Below, one piece after another: positions 1 to 41,692 of a stretch of 41,692 nucleotides of DNA. The notes below the pieces were generated by a model that saw only the letters and a list, made by a program, of their open reading frames with translations, did no database searches and was not told the DNA's origin. Origin of the DNA: a virus; the IMG/VR virus record IMGVR_UViG_3300044811_000040, positions 1 to 41,692 of that record; one strand, written 5' to 3'. Every line of letters starts with the position of its first letter. Position 1 is the first letter of the stretch. Made by a program: the position numbers and the translations under genes.

Positions 1-119
1 TGCGTGATCTTGAAGTTCGAGAGGCCGTACAGATTGCGAGACAGGTGGACCCGGGGTCCTTTGTCCCATTGGATCTTGCGTGTCGACCCCCGCCCCCTAC
101 CCACCGTGACACCCACCAT
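1..119 (-). CDS. Partial unknown protein running off the left edge
   Basis: A minus-strand reading frame stays open to the window edge. About 38 codons are visible from an ATG at 119; GTG codons at 116 and 104 are alternative starts. No clear Shine-Dalgarno sequence precedes any of them. The visible part reads like protein (RKIQWDKGPRV, then NLYGLSNFKIT) and third positions are mostly G or C, unlike the competing frame that starts with ATG at 69. I do not recognise the family. It follows the HNH gene, so in a cos-type phage it would sit between the early operon and the packaging genes. Confidence 0.45.
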   Translation of the reverse strand, partial: MVGVTVGRGRGSTRKIQWDKGPRVHLSRNLYGLSNFKIT

Positions 120-157
120 CCCAGGCGATGTGACACACAGTGATAGGTGACTGAGCG

Positions 158-484
158 TCAGTCGTTCGCACCTCGGTTGCAGGTCGCATGACACATGCGA
201 TCACCACGTGATGTGGGATCCGTGCGCAGTGGTGTGCTGTGGTCCAGGTCCAGCGCCTGACCACGCAGCATCAGCTCACCGCAGCGTGGGCACGCTGTGC
301 CATAGGCAGTGGGCAGCAGGTCCTCACGTGTGGCGTCATGCCCGCTGTCGTACCCGCGCTGGTGCCGGCTGCCTCGGGCCGCGTCCCTGCGCTGGTGCCA
401 TGCGCTGGCACAGGTGGGACAGCGGGAGTCGGCACGGTCGGTGAGCCGGTGGCAGTCCGGCCCAAGGCAGGGGCGCAGTGGCAT
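158..484 (-). CDS. HNH endonuclease (packaging-associated type)
   Basis: A 108-aa protein with a compact HNH (beta-beta-alpha-metal) fold. An N-terminal CPTC motif is followed by CPRCG, then the core DLDHSTPL (about residues 78-85) and a C-terminal MCHATCNRGA that supplies the Asn/Cys part. The ATG at 484 is chosen because GGAGG lies five bases upstream; longer in-frame extensions lack this. Small HNH proteins next to cos and terminase genes assist DNA cleavage in HK97-type phages (gp74 family). Its position as the last early gene at the window edge fits that role. A free-standing homing nuclease is the alternative. Confidence 0.85.
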   Translation of the reverse strand: MPLRPCLGPDCHRLTDRADSRCPTCASAWHQRRDAARGSRHQRGYDSGHDATREDLLPTAYGTACPRCGELMLRGQALDLDHSTPLRTDPTSRGDRMCHATCNRGAND

Positions 485-608
485 GCCCGCCTCCGTTGAG
501 GGCCCCGGATACGACGATGGCCCCGCTCGTAAGCAGGGCCTCTCGCTGGGCGTTGGGCACACTTCACCTGCCCGACGCTGGTGACAGTACTGTCCGTGAT
601 CAACCCCG

Positions 609-989
609 TCAACTACCGTCAGGCCGCCCCTCCTCGCGGAAGCCTGACCTGTCCGCGTACGGGAGGGCGAGCAGCTTGAGTAGCTCATCGCCATTGAAGC
701 TCCACGTGGTGCCGTCGCTCAGTTCGCTCTCAGCGAGCCAGTCCAGCATCTGCCGCTTGGCGTCCACCTCGGCCAGCACTCGGGCCGGATCCCAGCGGGC
801 GATGTGCGCCGCGTCCTCGGCGCTGCAGCAGTAGTCCTCAAACGCCGACGTGACGCCCTGGACATCACCTTGCTCGCCGGAAGACGAGATCGTCGCTTCC
901 CACGGCCAGTCGCTGGCTGCCCGCGCCACCCGCTCGTCCTCGTCCAGCTGTGCCCTGAGCCACGTCACCAGGTCATCCATGCCGGTCAC
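609..989 (-). CDS. DUF6221 family protein
   Basis: About 126 aa from GTG at 989 (GTGA overlap with the upstream gene); ATG at 980 is an alternative start giving MDDLVTWLRAQLDEDE. The N-terminal helix with clustered acidic residues, the central histidine of AAHIARWDP and the following RVLAEVDAKRQMLDW helix are the signature of DUF6221, a family common in actinobacterial phages and genomes with no assigned function. It is acidic and probably cytoplasmic. It is the last tightly coupled gene of the operon; about 120 bases separate it from the HNH gene. Confidence 0.85.
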   Translation of the reverse strand: MTGMDDLVTWLRAQLDEDERVARAASDWPWEATISSSGEQGDVQGVTSAFEDYCCSAEDAAHIARWDPARVLAEVDAKRQMLDWLAESELSDGTTWSFNGDELLKLLALPYADRSGFREEGRPDGS

Positions 990-1186
990 CGCTCCCGCTC
1001 GGCGCGCCTGGCAGCGGCGACGACGATCTCCGCGGCGAGATCCTCGCCGACCTCATTGATGAGGTCGCGCACCTGGGCGACAAGCGCCTTGATCGGGTCC
1101 TCGTTTCGTACGTATTGGGTAGCGGTCAGCTCTGGGCCGTGGCAAGTGCCATAGCCGTACTTCCCGAGCACCTCGTGGAAGCTCAT
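986..1186 (-). CDS. Small helical protein, unknown
   Basis: 66 aa, from an ATG that overlaps the previous stop (ATGA). The N-terminus has a Gly/Tyr-rich stretch (GKYGYGTCHG); the remainder is predicted helical and ends in an Arg/Glu-rich tail. No family recognised. Coupling on both sides supports it as a real gene. Confidence 0.7.
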   Translation of the reverse strand: MSFHEVLGKYGYGTCHGPELTATQYVRNEDPIKALVAQVRDLINEVGEDLAAEIVVAAARRAERER

Positions 1187-2109
1187 GCGGTCACCCTCTC
1201 CTGTTGCAGCCAGGGACGGTCCACGGCCGTGCGTCGTGGTGTGCGGGCCAGCCGTCCGGACACGTCGCCGAACCGGAACGTCGGCACGGTCTGGGGCTGG
1301 CCGTTCTTGTCGTCCTCGACGACGTGGCCGTGCGCCTCGATGAGTGTCCGCTCGGCCCACTTGTCGATCAGCTTGCGGATCTGCTGCTGGGTGCGGTCGG
1401 TGTCGAGGTACTGCCCGAGCCGCGCCGCCTCGGCCGCAGTGACCAGCTTCCCGTCGAGGGCCCTGCGCAGGATGTCCCGCGAGGTGGCCACGTCCCAGCG
1501 CAGCTTGCACGTCTGCTCCGGGCACTGGACGGTGCCGCGCCCGGGCGGCGCGTAGAGCACCTTGCCGCAGTCGCACATGCCGACCAGCTCCTTTTCGGCG
1601 GGCCGGTCGACGAGCCGGGCCAGCTGCTCGCAGGCGTCGTGCAACTCCTTGAACGCCTCGCCGGCGGCAGGGTGCACGCGTAACGCGCTGACGTGGCCGC
1701 TGAGCCACGAGAACTCCCGGGCCAGGGTCGAGGGCGGGGTCGTGACCCTGATCGCCGCACAGGACGAATGAGGGCACCGCACGCCCGTGCGCAGCGCCGG
1801 GCACAGCGGTCCGGCCGTCCGCCTCCACGCGGGGAAGGTCTCACCGGTGAGCAGGACGCTGACCCAGCCGTCGGCGGCGAGCTTGACCGCGTCGAACCTC
1901 GCCGAGCGGGTGAGGTCGACGGGCAGGGGTTCGCCTCCGCTGCCTCGTCCGCCGCCGCCGTATCGGGCTTGCCGGGCGATCACGGCCTCAGCGTCCGCCG
2001 CATGCCCTGCGGCGGTCTGGAGCGTCTCAGCGAGGCTCAGGGCGTCGGCCTGGCACACGTAGGCCTGGTCCGGCATCGGGCGGCCACAGCGCACACAGGT
2101 CGCGCTCAC
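1183..2109 (-). CDS. Zinc-binding protein with C-terminal winged-helix-like region
   Basis: 308 aa from GTG at 2109, in GTGA overlap with the HTH gene before it. CVRCGRPM at the N-terminus is a zinc-knuckle start, and a second Cys cluster lies at about residues 180-205 (CDCGKVLY, then CPEQTCKLRWDV). The following 60 residues (SRDILRRALDGKLVTAAEAA, then QQIRKLIDKWAER) resemble a helix-turn-helix of the kind used to choose between alternative DNA or RNA targets. Such proteins are frequent in actinophage early regions. A regulator or replication accessory role is inference; no enzymatic motif is visible. Confidence 0.8.
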   Translation of the reverse strand: MSATCVRCGRPMPDQAYVCQADALSLAETLQTAAGHAADAEAVIARQARYGGGGRGSGGEPLPVDLTRSARFDAVKLAADGWVSVLLTGETFPAWRRTAGPLCPALRTGVRCPHSSCAAIRVTTPPSTLAREFSWLSGHVSALRVHPAAGEAFKELHDACEQLARLVDRPAEKELVGMCDCGKVLYAPPGRGTVQCPEQTCKLRWDVATSRDILRRALDGKLVTAAEAARLGQYLDTDRTQQQIRKLIDKWAERTLIEAHGHVVEDDKNGQPQTVPTFRFGDVSGRLARTPRRTAVDRPWLQQERVTA

Positions 2110-2324
2110 GCTCGCTCCTTTCGTGGCACGAGGGCCAGGTCGTAGCCGAGGGCGCCGGCCCATTCGCGGACGTTGCCGAGCCGTGGCTGGTGTACGCCGG
2201 CCTCCCACTGCCACACGGTCTGCGGGCTGAAGCGTCCGAGCTGCTCGCCGACCTGGAGCAGAGTGAGGCCGCGGCCTTCCCGTATCGCCCTGAGCCTGGC
2301 CACGATCGGGTCGGTGCTGGTCAC
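2106..2324 (-). CDS. XRE-type helix-turn-helix regulator
   Basis: 72 aa, GTG start in GTGA overlap with the upstream gene. The whole protein is one HTH domain: LRAIREGRGLTLLQVGEQLG is helices 1-2, FSPQTVWQWEAGVHQPRLG is the recognition helix and turn, and VREWAGALGYDLALV closes the fold. There is no dimerisation or cleavage domain. It lies late in the early operon, far from the switch, so it more likely tunes later gene expression than sets the lysis-lysogeny choice. Confidence 0.85.
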   Translation of the reverse strand: MTSTDPIVARLRAIREGRGLTLLQVGEQLGRFSPQTVWQWEAGVHQPRLGNVREWAGALGYDLALVPRKERA

Positions 2325-2686
2325 GGCAGCTCTCCCGTCGCCTTGGCGAGGTTGTACGCCAGCACGGTGGCCTCGCGTTCCGCCGTCTTGCGGCGCTCGA
2401 TCTCGCGCCTCAGGAGCTTGCGCAGCGAGTCCACGCGACCGTCGTAGTCGTTCAGGTCGGCCAGGTTGCCCGCGACGGAGGCCGCAAACTTCTGCTGGTC
2501 GCGCCAGAACGCCACATCGGCCCGGAGCAGCTCGCAGCGCTCACGTCCGGGCCCGGCCCTCAGCTCGTCGTAGCGGGTCAGGATCTCGGCGAGGCAGCCG
2601 ACCACCGATCCGGTGCGGGCATGCTCACGTCCGGCTGCGCGGTCGAGGATCGCGATGAGCTCCTGCGGGACATCCTCGGGCTTCAC
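2321..2686 (-). CDS. Unknown helical protein with C-terminal coiled coil
   Basis: 121 aa from GTG at 2686 (GTGA overlap). It is almost entirely helical; the segment from DLNDYDGRVDSLRKLLRREIE onward, rich in Arg and Glu, looks like a coiled coil. No family recognised. Confidence 0.7.
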   Translation of the reverse strand: MKPEDVPQELIAILDRAAGREHARTGSVVGCLAEILTRYDELRAGPGRERCELLRADVAFWRDQQKFAASVAGNLADLNDYDGRVDSLRKLLRREIERRKTAEREATVLAYNLAKATGELP

Positions 2687-3150
2687 AGGACCACCCCGTG
2701 CCGAGGGCAGGTGCGCCCGGAGCCGTCGCAGATGCAGCCGGGCCCGAGTGGTCCCGGGTGTGGTCCGCGCGCCTTGCGGCCTTGGTGGACCGTGCAGGCC
2801 GGGTCCGGTCCGACGATGGTGCAAGTGCACGAGTCGGCGGGCGGCTCGTGGTCCGGGCATGGCCGCGTGCGACCACAGTTCATGTCCGGTCCGAGACATG
2901 TGGTCTCGGCGGCTTCGTACCGGTCGTGGTTGCGCCATTCACCGTCGCAGTTGTGCAGGCCGACCCGCGTGCAGGCCGACGGCATGTAGGCGTTCAGCAG
3001 CGTGCAGATCCGCTCGGCCAGCTCCAGGTCGCCGTTGACGACCACGGCGACGAGCTGGGCGTCGGGCCGGTGTCCGCTGGCGTCGGGCGGCTGGGTGCCC
3101 TCGCGGACGATAGTGACGCCCCAGTGGCCGCCGGTGCGGTATGTGCTCAT
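2683..3150 (-). CDS. Cys-rich unknown protein
   Basis: 155 aa, ATGA overlap with the upstream gene. The N-terminal half (to about residue 60) is an alpha/beta segment. The second half has many Cys and His residues (CDGEW, CLGPDMNCG, CPDHEP, CTCTIVG, CTVHQ, CICDGSG, CPRHG), suggesting several zinc sites of the kind seen in small early actinophage proteins. No catalytic motif. It lies in the small-gene cluster after the primase-helicase. Confidence 0.75.
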   Translation of the reverse strand: MSTYRTGGHWGVTIVREGTQPPDASGHRPDAQLVAVVVNGDLELAERICTLLNAYMPSACTRVGLHNCDGEWRNHDRYEAAETTCLGPDMNCGRTRPCPDHEPPADSCTCTIVGPDPACTVHQGRKARGPHPGPLGPGCICDGSGRTCPRHGVVL

Positions 3151-3350
3151 TCCTCGTCCGCCTTGTGCTCGGGCTGGCCGGGATGACGCTCCTCGCGGAG
3201 CATCCACTTTGTGACGGTCATCTGGTGCTCGGTCAGCACGCGGATCATCTCGACGTCGGTCAGCCCGTACTCCTCCTGGAGGCGGCAGAGATGATCGCGG
3301 ATGCTGAGCGAGGCGTGCTGGACGGGCAGCGTGCGCGGATGCAGCTTCAT
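3147..3350 (-). CDS. Small unknown helical protein
   Basis: 67 aa from ATG at 3350 (ATGA overlap). The pattern LCRLQEEYGLTDVEMIRVLTEH resembles a short helix-turn-helix, but no family can be assigned. Charged C-terminal tail. Confidence 0.7.
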   Translation of the reverse strand: MKLHPRTLPVQHASLSIRDHLCRLQEEYGLTDVEMIRVLTEHQMTVTKWMLREERHPGQPEHKADEE

Positions 3351-3712
3351 GTCGTGGCCTTCCGGTTGCGGGCTTTCCAGACGCGGACGCACCAGCCGCA
3401 CAGGTCTTCGCCGTCGGGGTCGACCTTGCCGACGACCTGCTGCCACCAGCCGTGGCGTTCGAGGGTGGGGCGGCTGCGGGCGCGGTGCGGGCAGGTTTCG
3501 ATGAGGTGGTCGCCGGTGAGCCCCATCCAGGCGGGCGCGGTGACGGCCGGGCGAGGCGTGGCAGTGACCTGATTCGCGGCCCGGTCAACGTCAGCGTTGG
3601 TGCGGCCGTTCGGGCATGCGGCGAGGCGAGTGCGCTCGTGACGCCATCGCGCGCCATCCCAGTAGGCCCACATGCCGCAGTGCTGGCACAGGCCGCGTTG
3701 CTCGGCGCTCAT
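3347..3712 (-). CDS. Zinc-binding protein, unknown
   Basis: 121 aa. I choose ATG at 3712 because it overlaps the previous stop (ATGA); an ATG three codons earlier at 3721 is possible. It has CQHCG near the N-terminus, a Cys/His pair in the middle (ETCPHRAR) and CGWCVRVWKAR at the C-terminus, which together could bind one or two zinc ions. The HGWWQQVV segment is Trp-rich. Function unknown. Confidence 0.75.
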   Translation of the reverse strand: MSAEQRGLCQHCGMWAYWDGARWRHERTRLAACPNGRTNADVDRAANQVTATPRPAVTAPAWMGLTGDHLIETCPHRARSRPTLERHGWWQQVVGKVDPDGEDLCGWCVRVWKARNRKATT

Positions 3713-3888
3713 GTCGGCCATCCGGTGCCGGTGGGGCGGGCGCCGGGGTGGCGCTTCGGGATGAGCGCAAGGTCGGCTTGGCGGGCGTGCGGCTGCAAGC
3801 GCTTGGGCGGCGGCAGCAACGGGGCGTAGCGCTCCCGGGTGAGTTCTCTCATCAACTCGTCGTGGGGGTCCAGTTCAGTTCGCGTCAC
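3709..3888 (-). CDS. Small Pro/Arg-rich protein
   Basis: 59 aa from GTG at 3888, overlapping the end of the primase-helicase gene by 14 bases; its stop is coupled (ATGA) to the next gene. The N-terminal helix (TELDPHDELMRELTRERY) is followed by a basic, proline-rich tail. Without it there would be a gap in an otherwise gapless operon. Confidence 0.6.
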   Translation of the reverse strand: MTRTELDPHDELMRELTRERYAPLLPPPKRLQPHARQADLALIPKRHPGARPTGTGWPT

Positions 3889-5452
3889 GGCTACCCCTCA
3901 TATCCTCGGCGGTCAGGTACTCCATCCAGGGCCACCCGGTGCTGTCACCCCAGGTCAGCTGTTTCGGCCATTCGCGCTCGTCGCGCGGGCCGCGCCACGT
4001 CCGGAGGCGGACGTGTTTCGGGTCCTTCTCGACCGGCGAGATGCCGTAGCCGAACTCGGGCCAGCGCAGCAGCAGGCTTGAGCCGGCGGGCCGGAGGTCC
4101 CTTTCGTGGATCTGATTGCCGTGCCCGGAATGCGCCTCGATGACCAGGGCGCAGCCGACCGAGTTGCGCGCCCGGTCGAGCACGGAGACGGCCCGTCGCG
4201 CGGGAAGCTCGTCGTTCATGTTGGCGTCGTGGAGCCGGTAGAACGGGCCGATGAACAGCACGTCCGGCTGGTGTGCGGTGACGCGTTCAAGCAGCCAGTC
4301 GGCGTCGGTCTTCGTGGTCAGGTCGAGTCCGTTGGGCTTGTGGATGAGTCGCATCCCGCCGTCCGGAACCCGGTGCTGTGCCCGCACCGAGGCTGCGGCG
4401 AGCGACCGGAACTTGCGCCGGGACTGGCGCTCGGAGTTCTCGCAGTCGATGTAGAGCACCCGCTTGGGCTCGAATGTGAGAGCCCACCGGAACGGGTTGA
4501 TGCCGGCGGCCATGGTGACGGCGAGCTGCCGGGTGAGCATGCTCTTGCCGAGCCCTTCGTGGCCGGTGAGTATGAGTCGGTCGCCGCGTTCGAGCAGGTG
4601 CGGGACGATCCAGTCGAACTCCTCGTCAGCCGCGGCGAGGAACTGCCAGAGGTCGGGATCCAGCTCCGGAGCCGCGTCCGGCTCGCTCTTCCAGGTGGTA
4701 TCCAGCTCGGCCAGGTCGTGACCCTTGGCCAGGTGGTCGGTGACGTCCTTGCACCCTTCGGCGGCCTCGACGATCTCGATGTCGTGAGCTATGCCGGTCA
4801 GGGCTTCGCGGACCTGTCGGGCGTGAGCGCGGCCGGGCTCGTCCTTGTCCGCGACGATCATCACGCTCGCGTCGCGCAGGAAGTCGCTGTACTCCGGTCG
4901 CCACTTGCCGGCTCCGCCCGGGTTGCAGGTGGCGACCAGGCGATGTGCCTCCAGGGTGTGGACGTCCTTCTCGCCCTCGCAGATGAAGACCGGTTGGCCG
5001 CCGTTGACCGCTTCGATGACCTGTGGCAGCCGGTAGAGCACGCGCCGGGTGTCGTCGAGCCGCCACCGGTAGCCGCTCTTCGTGGTGACGTCGGGGACGC
5101 GCTGGCGGAAGTCCTTGTTGGCCGTGCGGCATACCTGGAAGAGCAGTTGCCCCTGTTCGTCGCGGTAGTCGTAGATCGCAATGGCCGGTCCGGCTGGCGT
5201 CCAGGCTTCGCGGTCGTCCGTGCGTTCCTGCGGGTCGCTGAGGTCGGCCCAGGTGAGGTCGAGACGAGCGAGGATGTCGTCGGCGTGGCAACCGGCATGA
5301 CAGTGGAGCACGACGGGCTTGTCGCGACCGGGTCCGATGGCCAGGCTGGCCTTGCCGTCGTCGTGGGCGGGGCAGCGGGCCATGAAGCCGGCCCCGGACT
5401 TCTTGACGGATTCGAGCCGGGGTAGCACCAGTTCGCGCATGGCGTCGGTCAT
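3875..5452 (-). CDS. Bifunctional DNA primase-helicase
   Basis: 525 aa, ATGA overlap with the DnaD-like gene. Visible parts in order: a CHC2-type zinc site (C27, H30, C51, C55) used by primases to read single-stranded DNA; a TOPRIM fold with EGEKD at 159-163 and DKDEPG at 202-207 for primer synthesis; and a RepA/RecA-type ATPase with Walker A GHEGLGKS at 297-304, a possible catalytic acidic segment (YIDCENS, 334-340) and Walker B DVLFIGPFY at 397-405 for DNA unwinding. The arrangement resembles T7 gp4 and the many actinophage primase-helicases. With the neighbouring initiator it should form the replication start complex in the cytoplasm. No motif is missing. Confidence 0.92.
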   Translation of the reverse strand: MTDAMRELVLPRLESVKKSGAGFMARCPAHDDGKASLAIGPGRDKPVVLHCHAGCHADDILARLDLTWADLSDPQERTDDREAWTPAGPAIAIYDYRDEQGQLLFQVCRTANKDFRQRVPDVTTKSGYRWRLDDTRRVLYRLPQVIEAVNGGQPVFICEGEKDVHTLEAHRLVATCNPGGAGKWRPEYSDFLRDASVMIVADKDEPGRAHARQVREALTGIAHDIEIVEAAEGCKDVTDHLAKGHDLAELDTTWKSEPDAAPELDPDLWQFLAAADEEFDWIVPHLLERGDRLILTGHEGLGKSMLTRQLAVTMAAGINPFRWALTFEPKRVLYIDCENSERQSRRKFRSLAAASVRAQHRVPDGGMRLIHKPNGLDLTTKTDADWLLERVTAHQPDVLFIGPFYRLHDANMNDELPARRAVSVLDRARNSVGCALVIEAHSGHGNQIHERDLRPAGSSLLLRWPEFGYGISPVEKDPKHVRLRTWRGPRDEREWPKQLTWGDSTGWPWMEYLTAEDMRGSRDAN

Positions 5453-6216
5453 TCGTCCCAGAGCTCCCAGGGCATGACCGGGCCGGGTGCGGCCGGCGGG
5501 GGCGGGTCTGCGGTGTCGGTCCAGCGTTCGCCGTTGAGCCAGGTGGCCGGGTAGGCGGTGAACTGCGGGTCTTCGTTGCCGCGGAGCACGGTGAAGCGGC
5601 TCGCAGCCTCGATGATCGTCTCGGGGTCGGTGGTCTTGACGGCCTTGGCCCACGCCTTGCGTGCCTGGCCCTTGCCGATGCGGCGGGGGTACGCGTCCCA
5701 GAACCGGGCGAACTGCTTGTCGTCGTCGCTGCCGGGCGTCACCCGTGGTCGCTCCGTCGACGGCGTAGCCGTTGATGAAGAGTTCTTGTTCTTGCTCTTA
5801 GGTACGGGTCGGGTCGGGGGTTCAACCAGACGTGAAGCACCACCCGAAGCACCTGCTTGGCGTGTGCTTGCTGTTGTGCTTCGAGCCTTTCCGCTGGCCA
5901 GGCCACCGATGCGGCCCGCCTCGGCCTTCTTCTCACGCATCAACCGCACACCCTCAGCGGTCGGCTGGTACACGATCCAGTCGTGGAACTGGTAGCCGCC
6001 CTTGCTCCGTAACCACAGACCGCGGTTGAGCAACTCCCGCACCGCCTGGTCCACGTCGTTGCAGAAGCGCGCGGGCATCCCGGCCGGCACGAACCCGTCA
6101 GTGAGGTTCCGTGCGGACCAGGTGCCGGCTCGCGTCCACAGCGCTATGGCGCAGTCGGGGGCGTCGAACACCTTGGGGTGGTCGTAGAACGAGTCGTCAA
6201 TCTTGAACCACGTCAT
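5449..6216 (-). CDS. DnaD-like replication initiator / helicase loader
   Basis: 255 aa, TGATG overlap with the upstream nuclease gene. The N-terminal 85 residues (MTWFKIDDSFYDHPKV onward) form the winged-helix found at the start of phage replisome-organiser proteins. A low-complexity linker rich in Ser/Thr/Pro/Lys follows (about 100-160), then a C-terminal FWDAYPRRIGKGQARKAW segment typical of proteins that bind the helicase. It precedes the primase-helicase directly, so loading of that enzyme at the origin is the likely job. Confidence 0.85.
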   Translation of the reverse strand: MTWFKIDDSFYDHPKVFDAPDCAIALWTRAGTWSARNLTDGFVPAGMPARFCNDVDQAVRELLNRGLWLRSKGGYQFHDWIVYQPTAEGVRLMREKKAEAGRIGGLASGKARSTTASTRQAGASGGASRLVEPPTRPVPKSKNKNSSSTATPSTERPRVTPGSDDDKQFARFWDAYPRRIGKGQARKAWAKAVKTTDPETIIEAASRFTVLRGNEDPQFTAYPATWLNGERWTDTADPPPPAAPGPVMPWELWDE

Positions 6217-6902
6217 CAGCCGCGCTCCCCGTGTTCGAAGCGCGCGCTGCGTGCAGCAGCATAGGCGTTGAGGATCTTCGGGTGATTGCCGGTCCGGTAG
6301 TGGTCTCCGATCACTCGGAAGCAGCCGCAGTTGATGCGGCCGCCGCGTGCCTGGAATTGAATGTCGAAATGGTCGCCAGTGGGACAGGCGCACCACGCCG
6401 CGTGCCATTCTCCGAGCATAAGAACGGACTGCTCGTACCATTCGTACGGCCGAGGCGGTCCAAATTCGTCAACCATGTCCGGATTGGGGATCGCCCCGCA
6501 CATCATCGCGGTCCGGCCGTGGTCGTGCCCGAACGCGAGTTCGCCGGCGAAGCGCTCCCAGCGCTTGACCCCGTCCGGGTCGACCTGGTCGGGATGTGCG
6601 GGCTTGACCTCTAGGTGCAGGGCCAGGCCGGGGACATGGAAATCGGGAAGGTACCGGCTGGCTGTGGCCGGTTTCTCGACGTGTCCCGGCGGCCGAGCGA
6701 CTGGCGGCCAGGCGTCGTGGGCACCACTCGGAAGGCGAGTGATCTCGCCGGCCCAGGCGACCCGGAAACCCTGGTCCTCGTACAGCCAGTTGAGTCCGAG
6801 GGCGTCGAAGAAGACGGCCCAGCGTGCCTCGATGCGGGATCGGAACCGGCACCCGCCGTAGCGGGTTTCCAACGGAGCGATACCGTTGTTAGGCTGCTTC
6901 AT
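6216..6902 (-). CDS. PD-(D/E)XK-like nuclease (VSR-type fold)
   Basis: 228 aa. The motif RSRIEARWAVFFDALG (22-36) followed by LYEDQGF, YLPDFHV (D87) and LHLEVKPA (E98, K100) gives the E...D...ExK set of an endonuclease-like fold often found in phage early operons. The remaining 120 residues contain CGAIPNPD and two further Cys motifs (CACPTGDHF, CGCFRV). AAGGAG lies 11 bases before the ATG at 6902, and an AT-rich stretch lies just upstream. A role in recombination or degradation of competing DNA is possible; the substrate is unknown. Confidence 0.8.
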   Translation of the reverse strand: MKQPNNGIAPLETRYGGCRFRSRIEARWAVFFDALGLNWLYEDQGFRVAWAGEITRLPSGAHDAWPPVARPPGHVEKPATASRYLPDFHVPGLALHLEVKPAHPDQVDPDGVKRWERFAGELAFGHDHGRTAMMCGAIPNPDMVDEFGPPRPYEWYEQSVLMLGEWHAAWCACPTGDHFDIQFQARGGRINCGCFRVIGDHYRTGNHPKILNAYAAARSARFEHGERG

Positions 6903-6981
6903 GGCAGCAGGGGCTCCTTCCCTGAGGTGGAAGTGGCTGCCGGGGCGTAATTAATCGTGGTGTTGAAGCACCGCGTTCGCC

Positions 6982-7359
6982 CTAGCCCCGCCATTCTCCC
7001 AGCCTTTCTCGCATGATCCAAACGATTGCCTGGACTAATTCAGGGACAACCTGTGGAAAACTCCCCCCTCCTGTGGATAGCGCTTGTGGATAAGTCTTGG
7101 CCGGCGCATCCGACGGGCCCATCGCGCCGTACTCGTGGCCGCAGCCGGAGCAGACGGCCGTGTAGCCGGTGCGGGTCCGGCCGAGCGGATACGGCGGACC
7201 GGGCCGCAGCGGCTGGCCGCATTCCTTGCCGCCGTCGACCGCGACCGTGCAGGTGCCGACGAACTGGCGGGCGGCGATCGCTTCACGCCAGGCCGCGTCG
7301 ATGACGTGCCCGCCGTCGAGCAGCGACGGCCAGATCACGTGCAGCGGCTGGCGGCTCAC
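6982..7359 (-). CDS. Small zinc-binding protein; gene carries origin-like DNA
   Basis: 125 aa from GTG at 7359 (GTGA overlap). The N-terminal half reads like a small phage protein (WPSLLDGGHVIDAAWREAI, then GTCTVAVDGGKECGQPL), with a second Cys pair at CSGCGHEYG. The C-terminal 35 codons use more A/T than the neighbours because they contain three DnaA-box-like sequences; the encoded residues there (KTYPQALSTGGGSFPQ) may be constrained by the DNA. About 80 bases without a gene follow. Confidence 0.75.
   Translation of the reverse strand: MSRQPLHVIWPSLLDGGHVIDAAWREAIAARQFVGTCTVAVDGGKECGQPLRPGPPYPLGRTRTGYTAVCSGCGHEYGAMGPSDAPAKTYPQALSTGGGSFPQVVPELVQAIVWIMRERLGEWRG
7052..7093. other. DnaA-box cluster, candidate replication origin
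   Basis: Three DnaA-box-like sequences on the plus strand: TGTGGAAAA (7052-7060), TGTGGATAG (7072-7080) and TGTGGATAA (7085-7093). The last is the exact reverse complement of the consensus TTATCCACA. An AT-rich patch (TAATTAATC, about 6948-6956) lies about 100 bp away. The replication genes are immediately adjacent, as in many temperate phages whose origin lies inside or next to the initiator region. Use as an origin is inferred. Confidence 0.55.
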
Positions 7360-7544
7360 GTCGTGCCGTCCGCGTGGTGCTGGCCCATCTGGACGGCGAG
7401 CTCATGATGCGACCAGGCCGCCCCGGGCGACGTTCTGCCGCACGAGCAGGTCCAGCCGCGCCAGACGTGCCCGAGCACCGTCTCGTCGTAGACGGTGACG
7501 ACGTGGCCCACGGCAAGGGCGTCGAACAGGGCCGGCTGGGTCAC
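7356..7544 (-). CDS. Small unknown protein with CxC motif
   Basis: 62 aa from GTG at 7544 (GTGA overlap). Contains WTCSCGRTSPGAAW followed by SHHELAVQMGQHH; Cys and His residues could form one zinc site. No family recognised. Confidence 0.65.
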   Translation of the reverse strand: MTQPALFDALAVGHVVTVYDETVLGHVWRGWTCSCGRTSPGAAWSHHELAVQMGQHHADGTT

Positions 7545-7720
7545 GGCGCACCGTCCGGCGTCGTGAAGGTGTCGATGCGCAGCCACCCACCATCCGACGC
7601 CGTGCCCCGCGGCAGTACGCACAGCTCGATGCAGACGGCCTCGCGGGTATCGACGCTCAGGCTCATCCACCATCGACGCCACATTCGGCGGCACGCCGGG
7701 AGTAGTCGCCCTTCCCTCAC
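7541..7720 (-). CDS. Small unknown protein
   Basis: 59 aa from GTG at 7720 (GTGA overlap). A basic Trp-rich start (RRMWRRWWM) leads into a beta-type segment (REAVCIELCVLPRG, then GGWLRIDTF). An internal ATG at residue 19 could be a second start. Function unknown. Confidence 0.6.
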   Translation of the reverse strand: MREGRLLPACRRMWRRWWMSLSVDTREAVCIELCVLPRGTASDGGWLRIDTFTTPDGAP

Positions 7721-7953
7721 GGCGCACCGTCCAGCGGCAGCTGGTCGGCGAGTGGCCGGTTGTACGCCACAGCGCAGGCCGCGCAGGTGCGTGCGGTCCA
7801 CCAGGTCTCATTTCCCAGTTCGCTGTTCGGTGGCAGCGTCGAGTAGATATAGCGGTCACCGGGCTCTATGGTCCTGACGCATGCGTACGAGTTGGTCTCG
7901 CAGTGATGCCGCTTGCGGGCGGTCCGGATCTGGGGGAACCCATCGCTACGCAC
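7717..7953 (-). CDS. Small zinc-binding protein
   Basis: 78 aa from GTG at 7953, overlapping the upstream gene by 8 bases. RKRHHCETNSYAC followed by RTCAACAVAYNR gives a likely four-ligand zinc site around a short beta fold (EPGDRYIYSTL). This layout (RH.C, I..G..Y, C..C) is common in actinophage early proteins of unknown role. Confidence 0.75.
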   Translation of the reverse strand: MRSDGFPQIRTARKRHHCETNSYACVRTIEPGDRYIYSTLPPNSELGNETWWTARTCAACAVAYNRPLADQLPLDGAP

Positions 7954-8431
7954 GGTCGGCTCCTTGCCCTTCCATTGGCATCGGCAGTGGGTCGGCGACG
8001 TGGCTGGCGTTGCGCCGCACCTTGGCGAAGCACAGCCGGCAGATCCAGCGCCGCACGCCGTCGGCCTCGTACGGCAGCAGCGGCCCGCGCACCGTGTTGC
8101 CGGTGGCCTCGCAGACGCGCATCGCGGCGGTGGTTTCGTCGGCGGCGAGGTCGGCTTCGGTGATCAGGGCGGGGTAGGCGTCGCTGTTGATGGCGTCGAC
8201 GGCGTGCAGGGCGACGGTGTAGGCGTGCTCACGGTCGAGCGGGTCGCCGCCGGGGTGGGCGTCGCTGATGTGGCGGCGGGCGGCGGTGAGCGCTTCGCCG
8301 AGGGAGGTGAGGTCGAGGTCGTCGGGGCTGATCCAGTCGCAGGCAGGGCAGCCGACGTACACCCAGCCGCGCGCCCTGGCGTGCAGGCGGAAGTGCTCGA
8401 CGAGGACGACGTCAGCCAGGGCGTGGGTCAC
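7946..8431 (-). CDS. Unknown protein with two CxxC sites
   Basis: 161 aa from GTG at 8431 (GTGA overlap with the SLOG gene). Zinc-type motifs lie at each end: VGCPACDWIS near residue 27 and WICRLCFAKVRRN near 138. Helical central part (LGEALTAARRHISDAHPGGD). Several His residues may add ligands. No family named. Confidence 0.7.
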   Translation of the reverse strand: MTHALADVVLVEHFRLHARARGWVYVGCPACDWISPDDLDLTSLGEALTAARRHISDAHPGGDPLDREHAYTVALHAVDAINSDAYPALITEADLAADETTAAMRVCEATGNTVRGPLLPYEADGVRRWICRLCFAKVRRNASHVADPLPMPMEGQGADRA

Positions 8432-8796
8432 CAGTCCCACCGCCGCACCGTGATGCCCGCGCGTTCGGCGAGCTTCACGCAGCCGGTCGCCCCCGGGGAG
8501 CCATCGCGAACGAAGGCGAGCACCAAGTCGGGCCGGGTCGCGATCATGTCCGCGTTGCGGCGATGTCCGGCCCGGCGGCCGTCGTGCTGCCAATCGGCGG
8601 GGTATCGCTCAACCTGGACGCCCCGGCGTCGGGCCCATTCGTCCGCGATGGCATCGGCGCCGCGTGGGCATGCGCCGTGGACCACCGTTAGGTCTGCGCC
8701 GAGCGAGGCTTGGTACTGGTCGAGAGCCTCGTCGATGGTTCGCGTGTCGCTCCACGTGCGTGACCCGGTGATGAGAATGCGAAATGCACTAGGCAT
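8428..8796 (-). CDS. DUF2493 / YspA-type SLOG-fold protein
   Basis: 122 aa, complete for this family. Visible motifs: ILITGSRTW (7-15, first nucleotide-binding loop), VVHGACPRGADAIA (38-51), the polar RRNADMI (79-85) and GSPGATGC (99-106). The fold is a Rossmann-like SLOG domain related to DprA and LOG proteins that bind or cleave nucleotides. DUF2493 proteins are common in phages with unknown ligand. It overlaps the previous gene by 8 bases. A role in nucleotide signalling or counter-defence is inference only. Confidence 0.9.
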   Translation of the reverse strand: MPSAFRILITGSRTWSDTRTIDEALDQYQASLGADLTVVHGACPRGADAIADEWARRRGVQVERYPADWQHDGRRAGHRRNADMIATRPDLVLAFVRDGSPGATGCVKLAERAGITVRRWDW

Positions 8797-9004
8797 GGGC
8801 GGTGCCGTTGCACTCGGCGCAGTCGACCTGGCGGGTGGTCAGGATGGCGCCCTCGTCGGCGTACAGGTACCGGTGGCAGCCGGTCTTGTACTGCCGCCCG
8901 ACGTCGGCCTTGAGGGACGCGCAGACCAGCTTGTGCACGGCGGGGGTCCGCTTCTTGCTCTGAAGGCGGACACCGGTCGCGGTCCGGTCGAGGAGGTCGC
9001 TCAC
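8789..9004 (-). CDS. Small Cys/His protein, unknown
   Basis: 71 aa from GTG at 9004 (GTGA overlap). Contains CASLKADVGRQYKTGCHRYLY and a C-terminal CAECNGTAHA zinc-knuckle-like motif. Basic N-terminus. No family recognised. Confidence 0.7.
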   Translation of the reverse strand: MSDLLDRTATGVRLQSKKRTPAVHKLVCASLKADVGRQYKTGCHRYLYADEGAILTTRQVDCAECNGTAHA

Positions 9005-9768
9005 GTCTGCAGCCCTTCGCCCGGGTCGTGCAGATCCTTGTAGGTAGTGGTGATGACGACCGGCACGAGTGCGCCGTGCGAGTGGTCCTGGGACACGGCG
9101 AACTGTGCGCCGCAGAGCATGCAGAGCCAGCGCTGCAGCACGGAGATGGGCGGCACCGGCGCGAGCGGTGTGACGGTGACGACGCGCACGGCGTCCTCGG
9201 TTCGTTCCAGGGTGTCGCGGGCGGTGCGTACGGCGTCCAGCTCGGTGCGCGCACTGGCCAGCTCGGCGCGGAGGAGGTCGTTCGTGTCCGCTATCTTCTG
9301 CGCGTCCTGCAGTGGGGCGTACTGCTCGCAGGGGTGGCATTCACCGCACGGCTTCGCGAGCTTGGCCAGTGCCTCGGCGCACTCACTCTCGGCGGCGTCG
9401 ACCCGGTCGAGGGCTTCGGCGAGCGCCTGCTTGGCCTCGTCGCGTTCGGCCTTGACCGCGTCGAGGTGAGGCGTCGGCCGTTCAGGTCGGACTTGGATCG
9501 GAAGTTCTTCCAGTGCGGCGATGAGGTCGGGCGCGCCTACGTCAGTACCGAACTCGGCCTCGGCGAAGAGGTGGGTAATGCGGTTCAACTTGGCCAGCGC
9601 CTCGTCGCGTTCCTGCTCGACGCGGCGCAGCCTGGCCGACGTGGACTCGGCGTCGGGGCCGAGGTGCCAATCGCTGTCGCAAAGCGCCGGTCCAGCGCCG
9701 AGCGCCAAGCGCACCTTGCGGTACTTGCTGCCGCAGATGTAGCACGCCGCGCTTCTGAGCCCGCTCAC
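9001..9768 (-). CDS. Coiled-coil protein with terminal zinc motifs
   Basis: 255 aa from GTG at 9768 (GTGA overlap). CYICGSKYRKV at the N-terminus and LCMLCGAQFAVSQDHSHG near the C-terminus look like zinc sites; a central CGECHPC adds a third. Between them are two long heptad-rich segments (about 43-65 and 100-135), then a third (150-195), typical of a coiled coil. The protein is probably an elongated dimer. Function unknown. Confidence 0.75.
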   Translation of the reverse strand: MSGLRSAACYICGSKYRKVRLALGAGPALCDSDWHLGPDAESTSARLRRVEQERDEALAKLNRITHLFAEAEFGTDVGAPDLIAALEELPIQVRPERPTPHLDAVKAERDEAKQALAEALDRVDAAESECAEALAKLAKPCGECHPCEQYAPLQDAQKIADTNDLLRAELASARTELDAVRTARDTLERTEDAVRVVTVTPLAPVPPISVLQRWLCMLCGAQFAVSQDHSHGALVPVVITTTYKDLHDPGEGLQT

Positions 9769-10022
9769 GACGCACGTCCTGGGATGACCGGCACCGGCGG
9801 GTCGAGCGGCCGCATGCCCGGTGCCAGCGCGTGCCGCACCTCCAGCAGCGCGTTCGTCAGGCGCGGTCCGGAGCGCTCACCGTTCAGCGCCTCACCGTTC
9901 AGCGCCTCGTCGATGAGCGTGACGGCCAGTGCGATCCGGGCCCGGTCGACGGTCACGTCCAGCTCGGCGGGCGCGAGCGTGTTGTCCAAGGTGACCCGAT
10001 CGGGCTTACGAAGGATGCCCAT
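9765..10022 (-). CDS. Small unknown protein with in-frame duplication
   Basis: 85 aa, TGATG overlap with the upstream gene. Mainly helical (VDRARIALAVTLIDEALNGE). The pentapeptide EALNG occurs twice in a row because of a 15-base direct repeat, suggesting recent slippage. Pro-rich C-terminus. Confidence 0.65.
   Translation of the reverse strand: MGILRKPDRVTLDNTLAPAELDVTVDRARIALAVTLIDEALNGEALNGERSGPRLTNALLEVRHALAPGMRPLDPPVPVIPGRAS
9876..9905. repeat. Tandem 15-bp direct repeat
   Basis: Two identical head-to-tail copies of CTCACCGTTCAGCGC, keeping the reading frame of the surrounding gene and duplicating five residues. Confidence 0.9.
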
Positions 10023-10399
10023 CAGTCCACCGCCTCAAGCGACGTGACCTTGACCGGCCAGAGCGACACCCACCAGTGCATCGGCAGCACGCCCGGGGTG
10101 GACTCCAGGTCGCCGATGTTGCGCAACATCCGGTCGCCGCCGACTTTGCGCAACGCCCGGACGAAGGTCGGCCAGTGCTCGACGGTCTCGCCCGCCTCGA
10201 CGACGGCCCGGAACTCGGTCCGGCGGCACCGCAGGATCTGACTCGTCAGGCCGAGCGCTTCGATGTTGGGCGCGTCGAGGTCAGTCAGCCAGACGAGTTT
10301 CATCCCCGCCAGCAGCGGATGCCCATGCGGTTCGAGCTCGCCGGCCTCGCGGATTTCCTTGACGCTGTGGGCACACGTGTAGTGGTACAACTCGGCCAT
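10022..10399 (-). CDS. YHYT-motif protein, possible ADP-ribosyltransferase-like fold
   Basis: 125 aa, ATG at 10399 in TGATG overlap. The start ELYHYTCAHSVKEIREAG followed by LVWLTDLDAP resembles the first strands of ADP-ribosyltransferase-like proteins (H-Y-T near the NAD pocket). Further segments are ALGLTSQILRCRRTEFR and a C-terminal WWVSLWPVKV. Similar short proteins recur in actinophages without a tested activity. I see no certain catalytic glutamate, so enzymatic function is a guess. It lies between the zinc protein behind ERF and a small helical gene. Confidence 0.75.
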   Translation of the reverse strand: MAELYHYTCAHSVKEIREAGELEPHGHPLLAGMKLVWLTDLDAPNIEALGLTSQILRCRRTEFRAVVEAGETVEHWPTFVRALRKVGGDRMLRNIGDLESTPGVLPMHWWVSLWPVKVTSLEAVD

Positions 10400-10563
10400 C
10401 ACGCCACCGCCGTACTGCGCGGCTTGCGGCCGCTGTGCGGGGCCGGGGCCACGACGGCTACCTCGCCGTCGGCGTTGAACCCCGACAGCGTCAGGCAGGG
10501 CTGGCCGATCTCGGCGAAGCACTGCGGACACTTGCGGAAGGTGGACCAGTCGACGACGGTCAT
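10399..10563 (-). CDS. Very small zinc-ribbon-like protein
   Basis: 54 aa between ERF (ATGA overlap) and the YHYT protein (TGATG overlap). Motifs FRKCPQCFAEIGQPC and APHSGRKPR resemble the small phage zinc-finger domain in which Cys-Cys-Cys-His bind one zinc. It may bind nucleic acid next to the recombination genes. Confidence 0.75.
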   Translation of the reverse strand: MTVVDWSTFRKCPQCFAEIGQPCLTLSGFNADGEVAVVAPAPHSGRKPRSTAVA

Positions 10564-11315
10564 ACCGGCGGCTCCTCGGCCCGCGCCGTGCGCTCCTTGC
10601 GCTCGATCAGCGCCGCGATGACCCGGTCGGCGTCGGCCCGCGTCAGGTCCGAGCTGGACTCCAGCTCCGGCAGGCCGAGGATCTTCGCGGTGATGGCCAG
10701 CCGGTGCTCGCGGTTCTCGTCACCGTCGAAGCCGAGGTCGCGCCACAGCGCGAACATGTGCCGCAGCTGGTCCTGTCCGATCGGGCCGTCCGGATCCTCG
10801 CCGGGCAGTGCCGGCGCGGCACCCGGGCGCGGCCGACGCTGTGCCGTCCGCCCAGCAGGTGCCGCTGCCTGTTCCTTGGGTTGCTGGCGCTGCGCAGTGC
10901 GCCGGCCCGACGCCGCATCGCCATCGTCGTCCTCGTCCTCGGCGGCGATGCCCGTAACCGCGAGCAGTGCGTACCGGCGGGCGTATGTGATCGCTGAGCC
11001 GTTCTGCTGCGGCGTGGAGCCGAGCAGCGGGAACAGCCCGGCTTCGTATTCGCCGGACGCCACGTGCAGCAGCCTGTATTTCAACACGAACCGCATCGGG
11101 TGATCGCCATCCGGGACCAGGTCGGGCGTGCATTTCCACACCAGACCCAGCTGATTGAGGCGGGTGAGGACCTGCCTGTTGACCTGGACAAGGTCGGCGT
11201 ACTTCGTCTTCTGATTCCCGACCTGCCCGTCCCTGCTCTTGGTCAGCACTGGCGGGTCTGACTGGAGCGCGAGTAGCGCCTCGTCGAGCGACTTCGGTTC
11301 TTCGGTCTCGGCCAT
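10560..11315 (-). CDS. erf: ERF-family single-strand annealing protein
   Basis: 251 aa, TGATG overlap with the exonuclease gene. Residues 1-125 carry the ERF core: YADLVQVNRQVLTRLNQLGL, the beta segment FVLKYRLLHVASG, and SAITYARRYALLAVTGIAAE, which ends in an acidic run (EDEDDDGD). ERF proteins anneal complementary single strands during phage recombination. A disordered Arg/Pro/Ala linker (130-175) leads to a helical C-terminal domain (DQLRHMFALWRDLGF). With the upstream nuclease it forms a two-gene recombination unit. Confidence 0.93.
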   Translation of the reverse strand: MAETEEPKSLDEALLALQSDPPVLTKSRDGQVGNQKTKYADLVQVNRQVLTRLNQLGLVWKCTPDLVPDGDHPMRFVLKYRLLHVASGEYEAGLFPLLGSTPQQNGSAITYARRYALLAVTGIAAEDEDDDGDAASGRRTAQRQQPKEQAAAPAGRTAQRRPRPGAAPALPGEDPDGPIGQDQLRHMFALWRDLGFDGDENREHRLAITAKILGLPELESSSDLTRADADRVIAALIERKERTARAEEPPV

Positions 11316-12163
11316 CAGTCCTCCATCGCCAACTCGCTGGCCAACTGGGTCAGCGCGTAGGTCGAGGCGGTCGGCGGGGTGATCGGCTCGCCGACGAGGT
11401 CCCGCAGGGTGGTCTGGATCCGGGCGACCTCCTTGACGTACAGGAAGTCCCGGTACTGCTCCTCGCCGCACAGCAGCGGCACGAACGAGTAGCCGGTCGC
11501 CGTGATGTGGATGCCGGCGCAGAAGTCCACCTCGGGCATGTCGATGACCGTGCCGTCGTCGGTGATCAGGAACTCCGAGAACCGGTACGGCGACAGCTGC
11601 ATCGCGACGTCACCGAAGATCCCGGACTTGCTGGTCTTCCAGTCGAGCAGGCCTCGCGAGAACCCGCCGGCGTCGCGCGGGATGTGGTCGTACTCCGGCA
11701 TCTCCGGCAGGAGCACGTCGGCGATGAGGTCGCAGGTGCCGACGTGCCGACGGGTCTCGGAGTAGACGACCGCCTCGACGTGCACCGCGCGGACCTCGAA
11801 CTCGTCGAGGAACTTCACGCACGAGTCGACGTAGCCGACCAGCGCGTCGGGCACGGTCACCTTGTCGCCGCCGATCAGCCGCTCGGCCATCTTGTGGACA
11901 GCCGTGCCCTTGTTCGATGCGGCATCGCGCTTCTCGTACCGGCCGCCCTTCATCTTCTTGAGCCGCTCCGACAGCGGCAGCTCGGAGAGCGCATCCCAGT
12001 TGTCGACGGCATACTCGGCGGTCGCTTCGCCTGCCCAGTTCAGCAGTGCCGGCTTCGGCATGCCGTCACCGACGATCGACGTCACGCCGGGCACGCGCTC
12101 GCCGTTGGCGTCGAGGTCGACGTACCAGTGGTTGCGGCCGTTGTCCTTGCGGGCAATCTTCAT
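11315..12163 (-). CDS. PD-(D/E)XK exonuclease (RecB/Cas4-like)
   Basis: 282 aa, ATGA overlap. The motif chain is complete: GTAVHKMAE with H90, E130 in HVEAVVYSE, GTCDLIADV with D145, LLDWKTSKS with D174 and K176, and MQLSPYRF with Q189. This is the active site of RecB-family exonucleases that resect DNA ends for recombination. ERF follows directly, giving the usual phage exonuclease plus annealase pair. Confidence 0.9.
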   Translation of the reverse strand: MKIARKDNGRNHWYVDLDANGERVPGVTSIVGDGMPKPALLNWAGEATAEYAVDNWDALSELPLSERLKKMKGGRYEKRDAASNKGTAVHKMAERLIGGDKVTVPDALVGYVDSCVKFLDEFEVRAVHVEAVVYSETRRHVGTCDLIADVLLPEMPEYDHIPRDAGGFSRGLLDWKTSKSGIFGDVAMQLSPYRFSEFLITDDGTVIDMPEVDFCAGIHITATGYSFVPLLCGEEQYRDFLYVKEVARIQTTLRDLVGEPITPPTASTYALTQLASELAMED

Positions 12164-12486
12164 TGCTCAGTTCCTTCTGGGTTGTGGACCGCGTCGAGCA
12201 ATTCGTCGGCCTCGGCGTTCATCCGGTCGTAGAGCAGCATCCCGATCGCCGTGAGCCGGTCCTCCTGAAGGAGCCCGGCCACCTCCTGCCGCTCGTCGGA
12301 CAGGTTGTCGCGCAGCCCGTTCCACAGCGCGTTGACCCAGCTCTCCACGACGGTGGCCTCTTCGCCGAGGTCCATCGCGGCGAGCAGTGATGCCCCGTCG
12401 TGGACGGCCCGGTCGAGGACGGCGCGGACGCGGTCCTCGTGGTCGGTCTGGGCCTGCCACTCGTCGGGCCTGCGGTACTCGTTCAT
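12160..12486 (-). CDS. Unknown acidic helical protein
   Basis: 108 aa, ATGA overlap on both sides. Strongly acidic and helical (DRVRAVLDRAVHDGASLLAAM, then ESWVNALWNGLRDNLSDE). Directly upstream of the exonuclease gene, so an accessory role in recombination is possible but untested. No family recognised. Confidence 0.75.
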   Translation of the reverse strand: MNEYRRPDEWQAQTDHEDRVRAVLDRAVHDGASLLAAMDLGEEATVVESWVNALWNGLRDNLSDERQEVAGLLQEDRLTAIGMLLYDRMNAEADELLDAVHNPEGTEQ

Positions 12487-12668
12487 CGCAGCCCCACCAC
12501 CCGGGCCGCGCGTTCGTAGTCGACCAGCTCGTGCATCCGGGCGCCCAGCTCGGTGGCGTAGTTGCCCTCGGCGCGCTGGGCGAGGTGGTCGAACTGCGCC
12601 GCTCCGGCCTCGGCCAGCTCGACGGCGAACCTGCGAAGGACCTTCAGCTCCAGCTCATCGGTGATCAC
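12483..12668 (-). CDS. Small helical protein, unknown
   Basis: 61 aa from GTG at 12668 in GTGA overlap with the methyltransferase-like gene. All-helical and amphipathic (LKVLRRFAVELAEAG, ELGARMHELVDYERAARV). Confidence 0.65.
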   Translation of the reverse strand: MITDELELKVLRRFAVELAEAGAAQFDHLAQRAEGNYATELGARMHELVDYERAARVVGLR

Positions 12669-13315
12669 GACTCGGCTCCTCGCTCGTAGACGGTCACGTA
12701 GTCGTGCAGGCCGTACCACTGCACGGGCCGGTGCTCGGCGACCGAGTGCCAGCCGTCGCGGATGGCGGACCACATGTCGTCATCGCCGCAGCAGCCGTAC
12801 TCGCCCTCACCGATGAACACGAACCGCTCACCCTGGTAGGCGGCGAGGATGCAGGCCCCGGTCGGGTCGTCGTACGGCGGCCAGGACAGCAGCAGCGTCC
12901 GGCCCTCACCGTTCACGGTCACGGCGTCGACGGCGTCGGACTTCAGCACCGGGCTGAAGGGCTCGGACCGCGAGTGCCAGACGCGCTTCACCTCAGGGTT
13001 GCCGGTCGGCGGATTCAGGTCTGAGCTGACGACGTCGGCGCCGTGCTGGGCGAGCAGGAATCCCCAGTAGCCGGTACCGGCGATCGGGTCGATCACCCGA
13101 CGTCCGATGTGCTCGGCGACGAAGGCGACGGTGTCAGGCGCGGTGATGGTCCACGCGTACTGGTCGCTCAGACCGTGGCGGCCGAGCGTCTCATGCCAGC
13201 GGACAGCACCGCCGATCTGGCGGGACGGACTCTCCCAGCTGTGGTACTTCTCGACGTTCACGAGGTCGTGGACCTCGTCCCAGTACGGGTTGGCGTAGGT
13301 CGTCTGGGTCGTCAC
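12665..13315 (-). CDS. SAM-dependent methyltransferase-like protein
   Basis: 216 aa from GTG at 13315 (GTGA overlap). Motif I, RVIDPIAGTGYWGFLLAQHG (73-92), and the acidic end of strand 2 (SSDLNPP, 98-103) bind SAM. The catalytic motif IV position reads LLLSWPPYDD (141-150), where DNA adenine or cytosine-N4 methylases have D/N/S-PP-Y/F. The Trp before PPY and the lack of a target-recognition domain make DNA modification uncertain. Comparable proteins occur in many actinophages, often annotated only as class I methyltransferases. Confidence 0.8.
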   Translation of the reverse strand: MTTQTTYANPYWDEVHDLVNVEKYHSWESPSRQIGGAVRWHETLGRHGLSDQYAWTITAPDTVAFVAEHIGRRVIDPIAGTGYWGFLLAQHGADVVSSDLNPPTGNPEVKRVWHSRSEPFSPVLKSDAVDAVTVNGEGRTLLLSWPPYDDPTGACILAAYQGERFVFIGEGEYGCCGDDDMWSAIRDGWHSVAEHRPVQWYGLHDYVTVYERGAES

Positions 13316-13620
13316 GACTCGGCCCGCCTTGCCGCTGCTTCCTTGCGGATGTGGGTGCGGTGTCGCGCGGTGTAGAACACGCCGATCTCGGTCGCGTGCC
13401 TGCGGCTGCGCCAGCGGGCACAGACCTCGGCGAGCCGCTCCCAGCGGTGCACGCACAGCACGTGTTCGTTGCGCTGGTACTGGCGGACCACCAGCCACGG
13501 CAGCGGCTTGCGCCACCACCACTGGCGCTTCGGTGCGGCGCTGTCGGCGATCAGCCGTTCCAGGTGCGCCCGGTCGGCGGTCATCCACGCGACGGTGGTC
13601 TCGGACTGCTCGGGGCTCAT
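13312..13620 (-). CDS. Unknown basic protein
   Basis: 102 aa, ATGA overlap. Very rich in Trp, Arg and His (RQWWWRKPLPWLVV, VCARWRSRRHATE). It may bind nucleic acid. No family recognised. Confidence 0.7.
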   Translation of the reverse strand: MSPEQSETTVAWMTADRAHLERLIADSAAPKRQWWWRKPLPWLVVRQYQRNEHVLCVHRWERLAEVCARWRSRRHATEIGVFYTARHRTHIRKEAAARRAES

Positions 13621-13862
13621 CGCAGAACCACCACCAGAGTCATCCGGTCGATGTCGTAGCCGAGGAGCGCGCCTTTATCCAGGCCGGTCAACGTCTCGTA
13701 GGCCTGGAGCGCCCGGTTGATGGCGTCCGTGCGGGAGATGCCCTCACGCTCGGCGGCGGTCTCGATGGCCTTCCAGGCGACCGGGAGCAGGTTGACCGAG
13801 ACCTTTACCAGTCCGGCGGGGATCTCCGATTCGGGCGTTGGCTCGGCGTTCGGGGTGGTCAT
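13617..13862 (-). CDS. Ribbon-helix-helix (CopG-like) DNA-binding protein
   Basis: 81 aa, ATGA overlaps at both ends. Residues 19-58 fit the ribbon-helix-helix pattern: VKVSVNLLP is the DNA-contacting strand, AWKAIETAAEREGIS is helix A and turn, and RTDAINRALQAYETL is helix B. Such proteins dimerise and act as repressors of their own operon. There is no visible toxin partner. Confidence 0.8.
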   Translation of the reverse strand: MTTPNAEPTPESEIPAGLVKVSVNLLPVAWKAIETAAEREGISRTDAINRALQAYETLTGLDKGALLGYDIDRMTLVVVLR

Positions 13863-14023
13863 CGCTCACTCACCCAGACGCCGTTTTCGCAGTGCTCGAC
13901 GATGCCGCCCGGCTTGTAGCGCGAGACGTCTCTGGTCCCGCAGGACTCCGGGCCGCAGGCGGTGAGCAGCGCCAGCACGACGGCGGTCACCAGCAGCGCG
14001 GTCAGCGGGTGGCGGTCGGCCAT
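13859..14023 (-). CDS. Very small putative lipoprotein
   Basis: 54 aa. The start codon overlaps the previous stop (TGATG) and the end overlaps the next start (ATGA). A hydrophobic N-terminus (ALLVTAVVLALLTAC) carries a lipobox LTAC with Cys at residue 23. The mature part has two more Cys (ESCGT, EHCEN), perhaps one disulfide. It should be anchored outside the cell membrane. It is the second lipoprotein-like gene in a row. Confidence 0.65.
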   Translation of the reverse strand: MADRHPLTALLVTAVVLALLTACGPESCGTRDVSRYKPGGIVEHCENGVWVSER

Positions 14024-14481
14024 CACTTCGCCGCCTTGATCCAGCGGCAGCCGCCGGTGAACTCGACGCCCGCGTCCGTCTTCTTCACGACGATGCGGCC
14101 CTTCGCGCCGACGCCCAGGTTGCCGTTGGCGATGACCGAGTTCAGCTCGCCGTCGAAGGCCTTCAGCCGCGCCCAGTAGCAGTTGAACGCGTCGGCCGGG
14201 ACGGTCGTCGTGTACGTGCCCGCCTGAATGTCGGTGCCGACCTTCAGCTGCCCGTCGCCGAGACCGGCTGGCGGCTTGCCCTTCGGCGCGGCGGCTGCGG
14301 TGGCGGCCGGGCTGTCGTTCAGCGGCGGTGCGTCCGGGGTGGCGGCACCAGCGCAGCCGACGGTGAAGGCGGCGGCGAGCAGGGTGCCGAGGCTGATGTA
14401 CAGGAAGGTGTGCTTGCGGGCGGCGCGGTGCTTGCCCTTGTAGCGACGGCGGCTGTTCTTGGACTTGTAAACGGTGCTCAT
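14023..14481 (-). CDS. Secreted / lipoprotein-like protein
   Basis: 152 aa; AAGGA nine bases before the ATG. A very basic N-terminus (about 26 residues) is followed by one hydrophobic segment (TFLYISLGTLLAAAFTVGC) whose end resembles a lipobox. After a Pro/Ala linker comes a domain with KVGTDIQAGTY, CYWARLKAFDGELN, VIANGN and a closing GGCRW. This is the layout of the actinobacterial domain written as VG.DI.PGTY...CYW.R...CG.W, found in exported proteins. Expression from an early phage operon suggests an envelope role such as superinfection exclusion; that is inference. Confidence 0.8.
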   Translation of the reverse strand: MSTVYKSKNSRRRYKGKHRAARKHTFLYISLGTLLAAAFTVGCAGAATPDAPPLNDSPAATAAAAPKGKPPAGLGDGQLKVGTDIQAGTYTTTVPADAFNCYWARLKAFDGELNSVIANGNLGVGAKGRIVVKKTDAGVEFTGGCRWIKAAK

Positions 14482-14520
14482 GTCTCTATGTCCTTACGTA
14501 CGAGTGCTTGCGGGTTAGGT

Positions 14521-14554
14521 GGCCCGGGACGCGCATCTCCACGCGCCCCGGGCC
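14521..14554. terminator. Intercistronic hairpin (possible attenuator)
   Basis: GGCCCGGG pairs with CCCGGGCC, with an inner CGCG/CGCG stem and a short loop. It lies in one of the few gaps of the early operon (14482-14595), just before the lipoprotein-like gene. No U-run follows, so it may be a partial terminator, pause or mRNA-stability element. Confidence 0.5.
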
Positions 14555-14595
14555 GGTCCGGATCGGGCCCGTACTCGGCGGGTCCGAGCCGGGGT

Positions 14596-14862
14596 TCAGG
14601 AGCCGGCGGCCGGGGAGCTGGCCGCCGCGTCGGGTCTGGCACGGAGGCGGATCGTGCGCTCGTAGCCGGGCGCGGCCGACAGGACCAGGTCGTGGGTGAA
14701 GCAGACCGGCACGTGGGCGAACACCTTCACTTCGTCCCGGGTCGCGCTGACGATGGTCAGCTCGGTGGCCCGGTGCTCGCACGGCTCAAGGCCCTGCGGC
14801 ACGACGTCGTTGAGCTTGGCCGCGAGGTGCCAGAACTCGGTGATGCGGCACTGGCCCATCAC
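14596..14862 (-). CDS. Unknown beta-rich protein
   Basis: 88 aa from GTG at 14862 (GTGA overlap) or the next codon, ATG at 14859. Contains LTIVSATRDEVKVFAHVPVC and FTHDLVLSAAPGYERTIRL, an alternating beta pattern. It precedes the 14.5 kb hairpin. No family recognised. Confidence 0.65.
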   Translation of the reverse strand: MMGQCRITEFWHLAAKLNDVVPQGLEPCEHRATELTIVSATRDEVKVFAHVPVCFTHDLVLSAAPGYERTIRLRARPDAAASSPAAGS

Positions 14863-15095
14863 TCGCCGCCGTTCGGTCGCGGGATGCCCTCGATGAACCG
14901 CCGAGCGCCCCGGGCGCCGCCGAGCATGACCTCACCGAGGAACAGGCCCTGCAGTGCCGGGTTGAGAATCCCGGCCGTTCCCGCGTGCGTGCCGAGGTCG
15001 GACACCAGCGACGACATCGCTGCCCCGCCGTCGTTCAGGTCGACGTACTCCATCGCGCGAGTCACGGCCCAGTCGAAGTGCTCAGCGGCGTCCAT
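14859..15095 (-). CDS. Unknown small protein
   Basis: 78 aa, TGATG overlap. Helical N-terminal part (EHFDWAVTRAMEYVDLND) and a Gly/Arg-rich C-terminal part (GEVMLGGARGARRF). Function unknown. Confidence 0.7.
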   Translation of the reverse strand: MDAAEHFDWAVTRAMEYVDLNDGGAAMSSLVSDLGTHAGTAGILNPALQGLFLGEVMLGGARGARRFIEGIPRPNGGE

Positions 15096-15670
15096 CACTG
15101 ACCGCCGTTCGGGCAGCCGGGCAGGTGCACGCCCTCGCCGCCGAACTTGGGCCAGGACTGGACGCACTCCGGCGAGCACTCGCCGCCGCCGTCCGTGGGC
15201 ACATCCCGCTCGGCGAGGCGCGCGCGGTTCGCGTCGGCGCTCGCCTGGCTGATGTGCCCGCTGTCCTCGCGCGGACCTAACGGGAACAGCGGGTGGTCGA
15301 GGACGAGAGCGCACGGTCCGCTTGGTGTCATCCACCCGCAGCGACCGGGGTCCGGCACCGTCGCGCGGCCGGTGAACTCGGGGTGGCCGTCGACGGTGGC
15401 GGGAACCGGCGTGGCCGCGTCGCCGTGATCGATGCGGTCGTGGCCGTACTCGACGGTGTTGCCCAGGCTCGCGGACACCGGGCGGTACAGGAAGCCGAAC
15501 AGCGCCTGCTCCAGCGCGACGACGTCGAGACCCGACGCCAGCTCGGGGTAGCCGTGCTTGGTGAGCACGGCTGCCACATCCAGCGCCAGCCCGAAGCTGA
15601 AGCGCGGATCGTCGGCGGGCGCATCGAGCGGGTAGGTCCGCGGCTTGGGCGTTGGTAGCGTTGGCTTCAT
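15095..15670 (-). CDS. Unknown Cys-containing protein
   Basis: 191 aa from ATG at 15670; a purine-rich GAAGGG lies upstream. Segments: Pro-rich start, SFGLALDVAAVLTKHGYPELASG (the usual small alpha domain of actinophage proteins), a central RCGWMTPSGPCALVLDHP and a C-terminal CSPECVQSW plus LPGCPNGG. The C..H pairs suggest zinc binding. It lies just after the 15.7 kb hairpin. Confidence 0.75.
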   Translation of the reverse strand: MKPTLPTPKPRTYPLDAPADDPRFSFGLALDVAAVLTKHGYPELASGLDVVALEQALFGFLYRPVSASLGNTVEYGHDRIDHGDAATPVPATVDGHPEFTGRATVPDPGRCGWMTPSGPCALVLDHPLFPLGPREDSGHISQASADANRARLAERDVPTDGGGECSPECVQSWPKFGGEGVHLPGCPNGGQ

Positions 15671-15711
15671 CTCGGTCGGCCCTTCGTCGTTGTGTGGGTT
15701 GAGCGGGATGC

Positions 15712-15739
15712 GCGGGCCGTCCGGGCTTGGACGGCCCGC
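15712..15739. terminator. Strong intercistronic hairpin in the early operon
   Basis: A perfect 11-bp inverted repeat, GCGGGCCGTCC and GGACGGCCCGC, with a six-base loop, in the 76-base gap between two early genes. No U-run follows on the transcribed (minus) strand. It probably attenuates or pauses transcription and could be the target of an antiterminator. Confidence 0.6.
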
Positions 15740-15746
15740 TTCTACG

Positions 15747-15896
15747 TCAGGTGCTCTTCGGCGGTGTGCCGAGCGGACGCCGCGGCCCCTTCGGCGGTCG
15801 GGCTGGCTTCGCGGGCTTGATCGGCTTCGCCCCCCCCGGTCGGGCGAAGGCGAGCGGCGGCGGGGCCATCGGCCCCGGCCAGCCCTCGGTGCTCAT
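15747..15896 (-). CDS. Small Pro/Lys-rich protein
   Basis: 49 aa, ATGA overlap. The tail repeats a KPxKPAKPxRP-like pattern and is strongly basic; it may bind nucleic acid or membrane. A run of eight G on the coding strand (around 15830-15838) makes the frame prone to sequencing or slippage errors. Confidence 0.55.
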   Translation of the reverse strand: MSTEGWPGPMAPPPLAFARPGGAKPIKPAKPARPPKGPRRPLGTPPKST

Positions 15897-16102
15897 GACG
15901 GCGGTACCGCCTTCCGTATCGCGCGTCTCGCGAGGAGCAGCAGCACGACGCCTGCGAACCACCACGTCCCAGCAGCAGCCGGATCCGAAGCGGGCAACAG
16001 GGCCGCGATGATCAGGCAGACCGCAGCGACCGACAAGGGCGCGATGATGTCGCCGCACCGCGCGATCGCCCAGCTCCACGCGTCGCGGTTCTCCGGGCTC
16101 AT
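15893..16102 (-). CDS. Small membrane protein, two TM segments
   Basis: 69 aa, ATGA overlaps on both sides. Two hydrophobic helices: about 22-39 (LSVAAVCLIIAALLP) and 45-60 (TWWFAGVVLLLLA), followed by a basic end, so both termini are probably in the cytoplasm. Early expression argues against a holin; membrane modification or superinfection control is possible. Confidence 0.65.
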   Translation of the reverse strand: MSPENRDAWSWAIARCGDIIAPLSVAAVCLIIAALLPASDPAAAGTWWFAGVVLLLLARRAIRKAVPPS

Positions 16103-17043
16103 CGCGGACGCCTGAACCGGCGCTGCCTGGCGTACGCGTCCGAGATCGTCTGCCTGATGTCGAAGGCCTTCGCCTGCGGCAGGGTGAAGCCGACCCCCGC
16201 CTCACGCCTAGGCCCATCCGGGCCTGCGCTGCGCGCGACGGGGCGGGGGTCGGAGCTTTCGCCTGCGTCGGGGCCGGGGGCGGCCGCTTCGCTTCCGCCG
16301 GTGCCACCTGCTGTGGGGTGGCCGGCTGCATCGGCGAGGCCCGGCGACAGGCCTCCACTCGCTCCGGAAGAGGTCGGGGCGAGGTGGCTTGAGCCTGCGG
16401 GCGGTCGACCAAGAGCCGCGTCGCTTCCGTCGGTACGCGCTACCAGTCGCGCATCGTCGAGGCCCGGCGTCAGGCCCTCACCCGGTCGGCGAACCGGGTG
16501 GTTGAACGGCCCGCCAGGCAGAGACGCACTAGTCGTGTCCCAGCGGGCCGAACTCATGGTGGGGATCGCGGCGAGCTCACGCAGCGCCGAGCGGATGTCG
16601 GCGACCGCGCCGCTCAGGCTGATGTCTACGGCCTCGGGACCCCACGGGTCGTCCAGGTCGGACGGGCCGGTGGCCTGATCCCAGTCGCGGCCGAGCATGA
16701 AGATCGCCGCGTTCAGGACCTTGGTCGCGTCACCGACGATCTGGGCGAGCGTCGGCAGGCGGGCGGGGCCGGGCTGCGTCTCTTCGAGCGCGTCGCGCTT
16801 CCCGGCCTCGTAGCCGGAGTAGAAGTACTGCGCCTTGTGTTCGTCGCAGATCGTCTCCTGCGACTTGGCGACGGTCGGGTGCCGGAGCTGACACGCTGCC
16901 GCGTCATCGCCGTGCTCGCACAGGGGCACGCTGTTGACGGGATCCATGCCGCAGTCCTTCGGCGGCGGCGGGGGCGGAAGGGAGCCCGTGCCCGGGCGGT
17001 TCGGCGGGTGGGTCGGGCCGGAGCCGGCGGTCGGGGTCGTCAT
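16099..17043 (-). CDS. Unknown protein with long disordered region
   Basis: 314 aa, ATGA overlap with the Cro-like gene. N-terminal Pro-rich stretch, then a Cys/His motif (CEHGDDAAACQLRH, then CDEHKAQYF) and a helical unit (YSGYEAGKRDALEE; LAQIVGDATKVLNAAIFMLG; AVADIRSALRELAAI). From about residue 165 to 285 it is low-complexity Gly/Pro/Ser/Ala and likely disordered. It ends with a short basic helix (DAYARQRRFRRPR). Its place right behind the Cro-like gene is where phages often put host-takeover or antirepressor genes; no motif confirms that. Confidence 0.7.
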   Translation of the reverse strand: MTTPTAGSGPTHPPNRPGTGSLPPPPPPKDCGMDPVNSVPLCEHGDDAAACQLRHPTVAKSQETICDEHKAQYFYSGYEAGKRDALEETQPGPARLPTLAQIVGDATKVLNAAIFMLGRDWDQATGPSDLDDPWGPEAVDISLSGAVADIRSALRELAAIPTMSSARWDTTSASLPGGPFNHPVRRPGEGLTPGLDDARLVARTDGSDAALGRPPAGSSHLAPTSSGASGGLSPGLADAAGHPTAGGTGGSEAAAPGPDAGESSDPRPVARSAGPDGPRREAGVGFTLPQAKAFDIRQTISDAYARQRRFRRPR

Positions 17044-17279
17044 GCCGCGCTCCCGACCGTCTCGGTGCCAGCCGGCAGGAAGTTGGTGATCGGCACGCCG
17101 AGAACCGCGGCGACGAGCGTGAGCTCGGAGATGCGCCACTCGACGTCGCCACGGACCCGCTCGGAGATCTGAGCCTGCGACAGGCCGAGCAGCTCAACGA
17201 GCTCGCGTTGTGGTTTCATCTGCCTGGAAAGCTCCGCCCTAACTTGAGCGGCGATGCTGAGTGCTAGCTCGTTCGCCAT
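17040..17279 (-). CDS. Cro-like HTH regulator
   Basis: 79 aa, ATG at 17279, first gene of the leftward early operon. HTH in residues 25-63: QRELVELLGLSQAQISERV with the recognition helix on SQAQISERV, then WRISELTLVAAVLGVPITNF. It is small and lacks a second domain, like Cro. It is transcribed away from the repressor gene across the 17.3 kb switch, so it should bind there and shut off the repressor. Confidence 0.85.
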   Translation of the reverse strand: MANELALSIAAQVRAELSRQMKPQRELVELLGLSQAQISERVRGDVEWRISELTLVAAVLGVPITNFLPAGTETVGSAA

Positions 17280-17380
17280 GAGATTGACTCTCTCACTCTC
17301 AGGATGAGGCAGTCAATACGGCACACGGCTTTTTTGTCAGGGGCTTGCGTTATTGGCTCAGCCGATAGAGACTCAGCGTC
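17280..17380. promoter_or_regulatory. Lysis-lysogeny switch: divergent promoters and operator-like inverted repeat
   Basis: A 101-base gap between the divergent Cro-like and repressor genes. A perfect inverted repeat ATTGACT (17283-17289) / AGTCAAT (17311-17317) contains TTGACT, a -35-like hexamer, on both strands. For the repressor, TTGCGT (17345-17350) and GAGACT (17368-17373) are 17 bases apart and place the transcript start at about the ATG, suggesting a leaderless mRNA. CTCAG also occurs twice (17358 and 17373 regions). Confidence 0.6.
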
Positions 17381-17794
17381 ATGACGACGACACCGGAGCG
17401 CACCGCGACGCTCACGAGCCTCGTTGCAGCAGAGATTCGGGCCACGATGGGACGCCTCGACGTGAGGCAGTCGGAGCTCGCACGCCGCATGGGGGAAACC
17501 GACCAGTGGATGTCGATGAGGCTGAAGGGCCGCACGCCGATCGACATCAACGAACTCAGCAGGATCGCCAAGGCCCTAGAGGTCGGCGTCCACGACCTGC
17601 TGCCGCCGCCGGACGCCGCCGCACGGGCCGCCGACCCGAAAGCTATGGCACGTTACATTCCCCTGCCCGTATGGACCACGGATCGCGGGCGGGCGCCGAA
17701 CAACCGCCCGTCCGGGCCTAGCGGATCAGTCCGACCGGGTAACGGCCGCCGAACGGCCAGGGTCCCGCGCGGCCGCCGCCCGAGTGCGGACTGA
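17381..17794 (+). CDS. Phage repressor-like HTH protein
   Basis: 137 aa, ATG at 17381 without a ribosome site, consistent with a leaderless transcript. HTH at about residues 28-70: RQSELARRMGETDQWMSMRL is helices 2-3, GRTPIDINELSRIAKALEVG helices 4-5. The C-terminal 60 residues are Pro/Arg/Gly-rich with no protease (LexA-type) or dimerisation motif, so induction probably does not use RecA-driven self-cleavage. It overlaps the integrase frame by 11 bases if integrase starts at its first GTG. Confidence 0.82.
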   Translation: MTTTPERTATLTSLVAAEIRATMGRLDVRQSELARRMGETDQWMSMRLKGRTPIDINELSRIAKALEVGVHDLLPPPDAAARAADPKAMARYIPLPVWTTDRGRAPNNRPSGPSGSVRPGNGRRTARVPRGRRPSAD

Positions 17795-18674
17795 AGCGGC
17801 CATGCCATCTATCGACGCCGCGCCCGAAGCTGACGTGGTGAGCAGTCCTCAAGGTCACGACCTGGACATGATCGCCGCCTACCTCGAACACCTGCGCCGG
17901 GCCGGGCGCACCGACGACACCATCCGCGACCGCCGCGAGGTCCTCCACCGTTTCAACCGCGCCATGAAACGCGGCATCGGCGGCGCCGACGACAAGGAGA
18001 TCGGCGCCTGGCTGTACCGCGACGACTGGAAGCAGAACACGAAGGCCGCCTACTACATGGCGCTGAAGTCGTTCTACGGCTGGGCGACCAGGCCGCACGA
18101 CCTGTGGCTGCAGGGCAACCCGATGGTCTACCTGGAGCCGGTCAAGACGGTGCGGGGCATTCCGCGGCCGGTCACCGACGACGAGCTGCGCCGTGTGCTC
18201 ACCGAGTCGGCCGAGCCGATCAGGACCTGGGCGAAGCTCGCCGCCTACCAGGGCCTGCGCTGCATCGAGATCAGCCGGCTCGACCGCGAGCACATCACCG
18301 AGCGGACGCTGATCGTGGTCAAGGGCAAGGGCGGCAAGCCGCGCGCCCACGACACCGACCCGTATGTGTGGGCCGCGGTGAAGGACCTGCCGCCGGGACC
18401 GATCGCCCGGACGCCGAGCGGTGGGCGGGCGACGCCGTTCGAGGTCAGCGCGACGGCGGCGCTGCACTTCAGGCGGCAGCTGAAGATGCCGGGGGTGAGC
18501 CTGCACCGCCTGCGCCACTGGCTGGGCGTGACCACGCAGCGGATCTACAAGGACATCCGCGTGACGCAGGCGGTGCTAGGCCATGAATCGCTGTCGTCGA
18601 CGCAGGTGTACACGGATGCGACCGGCGAACAGCAGCGGCAGGCGCGGGCTATGTTGCCGCGTCTGGCCGGTTGA
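17784..18674 (+). CDS. int: Tyrosine site-specific integrase
   Basis: 296 aa from GTG at 17784; ATG at 17802 is an alternative and neither has a good ribosome site. A core-binding SAM-like domain (about 25-118, AYLEHLRRAGRTDDTI onward) precedes the catalytic domain. All active residues are present: R159 (GLRCIEISRL), K182 (VKGKGGK), H241 and R244 (HRLRHW), H267 (LGHESL), nucleophile Y276 (TQVYTD). There is no separate arm-binding domain and the protein is short. It recombines attP with attB; attP was not recognised here. It follows the repressor on the same transcript. Confidence 0.95.
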   Translation: MRTEAAMPSIDAAPEADVVSSPQGHDLDMIAAYLEHLRRAGRTDDTIRDRREVLHRFNRAMKRGIGGADDKEIGAWLYRDDWKQNTKAAYYMALKSFYGWATRPHDLWLQGNPMVYLEPVKTVRGIPRPVTDDELRRVLTESAEPIRTWAKLAAYQGLRCIEISRLDREHITERTLIVVKGKGGKPRAHDTDPYVWAAVKDLPPGPIARTPSGGRATPFEVSATAALHFRRQLKMPGVSLHRLRHWLGVTTQRIYKDIRVTQAVLGHESLSSTQVYTDATGEQQRQARAMLPRLAG

Positions 18675-18981
18675 TACGGGTCGGCCGGTGATGGTCATTC
18701 CGGTCGTTGTGCGTGAACTCGGCGACGACCTCATACCGCGGGGTCCTGGCGGGCGGGAGGTCGGAACGCTGGTCGACGACGCAGATCTTGGCGGTTCCGT
18801 CGTCGAGCATCTGCTGGGCTTCGTCGAACTCCTTGACGACGACGCCGATGAACTCGTAGTCCCTCTCGTTGATGTGTTCGAGACACCGGGCGGTTGCCTC
18901 GATGTTCTCTGCGGCCGGCGCGTAGATGATGGCCGGCGGCCGGTCGGACTGCTCGTAGTAGCGACCGGGGTTGCGGAGCAT
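18649..18981 (-). CDS. Resolvase-N-like alpha/beta protein without catalytic serine
   Basis: 110 aa; AAGGAG nine bases before ATG at 18981. After a short N-terminus the order of strands and helices (AIIYAPAAENIEATARCLEHI, DYEFIGVVVKEFDEAQQML, GTAKICVVDQRSDL) matches the N-terminal domain of serine recombinases, but the RVS motif carrying the catalytic serine is replaced by APAAEN. So a binding or regulatory role is more likely than recombination. It is convergent with integrase, overlapping its 3' end by 26 bases. The family match is by eye only. Confidence 0.6.
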   Translation of the reverse strand: MLRNPGRYYEQSDRPPAIIYAPAAENIEATARCLEHINERDYEFIGVVVKEFDEAQQMLDDGTAKICVVDQRSDLPPARTPRYEVVAEFTHNDRNDHHRPTRINRPDAAT

Positions 18982-19246
18982 GAGCGGTGGCTCTCCTTCC
19001 CGTCGGGAGTGCCGAGAGAGAGATCGAGTTAATACCTCTGTAACTTGCACGCGCATCAACCGGACACGCCCTTAAGCCGACCCAGAGTTTCAACCTGATG
19101 ACCATGAGCCACATTCACCTCACCCGTTCAGACACATCGCTGACACAGTGTTGTGATCATGCAACCCAGCGTCCACACTGCGGGACGCGCGTCCGATCCA
19201 GATCACACCCCACTTCACACCCCACTTCACACAGGAAGGCACGACC
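18982..19246. promoter_or_regulatory. Divergent promoter region with inverted and direct repeats
   Basis: Non-coding. For the leftward gene, TTGATG (19059-19054) and GGTATT (19036-19031) are 17 bases apart on the minus strand. AGTTA/TAACT at 19027-19045, an inverted repeat with a nine-base spacer, covers that -10 and may be an operator. The right part holds tandem repeats upstream of the membrane protein gene. No tRNA-like or integrase core site could be recognised, though attP could lie here. Confidence 0.45.
19205..19232. repeat. Tandem 12-bp repeat before a ribosome site
   Basis: ACACCCCACTTC occurs twice head to tail plus ACAC of a third copy, ending just before the AGGAAGG ribosome site of the gene at 19247. 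It could be an operator or leader element. Confidence 0.8.
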
Positions 19247-19843
19247 ATGACCACCTCAGACGACCGGACGCCCTACACGCCCGGACAGCCCAGCCCCTAT
19301 GCCACCGGATACATCCCCGCACCGCAGCAGCAGACCCCCGCACCGAAGAAGAGCCGGCTGCCGCTGATCCTCGCCGCCATCGTCGGCCTGGCCGTCGTCA
19401 TCGCCGTGACCGTCGGGATCACGGTGGCGGCACAGCACGGATCCAGCCCGGCCGCGAGCAAGACCTCCGGCCAGTCCGCATGGGACAAGGAGCAGCAGGC
19501 CGCCGCGGCCACGACCCCCGACCCGACACCGCCCGTCGTCGACAACACGCCCGCCGCATCCGACCTGAAGCTCACCCTGAAGACCACCGACAAGCAGTGC
19601 TTCGGATCGGCCGGCTGCAACCTCACGGTGAAGGTGAACCTCGGCTACAACGGTCCGGCCCTGAGCACCGACGACACGTGGCAGATCACCTACGAGATCG
19701 GCGGCGTCACCGACGGACCGCTCATCGGCTCGTTCGAGCTGACCGGCGACGAGTACACGGTGAACGAGGAGAACGTCGAGACCAAGAGCAGCAAGAGCAA
19801 GGTGACCGTCAAGGTCACCAGCGTGGAGAAGGTCGGGCTCTAG
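19247..19843 (+). CDS. Membrane-anchored extracellular protein
   Basis: 198 aa; AGGAAGG seven bases before ATG. N-terminus of 35 residues Pro/Gln/Tyr-rich and cytoplasmic, one transmembrane helix (LPLILAAIVGLAVVIAVTVG, about 38-57), an Ala/Thr/Pro linker, then an exported beta-sandwich-like domain (about 102-198) with a Cys pair (CFGSAGC). Such actinobacterial proteins have no fixed function. It lies in the lysogeny module on the plus strand with its own leader, so it may be made in the lysogen and alter the cell surface. Its stop TAG overlaps the stop of the convergent gene in a shared CTAG. Confidence 0.85.
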   Translation: MTTSDDRTPYTPGQPSPYATGYIPAPQQQTPAPKKSRLPLILAAIVGLAVVIAVTVGITVAAQHGSSPAASKTSGQSAWDKEQQAAAATTPDPTPPVVDNTPAASDLKLTLKTTDKQCFGSAGCNLTVKVNLGYNGPALSTDDTWQITYEIGGVTDGPLIGSFELTGDEYTVNEENVETKSSKSKVTVKVTSVEKVGL

Positions 19844-20043
19844 TCGCTCAAGAACGCTTGCACCTGCTCGGCGTTTCGCGCGCGTATGGCCCGGACGGCC
19901 TCGACCGCCGCGGTGAGTTTGGCCGGCGTGTCACCTTCGTGGTGTTTGCATTCGCACAGGTCACCGTTGTTGGTGTACCCGGCGCACCCCTTGTGGTTGG
20001 CGGATGCGATGCCGGGCGGGTTGCAGGCCCACGTCATGGTCAT
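19840..20043 (-). CDS. Small Cys/His-rich protein
   Basis: 67 aa; GGAG eight bases before ATG at 20043, ATGA overlap with the upstream gene. CNPPGIASANHKGCAGYTNNG and CECKHHEGD provide Cys and His for a zinc site; the C-terminus is helical (LTAAVEAVRAIRARNAEQV). Function unknown. Confidence 0.75.
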   Translation of the reverse strand: MTMTWACNPPGIASANHKGCAGYTNNGDLCECKHHEGDTPAKLTAAVEAVRAIRARNAEQVQAFLSD

Positions 20044-20180
20044 CGCTGCGGCTCCTCGTCGTGGGCGAGGTCGATGACCCGTCGCCGGGCGGCGGCCTGC
20101 TCGGCCTCCCGCGCTCTGGCCGCGTCGTCGAGCACCTGTCGCCGGGTTGGTCGCTGTGCCCACGGGAACCACTGCCGCAT
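20040..20180 (-). CDS. Very small helical protein
   Basis: 46 aa from ATG at 20180, with GAGAGGA eight bases upstream. A TTG at 20234 would add 18 Pro-rich residues but its AGGAG lies only two bases away. Helical and charged (RRQVLDDAARAREAEQAAARRR). TTGCCT and TACGGA, 17 bases apart on the minus strand around 20300-20270, are a possible promoter. Confidence 0.6.
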   Translation of the reverse strand: MRQWFPWAQRPTRRQVLDDAARAREAEQAAARRRVIDLAHDEEPQR

Positions 20181-20326
20181 CGGGGGTGTCCTCTCCACCG
20201 GATTGGGCGGAGGCGGCAGGTTCTCTCTCGGCAACTCTCCTGGGGGAGGGTATGTCGGGTTCCCGCCGCCTCCGTACCGGCGGACGTTACCCCAGGCAAT
20301 TGGTTGATCACTAGAGGTTGGGTAAT

Positions 20327-20365
20327 TTGCTCTCGCAATGTTGAGTAGTCCATAGCGTCAGCCGG
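20327..20365 (+). promoter_or_regulatory. Possible leaderless promoter of the AlpA-like gene
   Basis: TTGCTC (20327-20332) and CCATAG/CATAGC (about 20350-20356) are 17-18 bases apart and end 10 bases before the GTG, which lacks a ribosome site. The arrangement is like that before the repressor. Confidence 0.35.
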
Positions 20366-20590
20366 GTGGGTGAGAGGACGTGGCGGCGGCGGGACATCCG
20401 GGTGATGGGCGTGTCCGAGATTGCCCGCAGGCTGGGCAACACCCCGCAGTGGACCAGCCAGCTCGTCAACCGGCGCGAGTTCCCGGAGCCGCTGGCCCGG
20501 CTGGCGATGGGTCAGGTGTGGCTCGCCGACGACGTAGAGGACTGGATCCGGGCGAACCGGCCACACCTCGACGAGCCCGACGAGGCGTAG
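20366..20590 (+). CDS. AlpA/MerR-like small HTH protein (possible excisionase)
   Basis: 74 aa from GTG at 20366; GTG or ATG codons inside (MGVSEIARR at codon 14) could be the true start. IRVMGVSEIARRLGNTPQWTSQLVN is the winged HTH, followed by FPEPLARLAMGQVWLADDVEDWIR, the typical end of AlpA/excisionase-like domains. Such proteins act as recombination directionality factors or transcription activators. The position about 1.7 kb from integrase fits either. Confidence 0.75.
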   Translation: MGERTWRRRDIRVMGVSEIARRLGNTPQWTSQLVNRREFPEPLARLAMGQVWLADDVEDWIRANRPHLDEPDEA

Positions 20591-20685
20591 CATCTGGCCA
20601 GCGCCGGTGAGTGGTCCGGCGGGAGCGTCCGTACCGGGTGACAAGTCAAGGGTGCATTCCTACTGCGGGTAGCGCGAACCGAGCC

Positions 20686-20729
20686 GCCTCGCCGGAAAGA
20701 GCAGCGGCTCCGCCTGAACCCGGCGAGGC
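20686..20729. terminator. Long hairpin between convergent units
   Basis: GCCTCGCCGG pairs perfectly with CCGGCGAGGC ten bases long; the loop contains a further short CGG/CCG stem. It lies between the plus-strand HTH gene and the end of the late operon, so it probably terminates the former. No clear U-run follows. Confidence 0.5.
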
Positions 20730-20797
20730 CTAATCTGGCTGCATCACCGGCTGCCGGGCCACGTTGGCTGCGGGACTCCGCGCATACACAGCAAGAA

Positions 20798-20829
20798 GCG
20801 CCGCCCCCGACCGAAGTCAGGGGCGGCGC
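20798..20829 (-). terminator. Terminator of the late (lysis) operon
   Basis: GCGCCGCCCC and GGGGCGGCGC form a perfect ten-base stem with a 12-base loop. On the minus strand the stem is followed by TTCTTGCTG, a short U-rich end. It lies 25 bases past the last late gene and faces the convergent plus-strand gene, so it may work in both directions. Confidence 0.75.
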
Positions 20830-20853
20830 GTTACTTGCAGCTCAGTTGCGGAT

Positions 20854-21240
20854 CTAGCCGAGCAGTGCGGTCCGGATCACGGCGTGGACGCTGCCCGTGG
20901 GGAAGATCTGCGCAGCCGTGTGCGGGTACGCCGTCCGGTGCGAACCGTTGCACGTGAAGGTGTTGAACAGGAACCAGACGAACCGCGTGTCGTTGAAGAA
21001 CGACGCGTCATCGCCGGTCGCCACTCCGAGGCAGGTGTTACGCGGGTTGCTGTCGAAGAAACCCTCCGACCAGACGGCAGGCTGGTTCAGCGTGTAGTCC
21101 CACGAGCGGTACAGGCACAGCAGATGGGTGGCGCCGTTCGGCTCGCAGTTCAGCGCGGCGGCCGCCGGTGCGGCGGTGAAGCCGACCAGGCCCGCGACGC
21201 CAAGCGCGACGGCGCACAGCAGCGAGACGCCGCGCCTCAC
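20854..21240 (-). CDS. Secreted Cys-containing protein (peptidase inhibitor I36-like?)
   Basis: 128 aa, GTG at 21240 in GTGA overlap with the holin-like gene. A clear signal peptide (residues 1-29, ending in APAAAA) precedes about 100 mature residues with four Cys (NCEP, LLCLY, NTCLG, FTCNG). The LLCLYRSWDY segment and spacing resemble secreted peptidase inhibitor I36-type and related small wall-associated proteins of actinobacteria. As last gene of the lysis block it may act at lysis on wall or proteases, or alter phage adsorption; none is proven. Confidence 0.75.
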   Translation of the reverse strand: MRRGVSLLCAVALGVAGLVGFTAAPAAAALNCEPNGATHLLCLYRSWDYTLNQPAVWSEGFFDSNPRNTCLGVATGDDASFFNDTRFVWFLFNTFTCNGSHRTAYPHTAAQIFPTGSVHAVIRTALLG

Positions 21241-21596
21241 TTGTCCGATCCCCAGCCCACGCTGGCCGTGGTCTTGGGCGACGCGGCCGGGGCGATCGTG
21301 ATGCCGAGGAACGACAGCACGGCGAACACGATCAGCATGACGTCGTTGCCGTCGATGCCGCCGACGATCACTACGGTGACGACCTGGAGCCCGGCGAGCG
21401 CCGCGCCGATCGCGGTCTTGGTCCACTTCGCGGTCGGCACCAGAGGCACCAGCCAGACGAGGCCGTTCGTGCACACGGCGATCGCGATGGCCACGCCCTC
21501 GGACGGGTCGATGTGGTGGTCGCCGGTGAACAGCGGCACGCCGACGACGGCGACGGCGTACAGGAACGCAACGATCGACTTCCCGTATGTCTGCAT
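21237..21596 (-). CDS. Holin-like membrane protein
   Basis: 119 aa with three hydrophobic segments: about 5-25 (GKSIVAFLYAVAVVGVPLF), 35-54 (VAIAIAVCTNGLVWLVPLV) and 62-103 (a longer region with ALAGLQVVTVVIVGG and VMLIVFAVLSFLGITIA). A Gly/Lys-rich tail follows. Size, topology and the place near the endolysin gene match the holins common in actinophages, which open the membrane to release endolysin. Confidence 0.82.
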   Translation of the reverse strand: MQTYGKSIVAFLYAVAVVGVPLFTGDHHIDPSEGVAIAIAVCTNGLVWLVPLVPTAKWTKTAIGAALAGLQVVTVVIVGGIDGNDVMLIVFAVLSFLGITIAPAASPKTTASVGWGSDK

Positions 21597-21630
21597 AGCG
21601 GTGCTCCGATCAGGGGTTTAGGTTCGGGAT

Positions 21631-21957
21631 GTGGACATGCAGCCGAGCGGCTCGAACCTCGACCAGCGGCGACGGCTCGCGCTGGCGAAGATCGCCGGGG
21701 CGGGCCAGCGCTGGGCGTTCGGCGACTGGAAGGGCCGGCCCTGCGCCGAAGCCGTCGCCGCCCTGCACGCCGTCACCCGCGACCCGGTGCTGTACGGGCT
21801 GGCACTCGGCGGTGCGATGGCCGACCTCGAGGAGTGGCCACAGAAGGGTCCGGCGCTGGTCGAGCTGTACCGGGCGTGCGGCGCCGACGAGGACGTAGCG
21901 GACCGCAACCTCGAGTGGCAGCGCGAGCGGTCGACGTACACGCTGCCGGAGTGGTGA
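21631..21957 (+). CDS. Plus-strand gene inside the lysis block, unknown
   Basis: 108 aa, GTG at 21631, opposite to its neighbours. TAGGTT at 21619-21624 is a good -10 hexamer whose transcript start would fall on the GTG, and no ribosome site is present, suggesting leaderless expression. The protein is helical (LDQRRRLALAKIAGAGQRW, then AVAALHAVTRDPVLYGLALG) with C-terminal RNLEWQRERS. Third positions are G/C-rich as in real genes here. Isolated phage genes with their own promoter are usually lysogen-expressed morons. Family not recognised. Confidence 0.72.
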   Translation: MDMQPSGSNLDQRRRLALAKIAGAGQRWAFGDWKGRPCAEAVAALHAVTRDPVLYGLALGGAMADLEEWPQKGPALVELYRACGADEDVADRNLEWQRERSTYTLPEW

Positions 21958-21958
21958 C

Positions 21959-22309
21959 TCAGTGCTGGCCGACCGGCTTCGGCGGCTCGGGGCCGAGCAG
22001 CGTGCGCAGCCGTTCGATGGTCATTCCGGGTCGCCACGCCTGGCGCCGAAAGCTCTGATGCTCGGCGATCCAGTGATCGGCCTCGCTCGTCACCACGGCC
22101 AGTTGCCGCCGCAGCTCGCGCACCTCGGCGCGCAGTTCACCCACTTCCCGGCGGGCGTCGACGGCGTCCCTGCGAAGTTCCTTCACCCACTCCAGGTTGG
22201 CGGCCTGCTCGCTGACATCGGTCGCCCGGCGCGACGCCCTGGCCGCGATGTACGCGCCCCAGAGCCCGGCCGCGCCACCGATTCCGGCTACGACGACGGA
22301 GACATCCAT
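21959..22309 (-). CDS. Membrane-anchored coiled-coil protein (lysis accessory)
   Basis: 116 aa; ATG at 22309 has AAGGAG five bases upstream. One N-terminal hydrophobic helix (SVVVAGIGGAAGLWGAYIAA) and a long coiled coil (about 36-80, VKELRRDAVDARREVGELRAEV...). This layout fits a pinholin, antiholin or spanin-like protein; Gram-positive hosts lack an outer membrane, so a second holin or an endolysin-timing protein is more likely. It overlaps the previous gene by 22 bases. Confidence 0.72.
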   Translation of the reverse strand: MDVSVVVAGIGGAAGLWGAYIAARASRRATDVSEQAANLEWVKELRRDAVDARREVGELRAEVRELRRQLAVVTSEADHWIAEHQSFRRQAWRPGMTIERLRTLLGPEPPKPVGQH

Positions 22310-22704
22310 GCGGGCTCCTTCCCGTCGCTCTCTTCCGGCCACGCCGAGATGACCAGGACCAGGTAGGCCAGGCCCAGCCAGATCGCGGCGGAGACGTACC
22401 CGCGTTCCACGCCGCCGAACAGCCAGGCGCCGAGCGAGACCAGGCCCCAGAACACCTTGAGGCAGACCGCCGCGGCGTACCCGGCCCGGTCCGAGTGGCA
22501 GAAGGCCTGCCACAGGCAGACCACGCCGACGCCGCCCCAGCCGATCGCCCAGACCCACAGCGGGGCGATGCTGGCCAGCCACACGAAGAACGCGGTCCGG
22601 CGGGTCGCCTCGTCCGGGACCGCCAGGCTGAACGCGTAGACGACATCGAGCGCGCCGAAGAACAGCAGCACGCGACCGCGGCGGCCGAGGTGCGGCCGGA
22701 CCAC
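22288..22704 (-). CDS. Four-TM membrane protein, holin candidate
   Basis: 138 aa starting right after the endolysin stop. Four hydrophobic segments: about 11-29 (VLLFFGALDVVYAFSLAV), 38-66 (FVWLASIAPLWVWAIGWGGVGVVCLW), 74-96 (GYAAAVCLKVFWGLVSLGAWLFG) and 103-122 (VSAAIWLGLAYLVLVISAW). Acidic tail. Together with the two following membrane proteins it makes a set of three possible membrane-perforating proteins. Confidence 0.72.
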   Translation of the reverse strand: MVRPHLGRRGRVLLFFGALDVVYAFSLAVPDEATRRTAFFVWLASIAPLWVWAIGWGGVGVVCLWQAFCHSDRAGYAAAVCLKVFWGLVSLGAWLFGGVERGYVSAAIWLGLAYLVLVISAWPEESDGKEPAWMSPSS

Positions 22705-22706
22705 TT

Positions 22707-23501
22707 CTAGCCGTTGACGGGCGGGATGAGGCTGGCGCGCAGCTCCGCGATGTCGGCCGCCACCTGGGCGACGGCGGCGTCGGTCCCGGCCTGCGCGGCG
22801 AGCACGTCGGCGGCCTTGTCGAGCACCTCCGCCGTCTTGGTCAGCAGGCTCACCGAGTTGAAGTAGGCGCCGGTCTGCAGGGCGACGGCCACGGACGGGC
22901 CTGAGGTGCCGAGCGACTTCGCGAGCAGCTTGTTCACGGCGGCGTCACTGATGCCGTTCTGCAGCGCGACCGCGACCGTCGGGCCGGAAGCGCCGAGGTT
23001 GGCGGACAGCAGGCCGTCCACGATCTGATCGACAGTAGGCATGTTGACGTCGTCCAATCGGTAGTCGTAGCTGGCGTTGTTATCGGCGGCCTGGCTGTAG
23101 GCGCCGCTGAAGTGGATGTGCTCGGTGTGCGCCGACGCTCCGTTGTAGGCGGTCGGCGCGAACCCGTTGGAGACGTGGTACATCTTCCGGTTGTAGATCA
23201 TGTAGCGCAGCACGCCGCCGACGCCCGCCAGGTGCCGGATGTGGTCGACGACCTCCTGCGCGGTCGCGCCCGACTCGCGGAAATCGGTGTCGCAGTCCCA
23301 CGCCCGGACCTCGGCGGTGTTGTCGCTGTCGCCGTCCCAGCCGGGCGTCGACCCGGCCGTATCGTCCGGGTTGTGATCGGACGTCTCGGCCTGATGGGCC
23401 GCGTCACCGATGGTGCCGTCGCTGGCCTTGTCCCGGGCCGGGAACCGGGCGTTGACCTGCGAGCGGAGATTCTGCAGTCCGGCAGTCAGAACCCAAGCCA
23501 T
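22707..23501 (-). CDS. Endolysin, M15-type peptidase with C-terminal repeats
   Basis: 264 aa. Catalytic domain 1-150: SDHNPD (41-46), RAWDCDTD (66-73) and HTEHIHFSG (125-133) supply the His and Asp ligands of a zinc D,D- or L,D-peptidase of the M15 type, which cuts peptide cross-links in the wall. No signal peptide, so it needs a holin. Residues 155-215 hold two similar units about 28 residues apart (LGASGPTVAVALQNG and LGTSGPSVAVALQTG), then a coiled-coil-like end; these may bind wall or oligomerise. First gene of the lysis block. Confidence 0.88.
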   Translation of the reverse strand: MAWVLTAGLQNLRSQVNARFPARDKASDGTIGDAAHQAETSDHNPDDTAGSTPGWDGDSDNTAEVRAWDCDTDFRESGATAQEVVDHIRHLAGVGGVLRYMIYNRKMYHVSNGFAPTAYNGASAHTEHIHFSGAYSQAADNNASYDYRLDDVNMPTVDQIVDGLLSANLGASGPTVAVALQNGISDAAVNKLLAKSLGTSGPSVAVALQTGAYFNSVSLLTKTAEVLDKAADVLAAQAGTDAAVAQVAADIAELRASLIPPVNG

Positions 23502-23530
23502 GTGTGACCTCCTTCAGGGGTTGATCGCAG

Positions 23531-24082
23531 TCACAGCGGGAACACGATGATCGTGCGGTCGGCTGCCGCCATCGCGGCGCCGGTGTGGATCGTGTACTTC
23601 GCGGTGAACGTGTTGGACCCGGCGGTCAGGGTGGGCATGGAAACGGCAAACGCCCGGTACTGAGCCGAGGCCGTCGAAGACGTGACCCTGGCGCTCTCGG
23701 CCAGAGACGCCGCGATCGTGGTAGCGCCCGACACGGCGAATCCCATGACGGCGGAGCCGTTGACGATGACGTTGTGCAGCAGGGCCCCGAACATCACGAT
23801 GGCCTTCGTGCCGGTCGTGACGGTCACCGACGGGCCGACGGTCCCGCCGGTGATGTCGGCGAACACATCCGCCGTCGGGGTGAACGCCTCCACCGTGGCG
23901 ATGGTGGCGACAGCCGGGGTGCGCGCCGCGATCGCGTTGACGCCCGTCGACACGAACGTCTGGTTCGCGGCGGTGGCCAACGCGGCGGGCGTCAACAGCA
24001 TGTTGTCGCGGTCGGACGCGTTGTACTGCGCCGCCGTGAACGTTGCGTTCGACACGGCCGTCATCGGGGTACTCCACGTCAT
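23531..24082 (-). CDS. Tail fibre / receptor-side protein
   Basis: 183 aa, ATGA overlap. The N-terminal pattern TWSTPMTAVSNATFTAAQYN followed by ASDRDNM is the common W..P...T...N...RDN start of small actinophage fibre proteins. The remainder is beta-rich with many Thr/Ala/Ser/Val residues and little charge, like a trimeric fibre domain. It is the last virion gene before endolysin. Confidence 0.78.
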   Translation of the reverse strand: MTWSTPMTAVSNATFTAAQYNASDRDNMLLTPAALATAANQTFVSTGVNAIAARTPAVATIATVEAFTPTADVFADITGGTVGPSVTVTTGTKAIVMFGALLHNVIVNGSAVMGFAVSGATTIAASLAESARVTSSTASAQYRAFAVSMPTLTAGSNTFTAKYTIHTGAAMAAADRTIIVFPL

Positions 24083-24504
24083 TCGAGACTCCCTGAGATG
24101 GTGCCGTCCGGCCGGACTTGCATGCCGAAGTCGGCCAGTGCGGCGAGCAGCTGCTCGCGCTTCTGCGCCGAGCGGGTCGCGAGGTGCCGCTCCACAGCCT
24201 TGGTCTCGTCGGCCAACTGCTGCACGGTCTGCCCGGTGGCGTAACCGAGCTCGGCCCATGGATGCCCCGCCGGTAGCCAGCTCTTGAACCGGGCCTCCGG
24301 GCGAGCGTCGACGGCCGCCACGATGGCCGCCTCCTGGTCCGGTGGCGGCATCTCGATCCGGAACGGATGACCGTTCGCGCACACCTGGTCGAGCACGCGT
24401 GTCGGCGACCCCTCCGGGTAGGCGGCGCGGGCGTCGGTGCATCCGTCGTACGGGCAATCCGCGACCCAGGTCCCGTAGTTGAGGTATGCGACAGAAGACC
24501 TCAC
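24079..24504 (-). CDS. Unknown tail-module protein with Cys motif
   Basis: 141 aa from GTG at 24504 with GGAG seven bases upstream. CPYDGCTDAR and VCANGHPFRIE resemble a zinc ribbon; residues 60-130 are helical (PDQEAAIVAAVDARPEARF, LADETKAVERHLATRSAQKREQ). Proteins with this layout sit in the minor-tail region of many actinophages; role unknown. Confidence 0.75.
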   Translation of the reverse strand: MRSSVAYLNYGTWVADCPYDGCTDARAAYPEGSPTRVLDQVCANGHPFRIEMPPPDQEAAIVAAVDARPEARFKSWLPAGHPWAELGYATGQTVQQLADETKAVERHLATRSAQKREQLLAALADFGMQVRPDGTISGSLE

Positions 24505-24518
24505 GGGGCGACTCCAAT

Positions 24519-26138
24519 CTAAGAGGCGAATAAGCCCTGGTTGAAGCCGTGCCCGGCGACGTCGAAGCGGAACACGGTGGCCGGGTTGCTGATGCCGTCG
24601 GCGTCGAACTGGCCGTCGTTGAAGCCCTTGCCCGCGACGTTGAAGGTGAACGGGTTCACGGCGCCGGTGAGGTAGACCGGTTCGACGGTGAGGCGCAGCA
24701 GGCTGGAGTTCTTGCCCAGCGACCGCACCACCCGCTCGACCTTCTCGATGTGGCAGTCACCGTTGAAACCGATCAGGTCATGCCGCACGGCGATCCGGTC
24801 GGACACCTGCCGGGCCACGAACTGGGTCATGTACGAGACGCCCGCCGCGTTGGTCAGCAGCCCGTCGATGTCGAAGGTCATCACCGGCCGGGCCACCCCG
24901 TACACGCTGACGATGCGCTGCGCGATCGCGTAGGCGTCGTACACGTTCACCCACGGCAGAGCACCCGGCCAGGTCAGCGTGCCCTTCGACGCCACCGACC
25001 CGGCGTCCACGACGCTGACCGTCTGGCTGTTGGCGACGGTGACCGGGTTGGCCTGGACCTGCATCCGGGTGAACAGGGCGTCCGTGCCGCCGCCGACGAT
25101 GGTCAGGATCAGCGACTGGCCGGAGGTGCGGGAGATGGAGATCGACCCGATCGAGCCGTACGCCAGGACGTAGTCACCGGCGATCGGGTTGCCGCTGTCG
25201 TCGAAACCGGACACCGGCACCGGGGTCTGGGCGTTGACGAACGGGTCGCTCGCGTTGACCGTGTACGTGACGGTGGCACCGGCCGCGACCGAGATCGGCG
25301 AGTCGGTCTGCCACACCGCCACCGGGTCGGCGACGGTGCGGACGTCCACCGTGAACGTGGCGGTGTTGACGATGCTGGACAGGCCGTCGTCGTAGGAGAA
25401 CGAGTCGCGGGCCATCTTGAAATCCCCGGCCGCGCCGGTGCCCTCCGGGAAGCGGTGGGTGAAGGTGCCCTGACTGGTCAGGCTGTTCGCGTCGAGGATG
25501 CGGTGGTGCCGGTCGCGGAACACGAACGTGCCCGCGTACACGTAGCCGATCGCGGGCGGGCCCTCCGAGTCGATGAGCTTCTGCACGGCGGTGGCCGCGT
25601 CGGTGCCCTCCTCCCACCAGAACGGCACCACCGTCGCGCCGGGATCAATGTCGCGGCCGCCCGTCCAGTCGATCGCGTCGAGCACGACGCCGATCAGGTC
25701 GCCGGTGCGCATCCCGGTGTAGACCGCGGTGGACAGCTTCTCGCCGCCCGGCTTGCCCCACGCGTCCATCACCGTGCCGGACAGCGTGGCGACCGGGTAC
25801 GGGCTGTAGTGCAGCTTGTCGAGGGTGCCGGTCATCAGCGTGGTGGTCGCGGACGCCACGGTGACGTTCAGCGTGGCCGGGACGCCGGGCTGGACCAGCC
25901 CGGCGATGGCGCTCGTGGTGGACGTCGGCGCGAAGTCGTAGCCGCCCGGCAGGTCCTTCTCGACGATCGTGAAGCCGAGCGTGCCGGCCGGGATGTCGGA
26001 GGAAGCCTGCGAGGTGTCGCGGCCGACGGTGATGGTCAGGTCGTCGTCGGTGACGTAGCCGGAGACGTCCTCGAGCGGGCCGCCGTAGCCGCCGGAGCGG
26101 GACCAGTCGAAGCCGAAGAACCAGCCGCGGACGCTCAC
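24519..26138 (-). CDS. Minor tail protein (distal tail / tail-associated)
   Basis: 539 aa from GTG at 26138 in GTGA overlap with the tape measure gene. The N-terminal part (MSVRGWFFGFDWSRSGGYGG, DDLTITVGRDTSQ, LGFTIVEKDLPGGYDF) is typical of the protein that closes the tail tube tip; the middle (about 160-240) has the hub-type fold with TDAATAVQKLIDSEG. The C-terminus has two similar units (FNVAGKGFNDGQFD and FDVAGHGFNQGLF). It follows the tape measure gene as in other siphophages and probably carries the next tail fibre. Confidence 0.85.
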   Translation of the reverse strand: MSVRGWFFGFDWSRSGGYGGPLEDVSGYVTDDDLTITVGRDTSQASSDIPAGTLGFTIVEKDLPGGYDFAPTSTTSAIAGLVQPGVPATLNVTVASATTTLMTGTLDKLHYSPYPVATLSGTVMDAWGKPGGEKLSTAVYTGMRTGDLIGVVLDAIDWTGGRDIDPGATVVPFWWEEGTDAATAVQKLIDSEGPPAIGYVYAGTFVFRDRHHRILDANSLTSQGTFTHRFPEGTGAAGDFKMARDSFSYDDGLSSIVNTATFTVDVRTVADPVAVWQTDSPISVAAGATVTYTVNASDPFVNAQTPVPVSGFDDSGNPIAGDYVLAYGSIGSISISRTSGQSLILTIVGGGTDALFTRMQVQANPVTVANSQTVSVVDAGSVASKGTLTWPGALPWVNVYDAYAIAQRIVSVYGVARPVMTFDIDGLLTNAAGVSYMTQFVARQVSDRIAVRHDLIGFNGDCHIEKVERVVRSLGKNSSLLRLTVEPVYLTGAVNPFTFNVAGKGFNDGQFDADGISNPATVFRFDVAGHGFNQGLFAS

Positions 26139-28798
26139 AGCTTCCGCTCGCTCTTGGCCGTCTTGTACGCCTTAGTGACCAGGTCAACGGCCTGGCGCTC
26201 CGACGTGACGACCGAGTTGTGGAAGTGGAAGTGGACCTCGCCGCCACCCGACATCGCGGCCATGGCCTTCGGTCCGGCGATCGGCTCCGGGCGGCCCGTC
26301 CCGTTCGGGATCAGGTTCATGCCCGGCTGCAGCATCCGGTAGCCGCCGTCGTCCATCGCGATGTGCACGTGGTTGCGGTGCGCTTCCATCAGGCCCTCGT
26401 TGAACGAGCCCTTGTTGACGCCGCGGGTGTACGCGTAGTCGCGCTTCGCGGTGCGGTGGATCAGCTCCAGCGGGCGCTTGGCGGCGAGGAAGCTGGCGAG
26501 CGGGTCCTGGTTGAAGCCCATCCAGTCGACGGCGCGGCCGGAGCCGTGCCAGAGCGGGTCGCCGGGGCGGTAGGCGTTGCCGAACGAGCCGCCGAACCCG
26601 GTGCTCTTGATCAGGGCGACGATGGAACGCCACACCCCGGAGTCGCCGCGCTGCGCGGACGGGCTGGACGGCCAGTTGCCGAACGCGGGCATCACCGCGG
26701 CCGACGCCTCGGCGCGGGACGGGATGCGGGTGATGGCCGCGTTCACTGGGAATGGCGCGTCGAGCACCGCGCCACCGGCCCTGTAGCCGGGCAGCCGTCC
26801 CGTCTTGTTCATGTAGTTGAGCCGGTTCACGCCCAGCTTCGACGTGGAGTCCGCGTTGATGACGAACTCACGCCCGTGCACAACCCCGGCGGGCGCGTGC
26901 TTCGCGACGTTGCCGGTGAAGCCGCCCACGCCGAAGGCCTTGGCCTCCTGCTTGTTGAACGCCGACGACGCAGCCGAGACGGAGATGCCGCCCTTCAGTG
27001 CCCGCTGCATGATCAGCAGACTCTTGAGCTCACCCTCGGCTTTCTGCTTGCCGGTGACCGAGATGTTGCTGTTGATCTTCCGGGCCAGGGAGTCGAGCTT
27101 CTTGCCGTAGCCCTTGATGCCCGCGTCGGACTGCGGCAGCCCGGGCGTCCCGATCACGGTGTTGACCTTGCCCGGGATCTTGCGGTACGAGCCGATCAGC
27201 GCGTCGACGGCTGCCTTCGAGAAGCCGGCCTGCAGCATCGAGCGGCGCAGCGCCACGATGTTCTTGTTGTACTCGCCGGTCGCGATCTGCGTCGAGCCGG
27301 TCTCGGCGAAACGGGCCTGGCGCAGGGACTCGATCGCGGAGAGCTGACCGAGGACGGCGGCGCGGTTCGTGCGGCCCTCGACACTGTTCAGGCTCAGCGT
27401 GCGGGTGCCGTGGGTCAGCTCGTCGCGCAGCGTCTTGGCGCCGTCGGCGAGCTGCAGCGTCGCCTGGTCCAGGGACAGCTGGTCGGAGAACGCCTTGTGC
27501 ATCGCGTCGGAGAACGCCTTCGTCGCGGTGGCCGCGTCGGTCATCCGCTCACCGAACGTCTTCAGTGGCACCGCGGCCGCGACGGTCGCACCGGTGAACT
27601 CGGCGGTCTTGGCGGTGGCGGCCTTCTGGTAGGCGGCGTAGTCGTTGACCGACCCGGACGCGCCGATGACGCCCTTGCTGTACAGGTCGGCGGCCTCGGA
27701 ACCGTGCTTGTAACCGTCGGCGGTGATGTCAAACTGCGTGTGACCGCTGTCCATCTTCGTCAGGAAGTTCTCGAAGGCGTACCGGGCGGAGTCGATCCCG
27801 TGGTCCATGCCGTCGAGCGCGCCCTTGATGTCGGCCAGACCGTGGATGAACATGCCGGTGACCTGAATCGTGCTGGTCATCGCATCCGTGAGGTCGTCGA
27901 GGGCGCTCGCCCCGGCCGCGCTGTTGGCGGTGACGTCGGTGATGAAGCCGCCGACGGAGGAGCCGAGGGCTTCGACCATGTGGCCCAGCGCGCCCAGCGC
28001 GGGGGCCGAGCGACCCGAAGCGACCACGAACGAGTCGAGCAGTGCCTCACCGGCGTGCGTGACCGAGTCGGTCAGCCCGCGGACCTGCGGCGCCTGCTGC
28101 GCGAAGATCTTGCCGATCTTCGGCAGTGACCGCTGCGCGGCGGCGTCGAGCGCAGCGAGGCTGTCGAGCACCGGCTGCTTGAACACCTGCGCCTCGGCGG
28201 TGAGGCCTGCCAGCAGCCGCTGGCCGATGTTCTTGCCGTACGTCGTGACCAGCGGGTCCTTGGCGACCAGGGCGATACCGCCGAGGATCGCCGCGGCGCC
28301 GACGCCGACCGCGAGTCCGGCGCCGATCGCGGCGCCGATCGTCGGGGCCAGCGCGGCGCCGAGGACTCCCGCGCCGACCAGCAGCGGGGCACTCGACCCG
28401 GCCGACGCGAAGCTGGTGCCGAGGCTGGCGGTGAACTTCTTCACGAAGTTGCCGCCGGCGTCCACGTCACCGACGTCGCCGAGCTGCTTCTTGAAGCGGC
28501 GCAACTCGAGCAGCGCCTTCTCGGTCTGAACCTTGACCTCGACGGTGGCCGAGTCCCGGGCCAGCGCCTTCAGGCGGTCCTCGGTCGCTGCGATCGCGAG
28601 CAGGGCCTGCTTCGGGTCGGCCTTGATGTCGATGGTGGAGACGTCCACGCGGCGCAGGGCGGCGTTCAGCTGGGAGCCGACCAGCTTGCCGGCCTTGCCG
28701 CCCGGGTCCTTGCGGCGCAGCTGCTCCTTGAGTGCGACGTCGAAGCCGTCCGTGTTCGGGGCGACGTCGACGTACGCGGTGCGCAGGACGTTGGTCAT
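26135..28798 (-). CDS. Tape measure protein with C-terminal M15-type peptidase
   Basis: 887 aa from ATG at 28798 (ATGA overlap), by far the longest tail gene. N-terminal helical/coiled region, two or more hydrophobic segments around 128-170 (LLVGAGVLGAALAPTIGAAI...), then long helical stretches typical of tape measures. Near the end, HGSGRAVDW (751-759, H751, D758) and NHVHIAMD (H810, H812) form a zinc-peptidase site like that of D-Ala-D-Ala carboxypeptidases. It sets tail length and, by inference, opens the wall during DNA entry. The preceding genes are the assembly chaperones. Confidence 0.93.
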   Translation of the reverse strand: MTNVLRTAYVDVAPNTDGFDVALKEQLRRKDPGGKAGKLVGSQLNAALRRVDVSTIDIKADPKQALLAIAATEDRLKALARDSATVEVKVQTEKALLELRRFKKQLGDVGDVDAGGNFVKKFTASLGTSFASAGSSAPLLVGAGVLGAALAPTIGAAIGAGLAVGVGAAAILGGIALVAKDPLVTTYGKNIGQRLLAGLTAEAQVFKQPVLDSLAALDAAAQRSLPKIGKIFAQQAPQVRGLTDSVTHAGEALLDSFVVASGRSAPALGALGHMVEALGSSVGGFITDVTANSAAGASALDDLTDAMTSTIQVTGMFIHGLADIKGALDGMDHGIDSARYAFENFLTKMDSGHTQFDITADGYKHGSEAADLYSKGVIGASGSVNDYAAYQKAATAKTAEFTGATVAAAVPLKTFGERMTDAATATKAFSDAMHKAFSDQLSLDQATLQLADGAKTLRDELTHGTRTLSLNSVEGRTNRAAVLGQLSAIESLRQARFAETGSTQIATGEYNKNIVALRRSMLQAGFSKAAVDALIGSYRKIPGKVNTVIGTPGLPQSDAGIKGYGKKLDSLARKINSNISVTGKQKAEGELKSLLIMQRALKGGISVSAASSAFNKQEAKAFGVGGFTGNVAKHAPAGVVHGREFVINADSTSKLGVNRLNYMNKTGRLPGYRAGGAVLDAPFPVNAAITRIPSRAEASAAVMPAFGNWPSSPSAQRGDSGVWRSIVALIKSTGFGGSFGNAYRPGDPLWHGSGRAVDWMGFNQDPLASFLAAKRPLELIHRTAKRDYAYTRGVNKGSFNEGLMEAHRNHVHIAMDDGGYRMLQPGMNLIPNGTGRPEPIAGPKAMAAMSGGGEVHFHFHNSVVTSERQAVDLVTKAYKTAKSERKL

Positions 28799-29145
28799 GC
28801 GCCCACATCCCCGGGGCCGGCGCCATACCTCAACGCCGCGGGCACGAGGTGCGGCCGGGGGCGGCGGCGCTCGCCGCCGCGTTCGACGAACGGGCCGTAC
28901 CAGCCGGTCCGCTTGTCCCAGCCGACCAGGAACCGGACGATGCCGGTCCGCCGGTCGGTGACCCGCTCGACGCCGATCGACCGGGCGAGCGTCCCGGTGC
29001 GGTACGGGGCCAGCTGTGCGGCCAGGACGGCGATATCCCCGGCCAACTGCCGCGTCTCGTCGACCACCTGCTGCGAGCTGGCCACCTCGTCGAGGTCCCG
29101 GCGGTTGATCGGCTTGTTGTCGACGCGCACGATCGCTCCTCTCAC
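28795..29145 (-). CDS. HK97 gp10-like protein (tail/neck component)
   Basis: 116 aa from GTG at 29145 (GTGA overlap); GTG at 29130, preceded by AGAGGAG, is the better start and would remove five residues. Pattern YRTGTLARSIGVE, FLVGWDKRTGWYGPFVERGG and RPRPHLVPAAL is that of the HK97 gp10 family (tail completion). These normally lie between head closure and major tail genes; here the gene lies after the tail chaperones. Confidence 0.72.
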   Translation of the reverse strand: MRGAIVRVDNKPINRRDLDEVASSQQVVDETRQLAGDIAVLAAQLAPYRTGTLARSIGVERVTDRRTGIVRFLVGWDKRTGWYGPFVERGGERRRPRPHLVPAALRYGAGPGDVGA

Positions 29146-29357
29146 GCTGGGATCTCGCCGCGCAGCAGTGCCGCACCGCGCTCACGACGCCGCCGGTCGG
29201 CCAGGATGTCGGCGTCGGTGACCGGGCCGTCGAGCCACTCGTCGAACTCGCGGAACGCGCAGCCGCGTACGCAGCGGTCGCCGGTGCATTTCTCGGCGTG
29301 CAGCCGGCCGGCGAGCAGGTGCGTGTACGCGATGTTGAGCAGCAGCCGGGCCGACAC
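29142..29357 (-). CDS. Downstream part of tail assembly chaperone (frameshift product)
   Basis: 71 aa if started at GTG 29357, which has no ribosome site. The same frame stays open upstream for at least 50 codons inside the 160-aa gene and reads like protein (YRAAAHLTAWAAANFDEFE, RGLGWLTDVSARLLLN), so it is probably reached by a -1 ribosomal shift, as in gpG-T type chaperones. It contains CTGDRCVRGCAFREFDEW. It then couples (GTGA) into the next gene. Confidence 0.6.
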   Translation of the reverse strand: MSARLLLNIAYTHLLAGRLHAEKCTGDRCVRGCAFREFDEWLDGPVTDADILADRRRRERGAALLRGEIPA

Positions 29358-29362
29358 GTCGG

Positions 29363-29845
29363 TCAGCCAGCCAAGACCCCGTCGACCGGGGTGAAGCCCT
29401 GCGAGGCCAGGATGTCCGAGGCAGACTGATTCGAACTCGTCGAAGTTGGCAGCGGCCCAGGCTGTGAGGTGGGCTGCTGCTCGGTAGGGCGTCCCGACTG
29501 CGCGCCGACCAGGGTGAAGACGAGCTGGATCAGCTGGCCGAGTTCGCAGCGCTTCTGCACGGCGAGGCGATAGAACCGGTCGAACGGTGCGTCGTCGGCG
29601 TCGGTCACCTGGTCGCCGTCGGTGCGTTCCGGCTTGGTCAGGGCGCAGCGCATCGCCTCGTACATGGCGGCGTTGCCGTCCATCTCGGCGATCTTCCCCG
29701 AGAGTGCCGCGCCCAGCTGCAGGTTGAGCATCGCCGGGATGATGCCCTCGACGACGAACGTCTCGCCGAAGAAGTCGAACGTGTCGCGCTCGCTGTCCGG
29801 GTCGAACTCCCGGAGTGCGGCGCCGAAGCTACCGAGGGAGGGCAT
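29363..29845 (-). CDS. Tail assembly chaperone (upstream frame)
   Basis: 160 aa in TGATG overlap with the 78-aa gene. Globular N-terminal domain (DTFDFFGETFVVEGIIPAM, LNLQLGAALSGKIAEMDGNA, FDRFYRLAVQKRCELGQLI) and a Ser/Thr/Pro-rich tail (from about 120). Size, position before the tape measure and the open -1 frame beyond it identify a chaperone that coats the tape measure. The tail overlaps the -1 frame of the following gene. Confidence 0.8.
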   Translation of the reverse strand: MPSLGSFGAALREFDPDSERDTFDFFGETFVVEGIIPAMLNLQLGAALSGKIAEMDGNAAMYEAMRCALTKPERTDGDQVTDADDAPFDRFYRLAVQKRCELGQLIQLVFTLVGAQSGRPTEQQPTSQPGPLPTSTSSNQSASDILASQGFTPVDGVLAG

Positions 29846-30081
29846 CAGTTACCACTGATCCCGTACGCCTCGCGCGCAGCGCCGTAGGCCGTCACGAACG
29901 CCTGCGGTGCGTTCTTGAAAAGCTCGGACACCACATCCTTCGGCAGGCTCCACACCGCGAACGTGAGCATCGCGCCCGCGTTCATCTTGAGGATGGCGTC
30001 CTGCTCCAGCAGGCTCGCGCCGGCGGGCAGCTCGACCAGGCCGAACGCATCTTCGGGTAGTTCCTGCATTTCCTGGGACAT
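29845..30081 (-). CDS. Small tail-module protein
   Basis: 78 aa; AGGAG then five bases to the ATG at 30081. Contains FGLVELPAGASLLEQDAIL and VWSLPKDVVSELFKNAPQAF. It lies between the major tail gene (plus HNH insertion) and the tail chaperone and is coupled to the chaperone, so an accessory role in tail assembly is likely. Family not recognised. Confidence 0.72.
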   Translation of the reverse strand: MSQEMQELPEDAFGLVELPAGASLLEQDAILKMNAGAMLTFAVWSLPKDVVSELFKNAPQAFVTAYGAAREAYGISGN

Positions 30082-30098
30082 GAGTTCTCCTGCGGCGG

Positions 30099-30132
30099 CT
30101 CTGGCGGCAGGCAGGACCGGACGCCGCCAGAG
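30099..30132. terminator. Hairpin after the HNH gene
   Basis: CTCTGGCGGC pairs perfectly with GCCGCCAGAG (10 bp, 14-base loop) between the HNH stop and the ribosome site of the next tail gene. No U-run; it may reduce transcription into the low-copy tail genes or protect the 3' end of upstream mRNA. Confidence 0.55.
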
Positions 30133-30156
30133 GCCCGGCCCTGCCGTACGTGGTTA

Positions 30157-30882
30157 TCAGGCGGCGAGAGTCAGCTCCGGCCGCCATTCGGAGAGCAGGC
30201 GCGATCCCTTGCTCTGGTTGCACGGCCTGCACGCAGGCATCGTATTTTCGACCGCATCTGTGCCCCCGCGCTTGCGGGGGATGACGTGGTCGACGTGCTC
30301 GTACGGTCCACCGCAATAGGTGCAAAGGAATGGGATGCCAACAGCACGCCAGTGCCTCTCGGCGCGCTTGCGGTAGATCTCAATACTGCACGCCTTGCAG
30401 ACTGGACATAGCCCGTCCGCCTCACCTGGCGCTCTCCAGAACTGGCCGACCGGGATGGGTCCAGCATGGGCCGCCCTGCGCTTACAGAGCTTCAACCCAT
30501 CGGGCCGCAGCCGCATCTGGTCTGCCAGGAGCTGATCCTCGGGCCGAGCATTTCGTTTCGCCCGAACTCGGCGCTGATGCTCCCGGGCGTACTCGCGGCG
30601 ATCCTGCCACCATGCACTCGATTTAGCGGCGTGCCGCTCGCACACAGTTCTGCCAGGTGCAACCGGGTCTAGGCAGGACGAGCACAGTCCTGCCGCCTTC
30701 TGCCTCTCGCGATAGAGCCGCTGATACTGAGCCGCATATTCTGGCGGACGGCGCCGAACGACGCAGGGCTTGCACTCAGCGCGTCGGCCCTGAGCTCCCC
30801 GAGCTTGCCGGTTGAACTCGTCCAACGGCTTGGTTTGCCCACAATCCTTGCAAGTTTTCGCGGGCAAAGTAAGGTCGTGCAT
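30157..30882 (-). CDS. HNH homing-type endonuclease inserted in the tail genes
   Basis: 241 aa from ATG at 30882; AGCAGG is six bases upstream. An in-frame GTG at 30957 would add 25 residues. The catalytic end has CTYCGGPYEHVDHVIPRK followed by NTMPACRPCNQSKGS, a complete HNH. Upstream are three more Cys sites (CKDCGQTKPLDEF, CSSCLDPVAPG, CPVCKAC), as in zinc-rich homing nucleases. Codon use is visibly less GC-rich than in neighbours and the flank is AT-rich, so it appears to be a recent insertion between the major tail and chaperone genes. Confidence 0.88.
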   Translation of the reverse strand: MHDLTLPAKTCKDCGQTKPLDEFNRQARGAQGRRAECKPCVVRRRPPEYAAQYQRLYRERQKAAGLCSSCLDPVAPGRTVCERHAAKSSAWWQDRREYAREHQRRVRAKRNARPEDQLLADQMRLRPDGLKLCKRRAAHAGPIPVGQFWRAPGEADGLCPVCKACSIEIYRKRAERHWRAVGIPFLCTYCGGPYEHVDHVIPRKRGGTDAVENTMPACRPCNQSKGSRLLSEWRPELTLAA

Positions 30883-30962
30883 GTCGTACCTGCTTTCACC
30901 AGGTCGGCCACAGCCCGGGGGTGTTTGCGCACCCGCCGGGCCCCTTTCCGTATCCACTCCAT

Positions 30963-30968
30963 TGTATA
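30963..30968 (-). promoter_or_regulatory. Possible promoter -10 of the HNH gene
   Basis: TATACA (minus strand) in an AT-rich patch between the major tail gene stop and the HNH frame; no equally AT-rich stretch occurs elsewhere in the late operon. A convincing -35 is not visible. Confidence 0.35.
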
Positions 30969-30992
30969 TTTCTCTGGACTAATAAGCGTCTA

Positions 30993-31583
30993 TCAGCCCT
31001 GCGAAAGGGCACCCGTTGTCCATCTCCGGTATGGCGTGGTCAGCACGGCCGGGTCGGGCAGCTCGACGTTGAACTCGATCGGCAGGCCCGCCTTGGTGTC
31101 GTAGCCGGCCCGCGCGTACTCGACGGAGCCGACGTTGAACACCTGCGGCCACACGATGATCTCGTCGTCGAGCAGCGCCTGGAAGCCGAGCATCACCCGC
31201 ACCTCGGCCCCGACCAGCGGCGGCACGTAGCTGGACAGCTTCGTCGTCGTCGCGCCGGTGACCGTGTTGGTGCCGCCGTTCATGGCCAGCTTCCAGTTCA
31301 GGTCGCTGATGTGAGACAGGGTGAACGCGACCCGGCCCGTCTTGCCGGTGGTGACCGTGCGCACCGGGTACAGCGACTCGGCGACGGTGATGTCGGCAGT
31401 GTCGACGGACTCGGTGTAGGTCAGGCCGGAGTCGGTGGCACCGGGGTTGACCCAGCTCGTCCAGGTCGCGACGACTTTGCTCGCGACGGCGGTCACCGCC
31501 GGGATCGCGGTCAGCATCGGGGCGTAATAGATCTTGCCGGGGCCTGACTCTATCTGAGTACTGTCGACGGTGTTGATGGCCAT
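30993..31583 (-). CDS. Major tail (tube) protein
   Basis: 196 aa. Begins MAINTVDSTQIESGPGKIYY and continues TWTSWVNPGATDSGLTYTES, VAFTLSHISDLNWKLAMNGG, VGAEVRVMLGFQALLDDE and a closing VELPDPAVLTTPYRRWTTGA. This is the usual layout of actinophage tail tube subunits that stack around the tape measure. It lies between the tail terminator module and the chaperones, as expected. Confidence 0.88.
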   Translation of the reverse strand: MAINTVDSTQIESGPGKIYYAPMLTAIPAVTAVASKVVATWTSWVNPGATDSGLTYTESVDTADITVAESLYPVRTVTTGKTGRVAFTLSHISDLNWKLAMNGGTNTVTGATTTKLSSYVPPLVGAEVRVMLGFQALLDDEIIVWPQVFNVGSVEYARAGYDTKAGLPIEFNVELPDPAVLTTPYRRWTTGALSQG

Positions 31584-31587
31584 GGAC

Positions 31588-31836
31588 TCAGCCCTTCATC
31601 TCGGTGGTCTTCGCCGCCGGGCGGCTGGGCTCCGGCTCGTCGACCGGCTGGCCGAGGATGTCGGCGTGGATGGCGCGGGCTTCCTTCGTGCCGTCGCCGA
31701 CGACGAGGTCCTCCCAGCCGTTGGCCTTCACGGCGTCGGCCTCCACGTACTGGCCCCGGGTGTACGCGAGCACGCCGCCAGCCGGGATGTTCTCTTTCGC
31801 TACGTACCTGGTCACAGTTCCTCCGGACTGGGTCAT
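31588..31836 (-). CDS. Small virion-module protein
   Basis: 82 aa, ATGA overlap with the tail terminator gene. RYVAKENIPAGGVLAYTRGQ and VKANGWEDLVVGDGT resemble a small beta barrel seen in virion accessory proteins, followed by a Pro/Lys-rich tail. Role unknown; it lies just before the major tail gene. Confidence 0.7.
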   Translation of the reverse strand: MTQSGGTVTRYVAKENIPAGGVLAYTRGQYVEADAVKANGWEDLVVGDGTKEARAIHADILGQPVDEPEPSRPAAKTTEMKG

Positions 31837-32225
31837 GCGGGATAGATCGTCAGCGCGCAATGCGCGAGGTAGCGGGGTCGTGCGGTCTGCTCGTCGGGCG
31901 ACCACAGCGGGGCGAGGGTGACCGCGACGCCGGTCACTCGGCCGCCGTCCACGCCGGTGCCGGTCATGTCGTAGATCGCGGCGACGACGGTGCGGATCAG
32001 GATGTTGGCCTGCAGCTGGGTGCCGCCCCACGCCGCGATCTGGTACTCGGGTGTCGCCGTCCACGGCCAGGGCTGGGTGCCGCCGAGACCGGTCACCTGC
32101 AGGCACACCAGGTCCGACTGAAGTTCGGTGCCGACCCGGCCGCCGTGCAGCGGGGACAGGCTGGCGTGGGCGGTCAGGAAGTCGACCAGCTCCTGGTCCA
32201 TGTCCGGCAGCAGCGCGTACGCCAC
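31833..32225 (-). CDS. Tail terminator-like protein
   Basis: 130 aa; GTG at 32225 has an excellent GGAGGTGA four to five bases upstream. The pattern MAYALLPDMDQELVDFLTAH, CLQVTGLGGTQPWPW, YQIAAWGGTQLQANIL is that of minor tail/tail terminator proteins that cap the tube next to the head. Just before it lies the structured non-coding element. Confidence 0.82.
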   Translation of the reverse strand: MAYALLPDMDQELVDFLTAHASLSPLHGGRVGTELQSDLVCLQVTGLGGTQPWPWTATPEYQIAAWGGTQLQANILIRTVVAAIYDMTGTGVDGGRVTGVAVTLAPLWSPDEQTARPRYLAHCALTIYPA

Positions 32226-32261
32226 AGCTCACCTCCGGCATCGCGTATCGTCGAAGGCGTA

Positions 32262-32353
32262 CAGCCGGACTGGGTGACGGCTGCCAAGGGCGGGCTGAAT
32301 ACCCGCTTAGCCCAGTCGGAGGGAGCCGATCCGGAAACGGCGTAGGCTCCCTC
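32262..32353. ncRNA. Candidate structured RNA element with H-type pseudoknot
   Basis: In the 140-base gap between two late genes. Plus-strand order: CAGCCG (32262-67), GACTGGG (32268-74), TGA, CGGCTG (32278-83), then hairpin GCGGG/CCCGC with a 7-base loop (32290-32306), then CCCAGTC (32311-17). CAGCCG pairs with CGGCTG, and its loop GACTGGG pairs with CCCAGTC, giving a pseudoknot of 6 and 7 bp. A further hairpin GAGGGAGCC/GGCTCCCTC (about 32319-32353) has an inner CCG-GAAA-CGG tetraloop. The GNRA loop favours the plus strand, the operon runs on minus; strand is undecided. No known family recognised. Confidence 0.5.
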
Positions 32354-32365
32354 GCCCTGCTTCCG

Positions 32366-32557
32366 CTAGTAGGCGTCGGCCATCGCGAGATTCACCGGTG
32401 GCATGACCTCGACGTCATCGCCGTGGCGCACCGCGGCGTGCTTGGTCACGTAGCCGACCCGCTTGCGGCAGCGCAGACAGACCAGATAAGGGCCGAACGG
32501 GGAATCGACCTGCTCGTAGTGGTCATCCATCCAGGCCGCGAGGTTCGCCGGCGTCAT
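32366..32557 (-). CDS. Small zinc-motif protein in the connector region
   Basis: 63 aa, ATGA overlap with the head closure gene. LVCLRCRKRVGYVTKHAAVRHGDD suggests a Cys-Cys-His-His zinc site. Small CxxC proteins like this often follow head-tail connector genes in actinophages. Role unknown. Confidence 0.75.
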   Translation of the reverse strand: MTPANLAAWMDDHYEQVDSPFGPYLVCLRCRKRVGYVTKHAAVRHGDDVEVMPPVNLAMADAY

Positions 32558-32886
32558 GCCGCCACCGTCGCGATGCGCTTCACGAACACGCGCACGTGGT
32601 GGAGCTGGCCGAGGCGGTAGGAGCGCATCACGTCGCCGTCGACCTCGTACGTGTCACCGGCGAACACGACGCGGTCGGTTGCTTCGATGTCCAGGTCCGG
32701 GCCGCCGAAGATCTTGCCCCGGGTGACGGTCTGCGCCTTGTCGCCCACGACCTCGGTGACCGACTGCGCGGACCAGTGGACGAGGTAGTCGGCGCTGGTC
32801 GCGGCCGACCAGTTCCTGGCCTGGTTGCCGTAGCCGCCGCTGGTGAGCGGGGCGCGCTGGACGGCGATCGGGTCGTGGAGTAGCAA
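32554..32886 (-). CDS. Head closure / head-tail adaptor protein
   Basis: 110 aa from TTG at 32886; no better start is available. DPIAVQRAPLTSGGYGNQ, DYLVHWSAQSVTEVVGDKAQ and DIEATDRVVFAGDTYEVDGDV form the small beta barrel of SPP1 gp16-like connectors, followed by HHVRVFVKRI. It seals the portal and connects to the tail. The distance from the capsid gene (over 5 kb) is unusual. Confidence 0.75.
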   Translation of the reverse strand: MLLHDPIAVQRAPLTSGGYGNQARNWSAATSADYLVHWSAQSVTEVVGDKAQTVTRGKIFGGPDLDIEATDRVVFAGDTYEVDGDVMRSYRLGQLHHVRVFVKRIATVAA

Positions 32887-32890
32887 CGGC

Positions 32891-33544
32891 CTACACGCCC
32901 GTCAGGTCCAGAGTCAAGGCCGCGGCGGCGATGGTCAGCTGGCCCTGGGACGCGAACGTCTCGGGGATGACCTTCTCGAAATACGCCTCACCACCGGCAA
33001 CCGCCGTCAGGTCCACGGCCGCGCCGCCGGACGTCAGGCTCACCTTGAACGTGTCGGTGGCGACGTTCACCGCGAAGTAGACGGTGCCCTCGGACACGCC
33101 GGTGACCAGCGTCGTGCCGAGCACGTTGTAGAGCATCACCCGGTCGGTGTTGGCCAGGCCGTGGCCCGGAGACAGGAACTGGTCGTTGGTCAGCACCGTG
33201 TCGACGGTGGCGAACCCGCGGACCGTGCCGTTGATCGGGGCGTAGCCGAGGTAGTTGCCCGTGTTGCCGGTACCGGCGTTCCACCACGTGAAGAACCCGT
33301 AGGTCCCGGCGGGCACGTCGATGGTGATCGTGTTGGTGTTCTGCTTGATCTCGGCGGCCGCCGCGCCCCAGACGACGCCCTGCCGGGCGTAGGCGGGACT
33401 GCCGCCGGTCGCCTCAGTGCCGGTCGCGTTCGTGCCGGTGCCAGGATCGGTCAGCGTGTGAACGCCCACGAAGTCGATGCCTGTCGCCAGGGCCTCGTCG
33501 AGAGCCTCCAGCATCAGGTTCTTCGCCGGGGTGTTGAATGGCAT
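32891..33544 (-). CDS. Virion protein, beta-rich, possible major tail-like or fibre domain
   Basis: 217 aa; ATG at 33544 is preceded by GGGAGAG. N-terminus MPFNTPAKNLMLEALDEALA, then a beta-rich body (ITIDVPAGTYGFFTWW, GYAPINGTVRGFATVDTVLTN, MLYNVLGTTLVTGVSEG, VYFAVNVATDTFKVSL). The ALDEALATG start occurs in small phage structural proteins sitting after the capsid gene. Last of the run of nine fibre- or decoration-like genes. Confidence 0.75.
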   Translation of the reverse strand: MPFNTPAKNLMLEALDEALATGIDFVGVHTLTDPGTGTNATGTEATGGSPAYARQGVVWGAAAAEIKQNTNTITIDVPAGTYGFFTWWNAGTGNTGNYLGYAPINGTVRGFATVDTVLTNDQFLSPGHGLANTDRVMLYNVLGTTLVTGVSEGTVYFAVNVATDTFKVSLTSGGAAVDLTAVAGGEAYFEKVIPETFASQGQLTIAAAALTLDLTGV

Positions 33545-33557
33545 CTTCTCTCCCTGG

Positions 33558-34283
33558 TCAAGGCCTGTACGTGACACCGGCGAGCGGCCGGAGTGTGCGG
33601 CCGGAGTCCGGACGGAGTGTGCGGCCGGAGTTCGGCCGCGGCGTCATCCGGTGGAACCGGGCGGAGCAGACGGCCGCGGCGACGCATCGGGCTGTGGCCG
33701 GGCGAGAGCTACCCAGCTGGCCGCCGGACCCGCTGGCGGTAGCGGCCGCGACGGTCCGGCCGCTACTGGCGACCCGCTTGGTGGCGGTGGCCCGCGCGAT
33801 GCCTGCGGCCGCCGCGGCGGCCACGGCGGCGGTGCGATGGACGCTGGTCGCCCGAGCGGTCGCGGTGGCGACGGCCCTGCCGGTCGCGATACTGATCCGG
33901 GCGGACGTCGAGCGGGCGATGCCGACGGCCACGCACCGGGCCACCGCGGGCCGGGCCGTCCCCGACGTGGCCGCGGCGATCGCAGTAGCTGCGCCGATAG
34001 TGGTGGCGGTGGCGGGAGTCTTCTTGACCGTCGCCGCAACGGCGGTCGCGGCGACGGCGGTGCGCGCCGAGGTGGTCGAGATATGGACGGCGGTGGCGCG
34101 TGCCGAGGTGGCGCCGACGCACCGGGCCGTGATCGCGACGACCTTGACCGTGCTCGCGCGGGCGGTAGCCGCACCAGCCGAGGTGCCGGCCGCAGCAACG
34201 CTGCCCACCGCGGCGACACCGTGGACGAAGCGGCGGCGCGGGAGGATCTGGCGCGGTGGGCGACCGCGGCGCGGCCAGCCCAC
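33558..34283 (-). CDS. Ala/Thr/Arg-rich low-complexity virion protein
   Basis: 241 aa from GTG at 34283, four bases after the previous stop. Residues 24-190 are an irregular repeat of Ala, Thr, Val and Arg (TARCVGATSARATAV, ATGRAVATATARATSV), with ARCV occurring three times. The end has SGRTLRP twice, encoded by a 24-bp repeat, then GVTYRP. It lacks hydrophobic core patterns and may form an extended fibre. Codon frames on the other strand are also open here, so the gene rests on context and ribosome-site spacing. Confidence 0.6.
   Translation of the reverse strand: MGWPRRGRPPRQILPRRRFVHGVAAVGSVAAAGTSAGAATARASTVKVVAITARCVGATSARATAVHISTTSARTAVAATAVAATVKKTPATATTIGAATAIAAATSGTARPAVARCVAVGIARSTSARISIATGRAVATATARATSVHRTAAVAAAAAAGIARATATKRVASSGRTVAAATASGSGGQLGSSRPATARCVAAAVCSARFHRMTPRPNSGRTLRPDSGRTLRPLAGVTYRP
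33590..33637. repeat. 24-bp tandem repeat
   Basis: GGAGTGTGCGGCCGGAGT starts at 33590 and again at 33614; together with six intervening bases it makes a near-perfect 24-bp tandem duplication at the 3' end of the low-complexity gene. Confidence 0.85.
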
Positions 34284-34286
34284 AGG

Positions 34287-34763
34287 TCAGCCCTGCTCGC
34301 GCACGAATAGAGTGCCTGACATGGTCAATGCGTCGGCCGGGGCGGCGGCGAGCCGCACGACGATGCTGGTGTCGGCCTGGCTGGCTTCCCACTCGCAGCC
34401 CTCGGGCAGCCACAACTTCTCACCGGACGCGACGTGGAACGTGTCCGCGTGCAGCGTCGCCGTCGTGCCGGTGGTGGCCAGCGTGGTGTTGCAGGTCTCG
34501 GCGGAGAAGCCGGCCGCCGTGTCCGAGCGGTTCAGTGGTGACGGGGTCGGCGTGGCGCCTCCCGAGCCAGACGTGGTGAAGCCGCGGATCACCGAGTACG
34601 CGAGCAGCTCGGCCGCGGCGTCACCGAAGTCGGACGACTGGCCGAGGAACAGCCCCATGATCTCCACGGGCTTGTCGTCGGCGGGCCGGATCTCGAACAG
34701 GTCGGCCTGCACGGAGACGGCGGTGGCCAGGAAGCTGACCGTGTAGATGCGGTTCTGCGCCAC
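34287..34763 (-). CDS. Virion-associated beta-rich protein
   Basis: 158 aa. MAQNRIYTVSFLATAVSVQADLF..., KPVEIMGLFLGQSSDFGD and GEKLWLPEGCEWEASQADT form alternating beta segments typical of small phage structural proteins that decorate capsid or tail. One Cys pair. Same strand and spacing as its neighbours. Exact place in the virion unknown. Confidence 0.75.
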   Translation of the reverse strand: MAQNRIYTVSFLATAVSVQADLFEIRPADDKPVEIMGLFLGQSSDFGDAAAELLAYSVIRGFTTSGSGGATPTPSPLNRSDTAAGFSAETCNTTLATTGTTATLHADTFHVASGEKLWLPEGCEWEASQADTSIVVRLAAAPADALTMSGTLFVREQG

Positions 34764-34771
34764 CGTGGCTC

Positions 34772-35470
34772 CTATCGCATGGTGAGCCCGCGCGCGGGGC
34801 GCCGCGGGAAGACGTGCTCGGTGCCACCGGCGGCCGCGGCCTTGAACGCCAGGATGATGTGCTGCCGGTCACCGGCCTGGTTCGTCCACGACCCGACCGT
34901 GCTGTACGACCCGGCGGCCCCTGCGGTCAGCTCGGCGGCGAACGTGCAGCAGTCGGCGTTGGCTCCCGCGTTGCCGGTGTTGGCGGCCAGCTGGTTGACG
35001 AAGCTGTTCGTCCACGACGGGCTGGTGGGGATGCTGCCGCCGTAGCTGTGCAGCAGCGCATAGCTGAGGATGAAGTCGGCGGCAGCGGTGGAGGTGACCG
35101 CCGCCCCGGTGGTGACCAGGCCGTTCGAGCCGGAGATCGTCGACGAGTTCGACGCGTCGATCGGCAGGCTGGCCCCGGACAGCTCGTGGGCGGTGATGAC
35201 GGTGCGGGCCGACGAGCCGGGCGTGATCGTGATCGTCGACTCGGTGCCCGCCGCCGTCTTGTACCAGGCGTACGCGCCGTTGCCGTCGACGACGTTCGGG
35301 CCCGCCGTGAACCCGGCCGTCGTCATCGTCACGGTCGCGTCGGAGTTGCCGGAGACGGCCAGGATGTTCCCGGCCGTCGGAGTGGACCAGCCGTCGCCCG
35401 AGGCGAGCGACAGCGACGCGACCGCCCCCGTCGAGCCCTTGGCCAGCCGCTGAACCACCGCGATAGCCAT
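34772..35470 (-). CDS. Virion protein, beta-sandwich (carbohydrate-binding-like)
   Basis: 232 aa. The pattern GDGWSTPTAGNILAVSGNSD, YAWYKTAAGTESTITITPG, ARTVITAHELSGASLPID, DFILSYALLHSYGGSIPTS, SWTNQAGDRQHIILAFKAAA is that of concanavalin-like or fibre-tip beta-sandwich domains found in phage adhesion proteins. May bind host glycans from the capsid surface or a whisker. Confidence 0.75.
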   Translation of the reverse strand: MAIAVVQRLAKGSTGAVASLSLASGDGWSTPTAGNILAVSGNSDATVTMTTAGFTAGPNVVDGNGAYAWYKTAAGTESTITITPGSSARTVITAHELSGASLPIDASNSSTISGSNGLVTTGAAVTSTAAADFILSYALLHSYGGSIPTSPSWTNSFVNQLAANTGNAGANADCCTFAAELTAGAAGSYSTVGSWTNQAGDRQHIILAFKAAAAGGTEHVFPRRPARGLTMR

Positions 35471-35474
35471 GCGG

Positions 35475-35834
35475 TCAGCTCAGGTCGAAGGTCAGGCCGT
35501 TGAGGTCCTGCATGACGACGTACGGGCCGTCCGGCGGAGCCGCGTTCGCCAGCTGAGTCGCTGTCACCGACCGGCCACCGGCCGGGATCTGCACGCGGCG
35601 GATCTGCGCGCCCCCGGCGTCGTTGATCCGCATCCGCACCGCCCGGCCCAGCTGGTTGTCGGCGATCAGCGCGCCCGTGCCGATCGGGTAGACCAGGCCG
35701 CTGGGCGCGGTCCACGCGATCGGGTTGTTGCGCAGGTTGCTGTTCGCCGGGTTGAAGAACCAGGTCAGCGTGACGACGGCGAGGCCGTTCTCGTTCGTCA
35801 GAGTGGTGATCACCTGACCGGTCAGAGCGGGCAT
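35475..35834 (-). CDS. Virion protein, unknown
   Basis: 119 aa. LTGQVITTLTNENGLAVVTL, FNPANSNLRNNPIAWTAPSG and LGRAVRMRINDAGGAQIRRV indicate a small beta-sandwich. Four bases separate it from the gene before. No function assigned. Confidence 0.72.
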   Translation of the reverse strand: MPALTGQVITTLTNENGLAVVTLTWFFNPANSNLRNNPIAWTAPSGLVYPIGTGALIADNQLGRAVRMRINDAGGAQIRRVQIPAGGRSVTATQLANAAPPDGPYVVMQDLNGLTFDLS

Positions 35835-35838
35835 CAGA

Positions 35839-36459
35839 TCACGTCCAGGTCAAGGTCGCGGTGGCGGTCCAGGTCTGGCCGGCGACCTTGGTTCCCTGGG
35901 CGATCGCAACCTTGTGGTTCAGCAGTGGCGCGGTGACCGTGTTACCCGAGGCGGCACCGGCGTCGATGCCGAACTCGTTCCACGCGTAGTTCCCGTCGGC
36001 GGTACCGAACGATGCCGACCACGCGAGGGTGCGCGTGCCGAGCGAGCCGGCGCCGGACACGAGCTGGAACCAGCGGTTCGCTGAGCCCGCCGCAGCCGCC
36101 AGGTCAGTGTCGGCGTACGCCTCGGCCGGTGTCGTGGCGTTCCCGACCCCGATCCGGGTGTGCGTCGCGTCGTACGCCTGCGTGGCGCCCTGGTTGGTCA
36201 GCAGGTTCATCAGCCGGGTCCAGCCGGCGTTCGTGATCAGGTTGCCGTCGATCTCGGTGACCTCGTACGGGCGCATGCCGAGGCGCATGAAGTCGGCCCC
36301 GGTCGGTGCGATCAGCCCGTGCCGGCTCTTGGCCCATCGGGTCTGCTCGACGTCCCAGCGATCCACCCGCCAGTGCGTCGTGCCGAACCCGCTGTCGCGC
36401 AGCGGCGCGCACACGCTGACGCCGATGCTGTCGGAAGCGTGCCCGTTGTCCATGCCCAT
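35839..36459 (-). CDS. Virion protein with fibre-like domain
   Basis: 206 aa; ATG at 36459 has AGGAGG six bases upstream, so longer in-frame starts are rejected. ITNAGWTRLMNLLTNQGATQ, THTRIGVGNATTPAEAYADT, and WNEFGIDAGAASGNTVTAPL are a recurring actinophage structural pattern in which the C-terminal half resembles fibre proteins. A separate hairpin precedes the gene. Confidence 0.8.
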   Translation of the reverse strand: MGMDNGHASDSIGVSVCAPLRDSGFGTTHWRVDRWDVEQTRWAKSRHGLIAPTGADFMRLGMRPYEVTEIDGNLITNAGWTRLMNLLTNQGATQAYDATHTRIGVGNATTPAEAYADTDLAAAAGSANRWFQLVSGAGSLGTRTLAWSASFGTADGNYAWNEFGIDAGAASGNTVTAPLLNHKVAIAQGTKVAGQTWTATATLTWT

Positions 36460-36488
36460 GAGGGGCCTCCTGTCGAGTCGAAGATGAA

Positions 36489-36541
36489 CCGTGCGGCGGG
36501 CGCGGCCGACGGGGGTCATGGTCGCGCGCCGCGCCGCACGG
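36489..36541. terminator. Strong intercistronic hairpin in the virion operon
   Basis: CCGTGCGGCG (36489-98) pairs with CGCCGCACGG (36532-41); inner GGCGCG/CGCGCC segments extend the stem. It lies in a 134-base gap, the largest between the fibre-like genes, and ends just before the AGGAGG site. A pause or mRNA-stability element is likely. Confidence 0.55.
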
Positions 36542-36593
36542 CGTCACCGCGACCGGCGGGGAGACGATGCCACGCGGCCGGGTGGTCGTAGCC

Positions 36594-37178
36594 CTACGGC
36601 AGGAAGATCCCCTGGAACCGGTTCGTGCCCGCGGCGAGTCCGGACTCGGGGGTCGATGCGGGCAGGTCGGCCTGGGCGGCGAGCTGGCCCTGGATGCGCG
36701 GTGCCAGTGCCACCGACAGCGCCCGGACGCCGATGGCGCTGAGCGTCGGCATGGTGGCGCCGAGAGCGATGATGCCGAGCGCGTACCGCTGGCCGGCCAC
36801 CTTGTTCCAGGTGGCCGTGAGCGCCTTCTGGTAGACGGTGGTCGTCGCGGTCCACATCGCCGTGTCGTTGGTCGAACTGGCGACCAGGGTCAGCGTCCCG
36901 CCGATCGCGGTGTACAGCCCGACCCGGGCGATGGTGAGCGTGACGCCCGCCGTGGCGTCGGTCTCGGTCTGGACCTTGGTGATCGCCTCGGACTTGCGGG
37001 CGGTGAAGTAGGAGAAGTAGCAGACCCCGGAGACCAGCGCGAGCGCGCCGGTCACGTCGTCGCGCGGCAGAACCTCCTCGCCGGCGGCCAGCAGGTTGAA
37101 CCGGTCGCCGACGAACGAGGCCGAGCGGTCGCCCGGGTAGCGGACGAAGCCGGGCGGGCCGCCGAGGGCGCGGGTCAC
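36594..37178 (-). CDS. Virion protein, fibre/decoration-like
   Basis: 194 aa from GTG at 37178 in GTGA overlap with the 99-aa gene. FVGDRFNLLAAGEEVLPRDD, CYFSYFTARKSEAITKVQTE, VGLYTAIGGTLTLVASSTND, KVAGQRYALGIIALGATMPT show the beta-sandwich that recurs in phage baseplate and fibre proteins. It is coupled to the previous gene, so both products may be used in fixed proportion. Confidence 0.78.
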   Translation of the reverse strand: MTRALGGPPGFVRYPGDRSASFVGDRFNLLAAGEEVLPRDDVTGALALVSGVCYFSYFTARKSEAITKVQTETDATAGVTLTIARVGLYTAIGGTLTLVASSTNDTAMWTATTTVYQKALTATWNKVAGQRYALGIIALGATMPTLSAIGVRALSVALAPRIQGQLAAQADLPASTPESGLAAGTNRFQGIFLP

Positions 37179-37474
37179 CGGATACCCCGGACGCTGGCAG
37201 TGGTGCCCGCCGTGCTGATCAGCTTGACGACGACGGTCGCCGTGCTGTCCCGGCGGATCTGGATCCCGGCGCCGACCGCGGCGGGGATGACGTCGAAGTC
37301 GTTGCCGCCCGCGGTCGGGGCGGCGGGCGCGGCGGTGCCGTCGAAGCTGATGTAGATCTCGTCGGTGCCGCCGCGGTTGAGGATCTCCACGGCCGGATAG
37401 TCGCTGCTCGGCAGGGTGAAGGTCTGGACCACACCGGCGGCCAGCGTGACGTGCCGTGCGTAGGAGGCGGCCAT
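37175..37474 (-). CDS. Small virion beta protein
   Basis: 99 aa; GGAAAGG seven bases before ATG at 37474. VTLAAGVVQTFTLPSSDYPA, VEILNRGGTDEIYISFDGTA and IRRDSTATVVVKLISTAGTT form a small beta-sandwich, as in capsid decoration or fibre-tip proteins. Coupled to the next gene. Confidence 0.75.
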   Translation of the reverse strand: MAASYARHVTLAAGVVQTFTLPSSDYPAVEILNRGGTDEIYISFDGTAAPAAPTAGGNDFDVIPAAVGAGIQIRRDSTATVVVKLISTAGTTASVRGIR

Positions 37475-37535
37475 GGCTCAACCTTTCCGATGGGCCGGGT
37501 CCGTGCGCTCTGGCGGGAGCGCACGGACCCGGATC

Positions 37536-37988
37536 TCACGAGTTGCCGAGCTCGGCCTCGCGCGTGCTGACCGCGTCGATGACCGCGCCCTTGTTCGGCA
37601 TCGCCTCGAGCTGCAACTGGTCCAGCCCGATCGACGCACCGTACTGCTCCCACGATCCGCGGGAGTCGGTCGGCTTCGGCTTCTCCACCGGGACCGGCGA
37701 CACCACGTCGCCCGCTCCGGTGCCGAGGTCGGTCAGAGCCGGACCGTTCGGGCCGGGCGGGTTGTCCGGTCCGGGCGGCGCGACGGGCACCTGCTCGAAC
37801 GGCACGAGGCCGGGGTCGGTGTCGCCGACCTCGACGATCATGCCCGCGTTGGTCAGCGAGTTGATGACGAACGGCGGGACGTAGGAGGGGACCGGCTGGC
37901 CGCGGTCGACGATCTCCTCCTTGCCGGTGGCGATCCCGTCCTTGTCGACGGGCTGGAAGGCCAGTCTCTGGAAGTAGACGACGTGCAT
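37536..37988 (-). CDS. Post-capsid protein with Pro-rich linker and C-terminal HeH/SAP-like motif
   Basis: 150 aa; AGGAGG eight bases before ATG at 37988. N-terminal MHVVYFQRLAFQPVDKDG and PSYVPPFVINSLTNAG, then a long Pro/Gly linker and a C-terminal helix-turn-helix (SWEQYGASIGLDQLQLEAM, NKGAVIDAVSTREAEL) like the HeH/SAP motifs frequent in proteins encoded right after the major capsid gene. Such proteins may bind DNA or connect to the head. Confidence 0.75.
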   Translation of the reverse strand: MHVVYFQRLAFQPVDKDGIATGKEEIVDRGQPVPSYVPPFVINSLTNAGMIVEVGDTDPGLVPFEQVPVAPPGPDNPPGPNGPALTDLGTGAGDVVSPVPVEKPKPTDSRGSWEQYGASIGLDQLQLEAMPNKGAVIDAVSTREAELGNS

Positions 37989-38001
37989 GATGTGGCCCTC
38001 C

Positions 38002-38931
38002 TCAGTCGTTGAGCGTGCCCATGCCGGTGACCTTGCATCCGGCGCCGGGCTCCTGGACGAACGGGACTACCGGGCGACGACCGCGGACGAGCCACTCGTC
38101 ATTGCCCAGCGGGTTGCGGCGGGTCAGCGTCTCGACGCCGTTCGCCGGGTCGCCCTGGTATTCGGGCGACGGGATCCGCTCGTAGCCGAGAGCGCCCAAC
38201 ATCGAGGAGTCCGCGACGATCGCGGTACCGGCGGTCGGCAGGTTCGGCGTCGGCAGGATCCGCAGACCGGCCAGGACCGGCAGGTCGCCGGACATGGAGA
38301 CGGTCGTGCCGGCCTCGCGCGCCATGGTGGCGAGCATGTTCAGGTTGCCGACGATGTACGCGAACGCGAAGTCGTCGACCGCGACGACGTCCGGGTCGTA
38401 GCCCTTGTTCAGCGCCCGGATGGTGGCCTTGGCCCGGAGCAGGTCGAGCAGCGGGTTGGCACCGGCCGCATCCCAGACGGCGGTCGCCGGGACGGACTGG
38501 GTGACTGCCGACGTGATCACCGCGAGGGCGGTGGAGTCGACGGTCAGGACCAGGTAGTTGATGACCTTCGCGAGGTTGCGCTCCACGGCCTGACCGCGGA
38601 ACCGGCCGACCTCCTCGTCGGTGATCGGGACCTCCTGGCCCCACTTCACCGGGTTGGCGACGGCGGCGGTGCCGGTCGGCGCCAGCGTGCGCGGGTACTG
38701 CGCGCCAGGTGCGACGACCTCGGGTGCATCGGCCGTGTAGATCGACTCGTCGGTCTCGTAGAGGATGGACGATCCCTCGATGCGGCCCGAGAGCAGAACG
38801 TCGGCGATGAACCGGTTCTCCGCGATGGTGCGCAGCCGCCGGGAGACGGCCGTCGGGTTGTTGAGGAACCGGGAGATCGTGAGCGTGTCGCCGGACAGTA
38901 CGGGGGCGACGGGTGGGTACGTGATAGCCAT
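38002..38931 (-). CDS. Major capsid protein (HK97 fold)
   Basis: 309 aa; AGGGGG precedes the ATG at 38931. Pattern RLRTIAENRFIADVLLSGRI (N-arm), PVKWGQEVPITDEEVGRFRG (beta hairpin/E-loop region), long spine helix RNLAKVINYLVLTVDSTALAVI, DLLRAKATIRALNKGYDPD and PSPEYQGDPANGVETLTRR. Layout and size fit the HK97-like capsid protein of siphophages. It directly follows protease/scaffold and cement genes as expected. Confidence 0.9.
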   Translation of the reverse strand: MAITYPPVAPVLSGDTLTISRFLNNPTAVSRRLRTIAENRFIADVLLSGRIEGSSILYETDESIYTADAPEVVAPGAQYPRTLAPTGTAAVANPVKWGQEVPITDEEVGRFRGQAVERNLAKVINYLVLTVDSTALAVITSAVTQSVPATAVWDAAGANPLLDLLRAKATIRALNKGYDPDVVAVDDFAFAYIVGNLNMLATMAREAGTTVSMSGDLPVLAGLRILPTPNLPTAGTAIVADSSMLGALGYERIPSPEYQGDPANGVETLTRRNPLGNDEWLVRGRRPVVPFVQEPGAGCKVTGMGTLND

Positions 38932-38945
38932 GGTCTATCCCCCTT

Positions 38946-39317
38946 TCAGCGGCCGACGAAGCGGCAGAGAGCGGTGTCCGCGGCGGCCCGGTCGGCGACG
39001 CCGACGAGCTGGCCGAAGGTACCGGCGGCGATGGGCACGACGACACCGGCAGCACCGGCGGCGAGGTTGTCACCCGCGGAGATGGCTCCGGAGGCGGTGA
39101 CTCGGTGCGTGAGTCCGGCCAGCGGCCAGACCTGCACCTTGGCGCCGGTCGCGGCGTCGGTCGCGGCGACACCGAGCACCTTGACGGATGCGGCGCCCGC
39201 AGGCCCGACCGTCCCGGCGCCGGTGACCTCGACGAGACGTCCGCCGGTCACGGTCGCGCTGGCCTGCAGTGTCCAGGGCGCGGTCCCGTTCGTCATGACG
39301 GGCGTGTAATCGGCCAC
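38946..39317 (-). CDS. Capsid cement/decoration protein (DUF2190-like)
   Basis: 123 aa from GTG at 39317. VTGGRLVEVTGAGTVGPAGA, VKVLGVAATDAATGAKVQVW and GLTHRVTASGAISAGDNLAA form the small beta-rich fold of DUF2190 proteins that stabilise the capsid lattice. Located between the scaffold and major capsid genes. Confidence 0.82.
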   Translation of the reverse strand: MADYTPVMTNGTAPWTLQASATVTGGRLVEVTGAGTVGPAGAASVKVLGVAATDAATGAKVQVWPLAGLTHRVTASGAISAGDNLAAGAAGVVVPIAAGTFGQLVGVADRAAADTALCRFVGR

Positions 39318-39318
39318 G

Positions 39319-40335
39319 TCAGTTCCCCTTTCCGTACATGGCCTCGTAGGCCGCGTCCGCCTCGTTCGTGTCCGTGGCGTCCGCGCCGAGGAAGCCGACG
39401 GACTGGACCGGGATGACGTTCTTGGCCAGCAGTTCGACCGTCTTGCGAGTGCCCTCCGGGTCGTTGTCCCAGAGCTTCTCGTACGCGCCGAGCGACGCCG
39501 GCGGGATCCGGCCGGCCCGGACCGCGTCCTTCAGGAACCCGTTACGCTCGTTGCGCCGGTTCTGGTTGTAGGCCAGTTCGCCCTTGGCGGCCCGCTCGAT
39601 CAGCGTCTGGAGGTTGGCCTTGTCCACGAGCACGGCCTGCCCGCTGGAGGCGAGCGCCGTCATGGCGTCGATGTCGGCGGTGGCCGGAGGGGCGATGGAG
39701 GGAGTCTCGGAGAGCGCGGCCAACGCCAGCTCCTTGACCTTGTCGTCGGAGACGTCGGCGGACAGCCCGAACGCCTCCCGGAACTTGGCTGCGTCGAACG
39801 GCACGTTCGTCGCCTCCTCTGGCTTGTCGGAACTGTCCGGCGCCGGGACGGCGACGGGGGTCTGGGTCGTGCTCTCGGTCTCGGTCACGGTCGCGGCCAT
39901 CTTGCGGATAGCGGCGCCGGCGGGGGTCACCTCGGGGGCGATCGCCGGCGTCAGGGTCACCACGGCGCTGGGAGCCGCCGGCGCGGTCTTGCCGTTCGGC
40001 AGCATCCCGCCCTTGGCGAAGTCCTCGGTCACCCCCGCGGCGGCGAGCGCGGCCGTGCGGTCGCCCCAGCGGTACGGGATCGCGGCAGCTGCGGCCGACT
40101 TCACCGGGACGTAGTTGATGGCCACCTCCTGCGCCTCGCCGAAGGTGAAGGTCTCGCCGGACAGCGTCACCGCGACCGAGTAGAACTTGCCGGTGCTGTC
40201 GTCGCTGACGATCATCTCCAGGGGGTCGACGTGCATCGCCGTGATCCACATGGAGTAACCGGCCGACTCGTAATACTTGCGGCTGATGTCCTCGACGCTG
40301 ACGCTGGCCTGCGCCAGGGCGGGCTTGGTGGGCAT
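39319..40335 (-). CDS. Candidate nested scaffold protein from internal start
   Basis: 338 aa, in frame with the fusion protein. GGAG followed by five bases and ATG (40335) is a usable ribosome site. The product would start MPTKPALAQASVSVEDIS and contain WITAMHVDPLEMIVSDD, FREAFGLSADVSDDKV and the charged helical end. A scaffold produced from an internal start of the protease gene is known from lambda C/Nu3; whether it is used here is inference. Confidence 0.45.
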   Translation of the reverse strand: MPTKPALAQASVSVEDISRKYYESAGYSMWITAMHVDPLEMIVSDDSTGKFYSVAVTLSGETFTFGEAQEVAINYVPVKSAAAAAIPYRWGDRTAALAAAGVTEDFAKGGMLPNGKTAPAAPSAVVTLTPAIAPEVTPAGAAIRKMAATVTETESTTQTPVAVPAPDSSDKPEEATNVPFDAAKFREAFGLSADVSDDKVKELALAALSETPSIAPPATADIDAMTALASSGQAVLVDKANLQTLIERAAKGELAYNQNRRNERNGFLKDAVRAGRIPPASLGAYEKLWDNDPEGTRKTVELLAKNVIPVQSVGFLGADATDTNEADAAYEAMYGKGN

Positions 40336-41692
40336 GGGGTCTCCGATCGACAGGCGGACAGTGGTGTGTACGCGCCGCGTCGGCGCCGCTAGGTTGTCGC
40401 CCCACACCGAGACGAGTTGCCCGCGGCAGCGTGAGCCGCCGAGGCACGAGACGTATTTGCCGGACCCGTACGCCGCGCGCGCGTCGTCCTGGTTGTCGAA
40501 CCGCTCACCGTCGATCGCCCGGCACGGTGCGCACGAGTTCACGTCGAGGCGCTCGCTGGCGTAGTACTCGGCGATGGGGGCGATCTCGATGACGGACCAG
40601 CGGCCGGTGGCCTGCGCAGCACTGAGCGCACCGCCGAGCTGGTCGCGCAGGAAGCGGTCGGAGTAGCCGGTCAGCTGCTCGCCGACGAGCGCCGCGATGG
40701 TCCTGCCGTCGCCGGTCCCGAGCAGCTGGGCGGCGGTCCGGCCCGCGGCGCTGGCGGTGCTCGCGCCCATCACTGCGGTCACGGTCGCGGCGAGGCCGGC
40801 GAGCGCCTGATCGTCGATCTCCGGCGCGTCGACGGCGATGCCCTGCCGGGCAGCCTCGGCGACCTGCTCGTCGCGGGCGGCGGCGGCGACCACGCTCATC
40901 CGTGCGGCCAACGAGGCCGCCGCCGTCCCCGTACCGACCGCGAGCAGGGCGAGTTCGTCGGTGTGATCGTCATCGACCGCCGCCTGGATCTGGGCGGCGA
41001 GTTCACCTCGCTGCGCGGCGCTGATGTCCGGCCATTCGGCCAGCAGTTCGTCCAGCGCTTCCTGCCACGAGGCCTGGATGGCATTGAAATCCGTGGTGGC
41101 GCGTCGTTCGATGTCGTTCAGGTCCCGTGGACCGTCGGCGGCCAGCATGACCGGGATCGTCGTACGCAGCATCGCGGCCGAGGCCGACGACCTGGCGTCA
41201 CCGCTCATCGGCTCGGTGAAGGTGGCGTACACGTCCTGCATGCTCTGCAGCACACCGACGCCGGGGGCGTAGGCGCCGAGGATCGCCACGGCGGTGATGA
41301 CGGCCGGGTGCAGGTGCCCGATCTGGCAGAGGAACGGCTGGTAGATCTCGATCGACCGGTCCGGATAGGCGGAGGCGAGAACGCTCATGCCGTTCTCGTC
41401 CGCCTCGGTCAGCCACGAGGGCATGCCCATGTAGTCGCCGATCAGCTTCGCGCCGTCGACGTGCATGTTGCCGATCCATCCGAGCGCCGGCTCGCCGTCC
41501 CAGCGGATCCCGCCGGTGGAGTCCTCCTCCATGTGCCCGGCCTTGATCACAGGGTTCCGGACCCCGGGGCACTCGAGCGCGGCGACGGCGTTCGCGAAGT
41601 CCTCGGGCGTGAAGGTGATCCACCCGGTGCTGGCGTGCCACTTCCCGAGCGCGGCCAGTTCGACCCCGCCGACCGAGCGCAACGGCACCGGC
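39319..41692 (-). CDS. Protease - MuF - scaffold fusion protein (N-terminus at or beyond the edge)
   Basis: At least 789 aa; the first visible start is GTG at 41688 but the frame stays open to the edge. Residues 1-160: phage prohead protease (KAGHMEED with H52, WDGEPALGW, YPDRSIEIY with S112, ILGAYAPGVGVL). About 200-440: MuF-like minor head protein with the Cys cluster CAPC (386, 389), CLGGSRC (415, 421). About 452-789: scaffold-like, with helical C-terminus (QNRRNERNGFLKDAVRAGRI). An in-frame ATG at 40335 with GGAG five bases upstream could start a separate scaffold. Portal should lie upstream. Confidence 0.85.
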   Translation of the reverse strand, partial: PVPLRSVGGVELAALGKWHASTGWITFTPEDFANAVAALECPGVRNPVIKAGHMEEDSTGGIRWDGEPALGWIGNMHVDGAKLIGDYMGMPSWLTEADENGMSVLASAYPDRSIEIYQPFLCQIGHLHPAVITAVAILGAYAPGVGVLQSMQDVYATFTEPMSGDARSSASAAMLRTTIPVMLAADGPRDLNDIERRATTDFNAIQASWQEALDELLAEWPDISAAQRGELAAQIQAAVDDDHTDELALLAVGTGTAAASLAARMSVVAAAARDEQVAEAARQGIAVDAPEIDDQALAGLAATVTAVMGASTASAAGRTAAQLLGTGDGRTIAALVGEQLTGYSDRFLRDQLGGALSAAQATGRWSVIEIAPIAEYYASERLDVNSCAPCRAIDGERFDNQDDARAAYGSGKYVSCLGGSRCRGQLVSVWGDNLAAPTRRVHTTVRLSIGDPMPTKPALAQASVSVEDISRKYYESAGYSMWITAMHVDPLEMIVSDDSTGKFYSVAVTLSGETFTFGEAQEVAINYVPVKSAAAAAIPYRWGDRTAALAAAGVTEDFAKGGMLPNGKTAPAAPSAVVTLTPAIAPEVTPAGAAIRKMAATVTETESTTQTPVAVPAPDSSDKPEEATNVPFDAAKFREAFGLSADVSDDKVKELALAALSETPSIAPPATADIDAMTALASSGQAVLVDKANLQTLIERAAKGELAYNQNRRNERNGFLKDAVRAGRIPPASLGAYEKLWDNDPEGTRKTVELLAKNVIPVQSVGFLGADATDTNEADAAYEAMYGKGN

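Follow-up and report, generated by a model that had tools for sequence, protein, structure and literature searches.

A putative pseudoknotted small RNA in a moron-like cassette facing the late operon of an actinophage-like virus

The window we analyzed spans an entire IMG/VR contig (IMGVR_UViG_3300044811_000040, 41,692 bases), which, judging from its integrase and repressor genes, is a temperate actinophage-like virus. Its major head protein has its best annotated relatives among Gordonia, Mycobacterium, and Arthrobacter phages. The minus strand carries the late genes, tail terminator included, and at the locus described here they are found in the order head closure (Hc1), a 63-amino acid gene with a Zn-ribbon-like CxxC pattern, a 140-nt gap, and the tail terminator. 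A family search with the 63-amino acid gene gave zero matches; the related contig L004 has this gene too.

31833..32225, minus strand: tail terminator gene (phrog_123, E 3.5e-14)
32226..32365, strand unassigned: cassette slot, between the 63-amino acid Zn-ribbon-like gene and the tail terminator gene
32366..32557, minus strand: 63-amino acid Zn-ribbon-like (CxxC) late gene
32554..32886, minus strand: head closure Hc1 gene (phrog_501, E 6.7e-14)

Elsewhere on the late strand, between the major tail protein and the tail assembly chaperone, there is an HNH endonuclease gene (30157-30957, endonuclease VII-like Zn ribbon plus HNH) that is probably a homing-type insertion. Short tandem repeats with 24-bp and 15-bp units are found at 33577-34078, within a low-complexity, Ala/Thr/Val-rich ORF on the minus strand (33558-34283).

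The gap holds a compact fold, given here in plus strand coordinates together with the changes seen in L009, the one related contig in which the element recurs.

32262..32267, plus strand: S1 5' strand, CAGCCG, 6 bp with perfect pairing, invariant in L009
32268..32274, plus strand: S2 5' strand, GACTGGG, 7 bp, one A-U pair changed to G-C in L009 (compensatory)
32278..32283, plus strand: S1 3' strand, CGGCTG, pairs with 32262-32267
32288..32308, plus strand: hairpin within the long loop of the pseudoknot, GGGCGGG-CTGAATA-CCCGCTT, stem invariant in L009, one loop change
32311..32317, plus strand: S2 3' strand, CCCAGTC, pairs with 32268-32274
32319..32353, plus strand: 3' hairpin with a 9-bp stem, a GA/GUA internal loop (bulged-G-like), and a GAAA tetraloop

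S1 and S2 abut with 0 nt at their junction, and the other linker is TGA. The inner hairpin is built on GCGGG/CCCGC with a 7-nt loop, to which the plus strand adds two G-U pairs for a total of 7 bp. In the 3' hairpin, GAGGGAGCC (32319-32327) pairs with GGCTCCCTC (32345-32353), and the stem encloses CCG-GAAA-CGG. We looked for a U-tract terminator and found a strong terminal hairpin without a U tract; this hairpin is possibly the 3' end of the RNA. The first-pass annotation had described an H-type pseudoknot of two perfect helices (6 and 7 bp) abutting on one side, an embedded hairpin of 5 bp and 7 loop bases, and a second hairpin with a GNRA tetraloop, and all of these are present as described.

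How often such a fold would arise by chance was estimated in two ways. Among 3000 dinucleotide shuffles of the gap, 30 contained a pseudoknot of equal quality, and 5 had one whose long loop also contained a hairpin. The window itself, cut into 594 half-overlapping tiles of 140 nt, had a pseudoknot of this quality in 9 tiles (1.5%). Based on these counts the pseudoknot alone is uncommon and not unique, so they are suggestive, not decisive. Folding is frequent in GC-rich gaps, and this and the tile frequency would suit an explanation in which the stable pair of hairpins is a mere terminator or spacer that ended an old reverse gene, and the fold has no function. The homologue in L009 argues against this, and we consider the explanation very unlikely. 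There, the 95-nt element recurs in the identical slot with 90.5% identity, compared to 76.9% for the terminator gene and 79.7% for Hc1, and the changes are confined to loops or are compensated. The terminator proteins of the two phages are 58% identical in alignment. The stretch from the element to the start codon is not conserved between the two, nor are the immediate flanks.

Within the pseudoknot domain there are five differences, consisting of one compensated S2 pair and three unpaired bases. No paired change is uncompensated, and 0.5% of random placements do as well. The 3' hairpin keeps its 9-bp stem, GA/GUA loop, and GAAA tetraloop in L009, while the enclosed CCG/CGG is changed to GGC/GCC, a swap that rests on a manual structural alignment since MAFFT misplaces the gap there. 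Neither S1 nor the main 3' stem has any change, so the covariation between these two members is confined to a single double change in S2 plus three pairs in the tetraloop stem (if structure-aligned), and no pair is broken. Covariation in homologues had been proposed with the original description as a check on the structure, and the structure survives it. With the L009 homologue the fold is clearly beyond chance, and sequence comparison of the two phages supports both the fold and its slot.

A short peptide gene on the plus strand is another conceivable explanation: an open frame with a GTG start spans the pseudoknot in both phages. The predicted peptides have 23 amino acids in the window and 15 in L009, their C-termini and stop differ, and the 14 shared codons have one second-position and two third-position changes, which is not a coding pattern. 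No ribosome site was seen for this frame, and we regard a peptide gene as extremely improbable.

The RNA is most likely encoded on the plus strand, opposite the late genes. Both the GAAA tetraloop, which L009 keeps despite the swap of its three closing pairs, and the bulged-G-like GA/GUA loop read properly on the plus strand only, and the two G-U pairs of the inner hairpin are valid only there. Folding energy is similar on both strands (z -2.6 and -3.3) and does not decide between them. Putative signals of transcription are also found in this orientation.

32246..32251, plus strand: TATCGT, -10-like box of the putative reverse promoter, just upstream of the element
32258..32259, plus strand: predicted transcription start, 6-7 nt past the -10 box

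A -35 box was looked for at this promoter and not found. Every cassette phage compared (11 of 11) has the motif TANNNT at a distance of 15-23 nt from the start codon of the terminator, within a window of about 10 positions, while the background of the motif on the antisense strand is 0.00073 per position; the phages are related, so these counts are not independent, while the cassette contents mostly are. None of the four phages checked that have no gap has the motif. On the antisense strand of the compared loci there are only five instances of TANNNT followed by 6 nt and ATG, every one of them in the slot. At the spacing of the predicted start, the relatives have either the ATG of a leaderless gene (5/5) or the beginning of a closing helix, whose first base is at precisely that spacing in L004 and L019. 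A reverse promoter at the TANNNT box, adjoining the ribosome site of the terminator gene, is strongly suggested by these patterns.

The strand matters for another explanation, that the element is a structure in the late (minus strand) mRNA which acts in cis, tuning translation of the tail terminator or slowing ribosomes between the head and tail genes. In its favor, the Shine-Dalgarno sequence of the terminator comes directly after the element, and the minus strand folds well too. We nevertheless consider this explanation quite unlikely, because the GNRA loop, the GA/GUA motif, and the two G-U pairs belong to the plus strand alone, the reverse promoter box is conserved, and most of the relatives lack the element or have a replacement.

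The element does not belong to any family that we could find. With the 4227 families of Rfam, the window had zero matches at the gathering threshold and the element had zero matches at E values up to 5. BLASTN of the element against phage and plasmid collections found no homologue, and scans of the collections for the motif, in a strict and in a relaxed form, gave L009 and otherwise only L012 and L056-L060, which lack the fold once their sequences are read. Among 20 loci and 15 whole contigs searched with a covariance model, only the window and L009 matched, and a tRNA and tmRNA search detected none. We also compared the arrangement with that of HDV-like ribozymes, where a P1/P2 pseudoknot encloses a P3 hairpin and is followed by P4, and we rejected this candidate: the plus strand has only TGA at the place of P3, and the Rfam search of the element at E up to 5 had no match to such a ribozyme. 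ToxI-type RNAs, which are part of type III toxin-antitoxin systems, also have an H-type pseudoknot as their core, and the window RNA is like them in this respect. Unlike ToxI, the element is single-copy without tandem repeats and there is no ToxN-like gene at the locus, where the neighbors checked were the head closure, tail terminator, and Zn-ribbon-like genes, so an antitoxin of this type was also rejected.

We gathered 15 distinct related contigs, by relatives of the terminator and then by relatives of Hc1, and found that 12 of the 16 phages (the window plus these contigs) have an insert in the slot. The pseudoknot RNA is in two of them, the window and L009. Four others have different sequences with no long ORF, each closed by a terminal helix of 10-12 bp that begins at the expected transcription start or at most 2 nt away, and a terminal helix of this kind was reached in 4-32 of 20000 shuffles. 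We predict that these are structured RNAs, differing from one another, on the antisense strand of the slot:

L004, 4880-5000, antisense strand of the slot: predicted structured RNA
L005, 4780-4990, antisense strand of the slot: predicted structured RNA
L019, 4350-4524, antisense strand of the slot: predicted structured RNA
L032, 4320-4440, antisense strand of the slot: predicted structured RNA

None of the four matches an Rfam family above its gathering score; weak Rfam matches to CC3513 and hya in L005 and L019 are far below the gathering scores. A 56-nt match of the L005 RNA within an Eggerthella phage endolysin gene (E 1e-3) was judged to be chance, and a tRNA-like T-arm that we saw by eye in L005 had no support from ARAGORN.

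In L002, L003, L007, L029, and L020, the slot has a reverse ORF with its ATG exactly 6 nt past TANNNT, which suggests a leaderless reverse gene. The reverse gene of L007 and L029 encodes a conserved protein (dN 0.39, dS 0.87) of 88-92 amino acids with a basic tail, MLYYAPAGTS...MHRAYRRKTRRR, and the L007 copy has no match in Pfam or PHROG. The L020 frame, at 31 amino acids, is weak. The L010 slot (about 4770-4930, antisense) does not have the TANNNT-N6-ATG arrangement and contains a 54-amino acid ORF of single-span membrane type with its own ribosome site; small membrane proteins like this one are candidates for superinfection exclusion. There is no gap in L006, L008, L033, and L036, and Nesbitt, Rowa, AbbeyMikolon, and PFR1, all of them cultured phages, have these genes tightly packed and lack the insert.

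Since the relatives place other small RNAs or leaderless small proteins at the identical promoter position, the cargo of the slot is interchangeable, and the RNA is probably cargo that the dormant virus can do without, not a control of virion-making. The first-pass annotation had offered four roles for the element, and the comparison of slots together with the strand signals favors one of them, a small RNA. Control of the head-to-tail ratio in cis is disfavored, because the element is missing in four metagenomic relatives and four cultured phages, other relatives have unrelated RNAs or reverse-strand proteins in its place, and the strand signals are antisense to late mRNA. We found no positive evidence for a ribozyme or a packaging signal. 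The late mRNA strand that the annotation implied is probably wrong, with the GNRA loop on the plus strand and the late genes on the minus strand, so of its interpretation the small RNA stands, most likely on the strand opposite to the late mRNA.

By its anatomy the cassette looks like a moron. Prophage morons are accessory loci with their own promoter and are often antisense to lytic genes (PMC7067206). Like them, the insert is dispensable, located between morphogenesis genes in the opposite orientation, equipped with its own putative promoter, and missing in relatives. Morons as commonly described carry protein genes; here, at least two phages, and probably six, have a structured RNA as the cargo, and RNA and protein are interchangeable behind the promoter at one fixed position.

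One precedent is STnc6030 of the Salmonella prophage BTP1, a superinfection-exclusion antisense RNA over late genes (PMC7067206). The window RNA would similarly be a prophage RNA antisense to late structural genes and apart from the late operon, its strand being assigned from the promoter box, the GNRA loop, and the GA/GUA motif. STnc6030 is predicted to have 786 nt and works via sequence complementary to late genes (PMC7067206), whereas the window RNA is compact at about 95 nt and is in an intergenic cassette whose slot is shared with protein genes. Small non-coding RNAs are also described in the mycobacteriophages L5, D29, and StarStuff (PMC5712189). In the portions of that study that we draw on, the RNAs highlighted are abundantly transcribed from Pleft during lytic growth, at the right end of the genome, or are in the intergenic region 63-64, and neither a pseudoknot family nor a slot among late genes is mentioned (PMC5712189).

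The BTP1 precedent also suits antisense control in cis, where reverse transcription or the RNA itself would damp leaky expression of late (head) genes in the prophage and the structure would mainly stabilize the transcript. Transcription of the unit would run against the late operon and continue into Hc1 and the head genes. We think this explanation is unlikely, given that some relatives have this operon and lack the cassette, that cassette content ranges from RNA to unrelated protein, and that a plain antisense RNA has no need of a conserved pseudoknot or GNRA hairpin.

What we consider fairly probable is that the gap is an interchangeable moron cassette, reverse to the late operon, which carries a pseudoknotted small RNA. 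It would be a self-contained transcription unit inserted between the head-closure and tail-terminator genes and facing the late operon. The TANNNT promoter by the terminator gene's ribosome site would start an RNA of about 95 nt near 32258, and this RNA would fold into the H-type pseudoknot with its inner hairpin and then the 3' hairpin with its bulged-G-like loop and GNRA tetraloop, at which the RNA may end. The prophage would most likely make this RNA, and the RNA would act in trans as a superinfection-exclusion RNA or as a decoy for a host factor or defence; we infer lysogenic expression and the role in trans from moron biology and the STnc6030 precedent.

More tentatively, the locus, with its putative reverse promoter, may be a slot dedicated to the exchange of effectors, and these may be small proteins or compact RNAs of several unrelated architectures, such as the pseudoknot type and closed multi-branch types. 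If so, the slot would be a store of RNA-based factors for superinfection exclusion or anti-defence. Prophage accessory genes are usually sought as protein genes, and the suggestion here that structured RNAs and proteins replace one another as equivalent cargo implies that prophage RNA effectors may be systematically missed. Others could be searched for in the gap before the tail terminator, on the opposite strand, at TANNNT plus 6 nt.

Away from the slot, the plus strand ORFs at 20353-20590 and 21619-21957 of the window each begin with GTG a short distance past a TANNNT box. Genes of the lysogeny region in this phage may therefore often have leaderless starts.
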